NCBI GenBank assembly: GCA_028276405.1 | Contig: JAPYWJ010000003.1 | Span: 1-64,000 of the forward strand | Source: Hydrogenobacter sp. | GTDB taxonomy: Bacteria; Aquificota; Aquificia; Aquificales; Aquificaceae | Direction of reading: 5' to 3' | DNA: 64,000 bases | Shown here: positions 1 through 64,000 of the stretch, piece after piece | How positions within the stretch are numbered: position 1 is the first letter of the stretch | How the letters are laid out: each line of letters starts with the position of its first letter | Translations under genes and position numbers: made by a program | Notes under the pieces: model-generated | Seen by the model: the letters and a program-made list of their open reading frames with translations, nothing else | Database searches by the model: none | What the model was told of the DNA's origin: nothing

Positions 1-48
1 ACCAACTCTCTTGAGGAAGTGGCTTACGAAAGTGTGAAGCTTTTTTAG
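1..48 (+). CDS. C-terminal tail of an unidentified gene (cut by window edge)
   Basis: The first 48 bases read without interruption in frame 1 and stop at TAG 46-48, ending ...EVAYESVKLF. The 5' part lies outside the window and 15 residues are too few to name a family. It would run in the same direction as gcvT. About 130 bases separate it from the gcvT start and contain the gcvT promoter. It may also be a chance open frame. Confidence 0.35.
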   Translation, partial: TNSLEEVAYESVKLF

Positions 49-135
49 GGGCAACTTACTTTTTCGCACAAAATCTAAGTTTATCTCTCTCCCACCTCTA
101 AGGCATTATTTTTAGAACAGCCTCCCTAAACACTC

Positions 136-164
136 TTGACAATTGTTTTAAACAGTCCTATACT
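136..164 (+). promoter_or_regulatory. sigma-70 type promoter of gcvT
   Basis: TTGACA at 136-141 and TATACT at 159-164 are separated by exactly 17 bases. Transcription would begin near 171, about 7 bases before the gcvT ATG at 178. That leaves almost no leader and no room for a Shine-Dalgarno site. A TTG start at 136 for gcvT would lie inside the -35 box and is therefore unlikely. Confidence 0.75.
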
Positions 165-177
165 TCAAGTAGTTTAT

Positions 178-1197
178 ATGAAAACGCCCTTTTACAACAT
201 TCACAGAGAGTTGAACGCTAAGATATCTGAATTTGCAGGATGGGAGATGCCCATCTTTTATTCTTCCATAAGGGAAGAGGTTTTGGCTGTAAGAGGTGCC
301 TGCGGTATTTTTGATGTTTCCCACATGGGAAGGATCTTTATAAGGGGTCCTTCCGCAAAAGACACTCTTGAGTATCTTACTACGAACCTTATAAGTAGGC
401 TAAGTCCGGGGAAGGTTCAGTACAGTATGCTCATTAACCAAAGAGGTACAGTTATTGATGATATAACTGTGTACATGATGGATGAAGAAAACTTTATGCT
501 GTGTGTAAATGCGGCAAACAGGCAAAAGGTTGTAAATTGGCTATCAAAATATCATCCTGTGGAAGACCTTTCAGAAAGCACGGTACAGATAGCCCTTCAG
601 GGAAGAGACAGCCCTAAACTGTTGTCAGAATTTTTCCCCGTTGAAGGTATAAAGTATTACCACTTTGAGGTTTTTGATAATATTATAGTTTCAAGGACAG
701 GCTACACGGGTGAAGATGGCTTTGAAATATACGCAAGTTTAAAGGAAGGCACAGAACTTTTTAAACAGCTCCTGAAACGCGCCAAGCCGTGCGGTCTTGG
801 TGCTCGGGACGTCCTAAGAATAGAAGCGGGTTTGCCTCTTTATGGACACGAAGTATCAGAAGAGATCACACCCTTTGAGGCAAATCTAGACAGGTTTGTT
901 TGCATGCAAAAGGAGTTTATAGGCAAGCAGGCTTTGATGGAGAATCAAGTAAAGAGAAAGCTTTTTGGTCTTGAGCTTTTAGAAAAAGGTGTACCAAGGG
1001 AAGGCTACAAAATTTATGTGTCAGACACCACCATAGGTGTGGTCAGCAGTGGTACTTACTCACCAACCTTTGACAGAGGTATTGCTCTTTGCTTTGTAGA
1101 CCTTAACTTTAGGAAAGAGGGGCTTGAGGTAGACCTTGAGGTTAGGGGAAAAAGACTAAAAGCCAGATTGAGAAGTTATCCTTTTGTACAAAGGTAG
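178..1197 (+). CDS. gcvT: Aminomethyltransferase, glycine cleavage system T protein
   Basis: GcvT transfers the methylene group from the aminomethyl-lipoyl arm of GcvH to tetrahydrofolate, releasing ammonia. The 339-residue product has the family's usual length. It shows the N-terminal EFAGWEMPIFY and GIFDVSHMG blocks, and the folate-site motif GARDVLRIEAGLPLYGHE followed by PFEANLDRFV. The ATG at 178 is chosen because a consensus promoter occupies 136-164; the frame stays open upstream to a TTG at 136, but that codon is part of the -35 box. The other gcv genes are not in the window, so the gene appears monocistronic. In an autotroph it supplies one-carbon units and reversibly links glycine and C1-folate pools. 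Confidence 0.95.
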   Translation: MKTPFYNIHRELNAKISEFAGWEMPIFYSSIREEVLAVRGACGIFDVSHMGRIFIRGPSAKDTLEYLTTNLISRLSPGKVQYSMLINQRGTVIDDITVYMMDEENFMLCVNAANRQKVVNWLSKYHPVEDLSESTVQIALQGRDSPKLLSEFFPVEGIKYYHFEVFDNIIVSRTGYTGEDGFEIYASLKEGTELFKQLLKRAKPCGLGARDVLRIEAGLPLYGHEVSEEITPFEANLDRFVCMQKEFIGKQALMENQVKRKLFGLELLEKGVPREGYKIYVSDTTIGVVSSGTYSPTFDRGIALCFVDLNFRKEGLEVDLEVRGKRLKARLRSYPFVQR

Positions 1198-1332
1198 ATA
1201 TATTCTCCCTCAAAAATATGATTTTAATCATACAATAACCGCATCTGGGTAAATACCTTTCAACTTTACTTTTATCCAAAAGGAGAATTGGGTAGAGATT
1301 TCACTACAGGCGTAAGATAACAGTTGGACCAC

Positions 1333-1473
1333 CTACTTTTGTGTGTCCAGGTGATCCAAACCTTGACAGAGATTCTCGTAGAACCTCTTTATTCTGTGCT
1401 TGATGTAGAAAAACCACCTTTCTACCACATTCCTGAACCTACGCCACTTAAAAACTCTGCTTAGTATTTCTTC
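1333..1473 (-). pseudogene. Transposase C-terminal fragment
   Basis: The minus-strand frame reads EEILSRVFKWRRFRNVVERW, then YIKHRIKRFYENL, and stops at 1335-1333. The pattern RN-VERW-(6)-K-R-K-FY-N resembles the end of the DDE domain in IS6/IS240-like transposases, where the catalytic glutamate sits in the VER segment. Only about 45 residues remain and neither catalytic aspartate is present, so it is a dead fragment. Its frame is continuous with the restriction-enzyme debris upstream, which suggests a fusion by insertion or deletion near 1473. The family assignment rests on motif recognition only. Confidence 0.5.
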
Positions 1474-1475
1474 TA

Positions 1476-1962
1476 TTGCTTGTAGTGCCTTAATATAGCT
1501 TGTCCAGTCCAGGATGCCAAAAGTTGACATCTTCATAAAAAACACTTTGATATTTCTTGTAATAGGACTTTCTTTTATCTTTAAATACCAGTATCCTACC
1601 TGTGCAATTCTCTCTAAGAGTAGTCTTTGATGAAATTATTGCAACGGCTTTACATTTTTGAGGATCATAAATGACAAGGTCTGCGTCAGGTAAATGCATT
1701 CCATACTCACCAAAATCAACTATTAGGCTTCTTTTAACAAAAGCAAGACAATCCTCTAAATTTATCTCCTCTTTTTCAAGCTCACTTCCTTTAATTATTT
1801 TCAAACCAATCTCTTCTACTTTGTTATGTATCTCATTCATTATTATTTCCTCAACGAGCTTACCTTTAAAAGGCTTCCAAGATTGTTCAGGATCTTTAAC
1901 AAATTGCTTATTCTTGATAAATATTCCTCTCTTATCTTATTTAAAATTTCTGAAATACGTTG
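1476..1962 (-). pseudogene. Type II restriction endonuclease remnant (PD-(D/E)xK, BsaWI-like), two frameshifts
   Basis: The longest open piece (about 1936-1490) contains LPDADLVIYD, then AIISSKTTLRE, matching the catalytic PD...(S)xK layout and the SSKTxLRER block of BsaWI-like type II enzymes. The expected continuation RIAQVGYWYLKIKES is present, but in another frame beginning near 1617. The N-terminal continuation QRISEILNKIREE is likewise in another frame and joins near 1930. So there are two indels, one on each side of the catalytic core. There is no start codon, and upstream sequence is interrupted by the inverted-repeat element. No cognate methyltransferase is in the window. The family name is inferred; the frameshifts are seen directly. 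Confidence 0.6.
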
Positions 1963-2085
1963 GATGAGAAATCAAGCACAGAGATTATAAAGAGGGTAGC
2001 TATTTGAGCATTTGAGAGTTTAGGCTTTCTGCCTGATTTAGACTTTTACCAAACCTTAGTTTTAAACTAATTTCTCACCCAGCGT
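1957..2085. mobile_element. Short inverted-repeat element (MITE-like or IS remnant)
   Basis: ACGTTGGATGAGAAATC at 1957-1973 is an imperfect inverted copy of the sequence at 2068-2085, whose reverse complement is ACGCTGGGTGAGAAATT (14 of 17 identical). The ~129-base interval has no open frame of note. The core TGGGTGAGAAATT recurs as the terminal repeat of the insertion-sequence remnant at 40332-40923, so both probably derive from one IS family. A target duplication is not obvious. The left arm abuts the broken restriction gene and the right arm begins immediately after the stop of the fragment at 2086. Confidence 0.5.
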
Positions 2086-2334
2086 CTAAAGACTTGTAAA
2101 ATAAAGGTAAGAAATATCAATAAAGCCATAAATAACAACCTGAGAGGAAGAGACCTTAACTTTAGACAAGTATCTTGACATGGCAAACAAACGCACCGTA
2201 CACTTTGAGCCATTCAGAGATAAAAACCAATACTTGTGATGACCCTTTACGAGATACTTCAAAAGATAAGCCTTAATGTTTTCTGTATCTCTACCTATAA
2301 ACTTAACATCTTCCCCTGAAAAGCAGAGAGCGGA
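2086..2334 (-). pseudogene. 5'-truncated open frame, unidentified (possible replication-protein tail)
   Basis: An 83-codon minus-strand frame runs from after a stop at 2337-2335 to TAG 2088-2086 and includes KAYLLKYLVKGHHKYWFLS and FAMSRYLSKVK. The frame lacks a plausible start. Its blend of LKYLVKG and a later R-F-x-x-SR-L segment recalls the C-terminal part of some rolling-circle or phage replication initiators; this is a weak impression, not an identification. It ends exactly at the edge of the inverted-repeat element, consistent with truncation by insertion. Confidence 0.3.
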
Positions 2335-2462
2335 TTACCTTGTATAAGCTTAGCTAGGAGGAAATAAAGGACAGGTTAAAGGATTAAGTTAATAGGGCAG
2401 TAGGGAAAAAGGAGAAAATGAGAGTATGATATAAACCATATTAGGAAGACTTAACAAGTTCC

Positions 2463-2468
2463 TATAAT
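2463..2468 (+). promoter_or_regulatory. -10 box (TATAAT) for a leaderless mRNA
   Basis: A perfect TATAAT ends six bases before the ATG at 2475, placing the predicted transcription start on or next to the start codon. No Shine-Dalgarno sequence precedes the ATG. The -35 region near 2440 is poor. The same TATAAT-N6-ATG layout occurs at leuB and at the small secreted gene ending at 31681. Confidence 0.6.
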
Positions 2469-2474
2469 GGTAGT

Positions 2475-3617
2475 ATGCTAAGAATACTCAAAAAAAAGAC
2501 GAAAACAGCTAACAGAGATAGGTCTAACATAAAGGTGGGCATTCCCAAGTTTTTGAACATATGGAGCACCCACCAGTTCTGGGTTGGTTTTTTTGAAAAG
2601 CTCGGTGTTAAAGTGATCTTCAGCTCGGACACTTCCGAAGAGCAATACAGACAGTATGGTAAAGGAAGGATAACCATGGACAGTTGCTTTCCCGTAAAGG
2701 CTCTAGCAGGACACATAGGGGAGCTTATTACAAAAGAGGTGGACATTATCTTTGTACCCATGATATATTCTCTTCCCTCCTTCCTAAAAGGGCATGTGCT
2801 TGATACTCTTAGTTGTACAAGGGTTATGATGGCTCCAGAGAACATAAAGGCAGGATTCACAAAAGAGAGGGACGAGTTTCTCTCTAAAGGTACAAGGTAC
2901 ATATCGCCCTTTATCACTTTTGGTGAACCTGAACTTCTTCCCAAACAACTTTACGAGGCTTTAAAATCAGTTATTGATGTGTCTTATCAAGAGATGGTTG
3001 ACGCAGTTTTGTACGGGCTTAAGTCCCTTGAGGAGTTTGACGCTTATGCAAGAAGCAAGAGTCTTGAGATCATAAGGTGGTGCGTTAAAGAAAACAGACC
3101 CGCTCTTTTGGTTCTCGCAAGACCTTATCACATGGATACAGGTATAGGGCACGAGATAGATGCAGAATTCCAGACTTACGGATATCCTGTACTTTGGTAT
3201 AATTACCTACCTTTAGAAGATTGGCTGTTGGACTGGCTTTTTGGTTATGATGTAAAGGCAGGCATTATAAGGAGCTACTTGGACATATCAGATGTGTGGA
3301 CTTCTTCGTACAGCTCAAACACCAACGAAATCATATGGGGTGCCAAGTTTGCCAGTAGGTTTCCATGGATAACTGGAGTTATAAGGCTTTCCAGTTATGA
3401 GTGCGGTATGGACCAACCCACTTACACACCCGTACAAAAGATAGTTGAAAGCAGAGGTACACTTTTCTTTAAATTCGGAGAGCTTGACGAAACAAAACCC
3501 GCTGGAAGTATAAAAATAAGAGTGGAAACCATAGTGTATTACTTGGAAAAGTATTCCACGGATATAATACAAAGAAAACTCAAAAAATTACCCCCTGTCC
3601 CGAAAGAACTTCTCTAA
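2475..3617 (+). CDS. DUF2229 protein, related to the acyl-CoA dehydratase activase accessory domain
   Basis: The 380-residue protein has the DUF2229 layout. An N-terminal KVGIPKFLNIWS block is followed by FFEKLGVKVIFSSDTSEEQY, DSCFPVKALAGHI and a VDIIFVPMIYSLP block, and near residue 220 by LARPYHMDTGIGHEID. In larger proteins this domain accompanies the ATP-dependent activase of 2-hydroxyacyl-CoA dehydratases. Here it stands alone: no ASKHA ATPase domain and no dehydratase gene is nearby. Cysteines in DSCFPVK, SCTRV and YECGM could bind a cluster, but this is inference. No signal peptide is present, so it should be cytoplasmic. The start is set by the closely spaced -10 box. Biochemical function is unknown. 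Confidence 0.7.
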   Translation: MLRILKKKTKTANRDRSNIKVGIPKFLNIWSTHQFWVGFFEKLGVKVIFSSDTSEEQYRQYGKGRITMDSCFPVKALAGHIGELITKEVDIIFVPMIYSLPSFLKGHVLDTLSCTRVMMAPENIKAGFTKERDEFLSKGTRYISPFITFGEPELLPKQLYEALKSVIDVSYQEMVDAVLYGLKSLEEFDAYARSKSLEIIRWCVKENRPALLVLARPYHMDTGIGHEIDAEFQTYGYPVLWYNYLPLEDWLLDWLFGYDVKAGIIRSYLDISDVWTSSYSSNTNEIIWGAKFASRFPWITGVIRLSSYECGMDQPTYTPVQKIVESRGTLFFKFGELDETKPAGSIKIRVETIVYYLEKYSTDIIQRKLKKLPPVPKELL

Positions 3618-3632
3618 GTGATCTTTATCATA

Positions 3633-3660
3633 TTGACATCTGGTTTCAATTTTTTGTAAT
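3633..3660 (+). promoter_or_regulatory. Promoter of the porin-cytochrome operon
   Basis: TTGACA at 3633-3638 is followed after 16 bases by TGTAAT at 3655-3660. Transcription would start near 3667, giving a leader of about 30 bases with a strong AGGAGGT (3685-3691) before the ATG at 3699. Confidence 0.6.
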
Positions 3661-3698
3661 ATTGTTGATATTAAATCTCAATACAGGAGGTATAGAGC

Positions 3699-5054
3699 AT
3701 GAAGAGGGTACTCTTGCTTTCAGCTCTGTTTTCTGCAATTGCTGTAGCACAACCTACCGAAGAAAAAATAAGACAGTTAGAAGAGCAGATAAGGGCTCTT
3801 CAACAGGAAATTCAAAAGCTAAAAGAAGAACAAAAGAAAACTGAGGAAGTTAAACAGGAAACAGATGTGCTTAAGGAAGAGATAAGAAAGCTCAGGCTTG
3901 AGATAGCGATGCCTCAACTTGAGATTAAATCTTATTCTGGATTGGGACCTGCCGCCTCAAAGGCTATGTTTAACCCTCGGGGTGTTTCCATAGGCGGATA
4001 CGGAGAAATCCACTTTCTTCACAATCCTGATAAAAAGCCAAAAAACACTGTGGATGCCAAAAGGTTGATACTTTACTTTGGTTATGCCTTCAACGAAAAG
4101 CTAAAATTTAATTCAGAAATTGAGTGGGAACATGCCTTTGTTGAAGGTGGAGAGGAAAGCGGAGAAACCGCAGTAGAGTTTGCTTTTATAGACTACAACT
4201 TTAATGAAAAATTGGGATTGAGAGGTGGTCTTATTCTTATTCCCGTGGGGATCATCAACGAATTTCATGAACCTCCCACCTTTCCAAGTGTTGATAGACC
4301 TTATCTTGAAAGAAACATAATACCTACAACTTGGAGAGAGCTTGGTTTTGGAGCTTACGGGAAGCTGGGAAACCTTGAGTACAGAGCGTACATCACCAAC
4401 GGGTTAAAGCCTAATAAAGAGGCGGGAGAAAAGATTGAAAAGGGAGAACTTCTAAAAGGTTTTAGACAAAACGGTTTTAAGGCAGTCTCAGACCAAATGG
4501 CTTTTTCGGGAAGACTTGACTATAACCTTCCGTATAACCTAAAAATAGGAGCAAGCGGATTTTTTGGTGGCGTGCAAGATGATAAAGGCAAAAAGCTCGG
4601 AACCTTAAACCTAATCTCTCCTCATCTGTGGTGGCAGTATGATGGGTGGGATGTAAGATTTGTAGGAGCATACGGAGCTACCTCTGGAGCAGATAAGATA
4701 TCCCAGGAGATAAGCACAAACCCCGCATGCCAACTTGGTGATACCACCCAGTGTACCACATTTCCTAAAAAGTTTTACGGATTTTATACGCAGGTAGCAT
4801 ACGATGTGCTAAGGCTTTTAGGAATCCCTGACCAACAGCTTTATGTGTTTGGCATTTATGAAAACTACAACACGCATGCGAGTGTACCAGAAGGCTTTGA
4901 AAAACCTTCAGGACATAAGGTGCAGGTTTTTAATGTGGGACTCTCCTATAAACCTCACCCTTTAATAGCACTAAAAGCGGACTATGTACGCCTTTCTCCC
5001 AAGGATGCCAAAAAGCAAAACATTTACAGGTTAGCCCTTGGATGGATGTTTTAG
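3699..5054 (+). CDS. Outer-membrane beta-barrel porin with N-terminal coiled coil
   Basis: A 451-residue exported protein. Residues 1-18 form a signal peptide (MKRVLLLSALFSAIAVAQ). Residues about 20-68 are heptad-rich Glu/Lys/Leu (LEEQIRALQQEIQKLKEE), a coiled coil that can trimerise or reach into the periplasm. The remainder is a run of alternating beta strands ending in an aromatic residue (YRLALGWMF), the usual outer-membrane assembly signal. It resembles phosphate-selective porin O/P-type proteins, but its substrate cannot be read from sequence. It is first in an operon with a diheme cytochrome lipoprotein, 10 bases downstream, and a flavin-binding exported protein, so a role in an envelope electron-transfer or solute-uptake complex is plausible. 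Confidence 0.8.
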   Translation: MKRVLLLSALFSAIAVAQPTEEKIRQLEEQIRALQQEIQKLKEEQKKTEEVKQETDVLKEEIRKLRLEIAMPQLEIKSYSGLGPAASKAMFNPRGVSIGGYGEIHFLHNPDKKPKNTVDAKRLILYFGYAFNEKLKFNSEIEWEHAFVEGGEESGETAVEFAFIDYNFNEKLGLRGGLILIPVGIINEFHEPPTFPSVDRPYLERNIIPTTWRELGFGAYGKLGNLEYRAYITNGLKPNKEAGEKIEKGELLKGFRQNGFKAVSDQMAFSGRLDYNLPYNLKIGASGFFGGVQDDKGKKLGTLNLISPHLWWQYDGWDVRFVGAYGATSGADKISQEISTNPACQLGDTTQCTTFPKKFYGFYTQVAYDVLRLLGIPDQQLYVFGIYENYNTHASVPEGFEKPSGHKVQVFNVGLSYKPHPLIALKADYVRLSPKDAKKQNIYRLALGWMF

Positions 5055-5064
5055 GAGGGTCAGC

Positions 5065-6714
5065 ATGAGAAGGCTTGTGCTATTATCTGCAATAGTTCTC
5101 TATTCATGTGGTGGAGGAGGGGGAGGAGTAAAAGAAGAAAAAAGCTTTGTTAACCCTGAGCCTAACATACCCCTTGAATGCTACACTGACACAGGCATCG
5201 TGAGATACGGAAAGGCGATAGCAAACCCTTGTTATGTATGCCACACGCAAGCCAACACACCTTATGCCAACGAAAAATCAGATATGGATCTAACCCTTAA
5301 CTACTCTTTTCCTAATGAGATACTAAAGATAGGAAATCCTTGGCTCAACGCAATAAGACCAGACTTAACCTTGGCAGGTGTAGATGTTCCTTCTGACGCA
5401 GAGGTGCAAAGCTATATAAGGCAAGATAACTGGAGCTTTGCTTACAGGAATAGAGGTAGCGGAGACCTTAAATACTTTCCTGATGTGCCACCATTGTACT
5501 CATACACAGGTGGAGGGTATAACTTGGCAAATATTGATATGGAGGGTTTTGTATTAGACCCTGAAACTGGAGAATACACTGGTTGGAGAGTTTTCAAGTG
5601 GAAACCCTTCCCGGGCTTTTTCCCCACAAACGGTAGGATAGATTCAACCTTGATAAGACTTGACAGACCCTTCAGAGAAAGTGGAGGAGTATTCAACAAG
5701 GAGATTTACAAGAAAAACTTAGCCATAGTGGAGTGTGCGGTGAAAGGAGTAAAGCCCGGTGAAGTTTGCAGAAACACGGAAGTAGGAGACTTTACAATGC
5801 CAGAGCATTACGAAGGGGATGCAAGTGGTGTAGTTGTGATAACATACCAGTATCCACCGGGCACCGAATTCGCACATCCTCTCTATTACTTGGACCCCTC
5901 AAACACAATATCTTACAAATCTCTCCGTATAAGGGAAATGCGGTATATGAAAAAGTTGGCTTATGCAGATGTCCAAAAAGGTGGCGAGGAGGAAGAGAGA
6001 AGCTTCTTTTGGGACAAAGGGCTTGTGTTTAATGATAGTAAAAACTGGATAATGGCAGGGTTTATAGAGGATAAGGATGGATGGTTGAGACCTCAAAGTG
6101 CTCAGGAGATGAAGTTTTGTGTAGCGTGTCATGGGGGCATAGGGGGAACCGTTGATGCTACTTTTACATATTGGCGAAAAGTTCCCGGTGCAGATGGTTG
6201 GATGGAACAGGATTACAATTTGAGTGTTAAGAACATAAAAGACTGGACTTATGCAAGCTTAGAAGGAGACACAGGACCTGAGATTAAAAAGCTTTTACCT
6301 CTTGTAAAGGGAGAGTATCAGCTTTACTTTTCAATGACCAACGGTGGAGATCACTTTAGAAGCAATGAAGAGATACGCTCAAGGATAAGTAAAGATGTAA
6401 ACAAGATATCGTTTATACTTTCGCCCCAGGACAACATTATCACAAACCCAAGCCTTATAAACTATCTAGATGACGAAGGCTACATAAAACCTGAACTTTT
6501 TCTTCCTTCGCCTGAACGTGCATACGGTATAGATAAACAGTACATGAGAGTAGTAAAAGCTCAAGGGTTCATCTTTGGAAGGGATGTTTTTGATAGACCT
6601 TTTGGTGTTTCATCAGGTGGGAACTCTTTAGAAAGGCTTGACACTGTAAAAAGCACTGGAGTAAAGGAGGCTGGCATATGGGCTTTTATAAAGACTCTTC
6701 TGTTTTTAAAGTAG
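5065..6714 (+). CDS. Diheme c-type cytochrome lipoprotein, uncharacterised
   Basis: The start is ATG 5065, preceded by AGGAGGG at 5053-5059; the frame is open a little further upstream but has no ribosome site. The 549-residue product begins with a lipoprotein signal (VLYSC, acylated Cys15) followed by a glycine linker. Two haem-attachment motifs are visible, CYVCH at residues 56-60 and CVACH at 352-356, about 300 residues apart. Long aromatic-rich stretches lie between and after them. I do not recognise a named family. It should be anchored in the envelope and carry electrons. It lies between the porin and an exported flavoprotein, suggesting that all three act together. Confidence 0.75.
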   Translation: MRRLVLLSAIVLYSCGGGGGGVKEEKSFVNPEPNIPLECYTDTGIVRYGKAIANPCYVCHTQANTPYANEKSDMDLTLNYSFPNEILKIGNPWLNAIRPDLTLAGVDVPSDAEVQSYIRQDNWSFAYRNRGSGDLKYFPDVPPLYSYTGGGYNLANIDMEGFVLDPETGEYTGWRVFKWKPFPGFFPTNGRIDSTLIRLDRPFRESGGVFNKEIYKKNLAIVECAVKGVKPGEVCRNTEVGDFTMPEHYEGDASGVVVITYQYPPGTEFAHPLYYLDPSNTISYKSLRIREMRYMKKLAYADVQKGGEEEERSFFWDKGLVFNDSKNWIMAGFIEDKDGWLRPQSAQEMKFCVACHGGIGGTVDATFTYWRKVPGADGWMEQDYNLSVKNIKDWTYASLEGDTGPEIKKLLPLVKGEYQLYFSMTNGGDHFRSNEEIRSRISKDVNKISFILSPQDNIITNPSLINYLDDEGYIKPELFLPSPERAYGIDKQYMRVVKAQGFIFGRDVFDRPFGVSSGGNSLERLDTVKSTGVKEAGIWAFIKTLLFLK

Positions 6715-6724
6715 GTATTAAAAT

Positions 6725-7279
6725 ATGTTAAGCATGTGCAAGTGGTGTGCTTTGTTTATCATACTCTTTTGTTTTATCTCTTTTGCGGTAGATAGCTCTG
6801 CAAGGGATTTCAAAACTCCACAACAGGCTCTTAAGGATGCCTTCCCAGGTGCAAGCATAGAGGTTAAAAACATAGTACTTTCAAAACTGCAGGTGGAAAA
6901 CATAGAAAGGCTCTCTGGCGTAAAACTAAATACAAGGCTCGTATCTTGGTACATAGCCAAAAGAGGGAATTCTATTGTAGGATACGCATACATAGACACG
7001 CATACAGTCCGAACCCATCCCGAGGTAGTGTTATACACCATAACACCAGAAGGGAAGATAGACTTAGTGGAAGTGCTTTCTTTCAACGAGCCTCTTGAGT
7101 ATATGCCCGATGAAAACTGGCTAAAGCTCTTTAAAGGAAAGATGTTAACAGCAGATGCTCTAAGACTTAGAAGGGACATACCCAACATGACAGGTGCTAC
7201 CCTCACATCAAGAGCTATCACTGACAACACAAGAAAGGTGCTTGCCATGTGGCAGGTGATCTTCGGAGGTGAGAGATGA
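6725..7279 (+). CDS. Exported FMN-binding-domain protein (probable covalent flavin carrier)
   Basis: The 184-residue protein has an N-terminal hydrophobic export segment (residues about 8-22) and an FMN_bind-like domain ending in NMTGATLTSRA. The TGAT at residues 156-159 matches the (S/T)GA(S/T) site where ApbE-type transferases attach FMN to NqrC, RnfG and related proteins; the threonine would carry the flavin. The usual acidic residue three places before the threonine is proline here, with Asp151 five places before, so flavinylation is likely but not certain. No apbE gene is in the window. The stop overlaps the next gene by four bases. It probably relays electrons to or from the diheme cytochrome upstream. 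Confidence 0.7.
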   Translation: MLSMCKWCALFIILFCFISFAVDSSARDFKTPQQALKDAFPGASIEVKNIVLSKLQVENIERLSGVKLNTRLVSWYIAKRGNSIVGYAYIDTHTVRTHPEVVLYTITPEGKIDLVEVLSFNEPLEYMPDENWLKLFKGKMLTADALRLRRDIPNMTGATLTSRAITDNTRKVLAMWQVIFGGER

Positions 7280-8196
7280 GGTTTTTCATATCTGCTAACA
7301 TAAAAAGCAACAGACCTCTCTATTACCTGATCCTTACTTTTTTGTTACTTCTACTGCTTTATTGGGCAAGTTCTTGGGTGTATTTTTATCACAAATATGG
7401 TTTTACCTACTCATCAAGTTTCAAGTACTTTTTTGGAGACCCAAACTTCCCCGAAAGGATATCCATCTCTCAGCTCTCTGAAGACATGCATGTGGATCTA
7501 TTTTTGAAGGCTTTCTACATTTTGGTGCTATTTTCTCTTTTTCTACTATCTTCTTTTTCCGAAAAGCTAAAGACTACTTTGCTTGTTGGAACCGCTTTCT
7601 TCGGTATATGTGTGCTACTTTCTGACCTCCTTATTATCTACGCATCACCACTTTTTATATACATAAAGCTGTTTTCTTTTTTTGTATACCAGATCATCAG
7701 CGGCTTAGTGCTGTTTTTAACGTTCCTTTTTTTCCTTTTCATGGGTGAGGATAAAACTACAGGTATCTCAAATATTAAACTCATCCTTTTGGTGTTTTCG
7801 TTATTTTTATTTCTCTTTACATGTATAAACTTTATAGTCTTCTTTTCAAAGATGGGCTTTACCATTCAAAGTATTAAAAACTATTACCTGGGAGACCCAT
7901 CCTCTTTCACAAAACCTAAAACTTTTGAAGGAATGTTTAAAGTCTTTCATCCCCATCTTCTGTCTATGGCTGTTTATTCTATAACTGTTTCTCATCTTCT
8001 CCTTTTTACTAACTCCAAAGGAAAGCTATTGCTGGGTATTTCCCTTTTTTTACTTTCTTTTCTTGATAACTTATCGGGCTTTCTGGTTAGGTTTGTGTAT
8101 CCAAAAATGGCTATTGTCAAAGTGTTTGTCTTTTTACTCCTTCAATGTCTGCTTTTTTACACTTCTCTTCTTCTGTTTCGCAGTTCAAAAGCTTAG
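7276..8196 (+). CDS. Polytopic membrane protein of the cytochrome/flavoprotein operon
   Basis: A 306-residue, strongly hydrophobic protein with about eight predicted membrane helices arranged as two similar halves. Each half has a helix, then a periplasmic-type loop containing YFFGDP or YYLGDP, then three more helices. This repeat (KYFFGDPNFPE near residue 56, NYYLGDPSSF near 203) suggests internal duplication. It starts at ATG 7276, overlapping the flavoprotein stop (ATGA), with GGAGGTGAG upstream, so translation is coupled. No named family is recognised. It may be the membrane anchor or quinone-facing part of the module. Its last 80 bases overlap the convergent MATE gene. Confidence 0.65.
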   Translation: MRFFISANIKSNRPLYYLILTFLLLLLLYWASSWVYFYHKYGFTYSSSFKYFFGDPNFPERISISQLSEDMHVDLFLKAFYILVLFSLFLLSSFSEKLKTTLLVGTAFFGICVLLSDLLIIYASPLFIYIKLFSFFVYQIISGLVLFLTFLFFLFMGEDKTTGISNIKLILLVFSLFLFLFTCINFIVFFSKMGFTIQSIKNYYLGDPSSFTKPKTFEGMFKVFHPHLLSMAVYSITVSHLLLFTNSKGKLLLGISLFLLSFLDNLSGFLVRFVYPKMAIVKVFVFLLLQCLLFYTSLLLFRSSKA

Positions 8197-9541
8197 ACAT
8201 CTCCCTTCTGTATGCTATGTAGAAGATAATAGCCCTTGTGGTCATTTCTACGCTCATAAACACCCACGGCACAAGTGGTGTATGGAAGTACTTGAGTAAA
8301 AAGTATGAGGGTATTATCCTAAAGACCCAAAAGGACAGTGAATTTACAAGGAGAGGTATGTAAGTTTTACCCATACCCTTAAGAGCTCCCGAATATATGC
8401 TGGCATAAGCCATCTGTGGTTGAGAAAAGGCAACTATCACTAGATAATAAACTGCATACTCTATGACCTGAACATCTCTTGTAAATATGAGAGAAAAGTA
8501 TCTGGGAAACAAAGCAAGTAGTACACCCATGAAACCCATCAGTAAAGCTGTTATGTGAGCAGTGATCCTAATACCATAATCTAAACCAGAGTAATTTTTC
8601 GCACCCCAGTTTTGTCCCGAAAGTGTGGTGGACGCTACCATAAACCCAAAGCCTATCATAAAGGAAGCGCTTTCAACCCTAAGACCTATTTGATGAGCTG
8701 CAAGCACCTTATCCCCAAAGCTTGCCAAAAAACCTACAAATATGTTAAAAGATAAACTTGAAAAAGCCCTCTCAAAAGCGGTGGGTGTTCCTATACGAAG
8801 GATGTTTAAGAGTACTCTCTTATCCCAATTCCAAGTTATAGGAAAGGGCTTTTTCTTTGTTATGTAAAGAAGCACATATGCCAAAAAGCCTACCAATTCT
8901 GAAAGGGCAATACCCCATCCAGCACCGCGCACTTCTATCCTTGGAAATCCCAAGTTGCCGTATATAAGAAGGTAGGCGCTGGATATATTGACCACATTCA
9001 TAAGCAGGGCAACTTGGAAGGGTGTTTTTGTATCTCCATAACCGTTGTAAGCAGCATACACAGTGTTGGTAATAAAGCCAACAGTTATAAAAGCAAATAT
9101 AGGATCAAGGTAATCTCTTGCTAAATTCACCACCTGCTCAGATGCACCAAACTTTCCCATTAAAAAGGTCACCAAGTCTGTACCTACAAAAGTAAGAGGC
9201 AGAGCTATCAAAAAAGATATAAGCAAACCCCACAGTAGTGCAGGAGATGGGTCTTTCCTTGCACCTGTCATCTGGGCTACAAGTACAGATGTACCCGTGT
9301 AAGACAGAGCCATCAAGGAGTATATAAACCAGAGCATGCTTGCAGAATAGCCTACCGCTGCAACCGCAGTTGAGGAGAGACCAGAAACGAGTATTATAGA
9401 AAAAGCGCTTTCCACAGTATAGAGCAAGTTGGAAAGTATTATAGGCAAGGCTAATTTGATAACCTTCCGCGCTACAGAGCGCCACCCTTCCTTTGGGTTG
9501 ACAATGAGTCTGTTCTTCTTATTCAAAGAAGTTTCAGGCAT
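8117..9541 (-). CDS. MATE-family multidrug/cation antiporter
   Basis: A 474-residue membrane protein with about 12 hydrophobic helices in two halves, typical of MATE exporters that extrude cationic or organic compounds using a Na+ or H+ gradient. Characteristic segments include LALPIILSNLLYTVESAFS in helix 1, TGTSVLVAQMTGAR after helix 2, YAAYNGYGDTKTPF between the halves, and LAAHQIGLRVES in the second half. It is divergent from moeA and converges with the membrane protein ending at 8196, overlapping it by 80 bases. The substrate is not predictable. No riboswitch is visible in the 43-base upstream gap. Confidence 0.85.
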   Translation of the reverse strand: MPETSLNKKNRLIVNPKEGWRSVARKVIKLALPIILSNLLYTVESAFSIILVSGLSSTAVAAVGYSASMLWFIYSLMALSYTGTSVLVAQMTGARKDPSPALLWGLLISFLIALPLTFVGTDLVTFLMGKFGASEQVVNLARDYLDPIFAFITVGFITNTVYAAYNGYGDTKTPFQVALLMNVVNISSAYLLIYGNLGFPRIEVRGAGWGIALSELVGFLAYVLLYITKKKPFPITWNWDKRVLLNILRIGTPTAFERAFSSLSFNIFVGFLASFGDKVLAAHQIGLRVESASFMIGFGFMVASTTLSGQNWGAKNYSGLDYGIRITAHITALLMGFMGVLLALFPRYFSLIFTRDVQVIEYAVYYLVIVAFSQPQMAYASIYSGALKGMGKTYIPLLVNSLSFWVFRIIPSYFLLKYFHTPLVPWVFMSVEMTTRAIIFYIAYRREMSKLLNCETEEEKCKKADIEGVKRQTL

Positions 9542-9584
9542 TCAATTAAAATTATCATAATACATGCACAGGAGGTAGACAAAC

Positions 9585-10799
9585 ATGATATCGTACGAAG
9601 AAGCGCTTTCTACCGTGCTTGAACATACAAAAGTAATAGATACTGAAAGAGTGTTCATAAACCAAGCGTTGGGAAGGGTGCTTGCAGAAGATGTGCTTTC
9701 TGATACGGACAAACCTCCCTTTGACAACTCAGCCATGGATGGTTATGCAGTAAAGTACGAAGACATAAAGTTGGCATCTGAAGAACATCCTATCAAACTC
9801 AAAGTAGTAGGTGAATTATCCGCAGGAGAGGATAAAGAACTCCTTGTTGAAAGAGGTACTGCGGTAGTTATATTCACGGGAGCACCCATTCCACAAGGCG
9901 CTGACACGGTAATTCCCTTTGAGATGGTTCAGAAAGAAGGTGATCATATACTTATAAAACATCCTCTAAAGGCTTGGAGCAACATAAGGAGGAGGGGAGA
10001 AGAAACAAAACAGGGTGAACTGCTTCTAAAAAAAGGCACACATATAAGACCATACGAAATTGGTATAATGGCTTCCGTAAACAAAGTTCTTGTTTCTGTT
10101 TACAGAAAGCCAAAAGTAGCTATATTAGCAACGGGTGACGAGATAAAGGATGTGGGGGAGGTCATAGAGAAACCCACTCAAATAAGAAGCTCTAACAGTT
10201 ATGTGCTTATCTCACAAGTTATAAAAAGCGGTGGAGAGCCCCATTACTTGGGAATAGTCAAAGACAACCAAGAGGATATTGCCAAGGCCTTAGCTCAAAT
10301 GAAGGACTACGACATATTCATCACCACAGGCGGTGTGTCTATGGGAGGCAAGGACTATGTCCAGTATCTGGTTAAAGAGTGTGGGGTAGATGTAAAGTTT
10401 CACAAAGTACGCATAAAGCCAGCAAAACCAATCCTTTTTGGCACTTACGGAGAAAAAGGGCTGTTTTTTGGACTTCCGGGCAATCCAGTATCATGCACCA
10501 TGGCCTTCGACCTTATAGTGCATCCTGCCATGCAAAAAATGTCAGGGAGGAAGGATTACGCACCCAAAACTTTCAAAGCTATCATCAAAGAGGACTTTTC
10601 CAGAAAAGATGCAGAAAGGAGAGAGTTTGTAAGGTCCTGCGTGTGGTTTGAAGAAGATAAAGCTTACTGCTCGTACTCTCACAAAACCCAATCTCACATG
10701 CTAACCTCCTACATAGATATGAACGCATACATGGTAGTTTACGAAGGCATAAAAGAGATAAAAAAGGATAGCCTCGTAGATGTGATACTATTTCCCTAA
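9585..10799 (+). CDS. moeA: Molybdopterin molybdenumtransferase
   Basis: MoeA inserts molybdate (or tungstate) into adenylylated molybdopterin. The 404-residue protein has all expected blocks: DKPPFDNSAMDGYAVK near the N terminus, VIFTGAPIPQGADTVIP, the MPT-binding segment DIFITTGGVSMGGKDYV near residue 247, LPGNPVSCTMAFDL near 300, and a C-terminal domain IV. A strong AGGAGG lies at 9571-9576. It is followed two bases later by a membrane glycosyltransferase. Hyperthermophiles of this group use Mo/W enzymes, which fits. Confidence 0.93.
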   Translation: MISYEEALSTVLEHTKVIDTERVFINQALGRVLAEDVLSDTDKPPFDNSAMDGYAVKYEDIKLASEEHPIKLKVVGELSAGEDKELLVERGTAVVIFTGAPIPQGADTVIPFEMVQKEGDHILIKHPLKAWSNIRRRGEETKQGELLLKKGTHIRPYEIGIMASVNKVLVSVYRKPKVAILATGDEIKDVGEVIEKPTQIRSSNSYVLISQVIKSGGEPHYLGIVKDNQEDIAKALAQMKDYDIFITTGGVSMGGKDYVQYLVKECGVDVKFHKVRIKPAKPILFGTYGEKGLFFGLPGNPVSCTMAFDLIVHPAMQKMSGRKDYAPKTFKAIIKEDFSRKDAERREFVRSCVWFEEDKAYCSYSHKTQSHMLTSYIDMNAYMVVYEGIKEIKKDSLVDVILFP

Positions 10800-10801
10800 A
10801 G

Positions 10802-12286
10802 ATGCTGTACGCACTTTTGTTAGCCGTTATATTAAGCTGGTTTGTTCATTTAGGATTACCCCAGGTTTGGATGCCTAACGAGTCTTTTTATGCGGACGCG
10901 TCAAAAAACATGTTACACACAGGAAATTTCATAACCCCTTACTATAACGGTGAACCAAGGCTTGAAAAACCTCCCATGACTTACTGGATAATTTCCTTAG
11001 GATACTATCTTTTTGGAATTAACGAGTTTGGGCTCAGGTTTTTTCATGCAGTCCTTGGTTTACTTACGGGTTTTATCACTTTCCTTTTGGCTCAAGAAGA
11101 GTTAAAGAACTTAAAGGTTTCCCTGTTGTCAGCGCTCATACTCTTATCTTCCTTTCAATTTTTTGCCAACTCAAGGTATGCATCTCCCGAAATACCCTTC
11201 ACATTTTTTATAACTCTATCCCTTTATCTGTGGCTAAAAGCTTACAAGAAAGACAGCGTGTTTTTGATGATCCTTGCCTTTTTTTCATCCTCCTTAGCTA
11301 TGATGACAAAAGGTCCTGCGGGATTTGTCATCCCTGCTGGTGTTGTATTTTTCCATCTTCTTCTAGAAAACCCAAAGGAACTACTAAAAAAACGTTATTA
11401 CTTACTGACCCTTCTTTTTGTGCCTATTGGTCTTTGGTGGCACTTTTACGAGTTTTTTGTTCACAAAGAGGAATTCTTAAAGGTATTTTACCAAGAAAAT
11501 CTCAGCAGAATACATAAAGGTACAGATCCCTACTACTTTTACATTCTTGATACTCTTATTAGCTTCATGCCTTACTCTTTTTTGGTATTTTTCGCATTTT
11601 TTTGGTCTTTTTTTAAAGTAAAAAGAGAACTTTCTTTTTTCCTTATTTGGTTTTTGTTGGTTTTTACAGCTTTTAGCATAATAAAGTCCAAAATACCGGT
11701 CTATGTGCTTCCCGCTTATCCTGCCATGTCGGTACTTACCGCAAGCTTTTTGTTAAGCTCTGACTTAAGGAGGATCAAAATAGCTTCATCCATCTTTTTA
11801 ACTGTTCTCCTGTCCTTAACCCTAGTTGTAGCAGTTTTCTACTTTGACCTAAGTAAGCTTTTCTTACTCTTAGCTTTTGTGCCCCTTCTTACACTTCCCA
11901 GCAGTTATATCCTTTCTCCTTTGGTGGGAGGTATAGCTTTCATACTGTTTGTAAATACAGGTTTAGTGGGATATCTTGAAAAATTCAGGCATTACAGAGA
12001 GGTAGGAAACTACATAAAAACCCTTGACCCAAAAGGTAGTTTAAAAGTTTACGAGCTTGGATATTTTCACCATAATCTTCCCTTTTATGCAGATAGAAAG
12101 GTGATAAGGAACAAAATGCCAGAAGGACAGGCTGTAGTTATCTTTAAGCTCGGTACATATCAGAGCTGTCAGCCAATGAAGGTTTGGAAGCTCTACACAT
12201 CTTCCGAATCAAGGTTCTTGGTATTTTTGCTTGATACCAAAAGAGGGAAGCGATTTGACAACTTTGGTATATGTATTTATAATTGA
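10802..12286 (+). CDS. GT39-family membrane glycosyltransferase (ArnT/PMT-like)
   Basis: The 494-residue protein has a dozen or so hydrophobic helices. Its first periplasmic loop contains MPNESFYADASKNM and the block EPRLEKPPMTYWI. This arrangement (acidic residues in loop 1, then a EKPP-Y-W motif) is typical of polyprenyl-phosphate-sugar glycosyltransferases of the GT39/ArnT type, which add a sugar to lipid A or to proteins at the outer face of the inner membrane. A second feature is MMTKGPAGFVIP near residue 165. It follows moeA by two bases and is probably co-transcribed, although no functional link is apparent. The acceptor is unknown. Confidence 0.8.
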   Translation: MLYALLLAVILSWFVHLGLPQVWMPNESFYADASKNMLHTGNFITPYYNGEPRLEKPPMTYWIISLGYYLFGINEFGLRFFHAVLGLLTGFITFLLAQEELKNLKVSLLSALILLSSFQFFANSRYASPEIPFTFFITLSLYLWLKAYKKDSVFLMILAFFSSSLAMMTKGPAGFVIPAGVVFFHLLLENPKELLKKRYYLLTLLFVPIGLWWHFYEFFVHKEEFLKVFYQENLSRIHKGTDPYYFYILDTLISFMPYSFLVFFAFFWSFFKVKRELSFFLIWFLLVFTAFSIIKSKIPVYVLPAYPAMSVLTASFLLSSDLRRIKIASSIFLTVLLSLTLVVAVFYFDLSKLFLLLAFVPLLTLPSSYILSPLVGGIAFILFVNTGLVGYLEKFRHYREVGNYIKTLDPKGSLKVYELGYFHHNLPFYADRKVIRNKMPEGQAVVIFKLGTYQSCQPMKVWKLYTSSESRFLVFLLDTKRGKRFDNFGICIYN

Positions 12287-12304
12287 CTTTTGGAGGGTGT
12301 GCCT

Positions 12305-13165
12305 ATGAAAAAACTTTTCGTAGTAGCGGGTTTTTCCGCTCTACTTTTCTCGTGTGGGGGCTCCGGTGGAGGTTCTGGTGAAGGTTCTACCTCTTCTGCT
12401 TCTTCTATACCTGTATATTTTACTGATGATATGAGTGTATATCCTTCCATACTGGTCAAAGTTTACGAGGTGAACCTGTGCTCTGACAATAACTGTCAGC
12501 AGAAGGTGAATCTCTTTACAAGCCAGCAAGGACTACAAACAGACCTTGCGAAATTAAACGGCGTTCTTCAGTACATAACAACTGCTAACATCCCACAGGG
12601 CACTTACAACAGGCTCGAGGTGATTATGGATAAGAATCTTACCATAACAGATTCTAACAACATAACACACCAAGCTGTGTTTACACCAATGAACGAAAAA
12701 CCCAACAAACCCAACACGGTGCAGTGTGATACTCAAAGATGCTACATTAGGTTCAACGGTGTGGTGCAGCCTTTTTCTATGGGAAAACTCGTCATTGATT
12801 TTGTGTTAAAAGAGTTTGAAGTAGACACAAGCACAGACCCATGGCAGGTGTACCAAGTAAAAATGAAGCCACTGACACCCCAAGAAACAGCAGGCAAGAC
12901 AAATGAAATACACCTTATGGTGCAAAGTACAAGTGTGCAGAATAACAACTTTACAGGTACATGGATGGGTAAAACCTATACGGTTAACTTGACCCAAGCT
13001 ACCGCGTGCAAGATGAATCATACATTTTACCCTATAAGCCAATGCTTAAGTCAGGTACAGCAGGGCATGTGTGTTGAAGTAAAAGTCCAGGAGGATCCCG
13101 CAACATCCACAAGCCTAACTGCTGTTAAAATAGAAACAGAAGATACCAGAAAGTGTGTTAAGTAG
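12305..13165 (+). CDS. DUF4382-like lipoprotein
   Basis: The start is ATG 12305 with GGAGGG at 12292-12297. The 286-residue product has a lipoprotein signal (lipobox LLFSC) followed by a Gly/Ser linker. The folded part begins IPVYFTDDMS, continues ILVKVYEVNLC, and contains LNGVLQYITTANIPQGTYNRLEV, the pattern of DUF4382 proteins (a transthyretin-like fold of unknown function: x-V-x-D-P ... I-P-x-G-x-Y). Several cysteine pairs (LCSDNNC, CDTQRC) could form disulfides. It is probably surface-exposed or periplasmic. It runs with the GT39 gene upstream and the tRNA-binding gene two bases downstream. Confidence 0.65.
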   Translation: MKKLFVVAGFSALLFSCGGSGGGSGEGSTSSASSIPVYFTDDMSVYPSILVKVYEVNLCSDNNCQQKVNLFTSQQGLQTDLAKLNGVLQYITTANIPQGTYNRLEVIMDKNLTITDSNNITHQAVFTPMNEKPNKPNTVQCDTQRCYIRFNGVVQPFSMGKLVIDFVLKEFEVDTSTDPWQVYQVKMKPLTPQETAGKTNEIHLMVQSTSVQNNNFTGTWMGKTYTVNLTQATACKMNHTFYPISQCLSQVQQGMCVEVKVQEDPATSTSLTAVKIETEDTRKCVK

Positions 13166-13167
13166 AT

Positions 13168-13494
13168 ATGGAGCTTGTAGGTATAGAAGATTTTTTAAAG
13201 CTTGACATAAGGCTTGCCAAAGTACTGTCTGCTGAAAGGATTGAAGGTTCGGAAAAGCTTATAAAACTCAGGGTTTCTTTAGGAGATGAGGAGCGCACAC
13301 TGGTAGCAGGTATTGCTAAGCACTATACACCTGAGGCGCTGATAGGCAAAAGCATACTCATCTTAGCTAACCTAAAGCCCAGAAAGATCATGGGTATAGA
13401 GTCTCAAGGTATGGTGCTTGCGCTCTCTGACGGCGAAGGACTGTCCCTTATAGTACCAGACAGGGATTTAAAAGAAGGTGCAAAGGTAAGTTAA
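13168..13494 (+). CDS. Free-standing tRNA-binding protein (Trbp111 / MetRS beta type)
   Basis: The 108-residue protein is a single OB-fold tRNA-binding domain of the EMAP-II/Arc1p/MetRS C-terminal type. Visible blocks are FLKLDIRLAKVLSAERIEGS, TLVAGIAKHYTPE, LANLKPRKIMGIESQGMVLA and the acidic end. Aquifex aeolicus is known to encode such a domain as a separate 111-residue dimer, Trbp111, which binds the outer corner of the tRNA L shape, and to have a split methionyl-tRNA synthetase. This protein matches in length and sequence type. It lies just before the ribosomal operon promoter. The catalytic MetRS subunit is not in the window. Confidence 0.88.
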   Translation: MELVGIEDFLKLDIRLAKVLSAERIEGSEKLIKLRVSLGDEERTLVAGIAKHYTPEALIGKSILILANLKPRKIMGIESQGMVLALSDGEGLSLIVPDRDLKEGAKVS

Positions 13495-13497
13495 GTG

Positions 13498-13506
13498 TGG
13501 TATAAT
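13498..13506 (+). promoter_or_regulatory. Extended -10 promoter of the rpsF operon
   Basis: TGG directly before TATAAT (13501-13506) forms an extended -10 element; no good -35 is seen. Transcription would begin near 13513 and give a leader of about 50 bases. The leader can form two small hairpins, CCTAC(7)GTAGG at about 13523-13539 and GGAC(6)GTCC at about 13538-13551, just before AGGAGGTG. A ribosomal-protein binding site is possible, but the CCG signature of known S6:S18 leaders was not found. Confidence 0.6.
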
Positions 13507-13564
13507 AATAACAGACCTCGTTCCTACTGTAAAGGTAGGGACCTAGGAGTCCAGGAGGTGAAAG

Positions 13565-13894
13565 ATGGCAAAAAGGTATTACGAGACTATAAGACAGTAT
13601 GAGAGTGTGTTTATCCTTAAGCCTACGCTAACTGAAGAGGAGGTTCAAAGGAAACTTCAGGAGATCAAAGATACCATCCAAAAGAAGGGAGGAGAGATCC
13701 TTCACCAAGAAGATTGGGGAGTAAAAAAACTCGCATACCCTATAAAAAACTTTCATCATGGTAGGTACTTCATTTTGCGTATAAGGTCTTCAAATCCACA
13801 GCTACCTAACGAGCTTGACTTCTACTACAAGATAAGCGATGATATTATAAGATGGCTCAACTTTCACATTAAGGAGAAGAAGGATGCTCAATAA
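13565..13894 (+). CDS. rpsF: 30S ribosomal protein S6
   Basis: The 109-residue protein starts with YYETIRQYESVFILKPTLTEEEV and ends with the RWLNFHIKEKKD region; it matches S6, which binds helix 22/23 of 16S rRNA together with S18. The length is typical of short S6 proteins without a glutamate tail. It is translated from a strong AGGAGGTG and overlaps ssb by 11 bases. In most bacteria rpsF is followed by ssb and rpsR. Here ssb is followed by rplO instead and rpsR is absent from the window. Confidence 0.95.
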   Translation: MAKRYYETIRQYESVFILKPTLTEEEVQRKLQEIKDTIQKKGGEILHQEDWGVKKLAYPIKNFHHGRYFILRIRSSNPQLPNELDFYYKISDDIIRWLNFHIKEKKDAQ

Positions 13895-14300
13895 GGTGCT
13901 CATCATAGGAAGGCTTACCAAAGATCCAGTGGTTAAATACCTGCCTTCTGGAAGTCAGACAGCTGAATTTTCTATAGCTTACAACAGGCGTTATAAGGTA
14001 GGCGAAGATTGGAAAGAGGAGAGCCATTTTTTTGATGTCAAAGCTTACGGTAAGCTTGCAGAAAATTTAGGCACAAGGATATCCAAAGGCTACACGGTGG
14101 TTATAGAAGGAAGGCTTTCTCAGGACAAGTGGACGGACAAGGAAGGAAAGGTGCAAAGTAAAGTGAGAATAGTAGCGGAAGCAGTAAGAATAATCAACAA
14201 ACCCAAGCTAGACGAAACACCCGAAGAAGAAGTCATACCAGAAGAACGAGATGTAGATGAAAAGCTCTGGAACTCAGAGGATGACGAAATACCTTTTTAA
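13884..14300 (+). CDS. ssb: Single-stranded DNA-binding protein
   Basis: SSB coats single-stranded DNA and recruits repair and replication proteins. The 138-residue protein has an OB-fold over residues 1-105 (MLNKVLIIGRLTKDPVVKY, FFDVKAYGKLAENL, VVIEGRLSQDKW). A short acidic linker leads to the C-terminal tip DDEIPF, which binds partner proteins. The linker is short compared with mesophilic SSBs. It overlaps rpsF by 11 bases and is preceded by AGGAGAAGAAGG within rpsF. Confidence 0.95.
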   Translation: MLNKVLIIGRLTKDPVVKYLPSGSQTAEFSIAYNRRYKVGEDWKEESHFFDVKAYGKLAENLGTRISKGYTVVIEGRLSQDKWTDKEGKVQSKVRIVAEAVRIINKPKLDETPEEEVIPEERDVDEKLWNSEDDEIPF

Positions 14301-14312
14301 AGGAGGAAGAAC

Positions 14313-14755
14313 ATGAAGCTTCATGACCTTGCACCTAACGAAGGAGCTATAAAGGAAAAAAAGAGAGTGGGTAGAGGTATAGGTTCTGGACTCGGCAAGA
14401 CTTGTGGTAAAGGACACAAAGGGCAAAAAAGCAGGTCTGGAGACAGAAACCTGCCCTCGTGGTTTGAAGGAGGACAGACACCCCTACACAAAAGGATACC
14501 CAAAAGAGGTTTTAGAAGTACAGACAAAGTGGTTTACTCAGTTGTTAATGTAAAAACCCTTGAAAGGTACTTCTCAGAAGGTGAAGAGATAACACCCGAA
14601 ACTCTCTACAACAGGGGACTTGTGGGAAAAGGTATGCCTGTCAAGGTGTTGGGTGATGGTGAGCTTACCAAAAGGTTTACAGTAAAGGCTCATGCCTTCT
14701 CTTCAAGCGCAAAAGAGAAGATAGAAAAAGCAGGTGGCACTTGTGAGGTTATAGA

Positions 14756-14762
<7 letters not shown>
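14313..14762 (+). CDS. rplO: 50S ribosomal protein L15
   Basis: The 149-residue protein begins [12 protein letters not shown] and carries the glycine- and lysine-rich segment [20 protein letters not shown] characteristic of L15, which threads into the large subunit late in assembly. The end [19 protein letters not shown] is also typical. It overlaps secY by seven bases, the same rplO-secY junction as in the classical spc operon. Its upstream neighbour is ssb, not rpmD. Confidence 0.95.
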
Positions 14763-17459
<2,697 letters not shown>

Positions 17460-17467
<8 letters not shown>

Positions 17468-17699
17468 GAAAAAGGAAGATAACCAGTACAAGGAAAAGGG
17501 AATAGTGCTTGAGGGCACAGTGACAGAAGCTCTACCCAACGCTATGTTTAGAGTAAAGTTGGATACAGGGCATGAAGTTCTTGCCCATGTTTCTGGGAAG
17601 ATGCGCGTTCACTTTATAAGGATACTGCCTGGGGACAGAGTCAAGGTGGAGCTCTCACCTTACGACCTTACCAGAGGCAGGATAGTTTATAGGGCATAA
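17460..17699 (+). CDS. infA: Translation initiation factor IF-1
   Basis: IF-1 blocks the ribosomal A site during initiation. The 79-residue OB-fold protein contains [41 protein letters not shown] and [18 protein letters not shown], all diagnostic. It carries an N-terminal extension of about eight charged residues (GKKKEDNQ) compared with the usual 72-residue form. The gene order map-infA-rpmJ-rpsM is the common bacterial one. Confidence 0.95.
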
Positions 17700-17712
17700 A
17701 GGAGGTAATACC

Positions 17713-17829
17713 ATGAAGGTAAAACCATCTGTAAAACCCATGTGTGCCAAATGTAAGGTTATAAGAAGGAAAGGAAGGGTTATGGTTATATGCGAGAATC
17801 CAAAGCACAAGCAAAGACAAGGTTCTTAA
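17713..17829 (+). CDS. rpmJ: 50S ribosomal protein L36
   Basis: A 38-residue frame starts at ATG 17713, preceded by GGAGGTAATACC, and ends at TAA 17827-17829. The protein begins [20 protein letters not shown] and ends [12 protein letters not shown]. The CxxC, a later Cys and a His form the zinc-ribbon of the C+ form of L36. Its position between infA and rpsM is the expected one. It is short enough to be missed by length-filtered gene finding. Confidence 0.93.
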
Positions 17830-17840
17830 GGAGGTAAGTT

Positions 17841-18221
17841 ATGGCAAGAATAGCTGGTGTTGACCTTCCTGATCACAAGAAGTTAGAAGTGGTACTGACT
17901 TACCTTTACGGTGTAGGTTGGTCAAGAGCCAAAGAAATATGTGAAAAGACCGGCATTCCCTGCAGTAAAAGGCTTGGTGAGTTATCTCCTGAGGAGTTAA
18001 ACACCATAAGAAGGTTCATAGAACAGAACTACAAAGTAGAAGGTGATCTCAGAAGAGAGGTACAGATGAACATAAAGAGGCTTATGGACATGGGTTGTTA
18101 CAGGGGACTAAGACACGCTAAGGGTTTACCCGTAAGAGGACAGCAAACCAGGACCAATGCAAGAACAAGAAAAGGTAAAAGAAAAACCGTGGGCGGTACT
18201 AAAAAGAAAATAGCCAAATAG
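17841..18221 (+). CDS. rpsM: 30S ribosomal protein S13
   Basis: The 126-residue protein begins [20 protein letters not shown], contains [15 protein letters not shown], and ends in the basic tail [20 protein letters not shown]13 sits on the head of the small subunit and contacts the P-site tRNA and the large subunit. A clear GGAGG precedes it. It is followed ten bases later by rpsK. Confidence 0.96.
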
Positions 18222-18231
18222 GAGGTTTCTG

Positions 18232-18621
18232 ATGGCTAAAAAGAAAGGACAAGCTAAAAAACAGAAAAGGACCGTAACGCAAGGTATAGTAAACATACTC
18301 AGCACTTTCAATAACACCATAATAAACATTACAGATATGCAGGGAAACACCTTAGTTTGGGAAAGCGGGGGTACAGTAGGCTTTAAGGGTACAAGAAAAA
18401 GCACACCTTACGCTGCACAACTTGCGGCACAAAAAGCTGCAAAAAGAGCTATTCAAGAGTACGGGCTTCAGGAAGTAGAAGTGAGAATAAAAGGTGCAGG
18501 AGCTGGAAGAGAATCCGCTCTAAGAGCCATATACGCTTCTGGACTCAAGATAAAGCTCATAAGGGATGTTACCCCAATACCTCACAACGGATGCAGACCA
18601 CCTTCAAAGAGGAGGGTGTGA
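18232..18621 (+). CDS. rpsK: 30S ribosomal protein S11
   Basis: The 129-residue protein has a lysine-rich N terminus ([12 protein letters not shown]) followed by [20 protein letters not shown], and ends with [19 protein letters not shown], the conserved S11 tail next to the platform. An AGGAGG lies at 18221-18226. The rpsM-rpsK-rpsD-rpoA-rplQ order is the classical alpha operon. Confidence 0.96.
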
Positions 18622-18622
18622 A

Positions 18623-19252
18623 ATGAGCAGGTACATAGGTCCGTGGTCTAAAATAGACAGAAGGTTTGGCGTAGTAATTTCTGGGAAAAAAAGCGCAGGC
18701 AGGATCCTCTCAAGGAGAAACTTTCCACCGGGTCAGCACGGTAGGGTAAAAGGGAGAAAAAGAAAACTCACGGAGTTTGGGCTTCGCCTTATGGAAAAAC
18801 AAAAGCTCAAGTTCCTTTACGGTGGCATAAGAGAAAAACAGTTTAAGAGATACTTTGAAGAAGCCTCAAAGGCAAAGGGTAACACAGGACAAGTATTGAT
18901 TGAGCTCCTTGAAAGAAGGCTTGATAATGTGGTATACAGGCTGGGCATGGCTTCAACAAGAAGGCAGGCAAGGCAGATGGTATCACACGGACATATACTG
19001 GTAAACGGGAAAAAGGTAGACATACCATCTTACCGTGTAAATGTGGGAGACATCGTAGAGTTAAGTCCCACCTCAAGAGATGTGCCTCAGTTTAGGGAAA
19101 ATGTAGAAAATATAGACCCAAGAAGTGTACCACCTTGGTTGGAACTGGACAAAGAGAACTTCAGAGGAAAGGTGATTGACCTGCCTAAGGATGTCCAACT
19201 TGAGGTTCCTGTTAACTTGCAGTACATTATTGAATTCTATTCAAGAGTTTAA
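18623..19252 (+). CDS. rpsD: 30S ribosomal protein S4
   Basis: S4 nucleates small-subunit assembly and in many bacteria represses the alpha operon. The start is ATG 18623, two bases after the rpsK stop, with GGAGGG upstream at 18611-18616. The 209-residue product begins MSRYIGPWSKIDRR, lacks the N-terminal zinc cysteines seen in some S4 proteins, and contains the S4 RNA-binding domain RLDNVVYRLGMASTRRQARQ with HGHILVNGKKVDIPSYRV. An in-frame start further upstream, inside rpsK, is rejected. Confidence 0.95.
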   Translation: MSRYIGPWSKIDRRFGVVISGKKSAGRILSRRNFPPGQHGRVKGRKRKLTEFGLRLMEKQKLKFLYGGIREKQFKRYFEEASKAKGNTGQVLIELLERRLDNVVYRLGMASTRRQARQMVSHGHILVNGKKVDIPSYRVNVGDIVELSPTSRDVPQFRENVENIDPRSVPPWLELDKENFRGKVIDLPKDVQLEVPVNLQYIIEFYSRV

Positions 19253-19264
19253 GGAGGTCTTATT

Positions 19265-20215
19265 ATGCAAAGAGAGTTTCTCTTTCCTTCTAAGGTTTAT
19301 TGGGAAGAGAGGGATAGGACTTATGGAAGGTTTGTGGTAGAACCTTTGGAGCGTGGCTTTGGCATCACCTTGGGTAATTCTCTCAGAAGAACCCTTCTCT
19401 CTTCCATTCAAGGCACTGCCATAACCGCCGTAAAGATATACGGCGTATATCATGAATTTTCTGCTATAGAAGGTGTTCAAGAAGATGTGCTTGAGGTTAT
19501 AGCTAACCTCAAGAAAGTTAGGTTTAACTTAAAAGAAGGCGATGTAGAAACCCTTTACCTGAAAAAGAAAGGTGAAGGAGTGATAACCGCAAGGGACATA
19601 GCACTCCCACCTTATGTGGAAGTGGTAAACCCCGACCAGAAGATAGCAACCATAACTGACCCCAACAAAGAACTTCACATGGAGATAAAGATAGAAAGGG
19701 GTTTTGGATACATGACCACCGAAGAGATGGAATTTATAGGTGAGATAGGATGGATGCTTGTGGATGCGGACTTTTCACCTGTTCGTCAGGTTAGCTTTAA
19801 AGTTGAAAAGACAAGAGTAGAAAAGAGAAGTGATTACGATAAGCTTATAATGGAGGTTTACACAGACGGCACAAAAACACCAGAGGAGGTAGTAAAAGAA
19901 GCCATATCCATACTCGTAAGGTACTTTTCAAGCTTAGAACACATATCCTACGAACTACCCGTAGCCGAAGAGCCTGTGGTAATAGATGAGTTTTTGGAAA
20001 AGCTCAGCCTCCCAGTAGAAGAGCTTGATGTGTCCCAAAGAGCACTTAACTCTATAAAGAGGATGGGCATAAACACCATAGGTGACTTGGTTAAGCTTTC
20101 GGAGGAGGACCTTAAAGGCACAAAGAACATAGGAAGAAAGGCTATAAACGAAATAAAGGAAGCCCTAAAGCAGATGGGATTATACTTAGGCATGGACATA
20201 GAAAGCAGGAGGTAA
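19265..20215 (+). CDS. rpoA: DNA-directed RNA polymerase alpha subunit
   Basis: The 316-residue protein has an N-terminal assembly domain, with RFVVEPLERGFGITLGNSLR and LLSSIQGTAITAVKI making the alpha-dimer contacts. A linker near residue 225 leads to a C-terminal DNA- and activator-binding domain with LDVSQRALNSIKRMGINTIG and GRKAINEIKEALKQMGL. Strong AAGGAGG at 19252-19258. It lies between rpsD and rplQ. Confidence 0.97.
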   Translation: MQREFLFPSKVYWEERDRTYGRFVVEPLERGFGITLGNSLRRTLLSSIQGTAITAVKIYGVYHEFSAIEGVQEDVLEVIANLKKVRFNLKEGDVETLYLKKKGEGVITARDIALPPYVEVVNPDQKIATITDPNKELHMEIKIERGFGYMTTEEMEFIGEIGWMLVDADFSPVRQVSFKVEKTRVEKRSDYDKLIMEVYTDGTKTPEEVVKEAISILVRYFSSLEHISYELPVAEEPVVIDEFLEKLSLPVEELDVSQRALNSIKRMGINTIGDLVKLSEEDLKGTKNIGRKAINEIKEALKQMGLYLGMDIESRR

Positions 20216-20218
20216 GTT

Positions 20219-20575
20219 ATGAGGCACAAGATTAAGAAGAAACACTTTGACAGAACTAAAGAACAAAGGCTAGCTCTATACAGATCACTTCTGCTTGCCC
20301 TTATAAAGGAAGAGAAGATAGAAACCTCCCTGCAGAAGGCAAAGGCGGTAAAGCCCTTAGCAGAAAAGCTCGTAACCTTAGCAAAAAAAGGCGATTTAGC
20401 ATCAAGAAGGAGAGCTTTAGCTATACTACCCAACAGGTCCGCTATAAAGAAGCTTTTTGAAGACATAGCGGTCAGATACGAAGGAAGGAACGGAGGATAC
20501 ACTAGGATCATAAAGCTTCCCTTTAAGCGTATAGGAGATGGTTGTGAGCTTGCTATACTTGAGTTTGTAGAGTGA
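20219..20575 (+). CDS. rplQ: 50S ribosomal protein L17
   Basis: The 118-residue protein begins [17 protein letters not shown], contains [20 protein letters not shown] and the segment [19 protein letters not shown], all typical of L17, which lies near the exit tunnel. It closes the alpha operon. The stop codon TGA overlaps the GTG start of the yggT-like gene, so transcription and translation continue into the downstream genes. Confidence 0.96.
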
Positions 20576-20811
20576 TAAAGGGTGTCTTATCCATTACCTT
20601 AAACCTGCTTATATTGATAGTGGTTTTTCATGCGTTGGCTTCTTGGTTTCCTTCTCTTAGGAAAAGTAAACTTTATACAGTTGGGGACCGTATAGTTTCC
20701 CCCATGCTTGAACCCATAAGGTCTTTTGTTAAACCCGTCAACGGCCTTGATTTTTCTCCTATGATACTTATCTTTTTAATATACCTTATCAAATACCTTT
20801 TGAAACTCTGA
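20572..20811 (+). CDS. YggT-family membrane protein
   Basis: A 79-residue protein with two membrane helices flanking the YggT signature: [14 protein letters not shown] in helix 1, then [19 protein letters not shown], and [14 protein letters not shown] in helix 2. YggT proteins are linked to membrane-protein quality control, osmotic tolerance and cell division in various bacteria, but no mechanism is settled. It begins with GTG inside the rplQ stop and ends TGATG, sharing one base with the next gene. Confidence 0.85.
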
Positions 20812-21596
20812 TGTCCCGCCAAAGGCTTGATAAAAAACTTCTTGAGCTTGGTTTTGCAAGCTCGCGTGAAAAGGCACAAGCCCTGATAATGTCAGGTTTG
20901 GTAGTTGTTGACGGTATTGTTGCAGACAAACCTGGCTTTTTAGTAAAGGAGGGACAAAGGATAGAGGTCAAGGAAGGTATGAAGTATGTCTCTCGTGGAG
21001 GATACAAACTGGAACACGCACTGGAACGCTTTAAGATAGATGTAAAAGGTCTTGTTGCTCTTGATATAGGTTCATCAACGGGAGGTTTTACAGACTGTCT
21101 TTTGCAAAAAGGGACCTTAAAGGTTTATGCTGTAGATGTGGGGAGAGCACAGATGGATATAAAGCTTCGCAATAATCCGAGAGTAATTCTATACGAAGAG
21201 ACAGATGCAAGGAGCCTTACAGAAAAGCACATACCTCAAAAGGTGGATCTCATAACGGTAGATGTGTCTTTCATATCTGTTAACAAGATACTCTCACACA
21301 TACTTAAATTTCTTAAGGATGAGGGGATAGCACTTATCTTGGTAAAACCGCAATTTGAACTGACACCTGAAAAGGTAAGAAAGGGCATAGTCAGAAATCC
21401 GGAAGATAAGACACACGCAGTTTTGAAGGTATGTACGCATTTGAACGAACTGGGCTTTAATGTGGGGGGTGTTGTAAAATCCAAGCCTAAGGGTTCAAAG
21501 GGAAATGAGGAGTTCTTTGTTCTTGCAGGCAGACACTTAACCCAGGTAAAGGAATTACAAAGGCTAATAGAAGATGCTGTCAGAGAGACTCTTTAA
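20811..21596 (+). CDS. tlyA: TlyA-family rRNA 2'-O-methyltransferase
   Basis: The 261-residue protein has an N-terminal S4 domain (RLDKKLLELGFASSREKAQA, residues 3-22) that binds RNA. A Rossmann methyltransferase of FtsJ type follows, with SRGGYKLEHAL, the SAM loop LDIGSSTGGFTDCLL near residue 83, VDVSFISVNKIL, and LVKPQFELTP. TlyA proteins 2'-O-methylate cytidines of 16S and/or 23S rRNA; in mycobacteria this confers capreomycin sensitivity. Older annotations call such proteins hemolysin A. The ATG shares a base with the yggT stop (TGATG). Confidence 0.9.
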   Translation: MSRQRLDKKLLELGFASSREKAQALIMSGLVVVDGIVADKPGFLVKEGQRIEVKEGMKYVSRGGYKLEHALERFKIDVKGLVALDIGSSTGGFTDCLLQKGTLKVYAVDVGRAQMDIKLRNNPRVILYEETDARSLTEKHIPQKVDLITVDVSFISVNKILSHILKFLKDEGIALILVKPQFELTPEKVRKGIVRNPEDKTHAVLKVCTHLNELGFNVGGVVKSKPKGSKGNEEFFVLAGRHLTQVKELQRLIEDAVRETL

Positions 21597-21978
21597 AGAA
21601 AACAAGATGTTAGGCAAAAGGGGCATATATCCTTTTACTGGAGAAAACTTATTTCGCGTAGGACTTGCCCTCTGTACTCTTCTTAGCATAGACAAAGAAA
21701 TACATAAACCCACCATGTGCGTTAGCGAGCTTAACTTTTTAATTATGGCACTGAGCACAGGCTTTATGGCTGGTGGAGGAGATGTGTTTGTCTTTGAAGG
21801 ACAAGCAGATGTTTGCGTAAAGTACGAGAGAGACAAAGAGCTTGACATACTTGTTTTTAGAGGACTTGAACCCTTAGACTTTAAAAAGCTTGAATCTATA
21901 CTTTTCAGCAGGTATAATATGCCAAGAAAGGAAGGTGAGGAGATAGGAAACATATGGACACAAAGGGAGAAGCTTTAA
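21574..21978 (+). CDS. Uncharacterised protein resembling domain I of phosphohexomutases
   Basis: The frame encodes 134 residues; the start may be ATG 21574, overlapping tlyA by 23 bases, or ATG 21607. The segment LGKRGIYPFTGENLFRVGLA, then PTMCVSELNFLIMALSTGFMAGGGDVFVFEG, recalls the first domain of alpha-D-phosphohexomutases (FGTxGIRG, then GRDxRxSS, then GxDVxxxG). The catalytic serine loop reads CVSELNF and the other three domains are absent. It cannot be an active mutase. It may be a domain relic or a repurposed sugar-phosphate binder; this is inference from pattern only. It overlaps the next gene by 25 bases. Confidence 0.55.
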   Translation: MLSERLFKENKMLGKRGIYPFTGENLFRVGLALCTLLSIDKEIHKPTMCVSELNFLIMALSTGFMAGGGDVFVFEGQADVCVKYERDKELDILVFRGLEPLDFKKLESILFSRYNMPRKEGEEIGNIWTQREKL

Positions 21979-22202
21979 AATTATCGGAAGAAGTCCTAAA
22001 AAATGTATTGGATTTTGGAACAGAGCTTGACGAATATTACAGGAGGTTCAGGGAGTTAAGGGTGCTAACAGATGACCTTTCTTTTCAGTCCGCTCTGATA
22101 AATGTAGAGCATGCTTTTTTTATGGTTGTCCAGTCCCTGAACATACTTAAGGATCAGTTAAAACTCCTTGAAGTGGCATCTAAGAAAGGGGAGGTTTATT
22201 GA
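21954..22202 (+). CDS. Small helical protein, unidentified
   Basis: An 82-residue, probably all-helical, acidic protein (LKNVLDFGTELDEYYRRFRE, SALINVEHAFFMVVQSLNILKDQLKLLE). The start ATG 21954 is preceded by GGAGATAGGAAAC inside the previous gene, and the stop overlaps the next start (TGATG at 22200-22204). No family is recognised. Tight coupling to the genes on both sides suggests the three products are made together; it may be a partner of the receiver/DUF4388 protein. Confidence 0.65.
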   Translation: MDTKGEALKLSEEVLKNVLDFGTELDEYYRRFRELRVLTDDLSFQSALINVEHAFFMVVQSLNILKDQLKLLEVASKKGEVY

Positions 22203-23887
22203 TGGGTATAAGGTTTCTCCTGCTTGATGAAGACAGAAAGTTCTTTTCTCTGATAAGCGACATTTTTGATGTGACTGGGCATAAACTTCTCGTAGCTTTA
22301 GACGAACAAAAGGCGAAGGATCTTCTTGAGGCTACCTCATTTGATATAATCCTTATAGAACTTAAGCACCTAAACTTTTGGCTAAACACCATCAAGGCAG
22401 GGAAGTATCCCATCCCTATGTTTTTTATAGAGAGGTATGAAGATACAGAAAAGCTAAAGGCTTTGGGTTTTACCGACCTAAACTTTGTGCTCCTTCCCTT
22501 TAACCCTCTTGACCTTCTTACAAAAGCGGTGTGGTTAAACAGGGGAGAGGTTGAACCCAAGCAGCTATCTTTGATTGGTCCTGTAAACCTTCTTATGCAT
22601 CTTCTTAGGCGCAGTGCTTCTTTTATTATGAGTCTTAAAGCTTCTGAAAAGAACTGTAGTATTTATATAAAGGATGGACAAATTGTGGGGACAACCTGTG
22701 ATCTTCAGGATTTGAGGGAGATACTTGCCTTTGAGGATATAAAGATAGAACTCTTCCCTTATACTGGGGAGAGTTACCCTGAGGAAGGTTCTTTGGGAAA
22801 TGAGGAGTTTTTCACAAGCTTATTCCTACCAGCTTTTTTGTTTACTCAGGATAAGGTGCAGGATAAGGCTTTATCTTTGCCCAAAAAGGCAGACCTGACA
22901 CAACCCATTGAGCTTGAAAAGGGGCTCTTCTGGGTAGGTGTGCAAGACAGTAAATTTTTGCTTCACTCAAATGTGTACCTTCGCATATACGAAAGGGAAG
23001 ATGTAAAAATCCCTCTGCTGATAAATACGGGTACGCTCGAAGATTACGCACAGGTAAAAGCTAAGATAGAAGAAATTTTAAGCACCATAGATATAGTAAA
23101 AGCTGTTATATTGCTTGACTCTGGAGCTCACGAATACGCCACCATTCTCAGTATCCTTCAAAGTAGTCCTAAGCTTCAGGTTATAACATCTATGAATGTA
23201 GCAAAATGGTTAAACAAGTCTGGTGTTCCCATGTCTCGCATAAGGCTAATAGATAGTCTACCGGGCATGAAACTCAAACTTTCAACAGGTGATGTACTTA
23301 GCATCATACCTACGCCTTTTTCACCTTATAAGGGGAGTTTTATGCTTTATGAGGAGGAAACAGGCTTTTTATTTACTTCTCATCTTTTCAGTTCTTTACG
23401 CGCACCTGAGGAGTTTTCTCTTTTTGATGACCCAGATGTGGATGATGTTGTTTTGTATGCGTCTCTTAGCATGCCTTGTTCAAAAGCAGTGCATAAGGTG
23501 CTTGAATCCTTAGAAAATTTACCTATAAGCAAGGTCTTTCCAGCGTGGGGAAATCCTTTTAGCGAAAATACCCTCCGTATAGCTCTCAAGTCTCTTAAAA
23601 CCGCGGAGGTTGGCACAGACCTACCAACTTCTATCGATGAAAATTCATACTTTGAGGTTATAAACCGTATCCTTGCACAGCTTGATGAGAGCGAGTTTCT
23701 GAAGGTGAAGGAAGAGCTTGAAAGGTATGTGTATTTTGAGGATCATACTATAAAGGATACGCTAATAAATAGAAGTGCGCTACCAGACCTCTTTGTAGCG
23801 GTTATGCGTTCCACAGGTATAAATCCAGCTTTTACAAAACATGCTATCAGAGAGCTGTTTTACGCGGGTATTCTTGTCAATCTATAA
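22202..23887 (+). CDS. Degenerate receiver + DUF4388 + metallo-beta-lactamase (ODP-like) fusion
   Basis: The start is taken as ATG 22202 with GGGGAGG upstream. The 561-residue protein has three parts. Residues 1-115 resemble a receiver domain (FLLLDEDRKFFSLISDIF), but the phospho-acceptor position reads IILIELKH, without aspartate. Residues about 120-230 look like DUF4388 (LSLIGPVNLLMHLLRRSA, CSIYIKDGQIVGTTC). Residues about 240-465 follow the ODP oxygen-binding diiron lactamase fold (GLFWVGVQDSKFLLHSNVY; TPFSPYKGSFMLYEEETGFLF), but most metal ligands are gone; only isolated histidines such as GAHEYA remain. It is likely a non-enzymatic signalling or scaffold protein. It overlaps lepB convergently by 11 bases. 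Confidence 0.65.
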   Translation: MGIRFLLLDEDRKFFSLISDIFDVTGHKLLVALDEQKAKDLLEATSFDIILIELKHLNFWLNTIKAGKYPIPMFFIERYEDTEKLKALGFTDLNFVLLPFNPLDLLTKAVWLNRGEVEPKQLSLIGPVNLLMHLLRRSASFIMSLKASEKNCSIYIKDGQIVGTTCDLQDLREILAFEDIKIELFPYTGESYPEEGSLGNEEFFTSLFLPAFLFTQDKVQDKALSLPKKADLTQPIELEKGLFWVGVQDSKFLLHSNVYLRIYEREDVKIPLLINTGTLEDYAQVKAKIEEILSTIDIVKAVILLDSGAHEYATILSILQSSPKLQVITSMNVAKWLNKSGVPMSRIRLIDSLPGMKLKLSTGDVLSIIPTPFSPYKGSFMLYEEETGFLFTSHLFSSLRAPEEFSLFDDPDVDDVVLYASLSMPCSKAVHKVLESLENLPISKVFPAWGNPFSENTLRIALKSLKTAEVGTDLPTSIDENSYFEVINRILAQLDESEFLKVKEELERYVYFEDHTIKDTLINRSALPDLFVAVMRSTGINPAFTKHAIRELFYAGILVNL

Positions 23888-24560
23888 GTGGTTTGCCTAT
23901 ACGCTCCAAACGGGGGTGTAGGAGTGCAAGAGCTAACTGTTTAAAGCCTGTGAAAATGTTTACATTTGTACTCTCAAGGGGTGGTATATCACCAGAGAAA
24001 TATATGACAAAAGCCTTTCCTACTATATTTTCTCTTGGTACAAAACCCCAATATCTACTATCTTCACTATTATCGCGGTTATCTCCCATTACAAAGTAAT
24101 TTCCCGGTGGTATCTTGGTTGGAGGCACATCCCTACGAGGTATTACAGGGTCTGCATACAAGGCTATTTTGTGCTTCACACCGTTTGGAAGCAACTCCTC
24201 GTAGATAAGTTTTTTGTTTCCATCTTCATACTGCTCGCCTACAAGTTTTAAAGGAAGTGGCTTTCCGTTTATAAAAACTTGATAGTCTTTAACCTCTATA
24301 ACATCTCCCGGCATGCCTATTATCCTTTTTATGAAGTCTATGTTGGGGTCCACAGGCCACTTGAACACCACAATGTCTCCCCTTTGGGGTTCTGAAAGAC
24401 TATAAACCAGCTTGTTCACCAAAATAAAATCGCCCACTAAAAGAGTAGGCTTCATAGAACCAGAAGGAATGTTGTAAGCCTGAACCACAAAGGCTCTAAG
24501 TAAGAGCACTATGACTATCACAGCTATGAGTTCTGTAAGCCAGTTTTTACCTTTTAGCAT
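23877..24560 (-). CDS. lepB: Signal peptidase I
   Basis: LepB cleaves signal peptides from exported proteins at the outer face of the inner membrane. The 227-residue protein has one N-terminal membrane helix (residues 8-26), the catalytic serine in IPSGSMKPTLLVGD, the catalytic lysine in DFIKRIIGMPGD, and box E in FVMGDNRDNSEDSRYWG. A long insertion between boxes D and E is typical. It starts 28 bases after the end of tRNA-Gly on the same strand and may be transcribed with it. Many exported proteins in this window (cytochromes, Sox proteins, porins) are probable clients. Confidence 0.95.
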   Translation of the reverse strand: MLKGKNWLTELIAVIVIVLLLRAFVVQAYNIPSGSMKPTLLVGDFILVNKLVYSLSEPQRGDIVVFKWPVDPNIDFIKRIIGMPGDVIEVKDYQVFINGKPLPLKLVGEQYEDGNKKLIYEELLPNGVKHKIALYADPVIPRRDVPPTKIPPGNYFVMGDNRDNSEDSRYWGFVPRENIVGKAFVIYFSGDIPPLESTNVNIFTGFKQLALALLHPRLERIGKPLID

Positions 24561-24588
24561 TCCTTAATTTTACCACATGCTTTGATTA

Positions 24589-24663
24589 TGGAGCGGGCGA
24601 CGGGACTCGAACCCGCGACCTGCTGCATGGCAAGCAGCCGCTCCACCACTGAGCTACGCCCGC
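24589..24663 (-). tRNA. tRNA-Gly (anticodon GCC)
   Basis: On the minus strand the sequence starts GCGGGCGTAGCTCAGTGG and folds into a full cloverleaf. The 7-bp acceptor is GCGGGCG/CGCCCGC, the anticodon loop TTGCCAT is on the stem GCTGC/GCAGC, and the T-arm is GCGGGTTCGAGTCCCGT. The anticodon is GCC, glycine. The discriminator is T and CCA is encoded at 24591-24589. It lies between the DUF4388/HEAT gene and lepB, with its own promoter at 24678-24686. Confidence 0.97.
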
Positions 24664-24677
24664 TATAGAATAATAAT

Positions 24678-24686
24678 ATTATATCA
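24678..24686 (-). promoter_or_regulatory. Extended -10 promoter of tRNA-Gly
   Basis: On the minus strand TGA directly precedes TATAAT (24683-24678), giving an extended -10 element. Transcription would begin around 24671, eight bases before the tRNA. No convincing -35 is present. Transcription could continue into lepB. Confidence 0.6.
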
Positions 24687-24696
24687 GAGTTTTTCT

Positions 24697-25953
24697 TTAT
24701 GTTTTATGTGTGAATTTTTTGTCTAACATATACCTAGCCCTTGAGCGTATTACGGGATAAGTGTGGTTAGAGAGCTTTCTAAGAAGCTCTATGGCTTCTG
24801 GATGTGACATTCTACCAAGGGCGTCAACTATGGCCATCAAAAGCATAGGATTTGACTCTTTATTTGCCATATGTTCAAGTTGAGGTAAAGCGGATATAAG
24901 GTCTTTCATACCAACTGTGTGTATAACATTAATTCTCATTTCCACTACTGGATGCTCAAGACCCATGAGAAGCTTGTACTCGTATGGCATGTTATGAAAG
25001 TCTGTAAGGTCGTATCCACAGTTAGGGCATAACTTATCCTTTTCTGATATAACACTCCAACAAGCAGGACAGAAGTAGATGATGGTGGACCTATCGTCGG
25101 ACTTTAATATTTTTATCTTACTGCCTTCTTCTATGTAATCATAAGGATTTAGTATATCAAACTGTTTTATCTGATTTACCAAGTAAACCTCAAAAACATC
25201 TGCTTTTTCATCAAAAGAGGCTTGATATATCACATATCCATCCATAAATACGCGGTAGCCGTAATCTTGCATGGATACACTTACCAAAAGCGTTGGAAGT
25301 CCCATATGTCTCCTGGACAGTTCTTGACAGAAGTCTTGCGCATCTTCCAAATTCCAAGATACAGAGACCACCTTGGAGTCAGAAAGCAGAAAGCCTAGCG
25401 TTATGTCTTCCAATTGGTAGAGATTTATCATACACACATTTTCAGAAAGGCTGTTGATTATCTGTTTGAGTGCTTCTTCTCCTCTCTGTTGCTTAATTCT
25501 TGCATCTACGATCAGCCCGTTTTGTAAAAATATGTATCCCTTTTCTCTTTTCACTCTATCTTCTACCTCTACAAAACCTGTTGTGGCAAAATGTTCCAAC
25601 TTTTTGAAAAACTCTTTTATGTTAAAACTGAGACTTTCTAAGTTTACCCATACAGGTTCTCCTCTATGTAAAGGAAAGTCTGGAGATATGGGTAGTTGAA
25701 AGTTATGTATAAGGAAGTTCTTTGTGGATTTATAAAAGCTGAGCATTTCAAAATACTCGGGAAGGTTTCCCCACAGAGCACCATCGACCATTGGTAAGAA
25801 GTGTGTTTGTTCCAAAGATTGAAACACATAAAAGCCTGTTTGAAGAGAAGAACTGTGTATCTCAAGTATCCAGCTTAAATTTACCGCCTCTCTGTGTATT
25901 GGACCAAAAACAGGTTTAGCTTTTTTAAGAAGGTCTAACAACTCCTTCTTCAT
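24697..25953 (-). CDS. DUF4388-like protein with zinc ribbon and HEAT repeats
   Basis: A 418-residue cytoplasmic protein. Residues about 105-200 resemble DUF4388 (LESLSFNIKEFFKKLEHFATTGFVEVEDRV ... GYIFLQNGLIVDARI), the same domain type as in the gene at 22202. Residues 295-312 form a zinc ribbon with cysteines at 295, 298, 309 and 312 (CPAC, CPNC). The C-terminal 80 residues are HEAT-like repeats (EHPVVEMRINVIHTVGMKD, ESNPMLLMAIVDALGRMS). Its start overlaps the MglA-like GTPase gene by 29 bases, which in turn overlaps a roadblock gene, so it is probably an output or scaffold partner of that GTPase switch. Confidence 0.65.
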   Translation of the reverse strand: MKKELLDLLKKAKPVFGPIHREAVNLSWILEIHSSSLQTGFYVFQSLEQTHFLPMVDGALWGNLPEYFEMLSFYKSTKNFLIHNFQLPISPDFPLHRGEPVWVNLESLSFNIKEFFKKLEHFATTGFVEVEDRVKREKGYIFLQNGLIVDARIKQQRGEEALKQIINSLSENVCMINLYQLEDITLGFLLSDSKVVSVSWNLEDAQDFCQELSRRHMGLPTLLVSVSMQDYGYRVFMDGYVIYQASFDEKADVFEVYLVNQIKQFDILNPYDYIEEGSKIKILKSDDRSTIIYFCPACWSVISEKDKLCPNCGYDLTDFHNMPYEYKLLMGLEHPVVEMRINVIHTVGMKDLISALPQLEHMANKESNPMLLMAIVDALGRMSHPEAIELLRKLSNHTYPVIRSRARYMLDKKFTHKT

Positions 25954-26464
25954 TGGTCAAAGCCATCTTTATAGCCTCTTTTAGAGTTTCCAACACACCA
26001 AAGCCATCCTTTGCAATCGCGGGAATCACTGGTATACCGTCGAAGGTTTCTTTTATAACTTCCAACGGAACTGCGTCGGGTATATCTCTTTTGTTTGCTT
26101 GCACTACTACTTTGTTCATGCTTACAATACCTTCCATTTCGTGGAAACTTTCCATGTTTTCCTGCATGCTTCTGGATGAGTCAAAGACAAACACAACGGC
26201 AGATGTATTTCCAAAAAGCCATGGTCTAAGTATTTTAAATCTCTGTTGCCCCGGTGTGGTGAAAAGAGAAATCATAACATACAAACCTTGAACGCGAGTT
26301 TGGAATTTTAGCATGAGCATATCAAGGTAGACGGTCCGCCCCTCGTTAGTTTGCTGGTGGATTCTGTCATAAACTGTATCTTTGTAAATTTCTTTAAGCC
26401 TTTCCAAGTTTGTGGTTTTACCAGCCATGCCAAGACCGTGGTAAAGTATGCGTAGCTCCCTCAT
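25925..26464 (-). CDS. MglA-like small Ras-family GTPase
   Basis: The 179-residue protein has the MglA layout: strand 1 with the P-loop GLGMAGKTTNLERLK (residues 10-24), switch region KFQTRVQGLYVMISLFTTPG containing the TTPGQQRF block in place of DTAGQ, FVFDSS, and the base motif QANKRD. In Myxococcus and Thermus, MglA-GTP sets cell polarity and type IV pilus position and MglB is its activating protein. It is followed by the DUF4388/HEAT protein and preceded by the roadblock protein with a four-base overlap. Which machine it controls here cannot be read from the window. Confidence 0.85.
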   Translation of the reverse strand: MRELRILYHGLGMAGKTTNLERLKEIYKDTVYDRIHQQTNEGRTVYLDMLMLKFQTRVQGLYVMISLFTTPGQQRFKILRPWLFGNTSAVVFVFDSSRSMQENMESFHEMEGIVSMNKVVVQANKRDIPDAVPLEVIKETFDGIPVIPAIAKDGFGVLETLKEAIKMALTNEEGVVRPS

Positions 26465-26913
26465 ATGGCTATATCCTCAAACTTTATGGTGCGTTTCTCA
26501 GATTGTCTGTTGCGAGCTACTTCTAATATGGGGTTGATTTCATTCATGAGTCTCTCACTGAAAAGCTTCACACTACCCAGAGGTGTTTTATTAGGAAGAG
26601 ATACAAACAGAATAAAGGAGTTTTCCGATTTAAGCATGTACACGCTCTTGGACTTTCCTGACACATAAAGAACCTTTCCCCTATCAACAAAGTTTTCTAA
26701 GTACTCTAGCGCTCCGTTTATTGCCGCAGAGATGACTGCGCTTCTATGAGAAATAGGCTTTAAGCTCTCAAGCTTAGGTGCAAAAGTTATGAGCCTTCCA
26801 CCCTCATCGCATAAAACACACATGTCAACGCCTACATTCTTCACAAAGTTTTCCAACATTAAAGACAGCTTTTCCAGCTCTTCGTCTAAAAATGTGTAAG
26901 AAACCATGTCCAT
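26461..26913 (-). CDS. Roadblock/LC7-domain protein (MglB-like)
   Basis: The 150-residue protein fits the roadblock/LC7 fold: an N-terminal helix ending ENFVKNVGVDMCVLCDEGGR, a strand-rich core (LITFAPKLESL), a central helix ISAAINGALEYLENF, and SENSFILFVSLPNKTPLGSVKL. Such proteins act as GTPase-activating partners for MglA. It directly precedes the MglA-like gene and overlaps it by four bases, as in known mglBA operons. It has a good Shine-Dalgarno AAGGAGG (26932-26926). Confidence 0.75.
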   Translation of the reverse strand: MDMVSYTFLDEELEKLSLMLENFVKNVGVDMCVLCDEGGRLITFAPKLESLKPISHRSAVISAAINGALEYLENFVDRGKVLYVSGKSKSVYMLKSENSFILFVSLPNKTPLGSVKLFSERLMNEINPILEVARNRQSEKRTIKFEDIAI

Positions 26914-26963
26914 GATTAGGACCTCCTTGATATTAATCCTAATGGCGTATTGTTAAGTTTTGG

Positions 26964-28268
26964 TTAATTTTCCTCAAGTACTCTATTTATGTTGGTTCTT
27001 AGCCACTTGGCATCAAGCCACTCTTTTGGGTTGACTTCTATCCCGTGAATCATTATGCCAAAGTGTAAGTGGTCTCCAAGAGCCAAACCCGTGCTGTCTG
27101 TGCTTGCTATTACCTCTCCTTTTTTCACAAACTGTCCTTTCTTTACCTTTATCTGTGAAAGATGACCATAAAGACTCATAAGACCAAAACCGTGATCTAT
27201 AATAACCATCTTTCCGTATATACCCATATTACCAGTGAAGACCACTACACCGCTGTTGCTAGCTGGTACTGGTGCGTTTTCAACAGAAGCAAAGTCATAA
27301 CCCATGTGTCTGCTGGTGCTTACCTCTTTGCCTTGGTAATAGTAATACCTAATGTCTCCAAAGGTGGAAACCACCTTGCTACCAGGTAACTGTAAGAAAT
27401 TGCCTTCCCACATTTTTTTGGCTATACTGTTTGATCCTATCTTTTTGAGGTTTTCCACATCTGTCTTTCTCCAGTTTTCGTTAACCTCTTTGAAAGCATC
27501 AACAGGAGGCATGTCCCTGCCCAGAAGCGGGATTATAACTTTCCTTATAAACTCCTCGCTTAGCTTTATCCTGTCTATTTTAAACTCTACTTTCTTTATT
27601 TGGGTTTTCAAAAGAAGGGTTGTGCTGTTTCCTGCAAGGTCATAAGCAACAACCTTTATGGTAGTAGCAGGATCCTGATCAACTTTTACAGGATATAAAG
27701 TAAAGTATTCTTCCTTGCCTATGGAGTACATGGGATATCTTTCCTGTCCTACTTCCAAGTAAGCACCATAACCGTCTTTTACTCTTACCTTTACTGCACC
27801 GGTACCGCCTTGTGGTATATACCGAGTATAACTTACAACTTCAAGCTTGGGGGGTGTAGTGGCAATCCATGCGTCTATATGGTAAGTTTTCTTGCCAAAA
27901 AGTCCGTATCTGAGAGTTATAAATACCTGTGCTTTACCGTCCTTCAATCCCATATTCTTTACAACTAAATCTAGGGGAACCGCTTTTCCTTGAATAGGCG
28001 GTGCATCGTACAGGATAAACTCCTTTCCCTCTTGAATTATTTTTACGGTTGCTCGCTTTACATCACCTTTTAGCCTCAGTGTTATGTCCTTTTGAGCGGG
28101 TATCATGGTAAGGTCCCTTAGGTTTTCCACCTGAGGTTTTCCTACAATAAGGGAAAAGATCATGTACACGGCAATTCCCAAAACCCCTGAAAAAAATAGA
28201 AATCTCAAAAGCCTTCTTTTTATTCTCTTTTTTTCCCTTCTTTCTAATTTGTACTTTTTGTACTTCAT
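26964..28268 (-). CDS. M23-family (LytM) zinc metallopeptidase, membrane anchored
   Basis: The 434-residue protein has a basic N terminus (KKYKLERREKKRIKRRLLR) and one membrane helix (residues about 23-42), then a long periplasmic region with beta-rich repeats. The C-terminal LytM domain carries the HxxxD motif in SRHMGYDFA, a HG block IDHGFGLMSLYGHLSQIKVK, and the HxH motif in LGDHLHFGIMIHG. All zinc ligands are present, so it should cleave peptidoglycan cross-links rather than act as a dead activator. It overlaps prmA by four bases (ATGA). Confidence 0.88.
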   Translation of the reverse strand: MKYKKYKLERREKKRIKRRLLRFLFFSGVLGIAVYMIFSLIVGKPQVENLRDLTMIPAQKDITLRLKGDVKRATVKIIQEGKEFILYDAPPIQGKAVPLDLVVKNMGLKDGKAQVFITLRYGLFGKKTYHIDAWIATTPPKLEVVSYTRYIPQGGTGAVKVRVKDGYGAYLEVGQERYPMYSIGKEEYFTLYPVKVDQDPATTIKVVAYDLAGNSTTLLLKTQIKKVEFKIDRIKLSEEFIRKVIIPLLGRDMPPVDAFKEVNENWRKTDVENLKKIGSNSIAKKMWEGNFLQLPGSKVVSTFGDIRYYYYQGKEVSTSRHMGYDFASVENAPVPASNSGVVVFTGNMGIYGKMVIIDHGFGLMSLYGHLSQIKVKKGQFVKKGEVIASTDSTGLALGDHLHFGIMIHGIEVNPKEWLDAKWLRTNINRVLEEN

Positions 28269-28990
28269 CTTTCCACCACCAAACCAAACCAGCCCTTAAG
28301 TTTCTTTATTTTAACTACACTAAAGTCTTTTAGCATCTGTAAGAATTCATCAAGCTCGTCTTTTCCGTATATGCCAGAAAAAACCGCCCGCTTTTTAAAA
28401 AGCCTCTTTATGTGTTCCATCTCTTTTCTGAAGATGTCCATTTCCAAGTTAGCACAAAGAAAGTCAAAGTTTCCTTTTATGTCCTGTGGCTTTGCTTTTA
28501 TGCATTTTATGGGTGTGTTGTTTGCCTTTGCGTTCTTTTTGCATTCTTTTACTGCAAACTCGTCTATATCAATAGCTAAAACCTGCTTTGCACCACACTT
28601 TTTCAGAACGATGGATAAAATTCCGCTACCACAGCCTACATCTATCGCGGTCCAACCTTTTTTAAAAAACTCATCTATCAACAAAAGACATATCTGTGTG
28701 GATGCATGCAAACCTGTACCAAAAGCCATGCCTGGGTTTATGAAAATGGTTTTGATTCCATACGGCACAATGAGAAAGTCCTTTATCCTTGTAGTTCTTA
28801 GATAGCTTTTTGGGTGTTTCGTATGGACTTCTTGGACCTGCAGAGGTTCTAAATGCCCTAACTTTTCGTACACAGCAAAGATCACCTTATCACCTTTTCT
28901 GTTTAAAATCTCAACACCTTTTGTGTACTCTGTAAGTAGCTGATAAAAGTTCTCTTCCTGTAGAGAATACACATACCTTATATACTTCAC
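28265..28990 (-). CDS. prmA: Ribosomal protein L11 methyltransferase
   Basis: PrmA trimethylates lysines and the N terminus of L11. The 241-residue protein has a short substrate-recognition region, then the SAM domain with the family motif MAFGTGLHASTQICLLL near residue 90, the glycine loop AIDVGCGSGILSIVLKKCG, DIDEFAVKECKKNA and CANLEMDIFRKEM, where NL(E/I) replaces the usual N-I/L. It is about 40-50 residues shorter than the E. coli enzyme, mostly at the N-terminal domain. It overlaps genes on both sides by four bases. Confidence 0.85.
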   Translation of the reverse strand: MKYIRYVYSLQEENFYQLLTEYTKGVEILNRKGDKVIFAVYEKLGHLEPLQVQEVHTKHPKSYLRTTRIKDFLIVPYGIKTIFINPGMAFGTGLHASTQICLLLIDEFFKKGWTAIDVGCGSGILSIVLKKCGAKQVLAIDIDEFAVKECKKNAKANNTPIKCIKAKPQDIKGNFDFLCANLEMDIFRKEMEHIKRLFKKRAVFSGIYGKDELDEFLQMLKDFSVVKIKKLKGWFGLVVER

Positions 28991-29544
28991 TTTACCAGTT
29001 TGGATATGACTTTGAACTCTTCTGTACCCGCTATCTTAAGATTTTGGAAAAGCACTGTTTCTGTGCATGTTATTACCGCTCCCGCGGACCTTATGAACTC
29101 AATGCCCGTTTGGTGGTTTTCCCAAGAGCGTGAACATACTGCATCAGAAACCACATGCACATGGTATCCTTCTCTTAAAAGTCCTAAGGCAGTTTGTAAT
29201 ACACATATGTGTGTTTCCATGCCAGTAAGAAGGATGTTTTTTCTATTATAACCTTTTATAGTTTCAAGGAAGATGCTTTCTTCACAGCAGTTAAAACTGA
29301 GTTTTTCTATAGGTTTGTATTCAGGTAAAACATTTCTTATCTCCTCAACAGTCTGTCCCAAACCCTTAGGATACTGCTCTGTGATTATTATGGGAATCGC
29401 AAAAAGCTTGCACATTTCTATAAGATTTTGTACATTTTTTATAACACTTTGCCTTTTTTCCATAACTCTTGCAAGTTTTTCCTGAATGTCTATTATCACA
29501 AGGATACTGTCCTGCGCTGAAAGGAAGAATTTTTCCAAGCTCAT
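28987..29544 (-). CDS. Isochorismatase-like cysteine hydrolase
   Basis: The start is ATG 29544, overlapping the ahcY stop (ATGA); five more codons are open upstream but lie inside ahcY. The 185-residue protein contains the catalytic aspartate in [15 protein letters not shown], a lysine further on, the cis-peptide segment and the nucleophile in [15 protein letters not shown]. These mark the cysteine hydrolase family that includes nicotinamidase and isochorismatase. It resembles the ycaC-like branch, of unknown substrate. Co-transcription with ahcY is likely, but a functional link is not evident. Confidence 0.8.
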
Positions 29545-30797
29545 GTACCCAACTCCCAAGAGGATAGGTACTTTACTTGCTCTGGTGTTAGGCTATCTAT
29601 TTGCACTCCCATGCTCTCAAGTTTGAGTTGTGCTATCTTCCTATCTATTTCTTCTGGCACTCTGTAAACATCTCTTTTTAGTTCCTGATGATGTTCAAAG
29701 ATGTACTTGGCAGAGAGTGCCTGATTGGCAAAGGACATGTCCATTACGGATGCAGGGTGTCCCTCCGCGCTGGCAAGGTTCACAAGCCTCCCCTGAGCTA
29801 TAAGGTAAATTCTCCTACCGTCTGTAAGTTTATACTCCTCTACAAACTTTCTTATCTCTCTTTTGCTTACACTCATGCCTTCAAGAGCCTGTATATCTAT
29901 CTCCACATTGAAATGTCCTGCATTGGAGATTATCGCTCCATCCTTCATAACTTTTATATGCTCTTCTCTTATAACGGATGTGTTGCCTGTTACCGTAACG
30001 AAAAAGTCCCCTACTTTTGCAGCTTCTATCATAGGCCTTACCAAAAATCCGTCCATCCTTGCCTCAAGAGCCTTTATAGGATCTACTTCTGTAATGATCA
30101 CCGTTGCACCCATACCCCTCGCTCTTTGAGCCACACCTTTACCGCACCAACCGTAGCCAGCAACTACAAAGTTAGAGCCTGCTATGAGTCTGTTGGTAGC
30201 TCTCATTATGGCATCTATGGTGGATTGTCCAGTTCCGTATCTGTTGTCAAACATGTGTTTAGTGTAAGCATCATTAACCGCTATTATGGGAAAGTTCAAA
30301 ATTCCTTGCTTAGCCATGGCTTTTAATCTTATGACCCCAGTAGTAGTTTCTTCCATACCCCCCATAACTTTTGTAGAAAGCTCCCTGTAATCTTTGTGAA
30401 GGGTAGATATAAGGTCCGCACCGTCATCTATAACTATGTTAGGTTCTTTCTTTATAACTTCATGAAGGTGTTGGTAGTAAGTTTGCGTATCTTCACCTTT
30501 TATGGCAAACACTGGTATCTGATAATACTTCACAAGAGCTGCTGCCACATCATCCTGAGTGGATAAGGGGTTAGAAGCAGTCAAATAAACTTCTGCACCA
30601 CCTTCTTTGAGCGTTATGGCAAGGTTTGCAGTCTCTGTAGTGATGTGTAAGCAAGCGGATATTCTTACGTTTTTTAGGGGTTTGTCTTTGGCAAACCCTT
30701 CCCTTATGCTTCTCAAGACGGGCATATCTCTTTCTGCCCACTCTACCCTGTCTCTGCCTTCCTGCGCAAGGGATATGTCTTTTATATGGTATTCCAT
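29541..30797 (-). CDS. ahcY: Adenosylhomocysteinase
   Basis: AhcY hydrolyses S-adenosylhomocysteine to adenosine and homocysteine, using bound NAD+. The 418-residue protein begins with [21 protein letters not shown]. It has the substrate-site blocks [20 protein letters not shown], then [16 protein letters not shown], and the NAD loop [20 protein letters not shown] near residue 212. It lacks the C-terminal extension ending in K-Y-R-Y of eukaryotic enzymes, as in archaeal and thermophilic forms. A TATAAT box ends eight bases before the ATG and no ribosome site is present, so the mRNA appears leaderless. Confidence 0.95.
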
Positions 30798-30805
30798 AGA
30801 GCTTT

Positions 30806-30811
30806 ATTATA
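30806..30811 (-). promoter_or_regulatory. -10 box of ahcY, overlapping the stop of the upstream gene
   Basis: TATAAT occupies 30811-30806 on the minus strand and overlaps the TAA stop (30809-30807) of the uracil-DNA glycosylase gene. The ahcY ATG begins at 30797, eight bases later. There is no Shine-Dalgarno sequence, so a leaderless or nearly leaderless transcript is predicted. The -35 region is weak. Confidence 0.5.
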
Positions 30812-31463
30812 ACTCTTTTAAAAGCTCTACTACTTTTTTTATGTCTTGGGTGAACTCCTTGTCCGCTTGAGGGTTTCTCAACACATAAGCAGGATGATAA
30901 GTTAGAAAAACCTTTATGTTCCTGTCATAAGGGTAGTCAAAAACCTGTCCTCTGTAACGCGTTATGGGTAGGTTCTTGCCCAAAAGCCCTTCAAGAGCTG
31001 TAGATCCCAAGCACACTATCAGTTTTGGCTTTATTATCTCTATCTCTTTCCTGAGATAAGGAAGGCAACCCATCATCTCATCTTTAGTGGGTTTTCTATT
31101 CCCCGGAGGTCTTGATTTTACTACATTGGTAATGTAAACATCTTCACGCCTAAGCCCAACTTCCTGAAGCTTTTCGTTTAAGTACCTGCCTGCCCTTCCC
31201 ACAAAGGGCTTTTTTTGTCTGTCTTCTTCTTCACCTGGTGCCTCTCCTACAAAAACCACTGATGAGTCAGGATTCCCATCACCAAAGACATAGCCACTGC
31301 TACCTTCATAGAACACGCACTTACTCTCGGTACTTATTTTTTTAAACAGTTCTTCCAGCAACAGCTTCTTATCTATTTTTCCGCCTCTACTTTCCATAAG
31401 GTAAAGCTCTGTTATGCCTATCTCTTCTAAGGATTTCACCGTTGCAGAAAGTTTTCTATCCAT
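30807..31463 (-). CDS. Family-4-like uracil-DNA glycosylase lacking two cluster cysteines
   Basis: The 218-residue protein matches thermophilic UDGa-type enzymes that remove uracil from DNA. It has [20 protein letters not shown] (motif 1), [35 protein letters not shown] and the motif [10 protein letters not shown]. Family 4 enzymes bind a [4Fe-4S] cluster through CxxC, the Cys of (K)CRPPGNR, and C-x-PYL. Here the first cysteine aligns with Glu (ESKC), the third with Ser (KSRPP), and only the second and fourth remain. The cluster is therefore probably absent or altered. The start overlaps the small secreted gene by 28 bases. Confidence 0.85.
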
Positions 31464-31681
31464 GACTTCTCAAAGCAGGCACTTCCCTCTTGGTAATTTT
31501 GACTTTTCTCTATACACTCTTTTATCTTTTCTATCCTGTAGGTAGTCAACTTCTTACATATACTCCACATATACTCACACCACTTATGCTCTTTCAAAGG
31601 GTTAGTGTTGCAGTCTTTTTCCTGTGCATAGGAGATGCTAAGAACAAGTATCAAACAGAAACCAAATTGTATTTTTGCCAT
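31436..31681 (-). CDS. Small secreted cysteine-containing protein, unknown
   Basis: The 81-residue product starts at ATG 31681 and has a clear signal peptide (MAKIQFGFCLILVLSISYAQ). The mature part of about 61 residues is charged and carries five cysteines, spaced irregularly (DCN, WCEY, ICKK, ECIE, ACFE), enough for two disulfides and a free thiol. No family is recognised and it has no CxxCH. Another ATG lies two codons upstream, but the TATAAT at 31693-31688 puts the transcription start at or near 31681, so the second ATG is preferred. It overlaps the glycosylase start by 28 bases. Confidence 0.6.
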   Translation of the reverse strand: MAKIQFGFCLILVLSISYAQEKDCNTNPLKEHKWCEYMWSICKKLTTYRIEKIKECIEKSQNYQEGSACFEKSWIENFLQR

Positions 31682-31687
31682 GATCAT

Positions 31688-31693
31688 ATTATA
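31688..31693 (-). promoter_or_regulatory. -10 box (TATAAT) six bases before the ATG at 31681
   Basis: TATAAT occupies 31693-31688 on the minus strand; six bases (including an upstream ATG) separate it from ATG 31681. A TTGAAA lies 19 bases upstream at the end of pgsA. No ribosome-binding site fits. This matches the leaderless layout seen at 2463 and 53902. Confidence 0.55.
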
Positions 31694-31704
31694 CGCTCAG
31701 CGTA

Positions 31705-32202
31705 TTAAGACTTTTCAAAGGTTATGTATTTGAGTATGTAATCCCACATGGAGATGTAGGCAAATATTACTGCAGTCCAAAGTGCCAAGTTTCCTGCAGA
31801 ACTTTCCAAAGACAAGAGGAACAAGCTTAAAAACTCAAAGAAAGCCTTGGTTTTACCAAGGTAAGATGCCTGCATTATGTAGCCCTTTTCTACAGAAACG
31901 CTTCTTAGAAAGGAAAGGAAAAGCTCCCTGATGAGCAAGAGGATAAAGCTCAAAGGATGAACTTTTTGTACATACAGAAAAGCGGAAAGCACAGACAAGA
32001 AAAAGACCTTATCCACCATAGGGTCAAGCAGAGCACCCCACCTGTTTTTTTCTCCACTCCTTCTGGCTAAATTGCCGTCAAGGAGGTCTGACAAAGCTCC
32101 TAAAAGTATTAGAGCAGAAGAAAGCCTTTCATAGCCGCCAAGGACGGCATAAAAGGTGGGAAATGTTAGAAAAAATCTAAAGAGAGTTATTAAGTTAGCC
32201 AT
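31705..32202 (-). CDS. pgsA: CDP-alcohol phosphatidyltransferase (PgsA-like)
   Basis: The 165-residue membrane protein has the complete family signature D-G-x2-A-R-x8-G-x3-D-x3-D in LLDGNLARRSGEKNRWGALLDPMVDK and several hydrophobic helices. It most likely makes phosphatidylglycerol phosphate from CDP-diacylglycerol and glycerol 3-phosphate; other alcohol acceptors cannot be excluded. ATG 32202 shares one base with the upstream stop region (GTGATG), and a GTG one codon earlier is an alternative start. Confidence 0.85.
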   Translation of the reverse strand: MANLITLFRFFLTFPTFYAVLGGYERLSSALILLGALSDLLDGNLARRSGEKNRWGALLDPMVDKVFFLSVLSAFLYVQKVHPLSFILLLIRELFLSFLRSVSVEKGYIMQASYLGKTKAFFEFLSLFLLSLESSAGNLALWTAVIFAYISMWDYILKYITFEKS

Positions 32203-32954
32203 CACAAAGATTTTAACATCAGCTCACCTTCAAGGTATCTTATAAACTGGTACGCAGACCTTCCTGAAAAGCCGTATCTTTCTTTTGCCCAGTCAAGAGC
32301 CATACGAAAAAGCAGTTCTTCTTGAATGTTTAGGTTTCTTCTTACAGCGTAGCTTTTTACTATGTCCAGATACTCCTGCTTTCCCATGGAGAAAAAGCCC
32401 AGCCTTATGCCGAACCTCTCCACAAGGGAAAGGGTTTGGATGCGATCCTCTTCGGGAAATTTTTCCGCTCTTTCTATTTGGTGAAGCAAGTTCCTTCTGT
32501 TGGAGGTGACATAAACTACTGCGTTGGCAGGTCTCTCTTCCACATCTCCATCAAGAAGGGATTTTAAAATGTTCACCTGAGGGTCTCCCTCTTCAAAAGA
32601 AAGGTCGTCAAAGAAGATTATAAACTTTTTCTGTGCATCCCTGATCATCTTATAAAGCTCAGAAAGGTGGATTATGTCCATCTGGTATATTTGTATAAGT
32701 CTTAATCCCTCTTTACCGTAAAGTCCGAGCATGGACTTAACAAGGGAAGACTTTCCTGTGCCTCTGTCTCCCCACAGAAGCACATCGTGGGCAGGAAAAC
32801 CCTTTACCAGTTTGAGGGTGTTTTTTCTTAGAGCTTCCTTTTGTCTGTCTATGTAAAGCAATTCTTCAAAGTTGGGTATGTGCGCCTTCTCTATGGGTTG
32901 GATCTTCCCGTCCTTGAAGCGAAAGGCAAAAAAGCTGTCAAAGTTCAGCCCCAT
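32202..32954 (-). CDS. DUF815-family AAA+ ATPase
   Basis: The 250-residue protein has the Walker A LLWGDRGTGKSSLVKSM near residue 60, Walker B FIIFFDDLSFEEGDPQ, the SLLDGDVEERPANAVVYVTSNRR sensor region and a C-terminal helical lid (AKERYGFSGRSAYQFIRYL). These are the conserved blocks of DUF815, an uncharacterised AAA+ family widespread in bacteria. It overlaps nadK by ten bases and is coupled to pgsA. A chaperone- or remodelling-type role is inferred only from the fold. Confidence 0.85.
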   Translation of the reverse strand: MGLNFDSFFAFRFKDGKIQPIEKAHIPNFEELLYIDRQKEALRKNTLKLVKGFPAHDVLLWGDRGTGKSSLVKSMLGLYGKEGLRLIQIYQMDIIHLSELYKMIRDAQKKFIIFFDDLSFEEGDPQVNILKSLLDGDVEERPANAVVYVTSNRRNLLHQIERAEKFPEEDRIQTLSLVERFGIRLGFFSMGKQEYLDIVKSYAVRRNLNIQEELLFRMALDWAKERYGFSGRSAYQFIRYLEGELMLKSL

Positions 32955-33769
32955 TTTAGCTTCTCCTTGAGTATTTCAAAAAAACTCCTTTTGGGGTTTG
33001 GATACATAAGGCAGAAATGCTTTGACCTTTTGATTATTATCTGATCGTGTTTCTTTAGTGCCATGCCTTCCTGCCCGTCCATGGTGAGATAAGCCATGCC
33101 ATCAAGTGAAAAATTTACCACCTTTATCTCAAAATGACTTGGAAGTATGACGGGTCTGTTGGAAAGAGTGTGGGGACATATGGGTACAAAGAGAAGATTT
33201 TCTGAAAGGGGATAAAGGATGGGTCCACCAGCGGACAGAGCGTAAGCAGTTGAACCTGTGGGTGTTGAAACTATAACTCCATCTCCGTAAACTCTCATCA
33301 TAAATTCTCCCATGGCATAAACATCAAGCTCAAGCATGCGTGCTAGGTTGCTTTTTGAAACCACTACATCATTAAGATAATCTCCTAAAAAGCGTAGTGT
33401 TTTGTCTCTTTTTAGGTATGCAGAAATCATAACTCTTTTCTGGTACCTTATTTGACCTTTAAGTACCATCTCAAGTACCTCAAAGGCATACTCCTTTTCT
33501 ACCTCTGTTAGAAATCCGAACCTCCCTTCGTTTATACCCAAGATAGGTATTTGGTATTTTGCTACAAGTCTTGCTCCTGCAAGGAAAGTACCATCTCCAC
33601 CTATTACCAAAAGTAAGTCCTTATCCTTTAATATCTTCTTTTGCTTCCTTTTTCTTGAGTTTATGTACACTTCTGTATGTACTCCCATTAATCTTAGGCG
33701 TTCATGTATCTTCCTTGATGTCTCTATGGCGCTTTGACTGTCTTTTACGAAAAGAAGTACTTTCTTCAT
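32945..33769 (-). CDS. nadK: NAD kinase
   Basis: NadK phosphorylates NAD+ to NADP+ with ATP or polyphosphate. The 274-residue protein has the GGDGTFLAGARLV motif near residue 57, NEGRFGFLTEVEKE, and the conserved core VSTPTGSTAYALSAGGPIL. The end is beta-rich with the usual SFRPV-like block (TLSNRPVILP). The gene overlaps gmhA by four bases upstream and the DUF815 gene by ten downstream. Confidence 0.95.
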   Translation of the reverse strand: MKKVLLFVKDSQSAIETSRKIHERLRLMGVHTEVYINSRKRKQKKILKDKDLLLVIGGDGTFLAGARLVAKYQIPILGINEGRFGFLTEVEKEYAFEVLEMVLKGQIRYQKRVMISAYLKRDKTLRFLGDYLNDVVVSKSNLARMLELDVYAMGEFMMRVYGDGVIVSTPTGSTAYALSAGGPILYPLSENLLFVPICPHTLSNRPVILPSHFEIKVVNFSLDGMAYLTMDGQEGMALKKHDQIIIKRSKHFCLMYPNPKRSFFEILKEKLKWG

Positions 33770-34347
33770 AAGATGGTGTCTATTATCTCACAGAGCACAT
33801 GACCTAAGGTTATATGACACTCCTGTATCCTTGGTGTTTCGTAAGAAGGCACAACAAAACTATAGTGCGCTATCTGAACCACCTTACCACCACTTTTGCC
33901 AGTGAAAGCAACGGTTGTAGCTCCAAGGTCGTGTGCCTTTGCAATACCTCTTATGACATTGGGAGAGTCTCCTGATGTGGTTATACCTATCACTACATCT
34001 CCGGGCACGCACAGGGCTTCTATCTGCCTTTCAAATACTGACTCAAAACCATAGTCATTCCCAACAGCGGTCAGTATAGAAGTGTCTGTGGTAAGCGCTA
34101 AGGCAGGAAGAGCTTTTCTCTCCTTCTTGAACCTGCCTACTATCTCACCTGCTATGTGTTGTGCATCCGCTGCACTGCCTCCATTCCCAAAAAGTAAAAG
34201 CTTATTGCCATCCTTTAAAGCTTGTGCTATGATCTGACCCACCTCAACTATCTGATATGCATAGGTTTCTACAAAAGCCATCTTTATGTCAGCACTTTCC
34301 CTAAAGGAGTTTATTACAAGCTCAAGCATCCTTTTTGAGGTTTCCAA
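33766..34347 (-). CDS. gmhA: Phosphoheptose isomerase
   Basis: GmhA converts sedoheptulose 7-phosphate to D-glycero-manno-heptose 7-phosphate, the first step to lipopolysaccharide core heptose. The 193-residue SIS-domain protein has LFGNGGSAADAQHIAGEIVG, LTTDTSILTAVGNDYGFE, ITTSGDSPNVIRGI and the terminal IQECHITLGHVLCEIID, which includes the zinc ligands. The TTG start at 34347 is supported by AGGAGG at 34360-34355, seven bases upstream; an in-frame ATG at 34329 has no properly spaced site. DiaA-like paralogues are an alternative, but the terminal motif fits GmhA. Confidence 0.9.
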   Translation of the reverse strand: METSKRMLELVINSFRESADIKMAFVETYAYQIVEVGQIIAQALKDGNKLLLFGNGGSAADAQHIAGEIVGRFKKERKALPALALTTDTSILTAVGNDYGFESVFERQIEALCVPGDVVIGITTSGDSPNVIRGIAKAHDLGATTVAFTGKSGGKVVQIAHYSFVVPSYETPRIQECHITLGHVLCEIIDTIL

Positions 34348-35200
34348 CAGTAAGCCTCCTCATAGTTTTGAAAAACTCCGAAAGCATGTGTTTGTGATAC
34401 TCCTCTTGGTTCTCTATGAATCTAAAGAGTCTTTGGATTTCTGGGTCCTTGACCTTCTGGATCTCCTCGCTGTAGTCCTTACCAGTAGACTTTTCGTATT
34501 CTATTTCTTGTCTTACCTGATCCTCTAACTTTTTTAGGGGTTTTGGTGATAAGTCTGTATTTATATCTGGCATGCCACCAAGTTCACCTATCTTTTCACC
34601 TATCTTTCCCATATGAGTCATACTTTCTATAGCCAGATCAAGCATGGTGTCTCTGTAAGTGCAGTCTTTTGTGTGAAAAAACTGGTATAGGTAGTTTATT
34701 ATGGTTTGGTACTCCTCTCTTAGAAACTTGTTAAGGATTTCTAAGGTTTGGGGATCTGCCCTTTTCCCACCTTCTAGCACAACAGATTCCTTAGCAAGCT
34801 CCATAAGTTCCGTGAACTCTATTTTGTGATCCTCTTCGTCCTTTATAACTCTTTCCAAAAGCTTCTTTATGTCATCGTCTTTGACTGTTTCAAGCTGTTT
34901 TGTATAAATATCTATAGCCATCTGTTCTGCATCTATGTCTTTTGCCATCATGTCTGCCCAATCGGGACCGCCTATCACTATCATCTCTTCAAGCCTGTTT
35001 AGCAGTACTTGACCACCAAGCTTTACCACCTTTTGTGCAAACCACTTGAGATGTCTCATTTCTTGCCTTGCTATGGATTCTACTTCCTCAGTTATGTTCT
35101 TGTCTGTTATCAAGAATATGTGGTAAAGGTACTGAACTATTGCAGAATGCTCAAGGGCTATGTCGTAAAGAAGAATCTCAATAAGCTCTTTCTTATTCAT
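34322..35200 (-). CDS. Tandem ferritin-like diiron protein
   Basis: The 292-residue protein consists of two ferritin-like four-helix domains. The first (residues 1-140) has metal-ligand patterns EHSAIVQYLYH, RQEMRHLKWFA and DEEDHKIEF. The second (about 150-270) has REEYQTIINYLYQF, ESMTHMGKIGEKIG and NQEEYHKHM. The first set preserves the E/ExxH ligands well; the second lacks some (MTHMGKI in place of ExxH with a full Glu set). It may oxidise iron, remove peroxide or carry electrons. It starts with GAGG at a proper distance and is divergent from the S41 protease, sharing a compact two-way promoter. Confidence 0.75.
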   Translation of the reverse strand: MNKKELIEILLYDIALEHSAIVQYLYHIFLITDKNITEEVESIARQEMRHLKWFAQKVVKLGGQVLLNRLEEMIVIGGPDWADMMAKDIDAEQMAIDIYTKQLETVKDDDIKKLLERVIKDEEDHKIEFTELMELAKESVVLEGGKRADPQTLEILNKFLREEYQTIINYLYQFFHTKDCTYRDTMLDLAIESMTHMGKIGEKIGELGGMPDINTDLSPKPLKKLEDQVRQEIEYEKSTGKDYSEEIQKVKDPEIQRLFRFIENQEEYHKHMLSEFFKTMRRLTVGNLKKDA

Positions 35201-35223
35201 CCTATTTACCTCACTTGAAAGAC

Positions 35224-35241
35224 ATTATAGCATGGTATAAT
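35224..35241. promoter_or_regulatory. Back-to-back extended -10 elements of a divergent promoter
   Basis: On the minus strand TGC-TATAAT occupies 35232-35224; on the plus strand TGG-TATAAT occupies 35233-35241. The two nine-base extended -10 elements abut without a gap. The plus element has TTGAAA 15 bases upstream (35215-35220). The minus transcript would start near 35217 and has a GAGG ribosome site. The plus transcript would start near 35248, five bases before ATG 35253, with no ribosome site. Confidence 0.65.
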
Positions 35242-35252
35242 TTTATCAGCTT

Positions 35253-36368
35253 ATGAGTATCCCTCTTCTTATCTTGGTATTTTTCTTACACATATCTTAC
35301 GCTCAAGATTCCTGTTCAAGAGAAGCTCTTAGTAAGCTCAAAGAGGTTATAAGCGAGCATTACTTGTGGAAGGACAGGATAGACGGCACAGAGTGGGGCA
35401 GTCTTGACGAAGCCATAGCTTACCTGAGAAATAAAGGCGATAGATGGACTGCTATAACTAACATAGAAGAAGATAGGCTTTGGTACTCAAAGGCTAAGAT
35501 GTTCGGTATAGGCATAAGGTGGGATGATGAGGGTACTATAAAGAGAGTATTCAAGGACTCTCCCGCAGAGAGAAGCGGACTTAAAGAGGGTGACCTGATT
35601 CTTTCTGTTAATGGAGTAAAGGAGAAAAATCTTTGGAGCCAGACCATACGAAGTGTGCCCGTGGGAAGCATCATAAATATAACAGTAAAAAGACAGGGAA
35701 GTCTCAAAGAGTTTCACATTGTGAAAGGCGAATTTTCCGTACCTCCTGTGGAAGAAGTTAGGATCATACTCTTAGACCATAAGAAAATAGGATACATAGC
35801 TCTTACCAACTTTACAAACCCTGCGGTAGAAGAGTTCAGAAAAGCTTTGGAATTTTTAAACGCTCAAGGTGTTGATGCCCTTTTGCTTGATCTTAGGGAT
35901 AACGGTGGTGGTCTCATATCTGTTGCCAAAAGCATAGCAGACATGTTTATAAGAGGAAAGGGTGTGATGTTTTACTTGGAAGGCAGAAACAGAGCACCCG
36001 ATGTGTACCCATTTAAAGAAGGTGAGCCTCTTTTTAAAAAACCCGTACTTGTCTTTGTCAACAGATGGACCGCATCTGCTGCTGAGCTTTTGACCGTTTT
36101 ACTTAAGGTATACGATAGAGCAGTTATCGCTGGTGAGCTCACCGTAGGAAAGTATGTAGGTAGCAATATGTATAAATTGGATGACTGCGGTAGAGTTCTC
36201 AGGCTTGTTACCTTTTCCATGAAACTACCCAACGGAGAGAACATAACTGATGATGTTGGTATAATGCCAGACTGTGTTATAAAGGCTAAGAATGACGAAG
36301 GGCTCAGTATGGCTTTGGACTGCCTTCTAACCCATATCTTTGAAGGATCTTCTTTAGCTCAGCCTTGA
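35253..36368 (+). CDS. Exported S41 C-terminal processing protease
   Basis: The 371-residue protein has a signal peptide (MSIPLLILVFFLHISYAQ), a PDZ domain (residues about 85-150: VFKDSPAERSGLKEGDLILSVNG), and a peptidase S41 domain. The catalytic serine is in NRWTASAAELLTVLL and the lysine in GELTVGKYVGSN; the strand LLLDLRDNGGGLISVAKSIAD precedes them. Such proteases process or degrade envelope proteins. The protein is somewhat shorter than typical Ctp enzymes and lacks the N-terminal DUF3340 region. It converges on the small kinase gene and overlaps it by 65 bases. Confidence 0.88.
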   Translation: MSIPLLILVFFLHISYAQDSCSREALSKLKEVISEHYLWKDRIDGTEWGSLDEAIAYLRNKGDRWTAITNIEEDRLWYSKAKMFGIGIRWDDEGTIKRVFKDSPAERSGLKEGDLILSVNGVKEKNLWSQTIRSVPVGSIINITVKRQGSLKEFHIVKGEFSVPPVEEVRIILLDHKKIGYIALTNFTNPAVEEFRKALEFLNAQGVDALLLDLRDNGGGLISVAKSIADMFIRGKGVMFYLEGRNRAPDVYPFKEGEPLFKKPVLVFVNRWTASAAELLTVLLKVYDRAVIAGELTVGKYVGSNMYKLDDCGRVLRLVTFSMKLPNGENITDDVGIMPDCVIKAKNDEGLSMALDCLLTHIFEGSSLAQP

Positions 36369-36843
36369 TCTCTTCTCTGCTTTTTTGTGTGTTTATTAGA
36401 AGAACATCCTCAGGAGGTTCAAACACCTCCTTTTGTTTTAGGTATATGTTCCAGTCTGCGTCCGATATGTCTTCCCTTTGAGAAAGTCTTCTCTTTATCT
36501 CTTCTTCATCCGCAAAGGCCATCAAAAACAACACATCACCTAGATGCTCTTTTACCATATTCCTTTGCCACTTTTTCAAGAAGGTAGCATCTATCACCCC
36601 ATGCTTTCCCGCATCTTTTAGCACTTTTGCCCTTTTTATCATCTCATGGTACACCCTTTTAGTCCAATCCTCGGAATAGATACCCTCTCCAAAACCTACT
36701 TTTATATGTTGCTTTTGGTCTATCTGAGCAAGCTCTTTCCTTATGGTATCACTTCTTATCCATTCAAAACCAAACTCTTCGTGCAGTATCCGTGCAACAA
36801 AAGATTTACCGCTTCCAGAAAGCCCCATGATTACTACTACCAC
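36304..36843 (-). CDS. P-loop kinase of the AAA_33/gluconokinase-like type
   Basis: The start is set at GTG 36843, because AGAGG lies eight bases upstream and the codon follows the stop of the cytochrome gene (TGAAGTG); the frame remains open for 19 more codons inside that gene. The 179-residue product has Walker A GLSGSGKSFVARIL, the base-recognition WIRSDTIRKEL, VIDATFLKKWQRN and REDISDADW. The pattern fits small-molecule kinases that often accompany phosphotransferase domains. The substrate is unknown. Its last 65 bases overlap the convergent S41 gene. Confidence 0.75.
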   Translation of the reverse strand: MVVVIMGLSGSGKSFVARILHEEFGFEWIRSDTIRKELAQIDQKQHIKVGFGEGIYSEDWTKRVYHEMIKRAKVLKDAGKHGVIDATFLKKWQRNMVKEHLGDVLFLMAFADEEEIKRRLSQREDISDADWNIYLKQKEVFEPPEDVLLINTQKSREEIKAELKKILQRYGLEGSPKPY

Positions 36844-36844
36844 T

Positions 36845-37786
36845 TCAATAGCCTCTTTTTTGCGTTTCCCCTCTGTGGCACGAGGTACACGAGATCCCAA
36901 AACTCTCCGCTATTTTTTGGTGTTTAGCATGTATCTCCTCAAGAGGTTTAAACTTTCTCATCTGTGGTATACCTATGCCCTGATGGCATTGGTAGCATGT
37001 AATCATAGCTTTTTGCCAGAGTTGTAATGCTTTCTCTTTATCTTTCTCTTGCAAGGCTTTTGGTATTTCAGAATAAAGTAAGGCATTCCTGGTTTTTACC
37101 ACATTCTTTACATCTTCGCTCCAATTTGCCACCATGGGAGCTGCTAAGGACATGTTTTTCCCACATGCTGATATACCCATAGGACTCTTTATGAGCCTAT
37201 AAGCAGCGTCAAACTCACCTTTCTCTATATAACCTCTTAAAGCTACAAAAGAGAAAAAGGTTCTGTAGGCACCGACTTTAAAGTTAAGTCTTACATCCGC
37301 AAGGTATTTAGCAGCCTTTATAGTATCTTCTACTGTCCCCCCACCTACTATCATGATGTTCTTATCGTCTCTCTTTATCACCTCAATGGTGGGTTTTTCG
37401 AAAGAAAGGTTTAACTCTTTGACTATCTGGTTGTTGGTTCCAACCACTATAATATTCTTGTAATTGATGTCTTTAAGCTGGGTATCGCTTACCAAAAGAG
37501 GGGGTATCTTAGAAGCTTTTACATCTTCAACACTAAAGCCTATATCCTCTGTCCACTGTCCCAGGTAGTAAGCTATCTTTCCTGCCTGTGCAACAACACG
37601 GGGATCCTCTTTTTCTCCGTACACAATAAGAACATTTGGCACGGACACACCACCAAGAGATGCAGGAGTACCAAGCCAAGTGTCTGAATATGTTATGTAA
37701 GGAAACAGTCTATCTGCAAATTCAGGTTTTATGACGGGTTGTGCCAGCGCAATGCTGACCATCCCAAGCACAAGGAAAGATCTCAT
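36845..37786 (-). CDS. Exported diheme cytochrome c with S-layer-like N-terminal domain
   Basis: ATG 37786 is chosen because it opens a signal peptide (MRSFLVLGMVSIALAQ) and AGGGGA precedes it; 13 further codons upstream are open. The 313-residue protein carries CYQCH (residues 264-268) and CTSCH (300-304) near its C terminus. The N-terminal 150 residues contain NIIVVGTNNQIVKELN and IMIVGGGTVEDTIKAAKYLA, a pattern like the VVGG-x-N ... AG-x-x-EDT-x-AA blocks of archaeal S-layer/COG-type domains. I do not recognise a bacterial cytochrome with this architecture. It is coupled to the small kinase downstream and follows the porin. Confidence 0.7.
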   Translation of the reverse strand: MRSFLVLGMVSIALAQPVIKPEFADRLFPYITYSDTWLGTPASLGGVSVPNVLIVYGEKEDPRVVAQAGKIAYYLGQWTEDIGFSVEDVKASKIPPLLVSDTQLKDINYKNIIVVGTNNQIVKELNLSFEKPTIEVIKRDDKNIMIVGGGTVEDTIKAAKYLADVRLNFKVGAYRTFFSFVALRGYIEKGEFDAAYRLIKSPMGISACGKNMSLAAPMVANWSEDVKNVVKTRNALLYSEIPKALQEKDKEKALQLWQKAMITCYQCHQGIGIPQMRKFKPLEEIHAKHQKIAESFGISCTSCHRGETQKRGY

Positions 37787-37812
37787 ATTCTTGTCCCCTG
37801 ACCTTATTATAA

Positions 37813-37842
37813 CAAAAAACCCCACACCTTAGAGGTGTGAGG
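37813..37842 (-). terminator. Rho-independent terminator after the second porin
   Basis: On the minus strand the stem CCTCACACCT(CTA)AGGTGTGGGG, with a 7-8 bp perfect core, is followed by TTTTTTG. It lies about 25 bases after the porin stop (37866) and just before a TATAAT at 37811-37806 that could drive the downstream cytochrome gene. It is the clearest intrinsic terminator in the window. Confidence 0.8.
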
Positions 37843-37865
37843 GTAAGAACAAGAGGAAGAGCCTT

Positions 37866-39068
37866 TCAAAAGATGGTTTGAAGAGCTACAGTATAGTCTG
37901 TAAAGTTTTTACCCTTGCCGCTGTTGTACTGCTTTAATGCACCGTTAGGTGTCACGAAGTCTACACCCAAGCTCATCTGAGCGTTCCAACCTTTTACATA
38001 GTAGTTTAGAAATACGGAGGTTCTGTTTACCTTACCCTTTGCAGTAAGATCTTTAAACTGCTTATATTCAGAGTACTCGTATCTTAGAGCCAAAGCAGGC
38101 TTACCTATACCCACCATCTGGTCGTAAAGAAGCTGTCCTTGTGCATAGTAGGCGTTGGTCTTAGGCTTGGTTCCAGCACCCAAGGTAGATGGAAGGCTGG
38201 ACTGTCCTATGTATCCCACTTGTAGGTTAGGGACTAGGTCTCCAATCTTTTGCTCCCACAGAGCGTCCACAGCAAACGCTTTTGCTGTACCAGAATTACC
38301 CTTGTTGTCATCCCACTTTTGAGCCCAATAGGCAACTCCTATGTTGAAAACATTCTGTCTTCCCAAGTAACTATCAGCCTTACCCCATCCCTTGTCCGCC
38401 TTGTAGCCAAGCATCACTGGGTTAAACTCAAGTCTTATACCATAAGCCAAGTTGTCTTTTGAACCCAGGTTTGCATCTGTATGGTCAAACTTTCCATCAA
38501 AGACGCCCAATCTGTACTGGAACATGCCGTCTGCTATGTTCCCCCAGAAGCTTATACCAGCATCTCTATCGCCTGCCAGCGTTGCAGGTGCGAAGGGGTT
38601 CCAGCTTGGAGCCTTGTAGCCTGTCTGTCCATCACCTGCTCCCCACCTGATGCCAGTGGGTATGATGTAGTTTCTGGAAGATGTAAGGTTTCCTCTTGCG
38701 AAGGGTATCCTGTATTTACCAGCCCTTATCTTAAACTCATCAGCCAAGTCAAGGGTGATCACACCATCGTTGAGTGATGCGGAACTCGCCTGATGCACCG
38801 TTCTGTTGGTGGTATTGGGTGAAAAGTCTCCTTCAAATTCAAACTTTACATACTTATTCACCTGACCCGCCATGTTGATGGTGGCCCTTCTGATAGCAAA
38901 GTCCGTGTAATCTTTCACATCACTCCTTGGTTTTCCAAGCTTCTGAGCAGTTATTCTCAGGGTGAGGTCAAGGGTGGAAAAAGTGTCCTCGTCTAGCTTT
39001 ATGGATGCTGCCTGTGCAGGGATCACCAAACCACTTGACACGGCTCCCAGCAAAAGTAGTTTTCTCAT
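37866..39068 (-). CDS. Outer-membrane porin, phosphate-selective O/P type
   Basis: The 400-residue protein has a signal peptide (MRKLLLLGAVSSGLVIPAQA). A barrel rich in alternating aromatic strands follows, with DFAIRRATINMAGQVNKYVKFEFEGDFSPN, KIRAGKYRIPFARGNLTSSRNYI and a terminal phenylalanine (YTVALQTIF). This is the layout of PF07396-type porins, which pass anions or other small solutes. AAGGAGG precedes the ATG. A terminator follows. The gene is separate from the first porin (3699) and differs from it, lacking the coiled coil. Confidence 0.85.
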   Translation of the reverse strand: MRKLLLLGAVSSGLVIPAQAASIKLDEDTFSTLDLTLRITAQKLGKPRSDVKDYTDFAIRRATINMAGQVNKYVKFEFEGDFSPNTTNRTVHQASSASLNDGVITLDLADEFKIRAGKYRIPFARGNLTSSRNYIIPTGIRWGAGDGQTGYKAPSWNPFAPATLAGDRDAGISFWGNIADGMFQYRLGVFDGKFDHTDANLGSKDNLAYGIRLEFNPVMLGYKADKGWGKADSYLGRQNVFNIGVAYWAQKWDDNKGNSGTAKAFAVDALWEQKIGDLVPNLQVGYIGQSSLPSTLGAGTKPKTNAYYAQGQLLYDQMVGIGKPALALRYEYSEYKQFKDLTAKGKVNRTSVFLNYYVKGWNAQMSLGVDFVTPNGALKQYNSGKGKNFTDYTVALQTIF

Positions 39069-39159
39069 GGAATTACCTCCTTTGGTTTTTGATATTACTT
39101 GGAAATTCTACAATGGGAATGTTAAGAATCTATAAAGATTTGGTTAAATTTTTGTTAAG

Positions 39160-39179
39160 TTTAGGGTTTAAACCCTAAA
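39160..39179. repeat. Perfect 20-base palindrome at the end of the gene at 39168
   Basis: TTTAGGGTTTAAACCCTAAA is a perfect palindrome with no loop. It contains the TAA stop of the minus-strand gene ending at 39168. There is no following T-tract on either strand, so it is not a standard terminator. It lies about 90 bases upstream of the second porin's start and might be a protein-binding site for that gene, or a processing or anti-decay hairpin. Confidence 0.7.
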
Positions 39180-40295
39180 CCTCCGTGCCAACACAAAAAG
39201 TCCCAACACCAACCACCCAAAAACATCATACACAGACGAGCCACTAACCATAGAACATCCACTTCCAACCTTAGAAGACGAGGAGTCAGACGCTTGAGCT
39301 TGTGTGCCTTCAGATTTGACGCTTTGAAGCTGTAGACTGTCTCCCGAAGGTTCACTTTCTTTAATAAATTTTTCTAACCCTTCTTGGACTATGTTTACAC
39401 CAAGGAAAGCTTTTACATCCATCTGCAAGGCAGAGACACACTCTTTGTCTATCTGCTTTCCCTCAATGGCAGAAAGCTCGTTGCTAAAGGCTCTTATGAT
39501 GTTCTTTGCGGTATCTATGTTTCCCATCTTGTACTGCTTGTCTGCGTTTTGAAGCTTTGAAAGCAGAGAGTTTAGAATGCCTTGATTCTTGATAAGTCCA
39601 AGCTCCCAGCAACCCTTCAGGGCGTCCATCATAACCTCTGGATTTGTTTTAAGTTCAATCTTTATCTTCGTGTAGTCTTTATCCACATAAAAGATTAGCT
39701 CCCTCTGTCCCATTTTGGGTGTTATTACAAAAGAGCCGTAAAGACCTTCTGGGACTACTAAACTATCAGAAAAATAGTTAGTTACTATCTCCTCCCACCC
39801 TTCATAGAGCACACTCACGTCCCATCCTAAAATAGCTGGTTCGTTTGCCATAATTTTTATAGTATTTTTACCTTCTGCACAGTCAATATCGTAAGCTGTT
39901 AGGTATTTACCAACCTCAATTGGATTGCCTTTATCATAGTCATAAGAGGCTGAAGGTGGGTATTTTATAATACGAAGCCCATTATAGCCTATATAGATGT
40001 ATTCATTTTTGTAATTCTCAAAAAGTGGCCATGCATAAAGTATCCATTCAGGTTCTTCATATTTTTTAACCGGTGGTGTTGCTTTTATTGTTTTTACCTC
40101 TTTATAACCCACAAATTTACTCTTGGTTGGATCATATCCCAGAATACTACCATCATTGTATTGTATGCTTACATAGAACACATCTCTTGGGTAAGAGTAG
40201 TTTTTAACCAGTATATCATCTAAGGCTATAAGACAAGTTCGCAAAGACGCATATGAACTGAAACTTAAAAGTAAGGTAAGCAGCACTATTATCAT
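39168..40295 (-). CDS. Exported protein with cysteine-containing C-terminal sorting-type tail
   Basis: ATG 40295 is preferred because GGAGGTGG precedes it and it opens the signal peptide MIIVLLTLLLSFSSYA; an ATG five codons earlier overlaps that ribosome site. The 375-residue protein has a beta-rich middle and a helical stretch (residues 235-310). A Ser/Gly linker follows, ending SKVGSGCSMVSGS, then a hydrophobic helix (VYDVFGWLVLGLFVLA) and the basic end RRFRV. Linker + GC motif + helix + Arg cluster is the plan of C-terminal sorting signals such as MYXO-CTERM and GlyGly-CTERM. The function of the main body is unknown. Confidence 0.65.
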   Translation of the reverse strand: MIIVLLTLLLSFSSYASLRTCLIALDDILVKNYSYPRDVFYVSIQYNDGSILGYDPTKSKFVGYKEVKTIKATPPVKKYEEPEWILYAWPLFENYKNEYIYIGYNGLRIIKYPPSASYDYDKGNPIEVGKYLTAYDIDCAEGKNTIKIMANEPAILGWDVSVLYEGWEEIVTNYFSDSLVVPEGLYGSFVITPKMGQRELIFYVDKDYTKIKIELKTNPEVMMDALKGCWELGLIKNQGILNSLLSKLQNADKQYKMGNIDTAKNIIRAFSNELSAIEGKQIDKECVSALQMDVKAFLGVNIVQEGLEKFIKESEPSGDSLQLQSVKSEGTQAQASDSSSSKVGSGCSMVSGSSVYDVFGWLVLGLFVLARRFRV

Positions 40296-40331
40296 CTCAA
40301 CCACCTCCATTTATTTCTTATAAATAACTCT

Positions 40332-40923
40332 TATACCTTGGGTGAGAAATTCAAAAAAGCTGGAAAAATCCTCTGACAAAGAGCCCTTAGTCAGTCTTAC
40401 CACTTGTTTAGAAAATATAGAACCGTAAGAGTTTATAAACTTTTAGAACTATACAGAAGGAGAATGAACTTGCTAATCTTGATTTTAAGCATCCTATTTG
40501 GAGAGGAAGTAAAACTGATAGTTGATGGCACTATTCTAAGGGTTGCAAACATATACAGGGCACAAACAAGGAAAATAAAGAGAGTTGCTGGAAAGAAATT
40601 TTGGGCAAAAAGGAAAAGGAACATCTACAGCTGGGATTACCAAAGGAATGTAAGATTTGAAGAGGTTCATTATGGGCTTTTGGTAATGATTGTTTGCGAT
40701 AGGAATGGAGTTGTTTATGACCTGTGGGTTCATCCTGCCAGCTATCACGAAGTGAAGTCTGTAAGGATAAGGTATCAAAAGAGTTTGTGGTTTAGGGCGC
40801 TTCAACGGAGTTAGCAGATGGAGGAATATTACGACTTTACTTGCTTACCTTCAGGGTTATACTGTTGGGTATAGTTTTTTCAGGAAGTCTTGGCTGTTTA
40901 AATAATTTCTCACCCGAGGTATA
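40332..40923. mobile_element. Decayed insertion sequence with 20-base terminal inverted repeats
   Basis: TATACCTTGGGTGAGAAATT at 40332-40351 and its inverted copy at 40904-40923 differ at one position in 20. Between them lies a truncated transposase frame (40404-40814). At 592 bases the element is shorter than most complete IS elements, pointing to internal deletion. The core TGGGTGAGAAATT is shared with the inverted-repeat element at 1957-2085. No clear target-site duplication is seen. It sits between the exported protein gene and hemH. Confidence 0.75.
40404..40814 (+). pseudogene. Truncated DDE-type transposase
   Basis: A 136-codon frame without a good start carries YHLFRKYRTVRVYKLLELY (open just upstream), VKLIVDGTILRVANIYRAQT with the first catalytic aspartate, and VHYGLLVMIVCDRNGVVYDL followed by HPASYHEVKS, the pattern around the second aspartate in IS982/IS5-like transposases. 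The catalytic glutamate region is missing and reading probably shifts frame near 40795. The family is uncertain. The fragment is inside the terminal repeats at 40332 and 40923. Confidence 0.65.
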
Positions 40924-40962
40924 TAATTATAATACATACCTCGGATCAAAAGCTGATCATAT

Positions 40963-41895
40963 CTATAAGTGGGAGAGTATGATCTCTTTTAGTGCATGTA
41001 TGAAGAGAGGATGGTCTTTTAAGGTGGGTATCCTGACAAAACTTTCAACACCTAAATTTTCTGCAAGCTTCTTATAGGCTATATCTAACTCGTAGAGGGT
41101 TTCTGAGTGTTCGCATACGAAGGAAACAGGTATGAGAGCTATACGCTTATAGCCTGCCCTTATGTTTTCTTCTATAAGCTTTTCAGTGGAAGGTTCAAGC
41201 CATTTGACAGGTCCTATCTTACTCTGGTAGCCAAGAGCGTATTTTACCCCAGGGAAATGTTCCATTATAAGTCTTACAGTCTCTTGAGTTTGTTCTTGGT
41301 ATGGGTCTCCTCTTTTTATAACCCTTACAGGTAGGCTGTGAGCGGTAAACAGGAAGAAATAGTCATACAAATTGGGGAGGTTTTCCTTTAGGTTTTCTAC
41401 CATTGCCTTTATGTAGAGGGGATTATTGTGGTATGACCTTATCCTGATAACAGGCACTTGGGGAAACCTTATGAAAACTCTGTCAAACTCGTTAAAAGAA
41501 GAGCCTGTAGTAGTCTTGCTGTATTGGGGATACATGGGAAGTAAGACTATTCTGTTTATGTCTTCTTTAAAAAGCTCCTCAAGAGCTTCTTTTGTGAAGG
41601 GATGCCAGTATCTCATGGCTACAGCTACTTTAAAATCTTGTCCCAGCTCTTTTTGGAGTGCTTGTGCCTGCCTCTCTGTTTGTTCCCTTTGTGGTGACCT
41701 ACCTCCCATAAGCTCATAGTAATGTCTTGTCTTCTTAGCCCTAAACTTGGATATCAGCTTTGCAGCAGGTTTTTGTACGATTTTAGGAATTTCTATTATG
41801 TCATGGTCGGAAAACAAGTTGTAAAGGAAGGGTTCTACAGCAGAAAGGCTATCTGGACCACCCATGTTGAGAAGCAAAACGCCCGTTTTAGCCAC
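40963..41895 (-). CDS. hemH: Ferrochelatase
   Basis: HemH inserts iron into protoporphyrin (or coproporphyrin) in haem synthesis. GTG 41895 is taken as start because GGAGG lies six bases upstream; a TTG at 41910 is less likely. The 310-residue protein has VLLLNMGGPDSLSAVEPFL at the N terminus, AMRYWHPFTKEALEEL, LLPMYPQYSKTTTGS, the catalytic histidine in FLFTAHSLPVRV and the glutamate in VCEHSETLYELD. Haem demand is high here, with several c-type cytochromes encoded in the window. It overlaps the smc stop by eight bases. Confidence 0.93.
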   Translation of the reverse strand: MAKTGVLLLNMGGPDSLSAVEPFLYNLFSDHDIIEIPKIVQKPAAKLISKFRAKKTRHYYELMGGRSPQREQTERQAQALQKELGQDFKVAVAMRYWHPFTKEALEELFKEDINRIVLLPMYPQYSKTTTGSSFNEFDRVFIRFPQVPVIRIRSYHNNPLYIKAMVENLKENLPNLYDYFFLFTAHSLPVRVIKRGDPYQEQTQETVRLIMEHFPGVKYALGYQSKIGPVKWLEPSTEKLIEENIRAGYKRIALIPVSFVCEHSETLYELDIAYKKLAENLGVESFVRIPTLKDHPLFIHALKEIILSHL

Positions 41896-44800
41896 TTGAA
41901 GCCTCCGCAAAAAAGTTTTTTACAGGAAATACCCTTGAGACACCGCTTCTTATACTTACACCTATGAGCCTATCTGCGTAAGATGCCAGCACTTCCCTTA
42001 AAGTGACCACTATAAACTGTGCTTTCTCAGAGCGTTTCCTTATAAGCTCTCCTATTCTTCTGGCGTTTACCTCGTCGAGATGTGCGTCTACTTCGTCAAA
42101 GTAATAAAAGGGGGATGGTCTGTAGTCTTGTATGGCAAATATGAGAGCTAAAGCGACAAGAGTTTTTTCTCCTCCCGATATGGCATCTATGTATTGGACT
42201 TCCTTACCTTTAGGCTTTACTACAAGGTTTATACCACCAGAAAAGGGGTCTTGGGGGTTTTCTATTTCCATGTAAGCCCTCCCACCCGGAGATAGTTCTG
42301 CAAACACTCTCTTTAGTCCTTCGTTTATACTGTCAAAAGCGGTATTAAAAGCGCTGAGCTTTTTGGCTTCTATCTGCTCTATCATCTCTTTTATGGCTTT
42401 TTTCTCTTGGGAGAGCTTCTCGTATCTGTCCTTGTAGTCTCTGTGCCTTTCCTCGTACTCTTTGTAATCATCTTCCGCTTTGAAGTTAATGGTGCCAAGA
42501 GAAGATACCTCTTTGCGCACCATATCCATGGTTTCTTTGAGCTTACTGTAGCTTTCTTTTACTTCCTCTATGGGTCCTTCGTATCCCAGATCTCTGAGTT
42601 TTGAGTTTATCTCCTGCAGTTTCTCCTCAAGCTTGGCGTACTCAGTCTCCAGGCGAGTGAGCTCCTCTCTTTTTGCTTCTTCTTGCAATCTTAACCTGCC
42701 CATCTTTGCCTGCATATCTGTAAAAGCCTCCTCTAGGTGATCTTTCTTGGAGTAAAGTTCATAAGCAGTCCTTTCAAGCTCTTTTATTCCTTCTTCTAAC
42801 TTTCTCTTTTCCTCTTTTAGCCTTGCAATATGATCCTCAGTATTCTGGATAGTCCTCTCTGCACTGTCCAAAAAAGCCATGCTTCTGTTTATCTCCGCAC
42901 GGAGGTTTTGGATGTCCGATTGGAGTTCTTTGATTTTCATGCTTAGAGAAAATACCTCTTCCTTGAGTTTGTCTAAGGTTTTTTTGTTCTTTTCATAACT
43001 TTCTCTTAGGCTCTCTATGCCAGACTCTTTGTAATGCTCTAATAGGGACTGCTTTTTTATGATTAGGTTGTTTAACTTCTCCTCAAGGTAAAAAAACTCA
43101 TCGCTAATAGCCTTCTTCTCTTTTGCTAAAGTTTCTTTTTCTTCTGCAAGCAAGTCAAGATAGTCCTGCGCCTTTTTGAGTTTTTCCTCTATCTCTTTTA
43201 GCCTTCCAGATCCTGCCCTGTCTGACTCTTGAATATCCTTTATACGTTTCTCGAGTATTCTCAGCACACCTTCCTTTTGAATAAGCTCATCTCTCAGAGC
43301 TTTCATGATGCTTTCTGTTTGTTCTTCTGCTGCTTTTAGGTCCTCCTCTGCTTTGGAGAGTTTTTCTAACTGCTCCAGGTAAAACTCTCTTCCCAAGTCT
43401 CCTTTACTTTCTGTATGTCCACCACTTATAACTCCGCTCTTTTCAAAAACTTCCCCTTCAAGGGTCACCATTCTGTAATTGCCTATTCCTAAGTCTTTGG
43501 CGCTCTGAAAATCTGCTACCAAAAGGGTATCTCCAAACACGAACCTTATTGCCTTTTCAAATTTACTGTCGTATTCCACTAAATTAACTACAAAATCTAC
43601 ACAGCCTTTCCTTCTGGGATATGGTCCAAGAGTTGGAGGTTTTATCTTATTTAGAGGTATGAAGTTTAGCCTGCCTGTTTTGGTTTCTTTAAGCCTCTGT
43701 ATACACTCCTTTGCTACATCTTCATCCTCAACTACCACATAGGAGAGCCTTGCTCCACCTGCAGATTCTATTGCTTTTATATACTCATGATTTTTGACTT
43801 TTATAAGTTCGTAAACTCTGCCGTAAACACCTCTTATACCTTCAAAGGGTAAGCTGTCTGTCTGTGTGCTTGCCAGCTTGGTAAGAAGGCTTGCCTTCTG
43901 CTGTATGACCTGTTCCTTTTCCTGTCTTATTGTTTTGAGTTTTTCCTCAAGACCTTCAAGCTCTTGCCTCTTTTTCTTAACTGACTTTTGCTCCTCTGCA
44001 TACATCCTTTCATAATTTTCCAGTTTTAGAGCGTCTTCTCCCATCTGTGATTTGAGCTTTTGCTCTTCTTCTTTGAGCCTTTGTATTTCTTCTTTTACCT
44101 TTTCGGACTTTATGTCTATCTCTCTTAGTTTAAGCTCCATCTTGGAAAGGTGTTCCTTCTTTTTGTCCATCTCTTCCCTTATGGCGTTAATCTTTTCCTC
44201 TGTTGTGTGCGCTTCTTGTATGGATACTTTAAGTCCCTCCTCTTTACTTTTTAAGGTCTGGTAAAGAAAAGAAACCTCTTCTTCTTTGCGGATCACTTCT
44301 TTTTCTTTTTGGGATATGAGCTCTTTCATCTGAGCTTCTTCTTCAAGGAGTTTTTCAAGGTTCGCAGAGAGGTTTTTTATGTGCTCTTTGGCTCGTAGTG
44401 TGTCTTCTTGGAGCTTTTCTTTTTCCTTCTCAAGCTCGCGTATCTTTCCGTCTGTGTGCTCTATGTCCGAGCTTAGCCTTCCTAATCTTTCTCTAAAGGG
44501 AAACAGTTGTGCGTTTATTTGTCTGAGTTCTTCTTCTTTCTGTGCGTATTCTGATTCTAATTTGCTTATACTTTCCCTTATTTCTGAGATCTCCTGTTTC
44601 TTTTCTTCCATAGCTTTCTCAAGGTTATGTAGGTTTTGGCTTAAGGTTTTTGCATCTTTTACCAACTGTTTTATCTGTAGTTCCCTTAGCCTGTTTTCTA
44701 ACTCCCTGTACCTTCTTAGTTTTTCTACTTCCTGAGAGAGCCGTTCCATTTGGACTTCCATTTCATCTATAAGAAGTCTGAGTTCTCTCATCTTTAGCTC

Positions 44801-45352
44801 TACCTCTCCTAATTCTGCAAGAGCTTTCTGCTTTTTCTCTTCATACTCACCTATACCTGCAACCTCTTCTATGAGCTTTCTTCTTTCTACTGGTGTCATC
44901 TTTAAAAAGCGTATAACATCACCCTGTAAGACTATGTTGTAAGCGCTTTCATAAAGCCCTGTCCTTGCAAGAAAGTCCCTTAAATCTCTTTCTCTTACTA
45001 CCGTTCCATTTATACGAAAAACGCTCCTGCCTTCTTTGTCCACCTTCCTTGATAAGATGAGTTTATCCTCTTCTATGGGGAAAGTACCTTCGTTTTTGAA
45101 ATGAACCTCCACATACGCATACTGACTTGCCTCACCATCCTTTGAGTATATAAGGTAAGAGAGGTTCTTTGCCCTCAAGGTTTTGGCTGTAGCGAGCCCT
45201 AATGCAAAGGATATGGCATCACCTATGTTGGACTTTCCTGCGCCGTTTGGTCCTACTATACCTATAAAGCCGGGTCCTAAGGGTATCTCTACCCTCCCCT
45301 TCCCGTAGGACTTAAAGCCTTCTACTACCAGTTTTTCTATCCATGCGGTCAT
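41888..45352 (-). CDS. smc: Chromosome segregation ATPase SMC
   Basis: The 1154-residue protein is a full-length bacterial SMC, the motor of the condensin complex. Walker A is GPNGAGKSN at residues 34-42. Long coiled coils (about 165-500 and 640-1000) flank the hinge, which contains PFEGIRGVYGRVYELI and EGEVFEKSGVISGGH. The C-terminal head has the signature DAISGGEKTLVALAL and Walker B FYYFDEVDAHLDEV. The end is followed by hemH, overlapping by eight bases. scpA and scpB are not in the window. It begins 11 bases after the FBP aldolase/phosphatase gene. Confidence 0.97.
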   Translation of the reverse strand: MTAWIEKLVVEGFKSYGKGRVEIPLGPGFIGIVGPNGAGKSNIGDAISFALGLATAKTLRAKNLSYLIYSKDGEASQYAYVEVHFKNEGTFPIEEDKLILSRKVDKEGRSVFRINGTVVRERDLRDFLARTGLYESAYNIVLQGDVIRFLKMTPVERRKLIEEVAGIGEYEEKKQKALAELGEVELKMRELRLLIDEMEVQMERLSQEVEKLRRYRELENRLRELQIKQLVKDAKTLSQNLHNLEKAMEEKKQEISEIRESISKLESEYAQKEEELRQINAQLFPFRERLGRLSSDIEHTDGKIRELEKEKEKLQEDTLRAKEHIKNLSANLEKLLEEEAQMKELISQKEKEVIRKEEEVSFLYQTLKSKEEGLKVSIQEAHTTEEKINAIREEMDKKKEHLSKMELKLREIDIKSEKVKEEIQRLKEEEQKLKSQMGEDALKLENYERMYAEEQKSVKKKRQELEGLEEKLKTIRQEKEQVIQQKASLLTKLASTQTDSLPFEGIRGVYGRVYELIKVKNHEYIKAIESAGGARLSYVVVEDEDVAKECIQRLKETKTGRLNFIPLNKIKPPTLGPYPRRKGCVDFVVNLVEYDSKFEKAIRFVFGDTLLVADFQSAKDLGIGNYRMVTLEGEVFEKSGVISGGHTESKGDLGREFYLEQLEKLSKAEEDLKAAEEQTESIMKALRDELIQKEGVLRILEKRIKDIQESDRAGSGRLKEIEEKLKKAQDYLDLLAEEKETLAKEKKAISDEFFYLEEKLNNLIIKKQSLLEHYKESGIESLRESYEKNKKTLDKLKEEVFSLSMKIKELQSDIQNLRAEINRSMAFLDSAERTIQNTEDHIARLKEEKRKLEEGIKELERTAYELYSKKDHLEEAFTDMQAKMGRLRLQEEAKREELTRLETEYAKLEEKLQEINSKLRDLGYEGPIEEVKESYSKLKETMDMVRKEVSSLGTINFKAEDDYKEYEERHRDYKDRYEKLSQEKKAIKEMIEQIEAKKLSAFNTAFDSINEGLKRVFAELSPGGRAYMEIENPQDPFSGGINLVVKPKGKEVQYIDAISGGEKTLVALALIFAIQDYRPSPFYYFDEVDAHLDEVNARRIGELIRKRSEKAQFIVVTLREVLASYADRLIGVSIRSGVSRVFPVKNFFAEASSG

Positions 45353-45363
45353 CTTATAAAAAT

Positions 45364-46509
45364 TTAGTCTACATCGTGTTTTTCTGCTGTTTCTTCCGCA
45401 GGTTTTTTGGGAGCCTCCACCTCGTAAAACCTCTCTTCAAGCTTCTTTAGTATCTTAGGAAGTGTTGTGTACTCCATCTCTTCAGAAGGTAGTCTGTGAG
45501 GTTCAAATATGCCTTGTCTTCTGAGTATGTCTGCAATGATCTGAGCCTGTTCTCTTGCCTTGTCAAAGGCAGGGTCATCAAAAAGGTCTCTGGGTCCTAT
45601 GAGTTTACCTTCCGCAAGCTGATAACCCGCAGCTATCACCCGAGGAGGACCGTCAAACCTCGTAGGTGTCGCGTATCTGAAAGATACTGGCATAAGAGGT
45701 CCGTTGTGAGACCCTCTCATCCAACCTTCTACTATCCATGGCCTTGCAAAAGGTTCTAATATCTCACCTACCGCAGGAAAACCTGCTTGAGCCCTAACTA
45801 TCATGACAGGGTCATCTTTTCCTACATATTTACCCGCTATAAGAGAAAGCCTTTGGGTTGAAGCGGTTGCTGCTATCTCACCATCGTGATTTCTCCATAC
45901 ATTCCTCACCGCATACCTCTCTACAGCACCTATAAGAGCCAATAGTTCATAAAGCTCTGCGGGTGTTGAGAGCTTTACAGCCTTTCCTGTGTAAGTGTCA
46001 AGCACCTCAAAAGTAAACCCGTCATGCATTTTGGGGTCTATCACAAGCCCTGCACACACCATAGGGTCGGCGAACATCTCATAAAGGGGTAAGTTCCAAG
46101 CGCTGGGGGCGGTCTTATCTGCAAAGAAAATGATCACTGGCTCTGATGGCCTTTCTTCAAACTCCATCTCTGCAACTCCCGGACCCATACCTTTAACATT
46201 CCCGGAAAAAGCGGTAGACAAGATATCCTGACCTGCGCCGTAAAGCTTTAACTTCTTTGCCACCTGTGTTGCTTTCTCAAAAGCCTTCCAAGCTATACCG
46301 TGAACTATTTCGCTATCAACACCGTGAGTGTGCGTCATTACCAAAGCGGTGTCATCACCACAAACGAGTGTATCCGCATCAATAAGATGGCCCTTACTGA
46401 CCTCTTCCTTGAGAACTTCCTTCATGGTTTCTAACATATCTGGGTGTACAGAAGAGTGTCCCACATAACCCCCTACGTCCGCTTTGATCACGCTCAGTGT
46501 TATCCTCAT
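45364..46509 (-). CDS. fbp: Bifunctional fructose-1,6-bisphosphate aldolase/phosphatase
   Basis: This single enzyme condenses triose phosphates and dephosphorylates the product to fructose 6-phosphate, making gluconeogenesis unidirectional. It is typical of archaea and deep-branching thermophilic bacteria. The 381-residue protein has the N-terminal metal-site segment ITLSVIKADVGGYVGHSSVHPD, DTLVCGDDTALVMTHTHG, ERPSEPVIIFFADKTAPSAWN, and KYVGKDDPV, in which the Tyr and Lys three apart correspond to the aldolase residues described for the Thermoproteus enzyme. AAGGAGG precedes the ATG. It fits an autotroph that makes sugars from acetyl-CoA or pyruvate. Confidence 0.95.
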   Translation of the reverse strand: MRITLSVIKADVGGYVGHSSVHPDMLETMKEVLKEEVSKGHLIDADTLVCGDDTALVMTHTHGVDSEIVHGIAWKAFEKATQVAKKLKLYGAGQDILSTAFSGNVKGMGPGVAEMEFEERPSEPVIIFFADKTAPSAWNLPLYEMFADPMVCAGLVIDPKMHDGFTFEVLDTYTGKAVKLSTPAELYELLALIGAVERYAVRNVWRNHDGEIAATASTQRLSLIAGKYVGKDDPVMIVRAQAGFPAVGEILEPFARPWIVEGWMRGSHNGPLMPVSFRYATPTRFDGPPRVIAAGYQLAEGKLIGPRDLFDDPAFDKAREQAQIIADILRRQGIFEPHRLPSEEMEYTTLPKILKKLEERFYEVEAPKKPAEETAEKHDVD

Positions 46510-46569
46510 GCTTTTACCTCCTTAAGCAAGTTATAATAATTTTACCAAAACTGTTTGGGGGTGTTGGCT

Positions 46570-46959
46570 ATGATGAAGCATCTTAGAAAGAAGGCGGTTG
46601 TGCTGACTGTTGCCTCTACCTTTTTCTTGGTAAACTCAGCACCAGCCTTAGCAGGTCTTGTGGATTCCAGACACACTATTGAGGTGTCTTCCCAAAGAGA
46701 TCAGGACATGCAAAAGGTACAAAGAGCTTTGGAAAGCAAGATAGTGCAAGAGAAGCTAAAAGCCTACGGACTTAGTAAAGAAGAGGTGCAAGAGAAACTC
46801 TCCCAACTTAGCGATGACCAGATACACATGCTTGCAAAGGCTTCTGACAGAGTCCTCGCAGGCGGTGATGGTATAGGTTTAGCCATAGCTGTTGTGGTGC
46901 TTCTCATACTTGTGGTAATACTCCTTAAGCTGCTCAACAAAGAGATCATCATAAGGTGA
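46570..46959 (+). CDS. PA2779-family small membrane protein
   Basis: The 129-residue protein starts at ATG 46570 (a second ATG follows directly), with GGGGGTG upstream. It has a signal or anchor segment (AVVLTVASTFFLVNSAPALA) and a helical, charged centre with KAYGLSKEEVQEKLSQLSDDQI and AGGDGI. The C-terminal membrane helix is IAVVVLLILVVILLKLL. This is the layout of PA2779-type proteins, which occur next to PA2778-type cysteine peptidases in many Gram-negative genomes. The function of the pair is not established. It overlaps the peptidase gene by four bases. Confidence 0.8.
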   Translation: MMKHLRKKAVVLTVASTFFLVNSAPALAGLVDSRHTIEVSSQRDQDMQKVQRALESKIVQEKLKAYGLSKEEVQEKLSQLSDDQIHMLAKASDRVLAGGDGIGLAIAVVVLLILVVILLKLLNKEIIIR

Positions 46960-47474
46960 AAAGGGGGATATTGCTTTTCCTTCTCTCCCCTTTTTTATTT
47001 TCCTTCAAACTTCTTGATGTTCCTTTTGTGAAACAGAAAGACGATTACTGTGGTCCAGCGTCTCTGAGCAGTGTGCTTGAATATTATCACCTAAAGGAAA
47101 ATCAGGAGGATATAGCCAAGGCTGTATACAATCCAAAGCTCAAAGGTGCCCTAATAACTGATTTAGAAAACTATGCCAAAAGTCTCGGCTTGGAAGCTCA
47201 CACTTTTCAGGGTAATCTTGAAGATGTTAAAAGATATATAGACGAAGGTAAACCCGTTATCCTGCTTGTAGATCTTGGTTTTCTTTGGCTTAGTGTACCC
47301 CACTATATGGTAGTAATAGGTTATGACAAAAAGCATATGTATGTGCATACAGGTTATGAAAGTAAGAAAGCCTTTGATTATCAAGACCTTGATAAAAAGT
47401 GGGCAAAAATGGGTAGAGTAGGATTAGTGGTATATCCCAAAGCTCAGGTGGTTGAGCCTTCTTCATCAAGGTAA
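46956..47474 (+). CDS. PA2778-family C39-like cysteine peptidase
   Basis: The 172-residue exported protein starts with GTG 46956 inside the preceding stop. It has a short signal segment (GILLFLLSPFLFSF), then the papain-like C39 layout: the catalytic cysteine in QKDDYCGPASLSSVLEYY, EGKPVILLVDLGFLWLSVPHYMVVIGYD with the histidine in PHYMVV, and the aspartate/asparagine region after it. It lacks the tetratricopeptide tail seen in some PA2778 homologues. Pairing with PA2779 suggests processing of an envelope protein. The last 31 bases overlap convergent bpsA. Confidence 0.82.
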   Translation: MKRGILLFLLSPFLFSFKLLDVPFVKQKDDYCGPASLSSVLEYYHLKENQEDIAKAVYNPKLKGALITDLENYAKSLGLEAHTFQGNLEDVKRYIDEGKPVILLVDLGFLWLSVPHYMVVIGYDKKHMYVHTGYESKKAFDYQDLDKKWAKMGRVGLVVYPKAQVVEPSSSR

Positions 47475-48511
47475 AACACATCATCAGATATAGCTTCGTT
47501 CCACCTTTTAAAGCCAGGCAAGGCTTCTATCCTGTACCAAGAGGACCTGTACCATATATCTTTTGGCTCCCTCCTGACAGGTGCTATTTGTGCAGCTTTG
47601 GTTTCACCGTGATAGTCCCAAGTTATGTAAGCGTTAAAATCTTGAACTATATCCGTTATGGCTACGCCAAACTCAAAAGTAAGAGCTATCTGAAAGTCCC
47701 TCCACCTGAATACGGAAGAATCTCTGAGAGTGAGTCCAAAGTATCCTACCCCACCCTCTTCTTTAAGGGTTGCTATGCCTCTACCTATAAAGGCTCTAAA
47801 GGCAGGCAATGTTTCTGGAGGATCAGAAACAAAGACATCATAGCACCCCAGTATTTCTGATGGGAAGGGATTTCTAAGATCCCAAACGCGAGCTTCTGCG
47901 TTATCTATACCCATCTCTTTGAATATGGCATTATCAAAGTCTATAAGCCTTTTGTCTATGTCTATGATGAGAACGCTTTTGGCTTTCCTTGAAAGGGCTA
48001 CCGCAAGACCAGTAAGGTCATCTTCGGCTCCCAAGACAAGTATGTCCTTGTTGCGCAGGTCTCCTCTTGAGTCCATAAATAGTACTCTTGAGACGGTGGT
48101 TTCTGGAGTTACAGAACCTTGGTCGTAATCTCTTATAGCCTTAGGTCTGTCTTTAGTAAGCTGTATGAAGGTTCTGTAAAACTCAAGGTCTATGTAAAAA
48201 GGTATGCCTCTACCTTCACAAGCCTGGCAGGTATAATCCACATAGGGCTCTATACCCATCTCTTTTACAAGGTCGTACCCCTTCTGTGTGAGCCTTATGT
48301 TCTCTTCGTCATCTATAAAGGCATAACCTTCTTTTATAAGCACTTTAACTATACCAGATGCTGCAGGCACAGGCAGGTCTGACATATCCACTATCTGCCA
48401 AAAATCACCGCTCTTTAAAAGGGCAGAGAGCACTCTCTCTACATTCTTTTTGTATATCCTTACCTGACTCTCTTCTCTGGCTTTAATTGCAAGCTCTGTA
48501 AGTAAGTTCAC
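47444..48511 (-). CDS. bpsA: N4-bis(aminopropyl)spermidine synthase (branched polyamine)
   Basis: BpsA adds two aminopropyl groups to spermidine at N4, producing the branched polyamines that stabilise nucleic acids in hyperthermophiles. The 355-residue protein has an N-terminal winged-helix-like domain (residues 1-90), a zinc-type segment YTCQACEGRGIPF, and a Rossmann core with the catalytic GAEDDLTGLAVAL, LIIDIDKRLIDFDN and VFVSDPPETLPAF. GTG start with AAGGAGG at 48524-48518. The gene is a thermophily marker. Confidence 0.92.
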   Translation of the reverse strand: MNLLTELAIKAREESQVRIYKKNVERVLSALLKSGDFWQIVDMSDLPVPAASGIVKVLIKEGYAFIDDEENIRLTQKGYDLVKEMGIEPYVDYTCQACEGRGIPFYIDLEFYRTFIQLTKDRPKAIRDYDQGSVTPETTVSRVLFMDSRGDLRNKDILVLGAEDDLTGLAVALSRKAKSVLIIDIDKRLIDFDNAIFKEMGIDNAEARVWDLRNPFPSEILGCYDVFVSDPPETLPAFRAFIGRGIATLKEEGGVGYFGLTLRDSSVFRWRDFQIALTFEFGVAITDIVQDFNAYITWDYHGETKAAQIAPVRREPKDIWYRSSWYRIEALPGFKRWNEAISDDVFYLDEEGSTT

Positions 48512-48536
48512 TTGCGCCTCCTTTTGGCTTTAGTTA

Positions 48537-49136
48537 TTATACATTTGGGACATCATGTATGACTATTCTCTTGCCTGCCATACGGGAAAGTATCTCGCAA
48601 GCTACCTCTACACCAGAACCGGCACAAGATGTAAAGTGTGAGCTAAGACCTGCCAAAGTACCTACAACAAAAAGGTTAGGTAGGACTTCAAAATCTCTGT
48701 GCTTTATCATCACCCTTCCCGGCTTTGGCGATTTTGGGTTTTCCATGATCTCCAACTCAAGCCCCTTTATGCTAAATTCGTGAAAACCAGTAGCCAAAAC
48801 GAGAAAGCTTGTGCTAAAGATGTTTCCTGATGCAGTCCTCACAGTATAAAACCCATCCTTGTTGTTTATTTCTACCACTTCTTCTTGCATTACTTGCAGA
48901 CCTCCCCAGTCCTGTATCTGCTTCTTTATCTTTTTTAGAAGCTCTTTACCCAAAGTGGCATCCAGCCCCGGAACATTCTTCAGATAAGCCTTGTTAAGGT
49001 CAGAGTCACCTTTATCAAAAAGCATGTAGTTTCTGTTTTCTGCCCACTGCCAGCCTCTGCCCCTTGAAGAAACCAGAGTCAAAGCGCACGATAGCCCTGC
49101 TGCTCCACCACCTACTATAATTACATCATACATCAT
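48537..49136 (-). CDS. Short FAD-dependent oxidoreductase without NADPH domain
   Basis: The 199-residue protein has the FAD dinucleotide fold YDVIIVGGGAAGLSCALTL at the N terminus, a LVLATGFHEF motif and the C-terminal FVVGTLAGLSSHFTSCAGSG, similar to thioredoxin reductase and related enzymes. The central NADPH domain with the CxxC is missing, so it is about 110 residues shorter than thioredoxin reductase. It may use another electron donor or bind flavin only. It lies between gspN and bpsA on the same strand. The substrate is unknown. Confidence 0.75.
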   Translation of the reverse strand: MMYDVIIVGGGAAGLSCALTLVSSRGRGWQWAENRNYMLFDKGDSDLNKAYLKNVPGLDATLGKELLKKIKKQIQDWGGLQVMQEEVVEINNKDGFYTVRTASGNIFSTSFLVLATGFHEFSIKGLELEIMENPKSPKPGRVMIKHRDFEVLPNLFVVGTLAGLSSHFTSCAGSGVEVACEILSRMAGKRIVIHDVPNV

Positions 49137-49151
49137 CAGGAATTTATTATA

Positions 49152-49799
49152 TCACTTTTTCAGTTCAAGCATAGGATTTTCAAGGTTTCCGTAGATGAAA
49201 AAGCTTGTACCAACGCCCGACACGGTGCCGTTAATTTGGGATTTTAAAAGGTCTTTTCTGTTTAAGACTATCATGCCACTGCCTTTCAACATCTGCCCGA
49301 AGGCTAAGGCTTGACCTTCAAATGTCCTTCCCTTAAACACAAGAGAAAGCTCATCTACTTTCACATCTTTTGTTTTTACGCTGGAAAGCTTGGCAAAACC
49401 TTTTATACCGTCATCTATCTGTAAGTCTATGTCTTTTATGTGGAAACTTTCTAAACACTTGAAGTCTTTACCTTTTAGCTTTACGCTACCAAAAAGATCA
49501 AACCTAAGCTCCAAATATCCATCTGCACAGTAACCTTTTGCCAACAGGTATAGAAAACCTAAGGACACATCAAGTTGGTTAAAACTTATTTTTGAGCCAT
49601 CCTTTAAGAACTTTACATCACGCAAACTCAAGCTTGTGATATTTTCCTGCACGCTTCTTGCCATCATGTAAATACCTTTTGATATAAACAGTCTGTCCAA
49701 GATCAAAAGCTTAGGCAAGGTGAGAACAACAACAACTAAAGCCAGTAAGATAAAACCCAAAAGGTAAAAAGTAAAAAACTTAAGGCTGTTTTTTCTCAT
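49152..49799 (-). CDS. gspN: Type II secretion system protein N (GspN-like)
   Basis: A 215-residue inner-membrane protein with one N-terminal helix (FFTFYLLGFILLALVVVVL) and a beta-rich periplasmic part (SLSLRDVKFLKDGSKISFNQ, KIS...GSGMIVLNRKDL), as in GspN/AsmA-like proteins. It overlaps the secretin gene by 20 bases. Order C-D-N is reduced compared with the full gsp operon; the ATPase, pseudopilin and other inner-membrane genes must lie elsewhere. It is annotated mainly by neighbourhood and topology. Confidence 0.65.
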   Translation of the reverse strand: MRKNSLKFFTFYLLGFILLALVVVVLTLPKLLILDRLFISKGIYMMARSVQENITSLSLRDVKFLKDGSKISFNQLDVSLGFLYLLAKGYCADGYLELRFDLFGSVKLKGKDFKCLESFHIKDIDLQIDDGIKGFAKLSSVKTKDVKVDELSLVFKGRTFEGQALAFGQMLKGSGMIVLNRKDLLKSQINGTVSGVGTSFFIYGNLENPMLELKK

Positions 49800-51759
49800 T
49801 ATACCTCTTTTCCATGATCTTTTTCAACTCTTCTGCCATCTTTTGGTGTTCCTGAGTGATCTTAGAAAGCTCTTCGGGACTTTCTATCACATAAGGCGTG
49901 AGGAATATAAAAAGTGACACTTTGTCTTCCGTCTTTGTGTCCCTTCTAAATAGCCTACCAAATGCGGGAATGTCTTTTAACCCAGGAATACCCTGAGTAC
50001 TCTCTAAGGTTTTTGTGTTTACAAGCCCACCTATTATTACCGTCTGCCCGTTTTCTACCACCACATCAGAGTTTACCTGACGGTTAGAAGTTACAGGTAC
50101 AGCATAACTCAAAGTTCCTATCTGTGGCCTTATGTAGTCTATGATGTCCTGAAGTTTTAGCTTTATCTGTAGTCTGAGATCTTTTCCAGATACGCTGGGG
50201 ATTACGCTTAAGTCTAACCCTACCTCTTTGTAATCATAGGTTATAATGGGCTGACCGTTTATGTCAAACTTAACACCCGAAGCGTAAGGTATCACCTGAC
50301 CCACTTTTATCTCCGCAGGTTGATTGTCCAAGGTGAGGACCTTGGGATTGGACAGTATGTTAAAACCGCTACCGCTTTCTAACAGAGAGAACAGAAGCAA
50401 AAGGTCAGGAAAGAAAAGCTGAGTGCTTCCTACGGTTATACTCCTCCCTGAACTGCTAAGAACGCCCATGATAAAGTTGCCTGAAAGTATGGCATTGTAA
50501 ACATCCTGAAGACTTCCACCACCAAAGGTTGCACCACCCTGAGTGCCTATTATCTGCCACTTGACGCCTATGTCTAAAGCTTTGCTAGTACTCATTTCTA
50601 TTACGCTTGCAGCTATGAGCACTTGCTTTCTTTTTACATCCATCTTTTCTACAAGGGACTTTACCCCTTGGTATTCCTCAGGCGTTGCGTAAAGGATTAC
50701 AGAGTTGGTTCCCCTGTCAAATCCCATCCTCATACCTTCCCTTGTTTCTATGGGTATTAACTGTATCTGTGTCTGCTTTGGCTGTTCTTCTTTCTTTAGG
50801 GGAGTTTCTAAACCCCTTATCTCTGGTATTTGTGGTGGTGTATAGGTTTGGGGCATCTGCACCGTTGTAGTGGGGCTTATACCCCTAAAAAGACTTTGCA
50901 GGCTTTTGTATATTTCTTCAGCGGATATGTACTTGAGAGGTATAAGGTAAAAGCTTCTTTCTAATGTACCAACGCTCTGAGTGTCCAAAGTGTTTATGAC
51001 CTGCTTTATTATATTTTGCACACTTTCTGGACCAGCGACTATTATAGAGTTACTATCCTTGTTAAAGGTTATGAAGGTAGGAGTACCAAACTGTTGTTGA
51101 AAGGCAAGGCTTAAAGCCTGAAGGCTCTGAAATACTGTATCCGCTTTCGCTCTTTCCAACCTATAGACCTCTATCCTTAGAGACCCCTCAGAAGAGTCCA
51201 GCTGTTTAAGTATGGATTTAACCTTGTCTATATTCTTGGATATGTCTGCTACTATAAGTGTGTTAGACTGCTGATGTATAGCGCTTTTGGCAAAGGGTGA
51301 AAGAAAAGGCTGTATAGCTTGCTGTAGCTGAAGAGCTTGAACATTTTGTGCTTTGTAGAGGTATACAACCACCTCTCCAGAAGTGCCTGCCTTTTTAAGA
51401 GGGGCAAAAGACACCGCTTGTTGCAGGGGAACTATCCTGACAAAGTTTCTTTCTTCTATAACTCCATAGCCTTGCATGGACAAGGATAACACAAAAAGGT
51501 CCCAGGCTTCCTTTATACTGAGTGGCTTTGCAGAGCTTATGGTAAGGCTACCTTTCACATTGGGGTCTAAAACTATATTTTTGCCCGTAAGTTCTGACAT
51601 AAACTTGACTATCAAAGAGATATCCGCATTTTGGAAGTTCAAATAAACTTTTCCAGTCTTTCTTTGCTCCTGAGCTTGCTTTTGAATTTCTTCTGCACTC
51701 TGAGCATAAACATCTACACTGAAAAAAAGAAAGATAAGGAAAAAAATTACCCGCATCAC
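49780..51759 (-). CDS. gspD: Type II secretion secretin GspD
   Basis: GspD forms the outer-membrane ring through which folded proteins leave. The 659-residue protein has a signal peptide (residues 1-19) and an N0 domain (VYLNFQNADISLIVKFMSEL). N1-N3 repeats follow, each with a VYLYKAQNVQALQLQQAIQP-type segment. A Pro/Gln-rich loop runs at about 285-325. The secretin domain has VLTLDNQPAEIKVGQVIPY and PVTSNRQVNSDVVVENGQTV, and ends GGLVNTKTLESTQGIPGLKD. All secretin hallmarks are present. It overlaps gspC by four bases. Confidence 0.93.
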   Translation of the reverse strand: MMRVIFFLIFLFFSVDVYAQSAEEIQKQAQEQRKTGKVYLNFQNADISLIVKFMSELTGKNIVLDPNVKGSLTISSAKPLSIKEAWDLFVLSLSMQGYGVIEERNFVRIVPLQQAVSFAPLKKAGTSGEVVVYLYKAQNVQALQLQQAIQPFLSPFAKSAIHQQSNTLIVADISKNIDKVKSILKQLDSSEGSLRIEVYRLERAKADTVFQSLQALSLAFQQQFGTPTFITFNKDSNSIIVAGPESVQNIIKQVINTLDTQSVGTLERSFYLIPLKYISAEEIYKSLQSLFRGISPTTTVQMPQTYTPPQIPEIRGLETPLKKEEQPKQTQIQLIPIETREGMRMGFDRGTNSVILYATPEEYQGVKSLVEKMDVKRKQVLIAASVIEMSTSKALDIGVKWQIIGTQGGATFGGGSLQDVYNAILSGNFIMGVLSSSGRSITVGSTQLFFPDLLLLFSLLESGSGFNILSNPKVLTLDNQPAEIKVGQVIPYASGVKFDINGQPIITYDYKEVGLDLSVIPSVSGKDLRLQIKLKLQDIIDYIRPQIGTLSYAVPVTSNRQVNSDVVVENGQTVIIGGLVNTKTLESTQGIPGLKDIPAFGRLFRRDTKTEDKVSLFIFLTPYVIESPEELSKITQEHQKMAEELKKIMEKRYNEKKQP

Positions 51760-52493
51760 TCTACCCTCAAGTTAATTTCTATGGGTCTTCCTTCTCTCAT
51801 AAGGCTTACTTTAAGACTGTTTTCGTTTCTCAAAGCCTGAAGTATCCTAAAGGCATCTTCACCGCTCTTTATGTCTTGGTTGTTTATAGCAAGCAGTATA
51901 TCGCCTGCCCTTATACCAGCTTTGGAAAATACGCTCTGGGGGTCTACCCACTCAAAAAGGAAACCTCTTGTTTGACCATTTTGAATGTAAGGTACTAATC
52001 TTATCTGTCTAAACATGATGCCCGGGTCCGCGGTTACATTTTCTATTTCCCTTTTAGGGATCACCGCAGAGAAAATTTCAGCACTTGAGGGTGCTTTTGT
52101 AAACTCTAAAGTAGGTATTTTTTCTACTTGGAAACTAAAACCTAACGCCTTGGTATTTTTCCCATCACTGAGAAGTAGATAGTTTCTCTGTATGTCCAAA
52201 ACTCTGTATTCTCCTATATCATCTCCTATTCTTACCACTTTGGCTGTTCCATTCTCCTCTAAGAGAGCTAACTTTATTCCACCGCTTGCTGTAGCCAACA
52301 GACGCAAATGGCTCAAGTCTTTTGTCTGTGCGATTCTTTTTTCCTTAAAGATAAAACTCAAGTCTGGAGGTGTGTAGTTTTCTCTTTTTACTTCAGGTAC
52401 GGGAATTTTCACAGAAGGCAATAAGTAAAAGTAAAGAAACAGAACCATCAAGATCACCACATTTGATATCAATAACCAGTAAGCCCCCAGCAT
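51756..52493 (-). CDS. gspC: Type II secretion inner-membrane protein GspC
   Basis: GspC links the secretin to the inner-membrane platform. The 245-residue protein has one N-terminal helix (LLISNVVILMVLFLYFYLLP), a homology region (residues about 65-150: LRLLATASGGIKLALLEENG ... LSDGKNTKALGFSF), and a C-terminal PDZ domain (GFLFEWVDPQSVFSKAGIRAG, LLAINNQDIKSGEDAFRIL). The start lies near a two-way intergenic region shared with the iron-sulfur protein gene. A TATAAT on the minus strand at 52513-52508 may be its -10. Confidence 0.85.
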   Translation of the reverse strand: MLGAYWLLISNVVILMVLFLYFYLLPSVKIPVPEVKRENYTPPDLSFIFKEKRIAQTKDLSHLRLLATASGGIKLALLEENGTAKVVRIGDDIGEYRVLDIQRNYLLLSDGKNTKALGFSFQVEKIPTLEFTKAPSSAEIFSAVIPKREIENVTADPGIMFRQIRLVPYIQNGQTRGFLFEWVDPQSVFSKAGIRAGDILLAINNQDIKSGEDAFRILQALRNENSLKVSLMREGRPIEINLRVE

Positions 52494-52548
52494 AGCTATG
52501 TGTAAGCATTATAATACTCTTTTAGACTAAGAGGTGTGTTTGCAAGGC

Positions 52549-52577
52549 TTGACATTTGAAAATATTTTGCATATAAT
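52549..52577 (+). promoter_or_regulatory. Perfect consensus sigma-70 promoter
   Basis: TTGACA at 52549-52554 and TATAAT at 52572-52577 are both exact consensus and separated by 17 bases. Transcription would start near 52584, with AGAGGAG before ATG 52609. It is the strongest-looking promoter in the window and drives the GlpC/HdrD-like gene. Confidence 0.85.
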
Positions 52578-52608
52578 AAATAATAACAACATGTAAGAGG
52601 AGTGAGCC

Positions 52609-53901
52609 ATGCAAGAAATATCCTTGGGTGGTGTAAAGGACTTTAATTTTGACATTAAGGATCCAAAGTTTTTGGATGAAAACGCTCTATGGGAAGAGGC
52701 AAAAAGGGTATTCTCTAAGTGTAAAGACTGTAGGATGTGTATATCTTACTGTCCCTCTTTTCCTGCTCTTTTTGATGCGGTAGACAGACACGATGATGAT
52801 ATAAACGCTCTTAGCAAAGAAGAGTTGGTAAAACCCTTAGAACTCTGTTTTCATTGTAAGCAGTGCTATTTTAAGTGTCCCTATACACCCCCTCACGAGT
52901 GGAAAATAGATTTTCCGCATTTATCTCTGAGGTACAAGATATGGAAGTTTAAAAATCAAGGTGCAAAACTAACTGACAAGCTTATGCTCAACACGGACCT
53001 AGTAGGCAAACTTTCCATCCCAGCATCTTCTCTTGCAAACACCATCATACAGATGAAACCCGTGAGGCTTCTTATGGAAAACTTTGTAGGTGTTGACAGA
53101 AGAGCAAAACTTCCACCCTTTAATCATGAAAGTTTCACGGAATGGTTTAAGAAAAACAGTAAAAATGTAAAAGGAGAAAAGGGAAAGGTTGCCCTATTTT
53201 ATACATGTCTTATCAACTACAACTACTTAAATAAGGGGAAGGCTTTGGTCAGAGTCTTTGAAAAAAACGACATACTTATGGAACTTCCTAAGCAAGAGTG
53301 CTGTGGCATACCCTTCTTTGATATAGGTGATGTGGATGCTGTTATAAAAAAAGCCAAGACCAACATAAAGTCTCTAAAAGCGTATGTGGATAAGGGTTAC
53401 GACATAGTAGTTCCCATACCTACCTGTGCCCTACAGATAAAGTACGAGTATCCGCTACTCCTTCCTGATGATCCAGATGTAAAGGCGGTAGCGGAAAAAG
53501 TTTATGATGTTCACCAATACCTTTGGAAGCTTCACGAAGAGGGGAAGCTGAATAAGGACTTTAAGGTTTCTATGGGAAACATAGCTTATCACATCCCGTG
53601 TCATCTCAAGTCTTTAAATGTAGGCTACAAAGCTGCGGCGCTTATGAGGCTCATACCCAACACAAAGGTGAGGATTGTGGAGAGATGTTCAGGACACGAC
53701 GGAACTTTTGGCGTAAGAAAAGAGACTTTCGACATGGCATACAAGGTGGGCTCTAAGCTCTTTGAAGAACTAAAAGGTGCTCAAGCAGACCTTTATGTGT
53801 CTGACTGTCCCTTAGCGAGCAATCAGATAGAGCTGGCTACAGGTAGGAGACCACTGCATCCCATAGAGGTTCTTTGGAAAGCTTACGGTGAAGAGGTGTA
53901 G
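52609..53901 (+). CDS. GlpC/HdrD-like iron-sulfur protein (two [4Fe-4S] and two CCG-type motifs)
   Basis: A 430-residue cytoplasmic electron-transfer protein. Two ferredoxin motifs, CKDCRMCISYCP and CFHCKQCYFKCP, lie in the first 105 residues. The second half has CCG-domain cysteines: CLINYNYL with QECCGIPFFDIGD, and IPCHLKSLNVG with ERCSGHDGTFG, as in GlpC and heterodisulfide reductase HdrD/HdrB. The second CCG set is altered (CSGHDG rather than CCGxxG). It may pass electrons between a dehydrogenase and the quinone pool. The dehydrogenase partner is not adjacent: the next gene is leuB. A perfect consensus promoter suggests strong expression. Fumarate reductase or related subunits are possible alternatives. 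Confidence 0.8.
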   Translation: MQEISLGGVKDFNFDIKDPKFLDENALWEEAKRVFSKCKDCRMCISYCPSFPALFDAVDRHDDDINALSKEELVKPLELCFHCKQCYFKCPYTPPHEWKIDFPHLSLRYKIWKFKNQGAKLTDKLMLNTDLVGKLSIPASSLANTIIQMKPVRLLMENFVGVDRRAKLPPFNHESFTEWFKKNSKNVKGEKGKVALFYTCLINYNYLNKGKALVRVFEKNDILMELPKQECCGIPFFDIGDVDAVIKKAKTNIKSLKAYVDKGYDIVVPIPTCALQIKYEYPLLLPDDPDVKAVAEKVYDVHQYLWKLHEEGKLNKDFKVSMGNIAYHIPCHLKSLNVGYKAAALMRLIPNTKVRIVERCSGHDGTFGVRKETFDMAYKVGSKLFEELKGAQADLYVSDCPLASNQIELATGRRPLHPIEVLWKAYGEEV

Positions 53902-53907
53902 TATAAT
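53902..53907 (+). promoter_or_regulatory. -10 box (TATAAT) six bases before leuB
   Basis: TATAAT at 53902-53907 starts right after the stop of the preceding gene (TAG 53899-53901) and ends six bases before the leuB ATG. No ribosome-binding site fits between. A leaderless transcript is predicted, in addition to read-through from the consensus promoter at 52549. The -35 region is not clear. Confidence 0.5.
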
Positions 53908-53913
53908 AAAGAA

Positions 53914-55008
53914 ATGTCTTCCTATAAGATAGCCCTTTTGAAGGGAGATGGTATAGGTCCAGAGATAGTCCAAAGCGCTGTAGAAGTCCTTCAAAAGATA
54001 GAAGAGCTTTTTAGATACAGCTTTACCTTTGAAGAGGGGTTGATCGGAGGCATAGCCATAGACCAAAAAGGCGATCCCCTTCCTCAGGAGACTCTTGAGC
54101 TTTGTCTAAAGGCTGATGCGGTGCTATTGGGAGCGGTGGGCGGTCCCAAGTGGGATGATCTTCCTACCCACAAAAGGCCAGAAAAGGGACTTCTAGGTAT
54201 TAGGAAAGCTCTTGACCTTTATGCAAACCTTAGACCCGCAAAAGTCTATGAACCTCTCATAAGCTCTTCACCATTAAAAGATGATGTGGTAAGAGGTACG
54301 GATTTCATAGTAGTAAGAGAGCTTACTGGAGATGTTTACTATGGGGAGCCAAGGGGCGTATTTGTTGAACAAGGCAAAAGGGTAGGCATAAATACTATGA
54401 GATACACAGAAGATGAGATAAGGAGGGTGGTAAGAAAATCCTTTGAAATAGCAAGGGACAGGAGGAAGAAACTTACAAGTGTAGACAAGTCTAATGTTCT
54501 TGAGGTAAGCGCTCTGTGGAAAGATATAGTGCAAGAGGAAAGTAAAAACTTCCCAGAAGTTCAAGTGGAACATCTCTATGTAGATAACTGTGCCATGCAG
54601 ATAGTAAGGCGTCCAAGCTCTTTTGATGTTATAGTAACCGGCAACATATTTGGAGATATACTTTCTGACGAGTCTGCTGTAATTACAGGAAGCCTTGGCA
54701 TGTTACCTTCAGCCAGTATTGGAGATACACATGCTCTTTATGAACCAGTGCACGGTTCTGCACCAGATATTGCAGGCAAAGGAATAGCCAATCCTATAGC
54801 AACTATACTTTCTGCCAGTATGATGCTAAGATACTCTTTTGGTTTAAAAGAGGCTGCTGACGCTATTGAAAAGGCGGTAGAGATGGCTCTTCAAAAAGGT
54901 TATAGGACTCCAGATATATATACGGAAGGAAGTAAGAAAGTAGGCACGCGGGAAATGACAAGTGCTATAATATCCATGTTGGAGGAGTTATGCAAAAACT
55001 CTTTATAG
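53914..55008 (+). CDS. leuB: 3-isopropylmalate dehydrogenase
   Basis: LeuB oxidatively decarboxylates 3-isopropylmalate in leucine synthesis. The 364-residue protein begins YKIALLKGDGIGPEIVQSAV, has AVLLGAVGGPKWDDLP, the substrate loop GLLGIRKALDLYANLRPAK with the leucine-specific pattern, VRELTGDVYYGEPRG, and NIFGDILSDESAVITGSLGM followed by the NAD-specific GSAPDIAGKGIANP. The end overlaps the next gene by 19 bases. Its neighbour upstream is not related to leucine synthesis. Confidence 0.95.
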   Translation: MSSYKIALLKGDGIGPEIVQSAVEVLQKIEELFRYSFTFEEGLIGGIAIDQKGDPLPQETLELCLKADAVLLGAVGGPKWDDLPTHKRPEKGLLGIRKALDLYANLRPAKVYEPLISSSPLKDDVVRGTDFIVVRELTGDVYYGEPRGVFVEQGKRVGINTMRYTEDEIRRVVRKSFEIARDRRKKLTSVDKSNVLEVSALWKDIVQEESKNFPEVQVEHLYVDNCAMQIVRRPSSFDVIVTGNIFGDILSDESAVITGSLGMLPSASIGDTHALYEPVHGSAPDIAGKGIANPIATILSASMMLRYSFGLKEAADAIEKAVEMALQKGYRTPDIYTEGSKKVGTREMTSAIISMLEELCKNSL

Positions 55009-56504
55009 CATTCTTAGTCATTGTTTCTTTCGCTTTTGCACAGAATCCCGCGGAGGGTATAAAGAGTTTTTTCTCAAAAGAAGGTTATGTGATAAAAGTG
55101 GAGAAAAACAGAGTGTTTATCGATCTTGGAAGGTCTCAAACCAGAGAAGGTGAGGTGTTTTCCGTTTTTGAAGAGGGCAAACAGATCATCCACCCCATCA
55201 CAGGAAAAGTCTTAGGAAAGGAGCAAAGAAAGGTAGGAGAAATAAAAGTAGAGAAAGCAGAAGACAATTTCTCTCAAGCAAAGGTAATCAGCCAAGAGGG
55301 AAACATAAAAGTAGGTGATAAGGTTGTCCTTTTAGCCAAAGATATATGCTACGAAGGTTCAGAGGAAGGCTTTTTCAAGGTAAGTTCTCTAATAGACGGG
55401 GTAAAAAAAGGTAGTGGATGCACATACACTATAAAAGAGTTCAAAGATGGATACGGTATAGAGTTTTTGGGAGCTCCGGTAGCCTTCTATGCTATACCAC
55501 AGGCGGTTAAACAACAGATAGAGAAGGCAAGCTTGCAGGACCTTAAGTTTCTTGCACGGAGCAGACTCATAAAAGCCTTGTCTTCCATACCCATATCTGC
55601 AGATGTAGGTGACCTTATGGGCAATGGCAAAGACTACCTTGCTATCCTTTACTCTGGAAGGCTTGAGGTTTATGAGCTTTTAAAAAATGACATAATCAAG
55701 AGAAGTACCTACTCTCTACCTGCCGGAACTGCAGTTAACCTTATAGTCGCAAAGATAGGTAAGGAAGATAAGGACTATATAATAGTGAACATGATCTCTG
55801 GAGATAGAGCCAGCTCACTCATACTCAAAATGGTAGGAGATAGTATAGTTCCCGTAAAAACAGATATACCTTACATAATGGGCGTACTTGACAAAAACAA
55901 ACCAAGGGAAACCTTTGTAGGACAAAGTTTTGATTTTGATAACAAATTCGGTAAAGTGGTAAAACTCTTCCTTGAAGAAGATAGCCTAAAGGAGGTAGGT
56001 GTTTATCCGGTTCCAAGAGGGTTCAGAGTTGATAGTGCTTTTTACTACAAAAATTACCTTGTATTTACGGATACCTCAGGTAGGGTAAGGGTGTTTGATG
56101 GTTCTAACGAGGTTTTCTCTTCCGACGAGGGCTTTGGGGGTTCTTACTCTTATGTGGAAGTAGCTGTAGGGTCTGCTGGTAAGATAAATTATGTTTTTAA
56201 TCCAAAAGGCACTGTAGGTGATATCTTAGGCTTTAAGGTGGCTTATGTGATTAAAAACAGTGCTGGTATTGTTCAGAGGTTTCTTGACATAGTAAAGTAC
56301 TCACGGGGTGACATCTTCCTTCTTAACGAGGATAGAAAGGATGTAATTAACCTCAAACAGTTAGCGGGTGGGAATTTGGAAGAGGCTATACAGGCAATAA
56401 TGTTTACAAAGGATGGCAGGCTTTTAGTACTTACTGGAAGGACAGGAACTATTCCCATACAGAACAAAGGAGAACTTTACGAGATAGACATAAGAGTTCT
56501 GTAA
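54990..56504 (+). CDS. Exported protein with FlgT-like C-terminal domain and FG-GAP-type repeats
   Basis: The 504-residue protein has a signal peptide (MQKLFIAFLVIVSFAFAQ). The domain at residues 30-115 has GYVIKVEKNRVFIDLGRSQT, EGEVFSVFEEGKQIIHPITG and QAKVISQEGNIKVGDKVVLL, resembling the C-terminal domain of the flagellar protein FlgT and related envelope proteins. The remainder contains beta-propeller-like repeats (ADVGDLMGNGKDYLAILYSG, QSFDFDNKFGKV). The function is unknown. GGAGG precedes the ATG, which lies in leuB. Confidence 0.6.
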   Translation: MQKLFIAFLVIVSFAFAQNPAEGIKSFFSKEGYVIKVEKNRVFIDLGRSQTREGEVFSVFEEGKQIIHPITGKVLGKEQRKVGEIKVEKAEDNFSQAKVISQEGNIKVGDKVVLLAKDICYEGSEEGFFKVSSLIDGVKKGSGCTYTIKEFKDGYGIEFLGAPVAFYAIPQAVKQQIEKASLQDLKFLARSRLIKALSSIPISADVGDLMGNGKDYLAILYSGRLEVYELLKNDIIKRSTYSLPAGTAVNLIVAKIGKEDKDYIIVNMISGDRASSLILKMVGDSIVPVKTDIPYIMGVLDKNKPRETFVGQSFDFDNKFGKVVKLFLEEDSLKEVGVYPVPRGFRVDSAFYYKNYLVFTDTSGRVRVFDGSNEVFSSDEGFGGSYSYVEVAVGSAGKINYVFNPKGTVGDILGFKVAYVIKNSAGIVQRFLDIVKYSRGDIFLLNEDRKDVINLKQLAGGNLEEAIQAIMFTKDGRLLVLTGRTGTIPIQNKGELYEIDIRVL

Positions 56505-56508
56505 TTTT

Positions 56509-57459
56509 TTAGGTCCTTTTCTGCACGAGAACCTTAAACCTATCTCCCATACTCACAAGCATTATTTTGAGACGTGAAAGCCTCTCTATATCTTCTGGAT
56601 TTTTGGATGAACTCAACCTTTCAAGCTCTTCAAGGAAAGAAGGGGAAGATATGAGAAAATCTCTTAGGTTCCCAAAGTATGCTGTCTCAAGCCCTACATC
56701 TTTGCCGTACTCCACTATGGCTGAGAAATTGACCATAGCGGTGATGTCAAAAAGTTGCGTTTCTTTCAGAATATCTTTTACGAGTCTGTGGGACTTGTAA
56801 CCTACTACTGTACCCCCAGCATACCTGTGGATTTCATCAGATGTATAACCGTAGTCTATCAGTATGTGATAGCCCTTAAGAAGGTGTTGGGAGATGATTT
56901 TTAGGAAATCTATACACTCAAGACATACCTCGATCACATGTCCTTTATCCTTGTAATTCATGCGTTCTAAAAAGAGGTTTATCCTCTCATCGCTTATTTC
57001 TCCCCATAATTCTTTGTTATCGCTTACATAAAGTTCTTTACCATCCTTTACTACATGTACAGGCAGACAATCAAAGAACTCGTTGGAAAATATAACTCCT
57101 TCCATAGGCATAAGCTCCCGTGTCCAAAAGACCTTACCTTCAAATTCCTTTAACCTATTTTTTTGAAGGGTCATAAGGTAGAAACTTTCTTCGTATATGT
57201 AATAAGTGAGCTGAGAGTAAACGCTTGGGTATTTTTCTTTGAATATGCTAAGAATGTCATAAGCGAGATGTCCATTGCCACCACCAAGCTCGAAAAGAAC
57301 GGGAAAGCTCAAATTTTTTATAAACTCATAGATGTGATCACAAAGAGCCATGCCAAAGGCTTTATCTAATTGAGGCGCGGTGAAGAAATCCTTCCCTATC
57401 TCTGTGCTTGAATAGTATTCTTTGACACGCTCTTCCATGAACTCTTTAAAGCTTTTCAT
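56509..57459 (-). CDS. SAM-dependent methyltransferase, MidA/NDUFAF7-like
   Basis: The 316-residue protein begins with KSFKEFMEERVKEYYSSTEI and DFFTAPQLDKAFG, and has the SAM loop LFELGGGNGHLAYDIL, VIFSNEFFDCLPVHVV and LIDYGYTSDEIHRYAGGT. These are the blocks of MidA/NDUFAF7, the arginine methyltransferase needed for complex I assembly in mitochondria. In bacteria the substrate is not settled; protein arginine methylation is possible. The gene overlaps HIT upstream by four bases and ends four bases after the convergent FlgT-like gene. Confidence 0.85.
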   Translation of the reverse strand: MKSFKEFMEERVKEYYSSTEIGKDFFTAPQLDKAFGMALCDHIYEFIKNLSFPVLFELGGGNGHLAYDILSIFKEKYPSVYSQLTYYIYEESFYLMTLQKNRLKEFEGKVFWTRELMPMEGVIFSNEFFDCLPVHVVKDGKELYVSDNKELWGEISDERINLFLERMNYKDKGHVIEVCLECIDFLKIISQHLLKGYHILIDYGYTSDEIHRYAGGTVVGYKSHRLVKDILKETQLFDITAMVNFSAIVEYGKDVGLETAYFGNLRDFLISSPSFLEELERLSSSKNPEDIERLSRLKIMLVSMGDRFKVLVQKRT

Positions 57460-57815
57460 CCAGGTGGCCAGCTCATCCGCCTTCCACCTATAAGGTGAAG
57501 GTGTAAGTGAAAGACACTTTGACCCGCATCTTTCCCTACATTAAAAACAAGTCTATAACCCCTGTTTAGGTTTTCATCCGGTGCAAGTCCAAGCCTTTCT
57601 GCTATGATCTTTGCAATGTATAACATGTGTCCTACAATCCTCTCATCTTCTTCTTGCATTTCTTGAATGCCAAGTATGTGCTTCTTGGGAACTATGAGTA
57701 TGTGAACGGGAGATACAGGATTTATGTCGTGAAAAGCATACACGGTATCATCTTCATAAACACCCTTTGAAGGAACTTCCTTAGAAACTATCTTACAGAA
57801 TATGCAGTCCTTCAT
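57456..57815 (-). CDS. HIT-family nucleotide hydrolase/transferase
   Basis: Start ATG 57815 is chosen because the family begins MKDCIFCKIVSKEVPS; an open extension of 12 codons upstream lies in the preceding gene. The 119-residue protein has the zinc-type CxxC at residues 4-7, DINPVSPVHILIVPKKHI, and the histidine triad in SVFHLHLHLIGGR. It belongs to the Hint-like branch, hydrolysing AMP-lysine or other nucleotide conjugates. No Shine-Dalgarno is visible. It lies at the downstream end of the sox operon. Confidence 0.88.
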   Translation of the reverse strand: MKDCIFCKIVSKEVPSKGVYEDDTVYAFHDINPVSPVHILIVPKKHILGIQEMQEEDERIVGHMLYIAKIIAERLGLAPDENLNRGYRLVFNVGKDAGQSVFHLHLHLIGGRRMSWPPG

Positions 57816-57831
57816 AACTATAATGATACAA

Positions 57832-58803
57832 CTAATTTTGTGGTGTTTCAAGCATCTCCCTTTCTATTTCAAAGTAAATGTAATAGGCATTAACAGGGTT
57901 TACATCAAAAAAGGCACCAACCTGTGCATATTCGGGGTTTATTCTGAGCATCTCTTCGTTAGCTTTATCTCTGACTTCTTGTATGTTAAGTCCCTGCTCA
58001 TATAGTTTTTTCACTACACTTCTTATGTCTTGTATGTACTGCCTGGTCCACAAGACCTGTTTTTGTATAGCTTCCTCACCCTTTAAGTATGGTCCGTGTC
58101 CAGGAAGAAGCAGTAGAGGTTTTATCTGCATTATTCTGTCAAGACAGTCTATCCATGTTTTTGAGTTTCCAGAACCCAAAAAGGGTACTCTTCCACCAAA
58201 AACCAGGTCCCCAGCAAAAAGTATTCTTCTTGAAGGTATGTACATAACTATGTCTCCGTTAGTGTGGGCTCTGCACCAGTGATGTATCTCAAAACTCTCG
58301 CCTCCTGTATGTATGGTCAGGGATTCAGAGGTGGTGATATCTGGTCTTATAAGCTCAGTCCCTTCCATGTGTTTACTAAGTAATTGCCTTCTTGCTTTTA
58401 GCATGTTTTGACTCTCCTCGCTGGACAGATACTGATAAGACCAGGGGTGAGCTATAACTATGGCTCCTGCATCTTTAAAAGCTTTGAGTCCATAAAAATG
58501 ATCCGTGTGGTAATGGGATATTACTACATACTTTATAGGCTTTTTTGTGATACTTCTTATGCTTTCTAAAAGCTCCTTGCCGAGCTTATAACTGCTTAGA
58601 GCATCAAAGACAACTACATCATCTTTTGTTATCACAAAATAAGCGTTGGATATAAAACCTCTGTTCTTACTACTTACCTGTTCGTAAGTGCCAAAAACTC
58701 CATAAATACCTCTATCTATGTTTTTTAAAGTTTCTTTTACATGTCTTGGATAATGGGAAAAGGCTAAAGAAAATATCAGAAGAAAAAGGGAAATAAGAAG
58801 CAT
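57832..58803 (-). CDS. Exported metallo-beta-lactamase-fold hydrolase (SoxH-like)
   Basis: The 323-residue protein has a signal peptide (MLLISLFLLIFSLAFS). The MBL core has all metal ligands: ISHYHTDHFYGLKAF (HxHxDH), the second histidine region HHWCRAHTNGDIVMYIP, FAGDLVFGGRVPFLG and LLPGHGPY. It resembles SoxH and the quinoprotein relay hydrolases. SoxH is found in some sox clusters and is dispensable in known cases; its substrate is unknown. Two bases separate it from the DUF302 gene, so it belongs to the sox operon. Confidence 0.85.
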   Translation of the reverse strand: MLLISLFLLIFSLAFSHYPRHVKETLKNIDRGIYGVFGTYEQVSSKNRGFISNAYFVITKDDVVVFDALSSYKLGKELLESIRSITKKPIKYVVISHYHTDHFYGLKAFKDAGAIVIAHPWSYQYLSSEESQNMLKARRQLLSKHMEGTELIRPDITTSESLTIHTGGESFEIHHWCRAHTNGDIVMYIPSRRILFAGDLVFGGRVPFLGSGNSKTWIDCLDRIMQIKPLLLLPGHGPYLKGEEAIQKQVLWTRQYIQDIRSVVKKLYEQGLNIQEVRDKANEEMLRINPEYAQVGAFFDVNPVNAYYIYFEIEREMLETPQN

Positions 58804-58804
58804 A

Positions 58805-59713
58805 TCACTCCCCTTTGACTTCCTTTATGGCGGACTTTATGTCCTTGTCAGCTTTTTCAAATACTTCCACTGCATCCTTGTGAAGATGCTTTTTATACAG
58901 TTTTATCAAAGTTTGTATGTTTATATAACCTATACCAACACTTCCGTCAGGCTTTTCGTAAAGATAGATCCTACAGGGTGCTAAAGTTCCAAAGTGGGGA
59001 AACTCTCTTAGTATCTTCTCACCGTAAGTCAGGTTGCACGCAAGCATAAAAGAGTACTTTGGACTCTCTTTTCTTACATCTTCTACAGCAAGTATGTTCA
59101 TATTAACTCCGTCCAAAGAACTCTTCAGAAGGGTTTTTACATCCTCAAAGCTCATACCTTTTACGCTGTCTGATGTTTCAAAGGAAACACTTTTGAGCTC
59201 TTTCATCATATTTCTCATATAACTCTTGTTAAACTTTGTTTTTTCAGGCTTGGCTATGTTTGAAATAACATTTCTTAATTCCGAGTAGGTCCTGCTTATA
59301 AACTTTTTGTCCTCCTTTGTAATCTCCTTAGAGAAAGCTAAAAGATAGGGCTTTTCGTTTATTGTAGTTATGGATACGCTACCATCTTTGTTCTCGTAGA
59401 TGGCAACGGAGCAAGGTATAAGGTTGCTCATAAAGGGTGATTTCAAAAGCAGGTTCTCTTTTTCCTTCTTATCACAGGCAAGGAGGACTGTGTAGTTGGG
59501 GAAATCTTTTACACCTCTTGCTTTTATAGCTTCTGATATGGTAAGGGTACGCAGAACTTTTAGGTCTTTGCTGTTTAGCTTCTGCTTTAGTTCTTCCAAA
59601 ACATCGTCAAAACTCTTATCTTTTACTGTGTAGGTGTGAAACATAAAGCTAGTTATATCTGTGCCTAAGGAGAAAAAGGGAAGGAGGAAAAGAAGGAAAA
59701 AAAGCATTCTCAT
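58805..59713 (-). CDS. Exported protein with two DUF302 domains
   Basis: The 302-residue protein has a signal peptide (MRMLFFLLFLLPFFSLG) and two DUF302-like repeats. The first has FDDVLEELKQKLNSKDLKVL, VLLACDKKEKENLLLKSPFM and the motif IPCSVAIYENKDGSVSI. The second has FEDVKTLLKSSLDGVNMNIL, FMLACNLTYGEKILREFP and APCRIYLYEKPDGSVGI. DUF302 proteins are often found with sulfur oxidation or thiol genes. Each repeat keeps a LLAC and a PC cysteine, so two disulfides or a redox role are possible. It overlaps soxB by four bases. Confidence 0.8.
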   Translation of the reverse strand: MRMLFFLLFLLPFFSLGTDITSFMFHTYTVKDKSFDDVLEELKQKLNSKDLKVLRTLTISEAIKARGVKDFPNYTVLLACDKKEKENLLLKSPFMSNLIPCSVAIYENKDGSVSITTINEKPYLLAFSKEITKEDKKFISRTYSELRNVISNIAKPEKTKFNKSYMRNMMKELKSVSFETSDSVKGMSFEDVKTLLKSSLDGVNMNILAVEDVRKESPKYSFMLACNLTYGEKILREFPHFGTLAPCRIYLYEKPDGSVGIGYINIQTLIKLYKKHLHKDAVEVFEKADKDIKSAIKEVKGE

Positions 59714-61470
59714 GCCTTTACCCTCCTGATCATAGTTTTTCCAAAGCCTTCCAACGGAGTTGTGTATTTAGCATCGAGCACTTTCACATTGGGTGTTGGG
59801 TCTACATATATGTGCCTTTTCTTTCTTACATAATCTATGATGATGTCATAAACGGGCACAGGTTTGGCATCTGGTAATAGGGTTTCTGGTGGTGGTGTGG
59901 GTCCTCCATAAACTGCCACGAGATACTCTCTTTTTGGATCAAGCTCCTTACCTTTTACCCAAGCTCTTTTGATTCTCTGCCCTTGCCTTGCACCTATTTC
60001 TATTTGGTATTCCACATTGTAAAGCCTTGACATATCACCCCCTTGCTGATAGAAGGGGTCTGGATTAAACACATTGTCTGCCACATCTTCCCAAACAGCT
60101 TTTAGCTGTTCACCAGTTCTTTTCATGACATAAACATTGGGATATGTTATGGCAGTAAAGTCATAGATATGGTCTACTGTTATCTTCTGACCTGGCAGTA
60201 TGGTGGTACCCCATCTATAGCCGGGTGATGTCACTATGTCCACACCATGATAGTAGTCCGCTATGGCCATCCCAGCAAGTCTGTCAAAGGTACTAAAGAA
60301 GGTATCCCTTTTGTATATTAAAACCTCAGCGACGCCTATCTCCTCTCTGAGCTTCTCTTCATAAGGTTTGTACCATCTGTCTATAAGTTCTTTTGCCCCT
60401 CTGTCTGCGGGTATTAGATTGCTTGCTACGGGTATAAGTTTAAACCTGTAGTCCCTTATCTTTCCATTCTTTATGTCAAGGTCCAGTCTTCCCACATACT
60501 TACCGTGAGAACCTGCGATCACTATCATGGTGTTTCCTACAAAATAAGGCTTGGGAGTCACATCGTGAGTATGTCCTGAGATGATGATGTCTATGCCTTT
60601 TACCTTTTTGGCTAAGGCTATATCAAGGGGTAATCCATCGTGAGAGAGTAAAATGACAGCATCTACTTTATGTTTGTTTCTCAGCTCATCCACGAACTTC
60701 TGCATCTGCTCGTCTCTTATACCAAAGCTCCACCCTTCAACAAACTCTCTTGGGTTGGCTATGGGCGTAAAGGGGAAGGAGTTTCCTATGATCCCAAGCT
60801 TTACACCCCCTACTTCTCTTATGGAGTAGGGCTTAAATATGAGGTCCCCAAAATCCGCATCTACCACATTTTGGGATATAAATTCCGCTTTTAGTTCTTT
60901 AACCCTCTGGAGGAACTTCTCCTTTCCAAGGGTGAAGTCCCAGTGGGCTACCATAAGGTCGTATCCTGTATAGTTCATCCAATCTACTAGGGCTTTGCCT
61001 TCTGTGAAAAGTCCTATGGCTGTAGTGACCCATGTGTCTCCGCCATCAAGAACTAACACCTTGTCTTTTCCCCTTTCGTTAACTATGGATTTTATGATCC
61101 AAGTTATGTGCTCGCCCCCTCCCATCTTGCCAAACTTCTTAGCAAGCTCTGGGAAATCTACACAGCTTGCAAAGTAAGCTTCAAGGGTGTCGGGTTTTAT
61201 TCTGTACATCTTCAGAAAATCTTTGCCTGCCACATATCCGGGTAGCCCTTCCAGACCTTTTGGTGCAACGAGGTTCACGGGTTCAGAAAAATAAAGAGGT
61301 TTAAGATGAGCGTGAAGGTCTGTGGTAAAGACCAAGGTCACATTGCCAAGACTTTTAAAGGACATGATATCTTGGGTTTTCATCTTGGCAAGCGCAGACA
61401 CGGGGTCCGCGCTCATGTATGCTCCTGTTATTATGGCAAGCTCCAAAAAGTCCCTTCTTGTAAGTTGCAT
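59710..61470 (-). CDS. soxB: Thiosulfohydrolase SoxB
   Basis: SoxB hydrolyses sulfate from the SoxY-cysteine-S-sulfonate using a dimanganese centre in the periplasm. The 586-residue protein has a Tat signal (LTRRDFLELA), then VTLVFTTDLHAHLKPLYFSE with Asp51 and His53, VLDGGDTWVTTAIGLFTEG, LMVAHWDFTLGKEKFL, ISGHTHDVTPKPY, and the 5'-nucleotidase C-terminal domain. These match SoxB. Its catalytic segments are all present. It lies between soxX (ten bases upstream) and the DUF302 gene. Confidence 0.95.
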   Translation of the reverse strand: MQLTRRDFLELAIITGAYMSADPVSALAKMKTQDIMSFKSLGNVTLVFTTDLHAHLKPLYFSEPVNLVAPKGLEGLPGYVAGKDFLKMYRIKPDTLEAYFASCVDFPELAKKFGKMGGGEHITWIIKSIVNERGKDKVLVLDGGDTWVTTAIGLFTEGKALVDWMNYTGYDLMVAHWDFTLGKEKFLQRVKELKAEFISQNVVDADFGDLIFKPYSIREVGGVKLGIIGNSFPFTPIANPREFVEGWSFGIRDEQMQKFVDELRNKHKVDAVILLSHDGLPLDIALAKKVKGIDIIISGHTHDVTPKPYFVGNTMIVIAGSHGKYVGRLDLDIKNGKIRDYRFKLIPVASNLIPADRGAKELIDRWYKPYEEKLREEIGVAEVLIYKRDTFFSTFDRLAGMAIADYYHGVDIVTSPGYRWGTTILPGQKITVDHIYDFTAITYPNVYVMKRTGEQLKAVWEDVADNVFNPDPFYQQGGDMSRLYNVEYQIEIGARQGQRIKRAWVKGKELDPKREYLVAVYGGPTPPPETLLPDAKPVPVYDIIIDYVRKKRHIYVDPTPNVKVLDAKYTTPLEGFGKTMIRRVKA

Positions 61471-61480
61471 CAGTCTCCTC

Positions 61481-62044
61481 CTACTTGTTTACTGGAGATT
61501 CAGGACTGTGCAGATAAGCGGTTATGTCAGCTATCTCTTCTGGTGTGAGTATGCCGTGCACACCTGCTCTGTACATTATACTACACGGTACATAAGCCCA
61601 CGAGTTGTATATCTTCTCGTAAGTGTATTTTACATCGCTTTGGCGCTTACCGTAGTGTCTGAGGATAGGTCCTATGTTTCCACAGGCAAGTTCTTTGGGG
61701 TCCGCACAGTGGCAAGCATAGCAGTTACCCTTTCTTGGGTTTGCAAAGAGTTGTTCTCCCTTTTTCCAGTCCCCCACCAACTTGCCGTTGGGAGGATACT
61801 TGATAAGCTTTTTCTGTTCTTCAAGAAACTTAGCAACCATGTCGGCGGATACAGTTCCCTGTGGGTTAGAACACATTTTCTGAGCAGGGTCCTGTTTTAT
61901 GTCTTCTTCAAAGGTAGTCTTTTTTTCTTCTTGCTTTGCTTGAGGTGTAGGTTTTGGCAGTTCGGCAGGTTTTGGCTTTTCTTGTTGTGTTGGTGCGCAT
62001 GCAAAGACAACCATACTTCCCAAAAGAACCAAGTAATTTTTCAT
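61481..62044 (-). CDS. soxX: Monoheme cytochrome SoxX
   Basis: SoxX with SoxA forms the cytochrome that joins thiosulfate to the SoxY cysteine. The 187-residue protein has a lipoprotein-like signal (MVVFAC, Cys16) followed by a Pro/Lys-rich linker. The single haem motif is CYACH at residues 108-112, with a likely methionine ligand in CSIMYRAGVHG (Met157). Other cysteines (CADPKELACG) may form a disulfide. It is longer than common SoxX proteins because of the linker, and anchoring could fix the SoxAX complex at the membrane. Confidence 0.9.
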   Translation of the reverse strand: MKNYLVLLGSMVVFACAPTQQEKPKPAELPKPTPQAKQEEKKTTFEEDIKQDPAQKMCSNPQGTVSADMVAKFLEEQKKLIKYPPNGKLVGDWKKGEQLFANPRKGNCYACHCADPKELACGNIGPILRHYGKRQSDVKYTYEKIYNSWAYVPCSIMYRAGVHGILTPEEIADITAYLHSPESPVNK

Positions 62045-62055
62045 CTTTCCCCTCC

Positions 62056-62835
62056 TTACCTCACAAATCCTGGCGTTTCTATGATGCCACCGTTGGACTC
62101 GTAAGCCATATAAAGGCTAAGGGCTATGTTAGCCCAATGAAAATGTGGTGGTGGGGTTACCCTGATCTGATTGTAGCATCCTCTTATTCTGTCCTCCATA
62201 GTCCAAAGCTGGTCGTTGGAAAATCTGTAAGCAGGCCAGTGGGTTGCTACCTTGTCCTGCTTGACCCGTGCAAGAGTCTGAAGCCTTATTCTTTGACCTC
62301 CAAAGGTGTCATGGCATATGGCGCAGGAAAAATCCATTTTGCCAACCCTTGCATACCAAAGCTGTTTGCCTTTTTCGTACATCTCCTTTTCCTTGGGATT
62401 TTCTATCTTGACATCCATGGGCATGCCATTGGATAGGGTAGCCACAAAAGTTGCTATGCTTTTGAAGTTAGTGTCGTGCTTTACTTCTTTGACTCCCATA
62501 TACTTTTCCATACAGTACTTTATCCTTGTGTCAAGGTCTGCAACAGCATCCATGTCTTTGTAGTATCTTGGCATATGCGCATAGGAGCCCTTTAGGTATC
62601 TACCATCCTGACCATGACAGCTTGAACAGGATTTACCTGCTGTTCCCATCACTTTGTTGAATAAGTCTCTTCCCTGTTCTGCATAAACATCTCCCGGAAG
62701 TATACCCATCTCCTTAAGAAGCATTTCCTTTTGCTTTTTTACCTCCTCTGCTGGGTTCTCTTGCTGTGCAAGAGCATAAAAAACAACCCCTCCCGCTGCC
62801 CCCATCAATAGGGGTAATAACCATAACCTTCTCAT
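62056..62835 (-). CDS. soxA: Diheme cytochrome SoxA
   Basis: SoxA carries the active site that attaches thiosulfate to SoxY. The 259-residue protein has a signal peptide (RLWLLPLLMGAAGGVVFYALA). The first haem motif is CSSCH at residues 70-74, the second CAICH at 171-175, and Cys220 in DRIRGCYNQIR is in the position of the cysteine persulfide ligand of the active-site haem. Both motifs being present makes this the diheme type, as in Paracoccus. It is followed by soxX 11 bases later. Confidence 0.94.
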   Translation of the reverse strand: MRRLWLLPLLMGAAGGVVFYALAQQENPAEEVKKQKEMLLKEMGILPGDVYAEQGRDLFNKVMGTAGKSCSSCHGQDGRYLKGSYAHMPRYYKDMDAVADLDTRIKYCMEKYMGVKEVKHDTNFKSIATFVATLSNGMPMDVKIENPKEKEMYEKGKQLWYARVGKMDFSCAICHDTFGGQRIRLQTLARVKQDKVATHWPAYRFSNDQLWTMEDRIRGCYNQIRVTPPPHFHWANIALSLYMAYESNGGIIETPGFVR

Positions 62836-62851
62836 ACCTTTACCCTCCTTC

Positions 62852-63187
62852 TTAAACCACTCTTATCTCTGCTGTTTTTTCCCATTTTCCTCCTTTGTTG
62901 TCCTCGTAAGAGATCTTGACTATACCGCTCTCCTCAACTTTTAAAGTTAGCCCTATGAAAGGGTTGGCACTCACACCACCACCCATATCAATAACTGATA
63001 CCGTCTTGTCGTTGAAGAACACTTCAAGCTTTGTCAGGTGATACGCGGGTATAAGCTGTCCCGTCTGAGGGTCCTTTCTGGTGCCAGGCTCCATTGGATG
63101 GGTGATAACCATCTGCACCTTTACTATCTCTCCCTTTTTGGCTTCTTTTGGAACTCTTAGTATTCCAGTTCCTACAGCCATGTTCAA
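62852..63187 (-). CDS. soxZ: Thiosulfate-oxidation carrier partner SoxZ
   Basis: SoxZ pairs with SoxY to form the carrier of sulfur intermediates. The 111-residue protein has the SoxZ pattern: GILRVPKEAKKGEIVKVQMV, THPMEPGTRKDPQTGQLIPA, FFNDKTVSVIDMGGGVSANP and the immunoglobulin-like end KISYEDNKGGKWEKTAEIRV. There is no signal peptide; it is exported with SoxY, which carries the Tat signal. AAGGAGG precedes the ATG. Confidence 0.95.
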   Translation of the reverse strand: MNMAVGTGILRVPKEAKKGEIVKVQMVITHPMEPGTRKDPQTGQLIPAYHLTKLEVFFNDKTVSVIDMGGGVSANPFIGLTLKVEESGIVKISYEDNKGGKWEKTAEIRVV

Positions 63188-63202
63188 CCTCCTTTAAATT
63201 TT

Positions 63203-63649
63203 TTATCCGCAACCACCTACGGTTACCTTTACCTCTTTTGTAGCCATAAGGTAGGAGCCATCCTTTAGTTTTAGTATGGCTCTCACATTGGAAGTCTGAC
63301 CCATCTTTATCCTTGTAGCAAAGTAAACCTTACCGTTCATAGGTGTGAGCTTTACATCCGTTATCCATGGACTTGGGTTGTTATCGACAAAGATCCATAT
63401 GCTATCCACCTTTTCCACAGGAATGTCTGATTCTACCGAAACTGGCACATTAGCGCCAGACTCCGCAATGGTGGGTGCCTGAAGTTTTACATCCGCTGAC
63501 TCTTTGATCTGAGAAAGGGATACGCCAAGCCTCTTTTGTATGTCTTCTTCCAGCTTGGATGCAGCCAAAGAAGTCCTCATAAGACCCGGCACAAAGGTTA
63601 AGCTAGCAACCCCTAAAACCGACAACACCAAAAACCGCCTTCTGTCCAT
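63203..63649 (-). CDS. soxY: Sulfur-carrier protein SoxY
   Basis: SoxY holds the sulfur substrate on a C-terminal cysteine. The 148-residue protein has a Tat signal (DRRRFLVLSVLGVASLTFVPG). The core has GANVPVSVESDIPVEKVDSI and the swinging arm ends VTVGGCG, with the reactive cysteine second to last. The GGCG terminus is diagnostic. It starts the soxY-Z-A-X-B order on the minus strand; AAGGAGG precedes the ATG. It is 61 bases from the thioredoxin gene upstream. Confidence 0.96.
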   Translation of the reverse strand: MDRRRFLVLSVLGVASLTFVPGLMRTSLAASKLEEDIQKRLGVSLSQIKESADVKLQAPTIAESGANVPVSVESDIPVEKVDSIWIFVDNNPSPWITDVKLTPMNGKVYFATRIKMGQTSNVRAILKLKDGSYLMATKEVKVTVGGCG

Positions 63650-63710
63650 GTTTATACCTCCTTAAAAAGTTTTTTTGCTGACAAGCCCTTACTTTGTCTC
63701 CCTGAATTTA

Positions 63711-64000
63711 TCAGCACTTTTTTATGTGGGACCTTTCGCAAGCCATAAAAAGCAATTTTATAAAATCCTCCTTGCTCCTACTTCCAAAGGCTATGCTCAT
63801 AACAGTGTCTTTTTTAGGATCGTAGAAAACAAAAGTGGGTGTGCCAAACACATTAAAACGCTTTGACCAGAGTCTTCCCACCTGTGTGTCCACATTCAAT
63901 GATATAATCACAAATTTATCCATATACTTGGACACCTTTTCATCAGTGAACACAAAGGTCTCCATCTGAAGGCAGTAAGGACAGTGCTCCGAGTGGAAGT
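63711..64000 (-). CDS. Thioredoxin-fold protein (SoxW-like), start beyond window edge
   Basis: The minus-strand frame is open from the window edge to the stop at 63711; an internal ATG at 63965 is not the true start. The residues visible before it read HSEHCPYCLQ, a CPYC redox motif, and later FGTPTFVFYD gives the cis-proline of a thioredoxin fold. CPYC and its position just upstream of soxY suggest a SoxW/SoxS-like periplasmic thioredoxin that keeps SoxY reduced. The N-terminal portion and any signal peptide are missing. Confidence 0.85.
   Translation of the reverse strand, partial: FHSEHCPYCLQMETFVFTDEKVSKYMDKFVIISLNVDTQVGRLWSKRFNVFGTPTFVFYDPKKDTVMSIAFGSRSKEDFIKLLFMACERSHIKKC

Follow-up and report, generated by a model that had tools for sequence, protein, structure and literature searches.

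A flavin carrier encoded beside an eight-helix membrane protein is the core of a redox module in the envelope of Aquificota, and this core is served by ApbE and usually accompanied by a porin. The module is probably a new form of ApbE-dependent flavinylated electron transfer, in which the membrane component itself is probably new and the cassette of porin and dihaem cytochrome is optional.

The locus and its flavin-membrane core

The window, which is the whole stretch of 64,000 nucleotides analysed here, comes from contig 19 of a nearly complete 1.36-Mb genome. Four open reading frames, all on the forward strand, encode in order a porin (3699-5054), a cytochrome (5065-6714), an FMN_bind protein (6725-7279), and a membrane protein with eight helices (7276-8196). 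Each of the first two junctions is a gap of 10 bases and the third is an overlap of 4 bases, just as an earlier note on this DNA had described. Relatives in the same genus keep all four genes in unchanged order with 69-93% identity, and we therefore regard the four frames as coding genes. The earlier note also placed a single promoter ahead of them. A sigma-70-like sequence, TTGACA-18-TAATAT, with 10 of 12 consensus matches, is indeed present upstream of the porin gene (3633-3662, forward strand), but a scan found promoter-like sites in the region no more often than in shuffled sequence, so the promoter is plausible by position only. In a scan of genome contigs the locus had one close relative only, and a scan of viral contigs returned none.

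Two neighbours flank the locus. Just upstream of the promoter lies a gene (2475-3617) for a DUF2229 (CoA enzyme activase-associated) protein that lacks its usual partner; among the relatives fetched, only G002 (L025) shares this neighbour. At the other end lies a MATE-family transporter gene on the opposite strand (8117-9541); it and the eight-helix gene run tail to tail and share 80 bases at the 3' end of the latter (8117-8196), an overlap conserved among genus relatives.

The third gene (6725-7279, forward strand) encodes an exported, RnfG-like FMN_bind carrier of 184 residues. Its FMN_bind domain (PF04205) scores above the Pfam cut-off and contains the predicted flavinylation motif TGAT (residues 156-159; 7190-7201, forward strand), of which G157, A158, and T159 are invariant among homologues. 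ApbE-dependent proteins are flavinylated at the motif [ST]GA[ST] (PMC8238504), and FMN is predicted to be carried on T159. The domain and the motif thus agree with the exported flavin-site protein of the earlier note, flavinylation itself being a prediction. The carrier is like RnfG in being an FMN_bind protein and finds in RnfG (TIGR01947) its best, though weak, NCBIfam match; however, it reaches 22.4 bits against a cut-off of 102, and no other gene for an Rnf subunit lies in the neighbourhood of the locus. The window's own genome contains a single ApbE, encoded on another contig beside an apparent homoserine kinase gene. In many relatives apbE adjoins the cluster.

To follow these genes across the phylum we surveyed 136 Aquificota genomes. 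The eight-helix protein is found in 69, FMN_bind in 65, and ApbE in 71 (16, 16, and 17 of 30 genera), counts that are not independent because the genomes are related, so that Fisher values overstate independence. Both the FMN_bind and the eight-helix gene occur in 64 genomes, where they are always adjacent, and 62 of these genomes encode no other FMN_bind protein. An ApbE is encoded by 64 of the 69 genomes that have an eight-helix gene versus 7 of the 67 that do not; the few that have the gene and no detectable ApbE include G001, which is 99% complete. In 24 genomes no more than 6 kb separates apbE from the eight-helix gene, in 29 it is no more than 3 kb from the porin gene, and in 42 of 61 the porin and eight-helix genes are no more than 3 kb apart. 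Because of this adjacency and co-occurrence we consider the FMN_bind and eight-helix proteins to be the core. Linkage of the cluster in relatives, on which the earlier note had staked its reading, is thus retained. Its linked envelope redox module stands, but the four genes do not form a single obligate unit, since the cytochrome is optional.

The eight-helix protein (306 residues; 7276-8196, forward strand) is predicted to reside in the inner membrane. Its eight helices, already proposed in the earlier note, agree with hydrophobicity and with a low-confidence AlphaFold model (pLDDT 57). None of eight members of the family had a Pfam match at E up to 1. Sequence comparison shows that the protein is a fused tandem duplication of a four-helix unit. 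In several genera of one family it is encoded as two genes of about 150 codons each, and hhalign shows the two half-gene families to be homologous to one another (E 1.2e-13) as well as to the halves of the fusion. The two similar halves of the earlier note are confirmed by this profile comparison of half-genes from another lineage. The GDP loop that it saw in each half is conserved as a loop, but the GDP triplet is not invariant, being TDP, GPP, or GNP in relatives.

Three histidines, all located on helices, are invariant in 23 of 23 full-length homologues: His72 in the second helix of the N half (7489-7491), His227 in the second helix of the C half (7954-7956), and His240, 13 residues past His227 (7993-7995), all on the forward strand. 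Likewise, the first of the separate half-genes retains a single histidine and the second a pair spaced 13 apart. This arrangement resembles the ligand patterns of haem b, and haem b binding is predicted, the low confidence of the structural model counting against it. The three histidines would provide one bis-His site with one left over, compared with four histidines in DUF4405. By hhalign, DUF4405 and the eight-helix protein align with E 0.54 and a probability of 0.1%. A plasmid search with the eight-helix protein or its half found nothing.

The porin and its optional dihaem partner

The first gene (3699-5054, forward strand) encodes an outer-membrane porin of 451 residues with a signal peptide, a coiled-coil stalk at about residues 20-75, and a beta-barrel that is probably OprO/P- or BBP2-like, confirming the stalked barrel of the earlier note. 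PF07396 (Porin_O_P) matches three of 11 members of the porin family (best E 3e-5) and PF07642 (BBP2) one of 11 (E 7e-9); neither is among the Pfam matches listed for the window's porin itself. A second, OprB-like barrel gene occurs between FeoA-like and FeoB genes in G007, and such a gene adjoins the flavin module in G054, G098, and G046 (OprB-like loci L031:1470-4697, L037:3483-4541, L060:11309-12391, and L065:8068-9129).

The second gene (5065-6714, forward strand) encodes a dihaem c-type cytochrome lipoprotein of 549 residues that has no curated family. It carries a lipobox (LYSC) with the cysteine C15 (5107-5109) and two distant haem motifs, CYVCH at residues 56-60 (5230-5244), within the invariant pattern CYxCH, and CVACH at residues 352-356 (6118-6132), all on the forward strand. 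Both CxxCH motifs are invariant among 15 homologues, as are C39 and H271 and others, in keeping with the lipoprotein that had been described from the window. The AlphaFold model has a pLDDT of 31, and a PDB sequence search with family profiles returned nothing useful. Elsewhere in the window, another lipoprotein (12290-13165) combines a DUF4382 domain with a CGGSGGGSGEGS linker after the lipobox, in a style akin to the glycine-rich linker of the dihaem lipoprotein.

The porin's dihaem partner is optional and spreads horizontally. The lipoprotein occurs in 24 of the 136 genomes, every one of which also has the eight-helix protein, and in 17 of the 24 its gene is directly downstream of the porin gene on the same strand. 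Of the other seven, three stand alone, two follow PhoX, and two are at a contig end. Most genomes with the porin family lack any cytochrome of this kind. A divergent branch of the lipoprotein lies directly behind PhoX, of the alkaline phosphatase family, in Pseudoalteromonas megaplasmids and three Aquificota genomes (L038:6304-9913, L104:2527-5903, L039:6115-8477, L041:5897-9530, and L042:5829-9479; the cytochrome copy in L039 is broken). Apart from this branch, we met no named, unrelated pathway to which the cytochrome or the flavoprotein would belong.

Two cases bear on how the cytochrome reached its position. The cytochrome tree places G048, which belongs to another family, as sister of the window's genome (support 100) and G083, which belongs to another genus, as sister of G003 (support 97); in the trees of the flavin and membrane proteins each groups with its own genus. 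G048 shares 93% identity with its congener G111 in the flavin protein and 96% in the membrane protein, compared with 64% in the porin, whereas its identity to the window is 80% in the porin and 91% in the cytochrome. With a window-like porin and cytochrome beside congener-like flavin and membrane proteins, G048 thus exchanged porin and cytochrome together, next to a resident pair of FMN_bind and eight-helix genes. In G083 the cytochrome alone was inserted between the resident porin and FMN_bind genes. The trees show that the cytochrome has entered one and the same slot from another lineage at least twice, once with its porin, and this repeated insertion argues for a functional connection of the cytochrome to the module.

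We use only such single transfers as evidence, because clustering of the whole porin tree by cytochrome presence was not significant (8 changes versus 11.0 in shuffled labels, with 34 of 500 shuffles as low) and was rejected. An in-frame fusion of the cytochrome to part of an OprB-like barrel in G040 (907 residues), which might have proved contact, was also set aside. Each of the two partners is cut short where they join, and the cluster (L036:3636-10162) looks degenerate, with the porin split by a stop and the flavin and membrane genes broken. Decay, or an assembly or sequencing error, could account for this.

A possible route for electrons

On balance we lean towards a flavin-based electron-delivery module of the cell envelope, in which electrons would pass from quinol through the eight-helix protein, FMN, and the dihaem lipoprotein to a solute. 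The eight-helix protein would take electrons from quinol, the presumed donor, probably by way of haem b on the three invariant histidines, and would hand them to the periplasmic FMN_bind protein, on which the one ApbE of the genome would fix FMN at Thr159. Here, and in about a third of the other genomes with the module, the dihaem lipoprotein beside the porin would be the acceptor or, with lower probability, the donor; we infer both its contact with the FMN protein and the direction of flow. Within the lipoprotein, haem 1 would relay electrons to haem 2, and haem 2 would act on a small solute admitted to the periplasm by the porin. Because most genomes with the module lack the cytochrome, another acceptor must serve in these. 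The five genomes in which the cytochrome is not beside the porin count against the model. Of the transfer of electrons or reductant across the envelope suggested earlier, electron transfer is supported by inference, but a porin-cytochrome conduit across the outer membrane is not.

Links to the uptake of iron are known for other flavinylated systems (PMC8238504), and the carrier and the eight-helix protein might instead form an assimilatory metal reductase that reduces periplasmic Fe(III) for FeoB, with the porin admitting iron chelates. FeoB is encoded within 10 kb of the eight-helix gene in four genomes, and the OprB-like barrel described above accompanies FeoA/FeoB in one genome and the module in three others. 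However, 57 of 61 genomes have no close FeoB linkage, two of the four linked ones are close relatives, and the presence of FeoB in 87 of the 88 good genomes of the phylum makes its co-occurrence uninformative. We rejected FeoB linkage as a general key to function, close as it is in only 4 of 61 genomes. The dihaem lipoprotein is also left unexplained by an iron reductase, which we consider unlikely.

The cytochrome could also be a terminal enzyme for reactive nitrogen or oxygen species, fed by the flavin module, with the domain of haem 2 as a distant relative of cytochrome P460 or c'-beta that has an open site. Around the second haem motif the sequence weakly resembles cytochrome P460 (PF16694), the top-scoring Pfam entry for 13 of 15 family members (best E 4e-4, below the curated cut-off), and in Ideonella a gene of a dihaem peroxidase family precedes the porin. 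Yet all P460 scores are under that cut-off (17 bits for the window's lipoprotein and 22.6, in G110, for the highest, against 27), and CxxCH by itself raises such scores. The match spans only the haem segment GW..-F..D..G..C..CH..D..F, about 50 residues with an hhalign probability of 34%, and the family profile found no P460 sequence in the PDB. The lipoprotein further differs from P460 in being three times as long and in having a second haem and a lipid anchor. We treat the P460 resemblance of the second haem segment as a lead, and such an enzyme as distinctly improbable.

The porin-cytochrome conduit, in which the dihaem lipoprotein would plug the barrel and exchange electrons across the outer membrane with an external solid, recalls Pcc/Mtr systems in having a c-type cytochrome gene after a porin gene (the 17 of 24 genomes above), a lipoprotein cytochrome, and a pair that moved jointly at least once, but it is very unlikely with only two haems, 296 residues apart, as against the 5-14 of Pcc/Mtr periplasmic cytochromes (PMC4245776), and with a porin, probably OprO/P- or BBP2-like, that also occurs by itself.

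Flavinylated systems elsewhere

Returning to the flavin-based delivery module, its cluster logic recurs outside the phylum, where the membrane and haem parts are different ones. On plasmids of Ideonella and Methylocystis, a homologous porin, FMN_bind protein, and ApbE are encoded in a row together with a four-helix protein. Similar clusters of FMN_bind, ApbE, and four-helix genes on Sphingomonas and Novosphingobium plasmids have an unrelated barrel. In profile comparison the four-helix proteins of these proteobacterial plasmids have no detectable relation to the eight-helix protein of Aquificota, and that of Ideonella weakly resembles DUF4405. The Ideonella lipoprotein gene ahead of the porin belongs to the CCP_MauG family of dihaem peroxidases, a different cytochrome family from that of Aquificota. 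In Ideonella dechloratans (L077:4469-10597) a two-component system and the dihaem cytochrome c peroxidase gene precede the porin, FMN_bind, ApbE, and four-helix genes, and a TonB-dependent receptor lies behind the cluster on the other strand.

Our literature search found no description of a module of porin, cytochrome, FMN_bind, and eight-helix proteins, and two surveys of flavinylation (PMC8238504, PMC11334425) make no mention of porins or Aquificota. It is possible, and we propose it tentatively, that the eight-helix protein represents a further class of flavinylation-linked transmembrane carrier, a duplicated four-helix haem b protein that would feed exchangeable outer-membrane redox cassettes, here a porin together with a dihaem lipoprotein from a new family of enzymes, one that travels between lineages and docks on the flavin carrier already in place. 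Because the cytochrome has been inserted behind the porin more than once, it can be tested whether a single flavin carrier serves interchangeable outer-membrane partners, which would account for why these bacteria have just one ApbE and one FMN_bind protein.

The membrane proteins linked to flavinylation so far fall into the NapH, MsrQ, PepSY, DsbD, and RNF/NQR classes (PMC8238504) and DUF4405/FezC (PMC11334425). Like the ApbE-dependent systems of those studies, the Aquificota cluster encodes together an exported FMN_bind carrier with [ST]GA[ST], a polytopic membrane protein and, in relatives, ApbE, which in the window's genome is encoded apart. The eight-helix protein matches none of the known membrane classes by Pfam, nor DUF4405 by profile. 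The Aquificota system is set apart by the eight-helix duplication, the three invariant histidines, and the attached porin and dihaem lipoprotein. To the handful of routes by which the ApbE surveys bring electrons to extracytoplasmic flavinylated proteins, a membrane family that they do not list, and that about half of the sampled Aquificota have, would add another.
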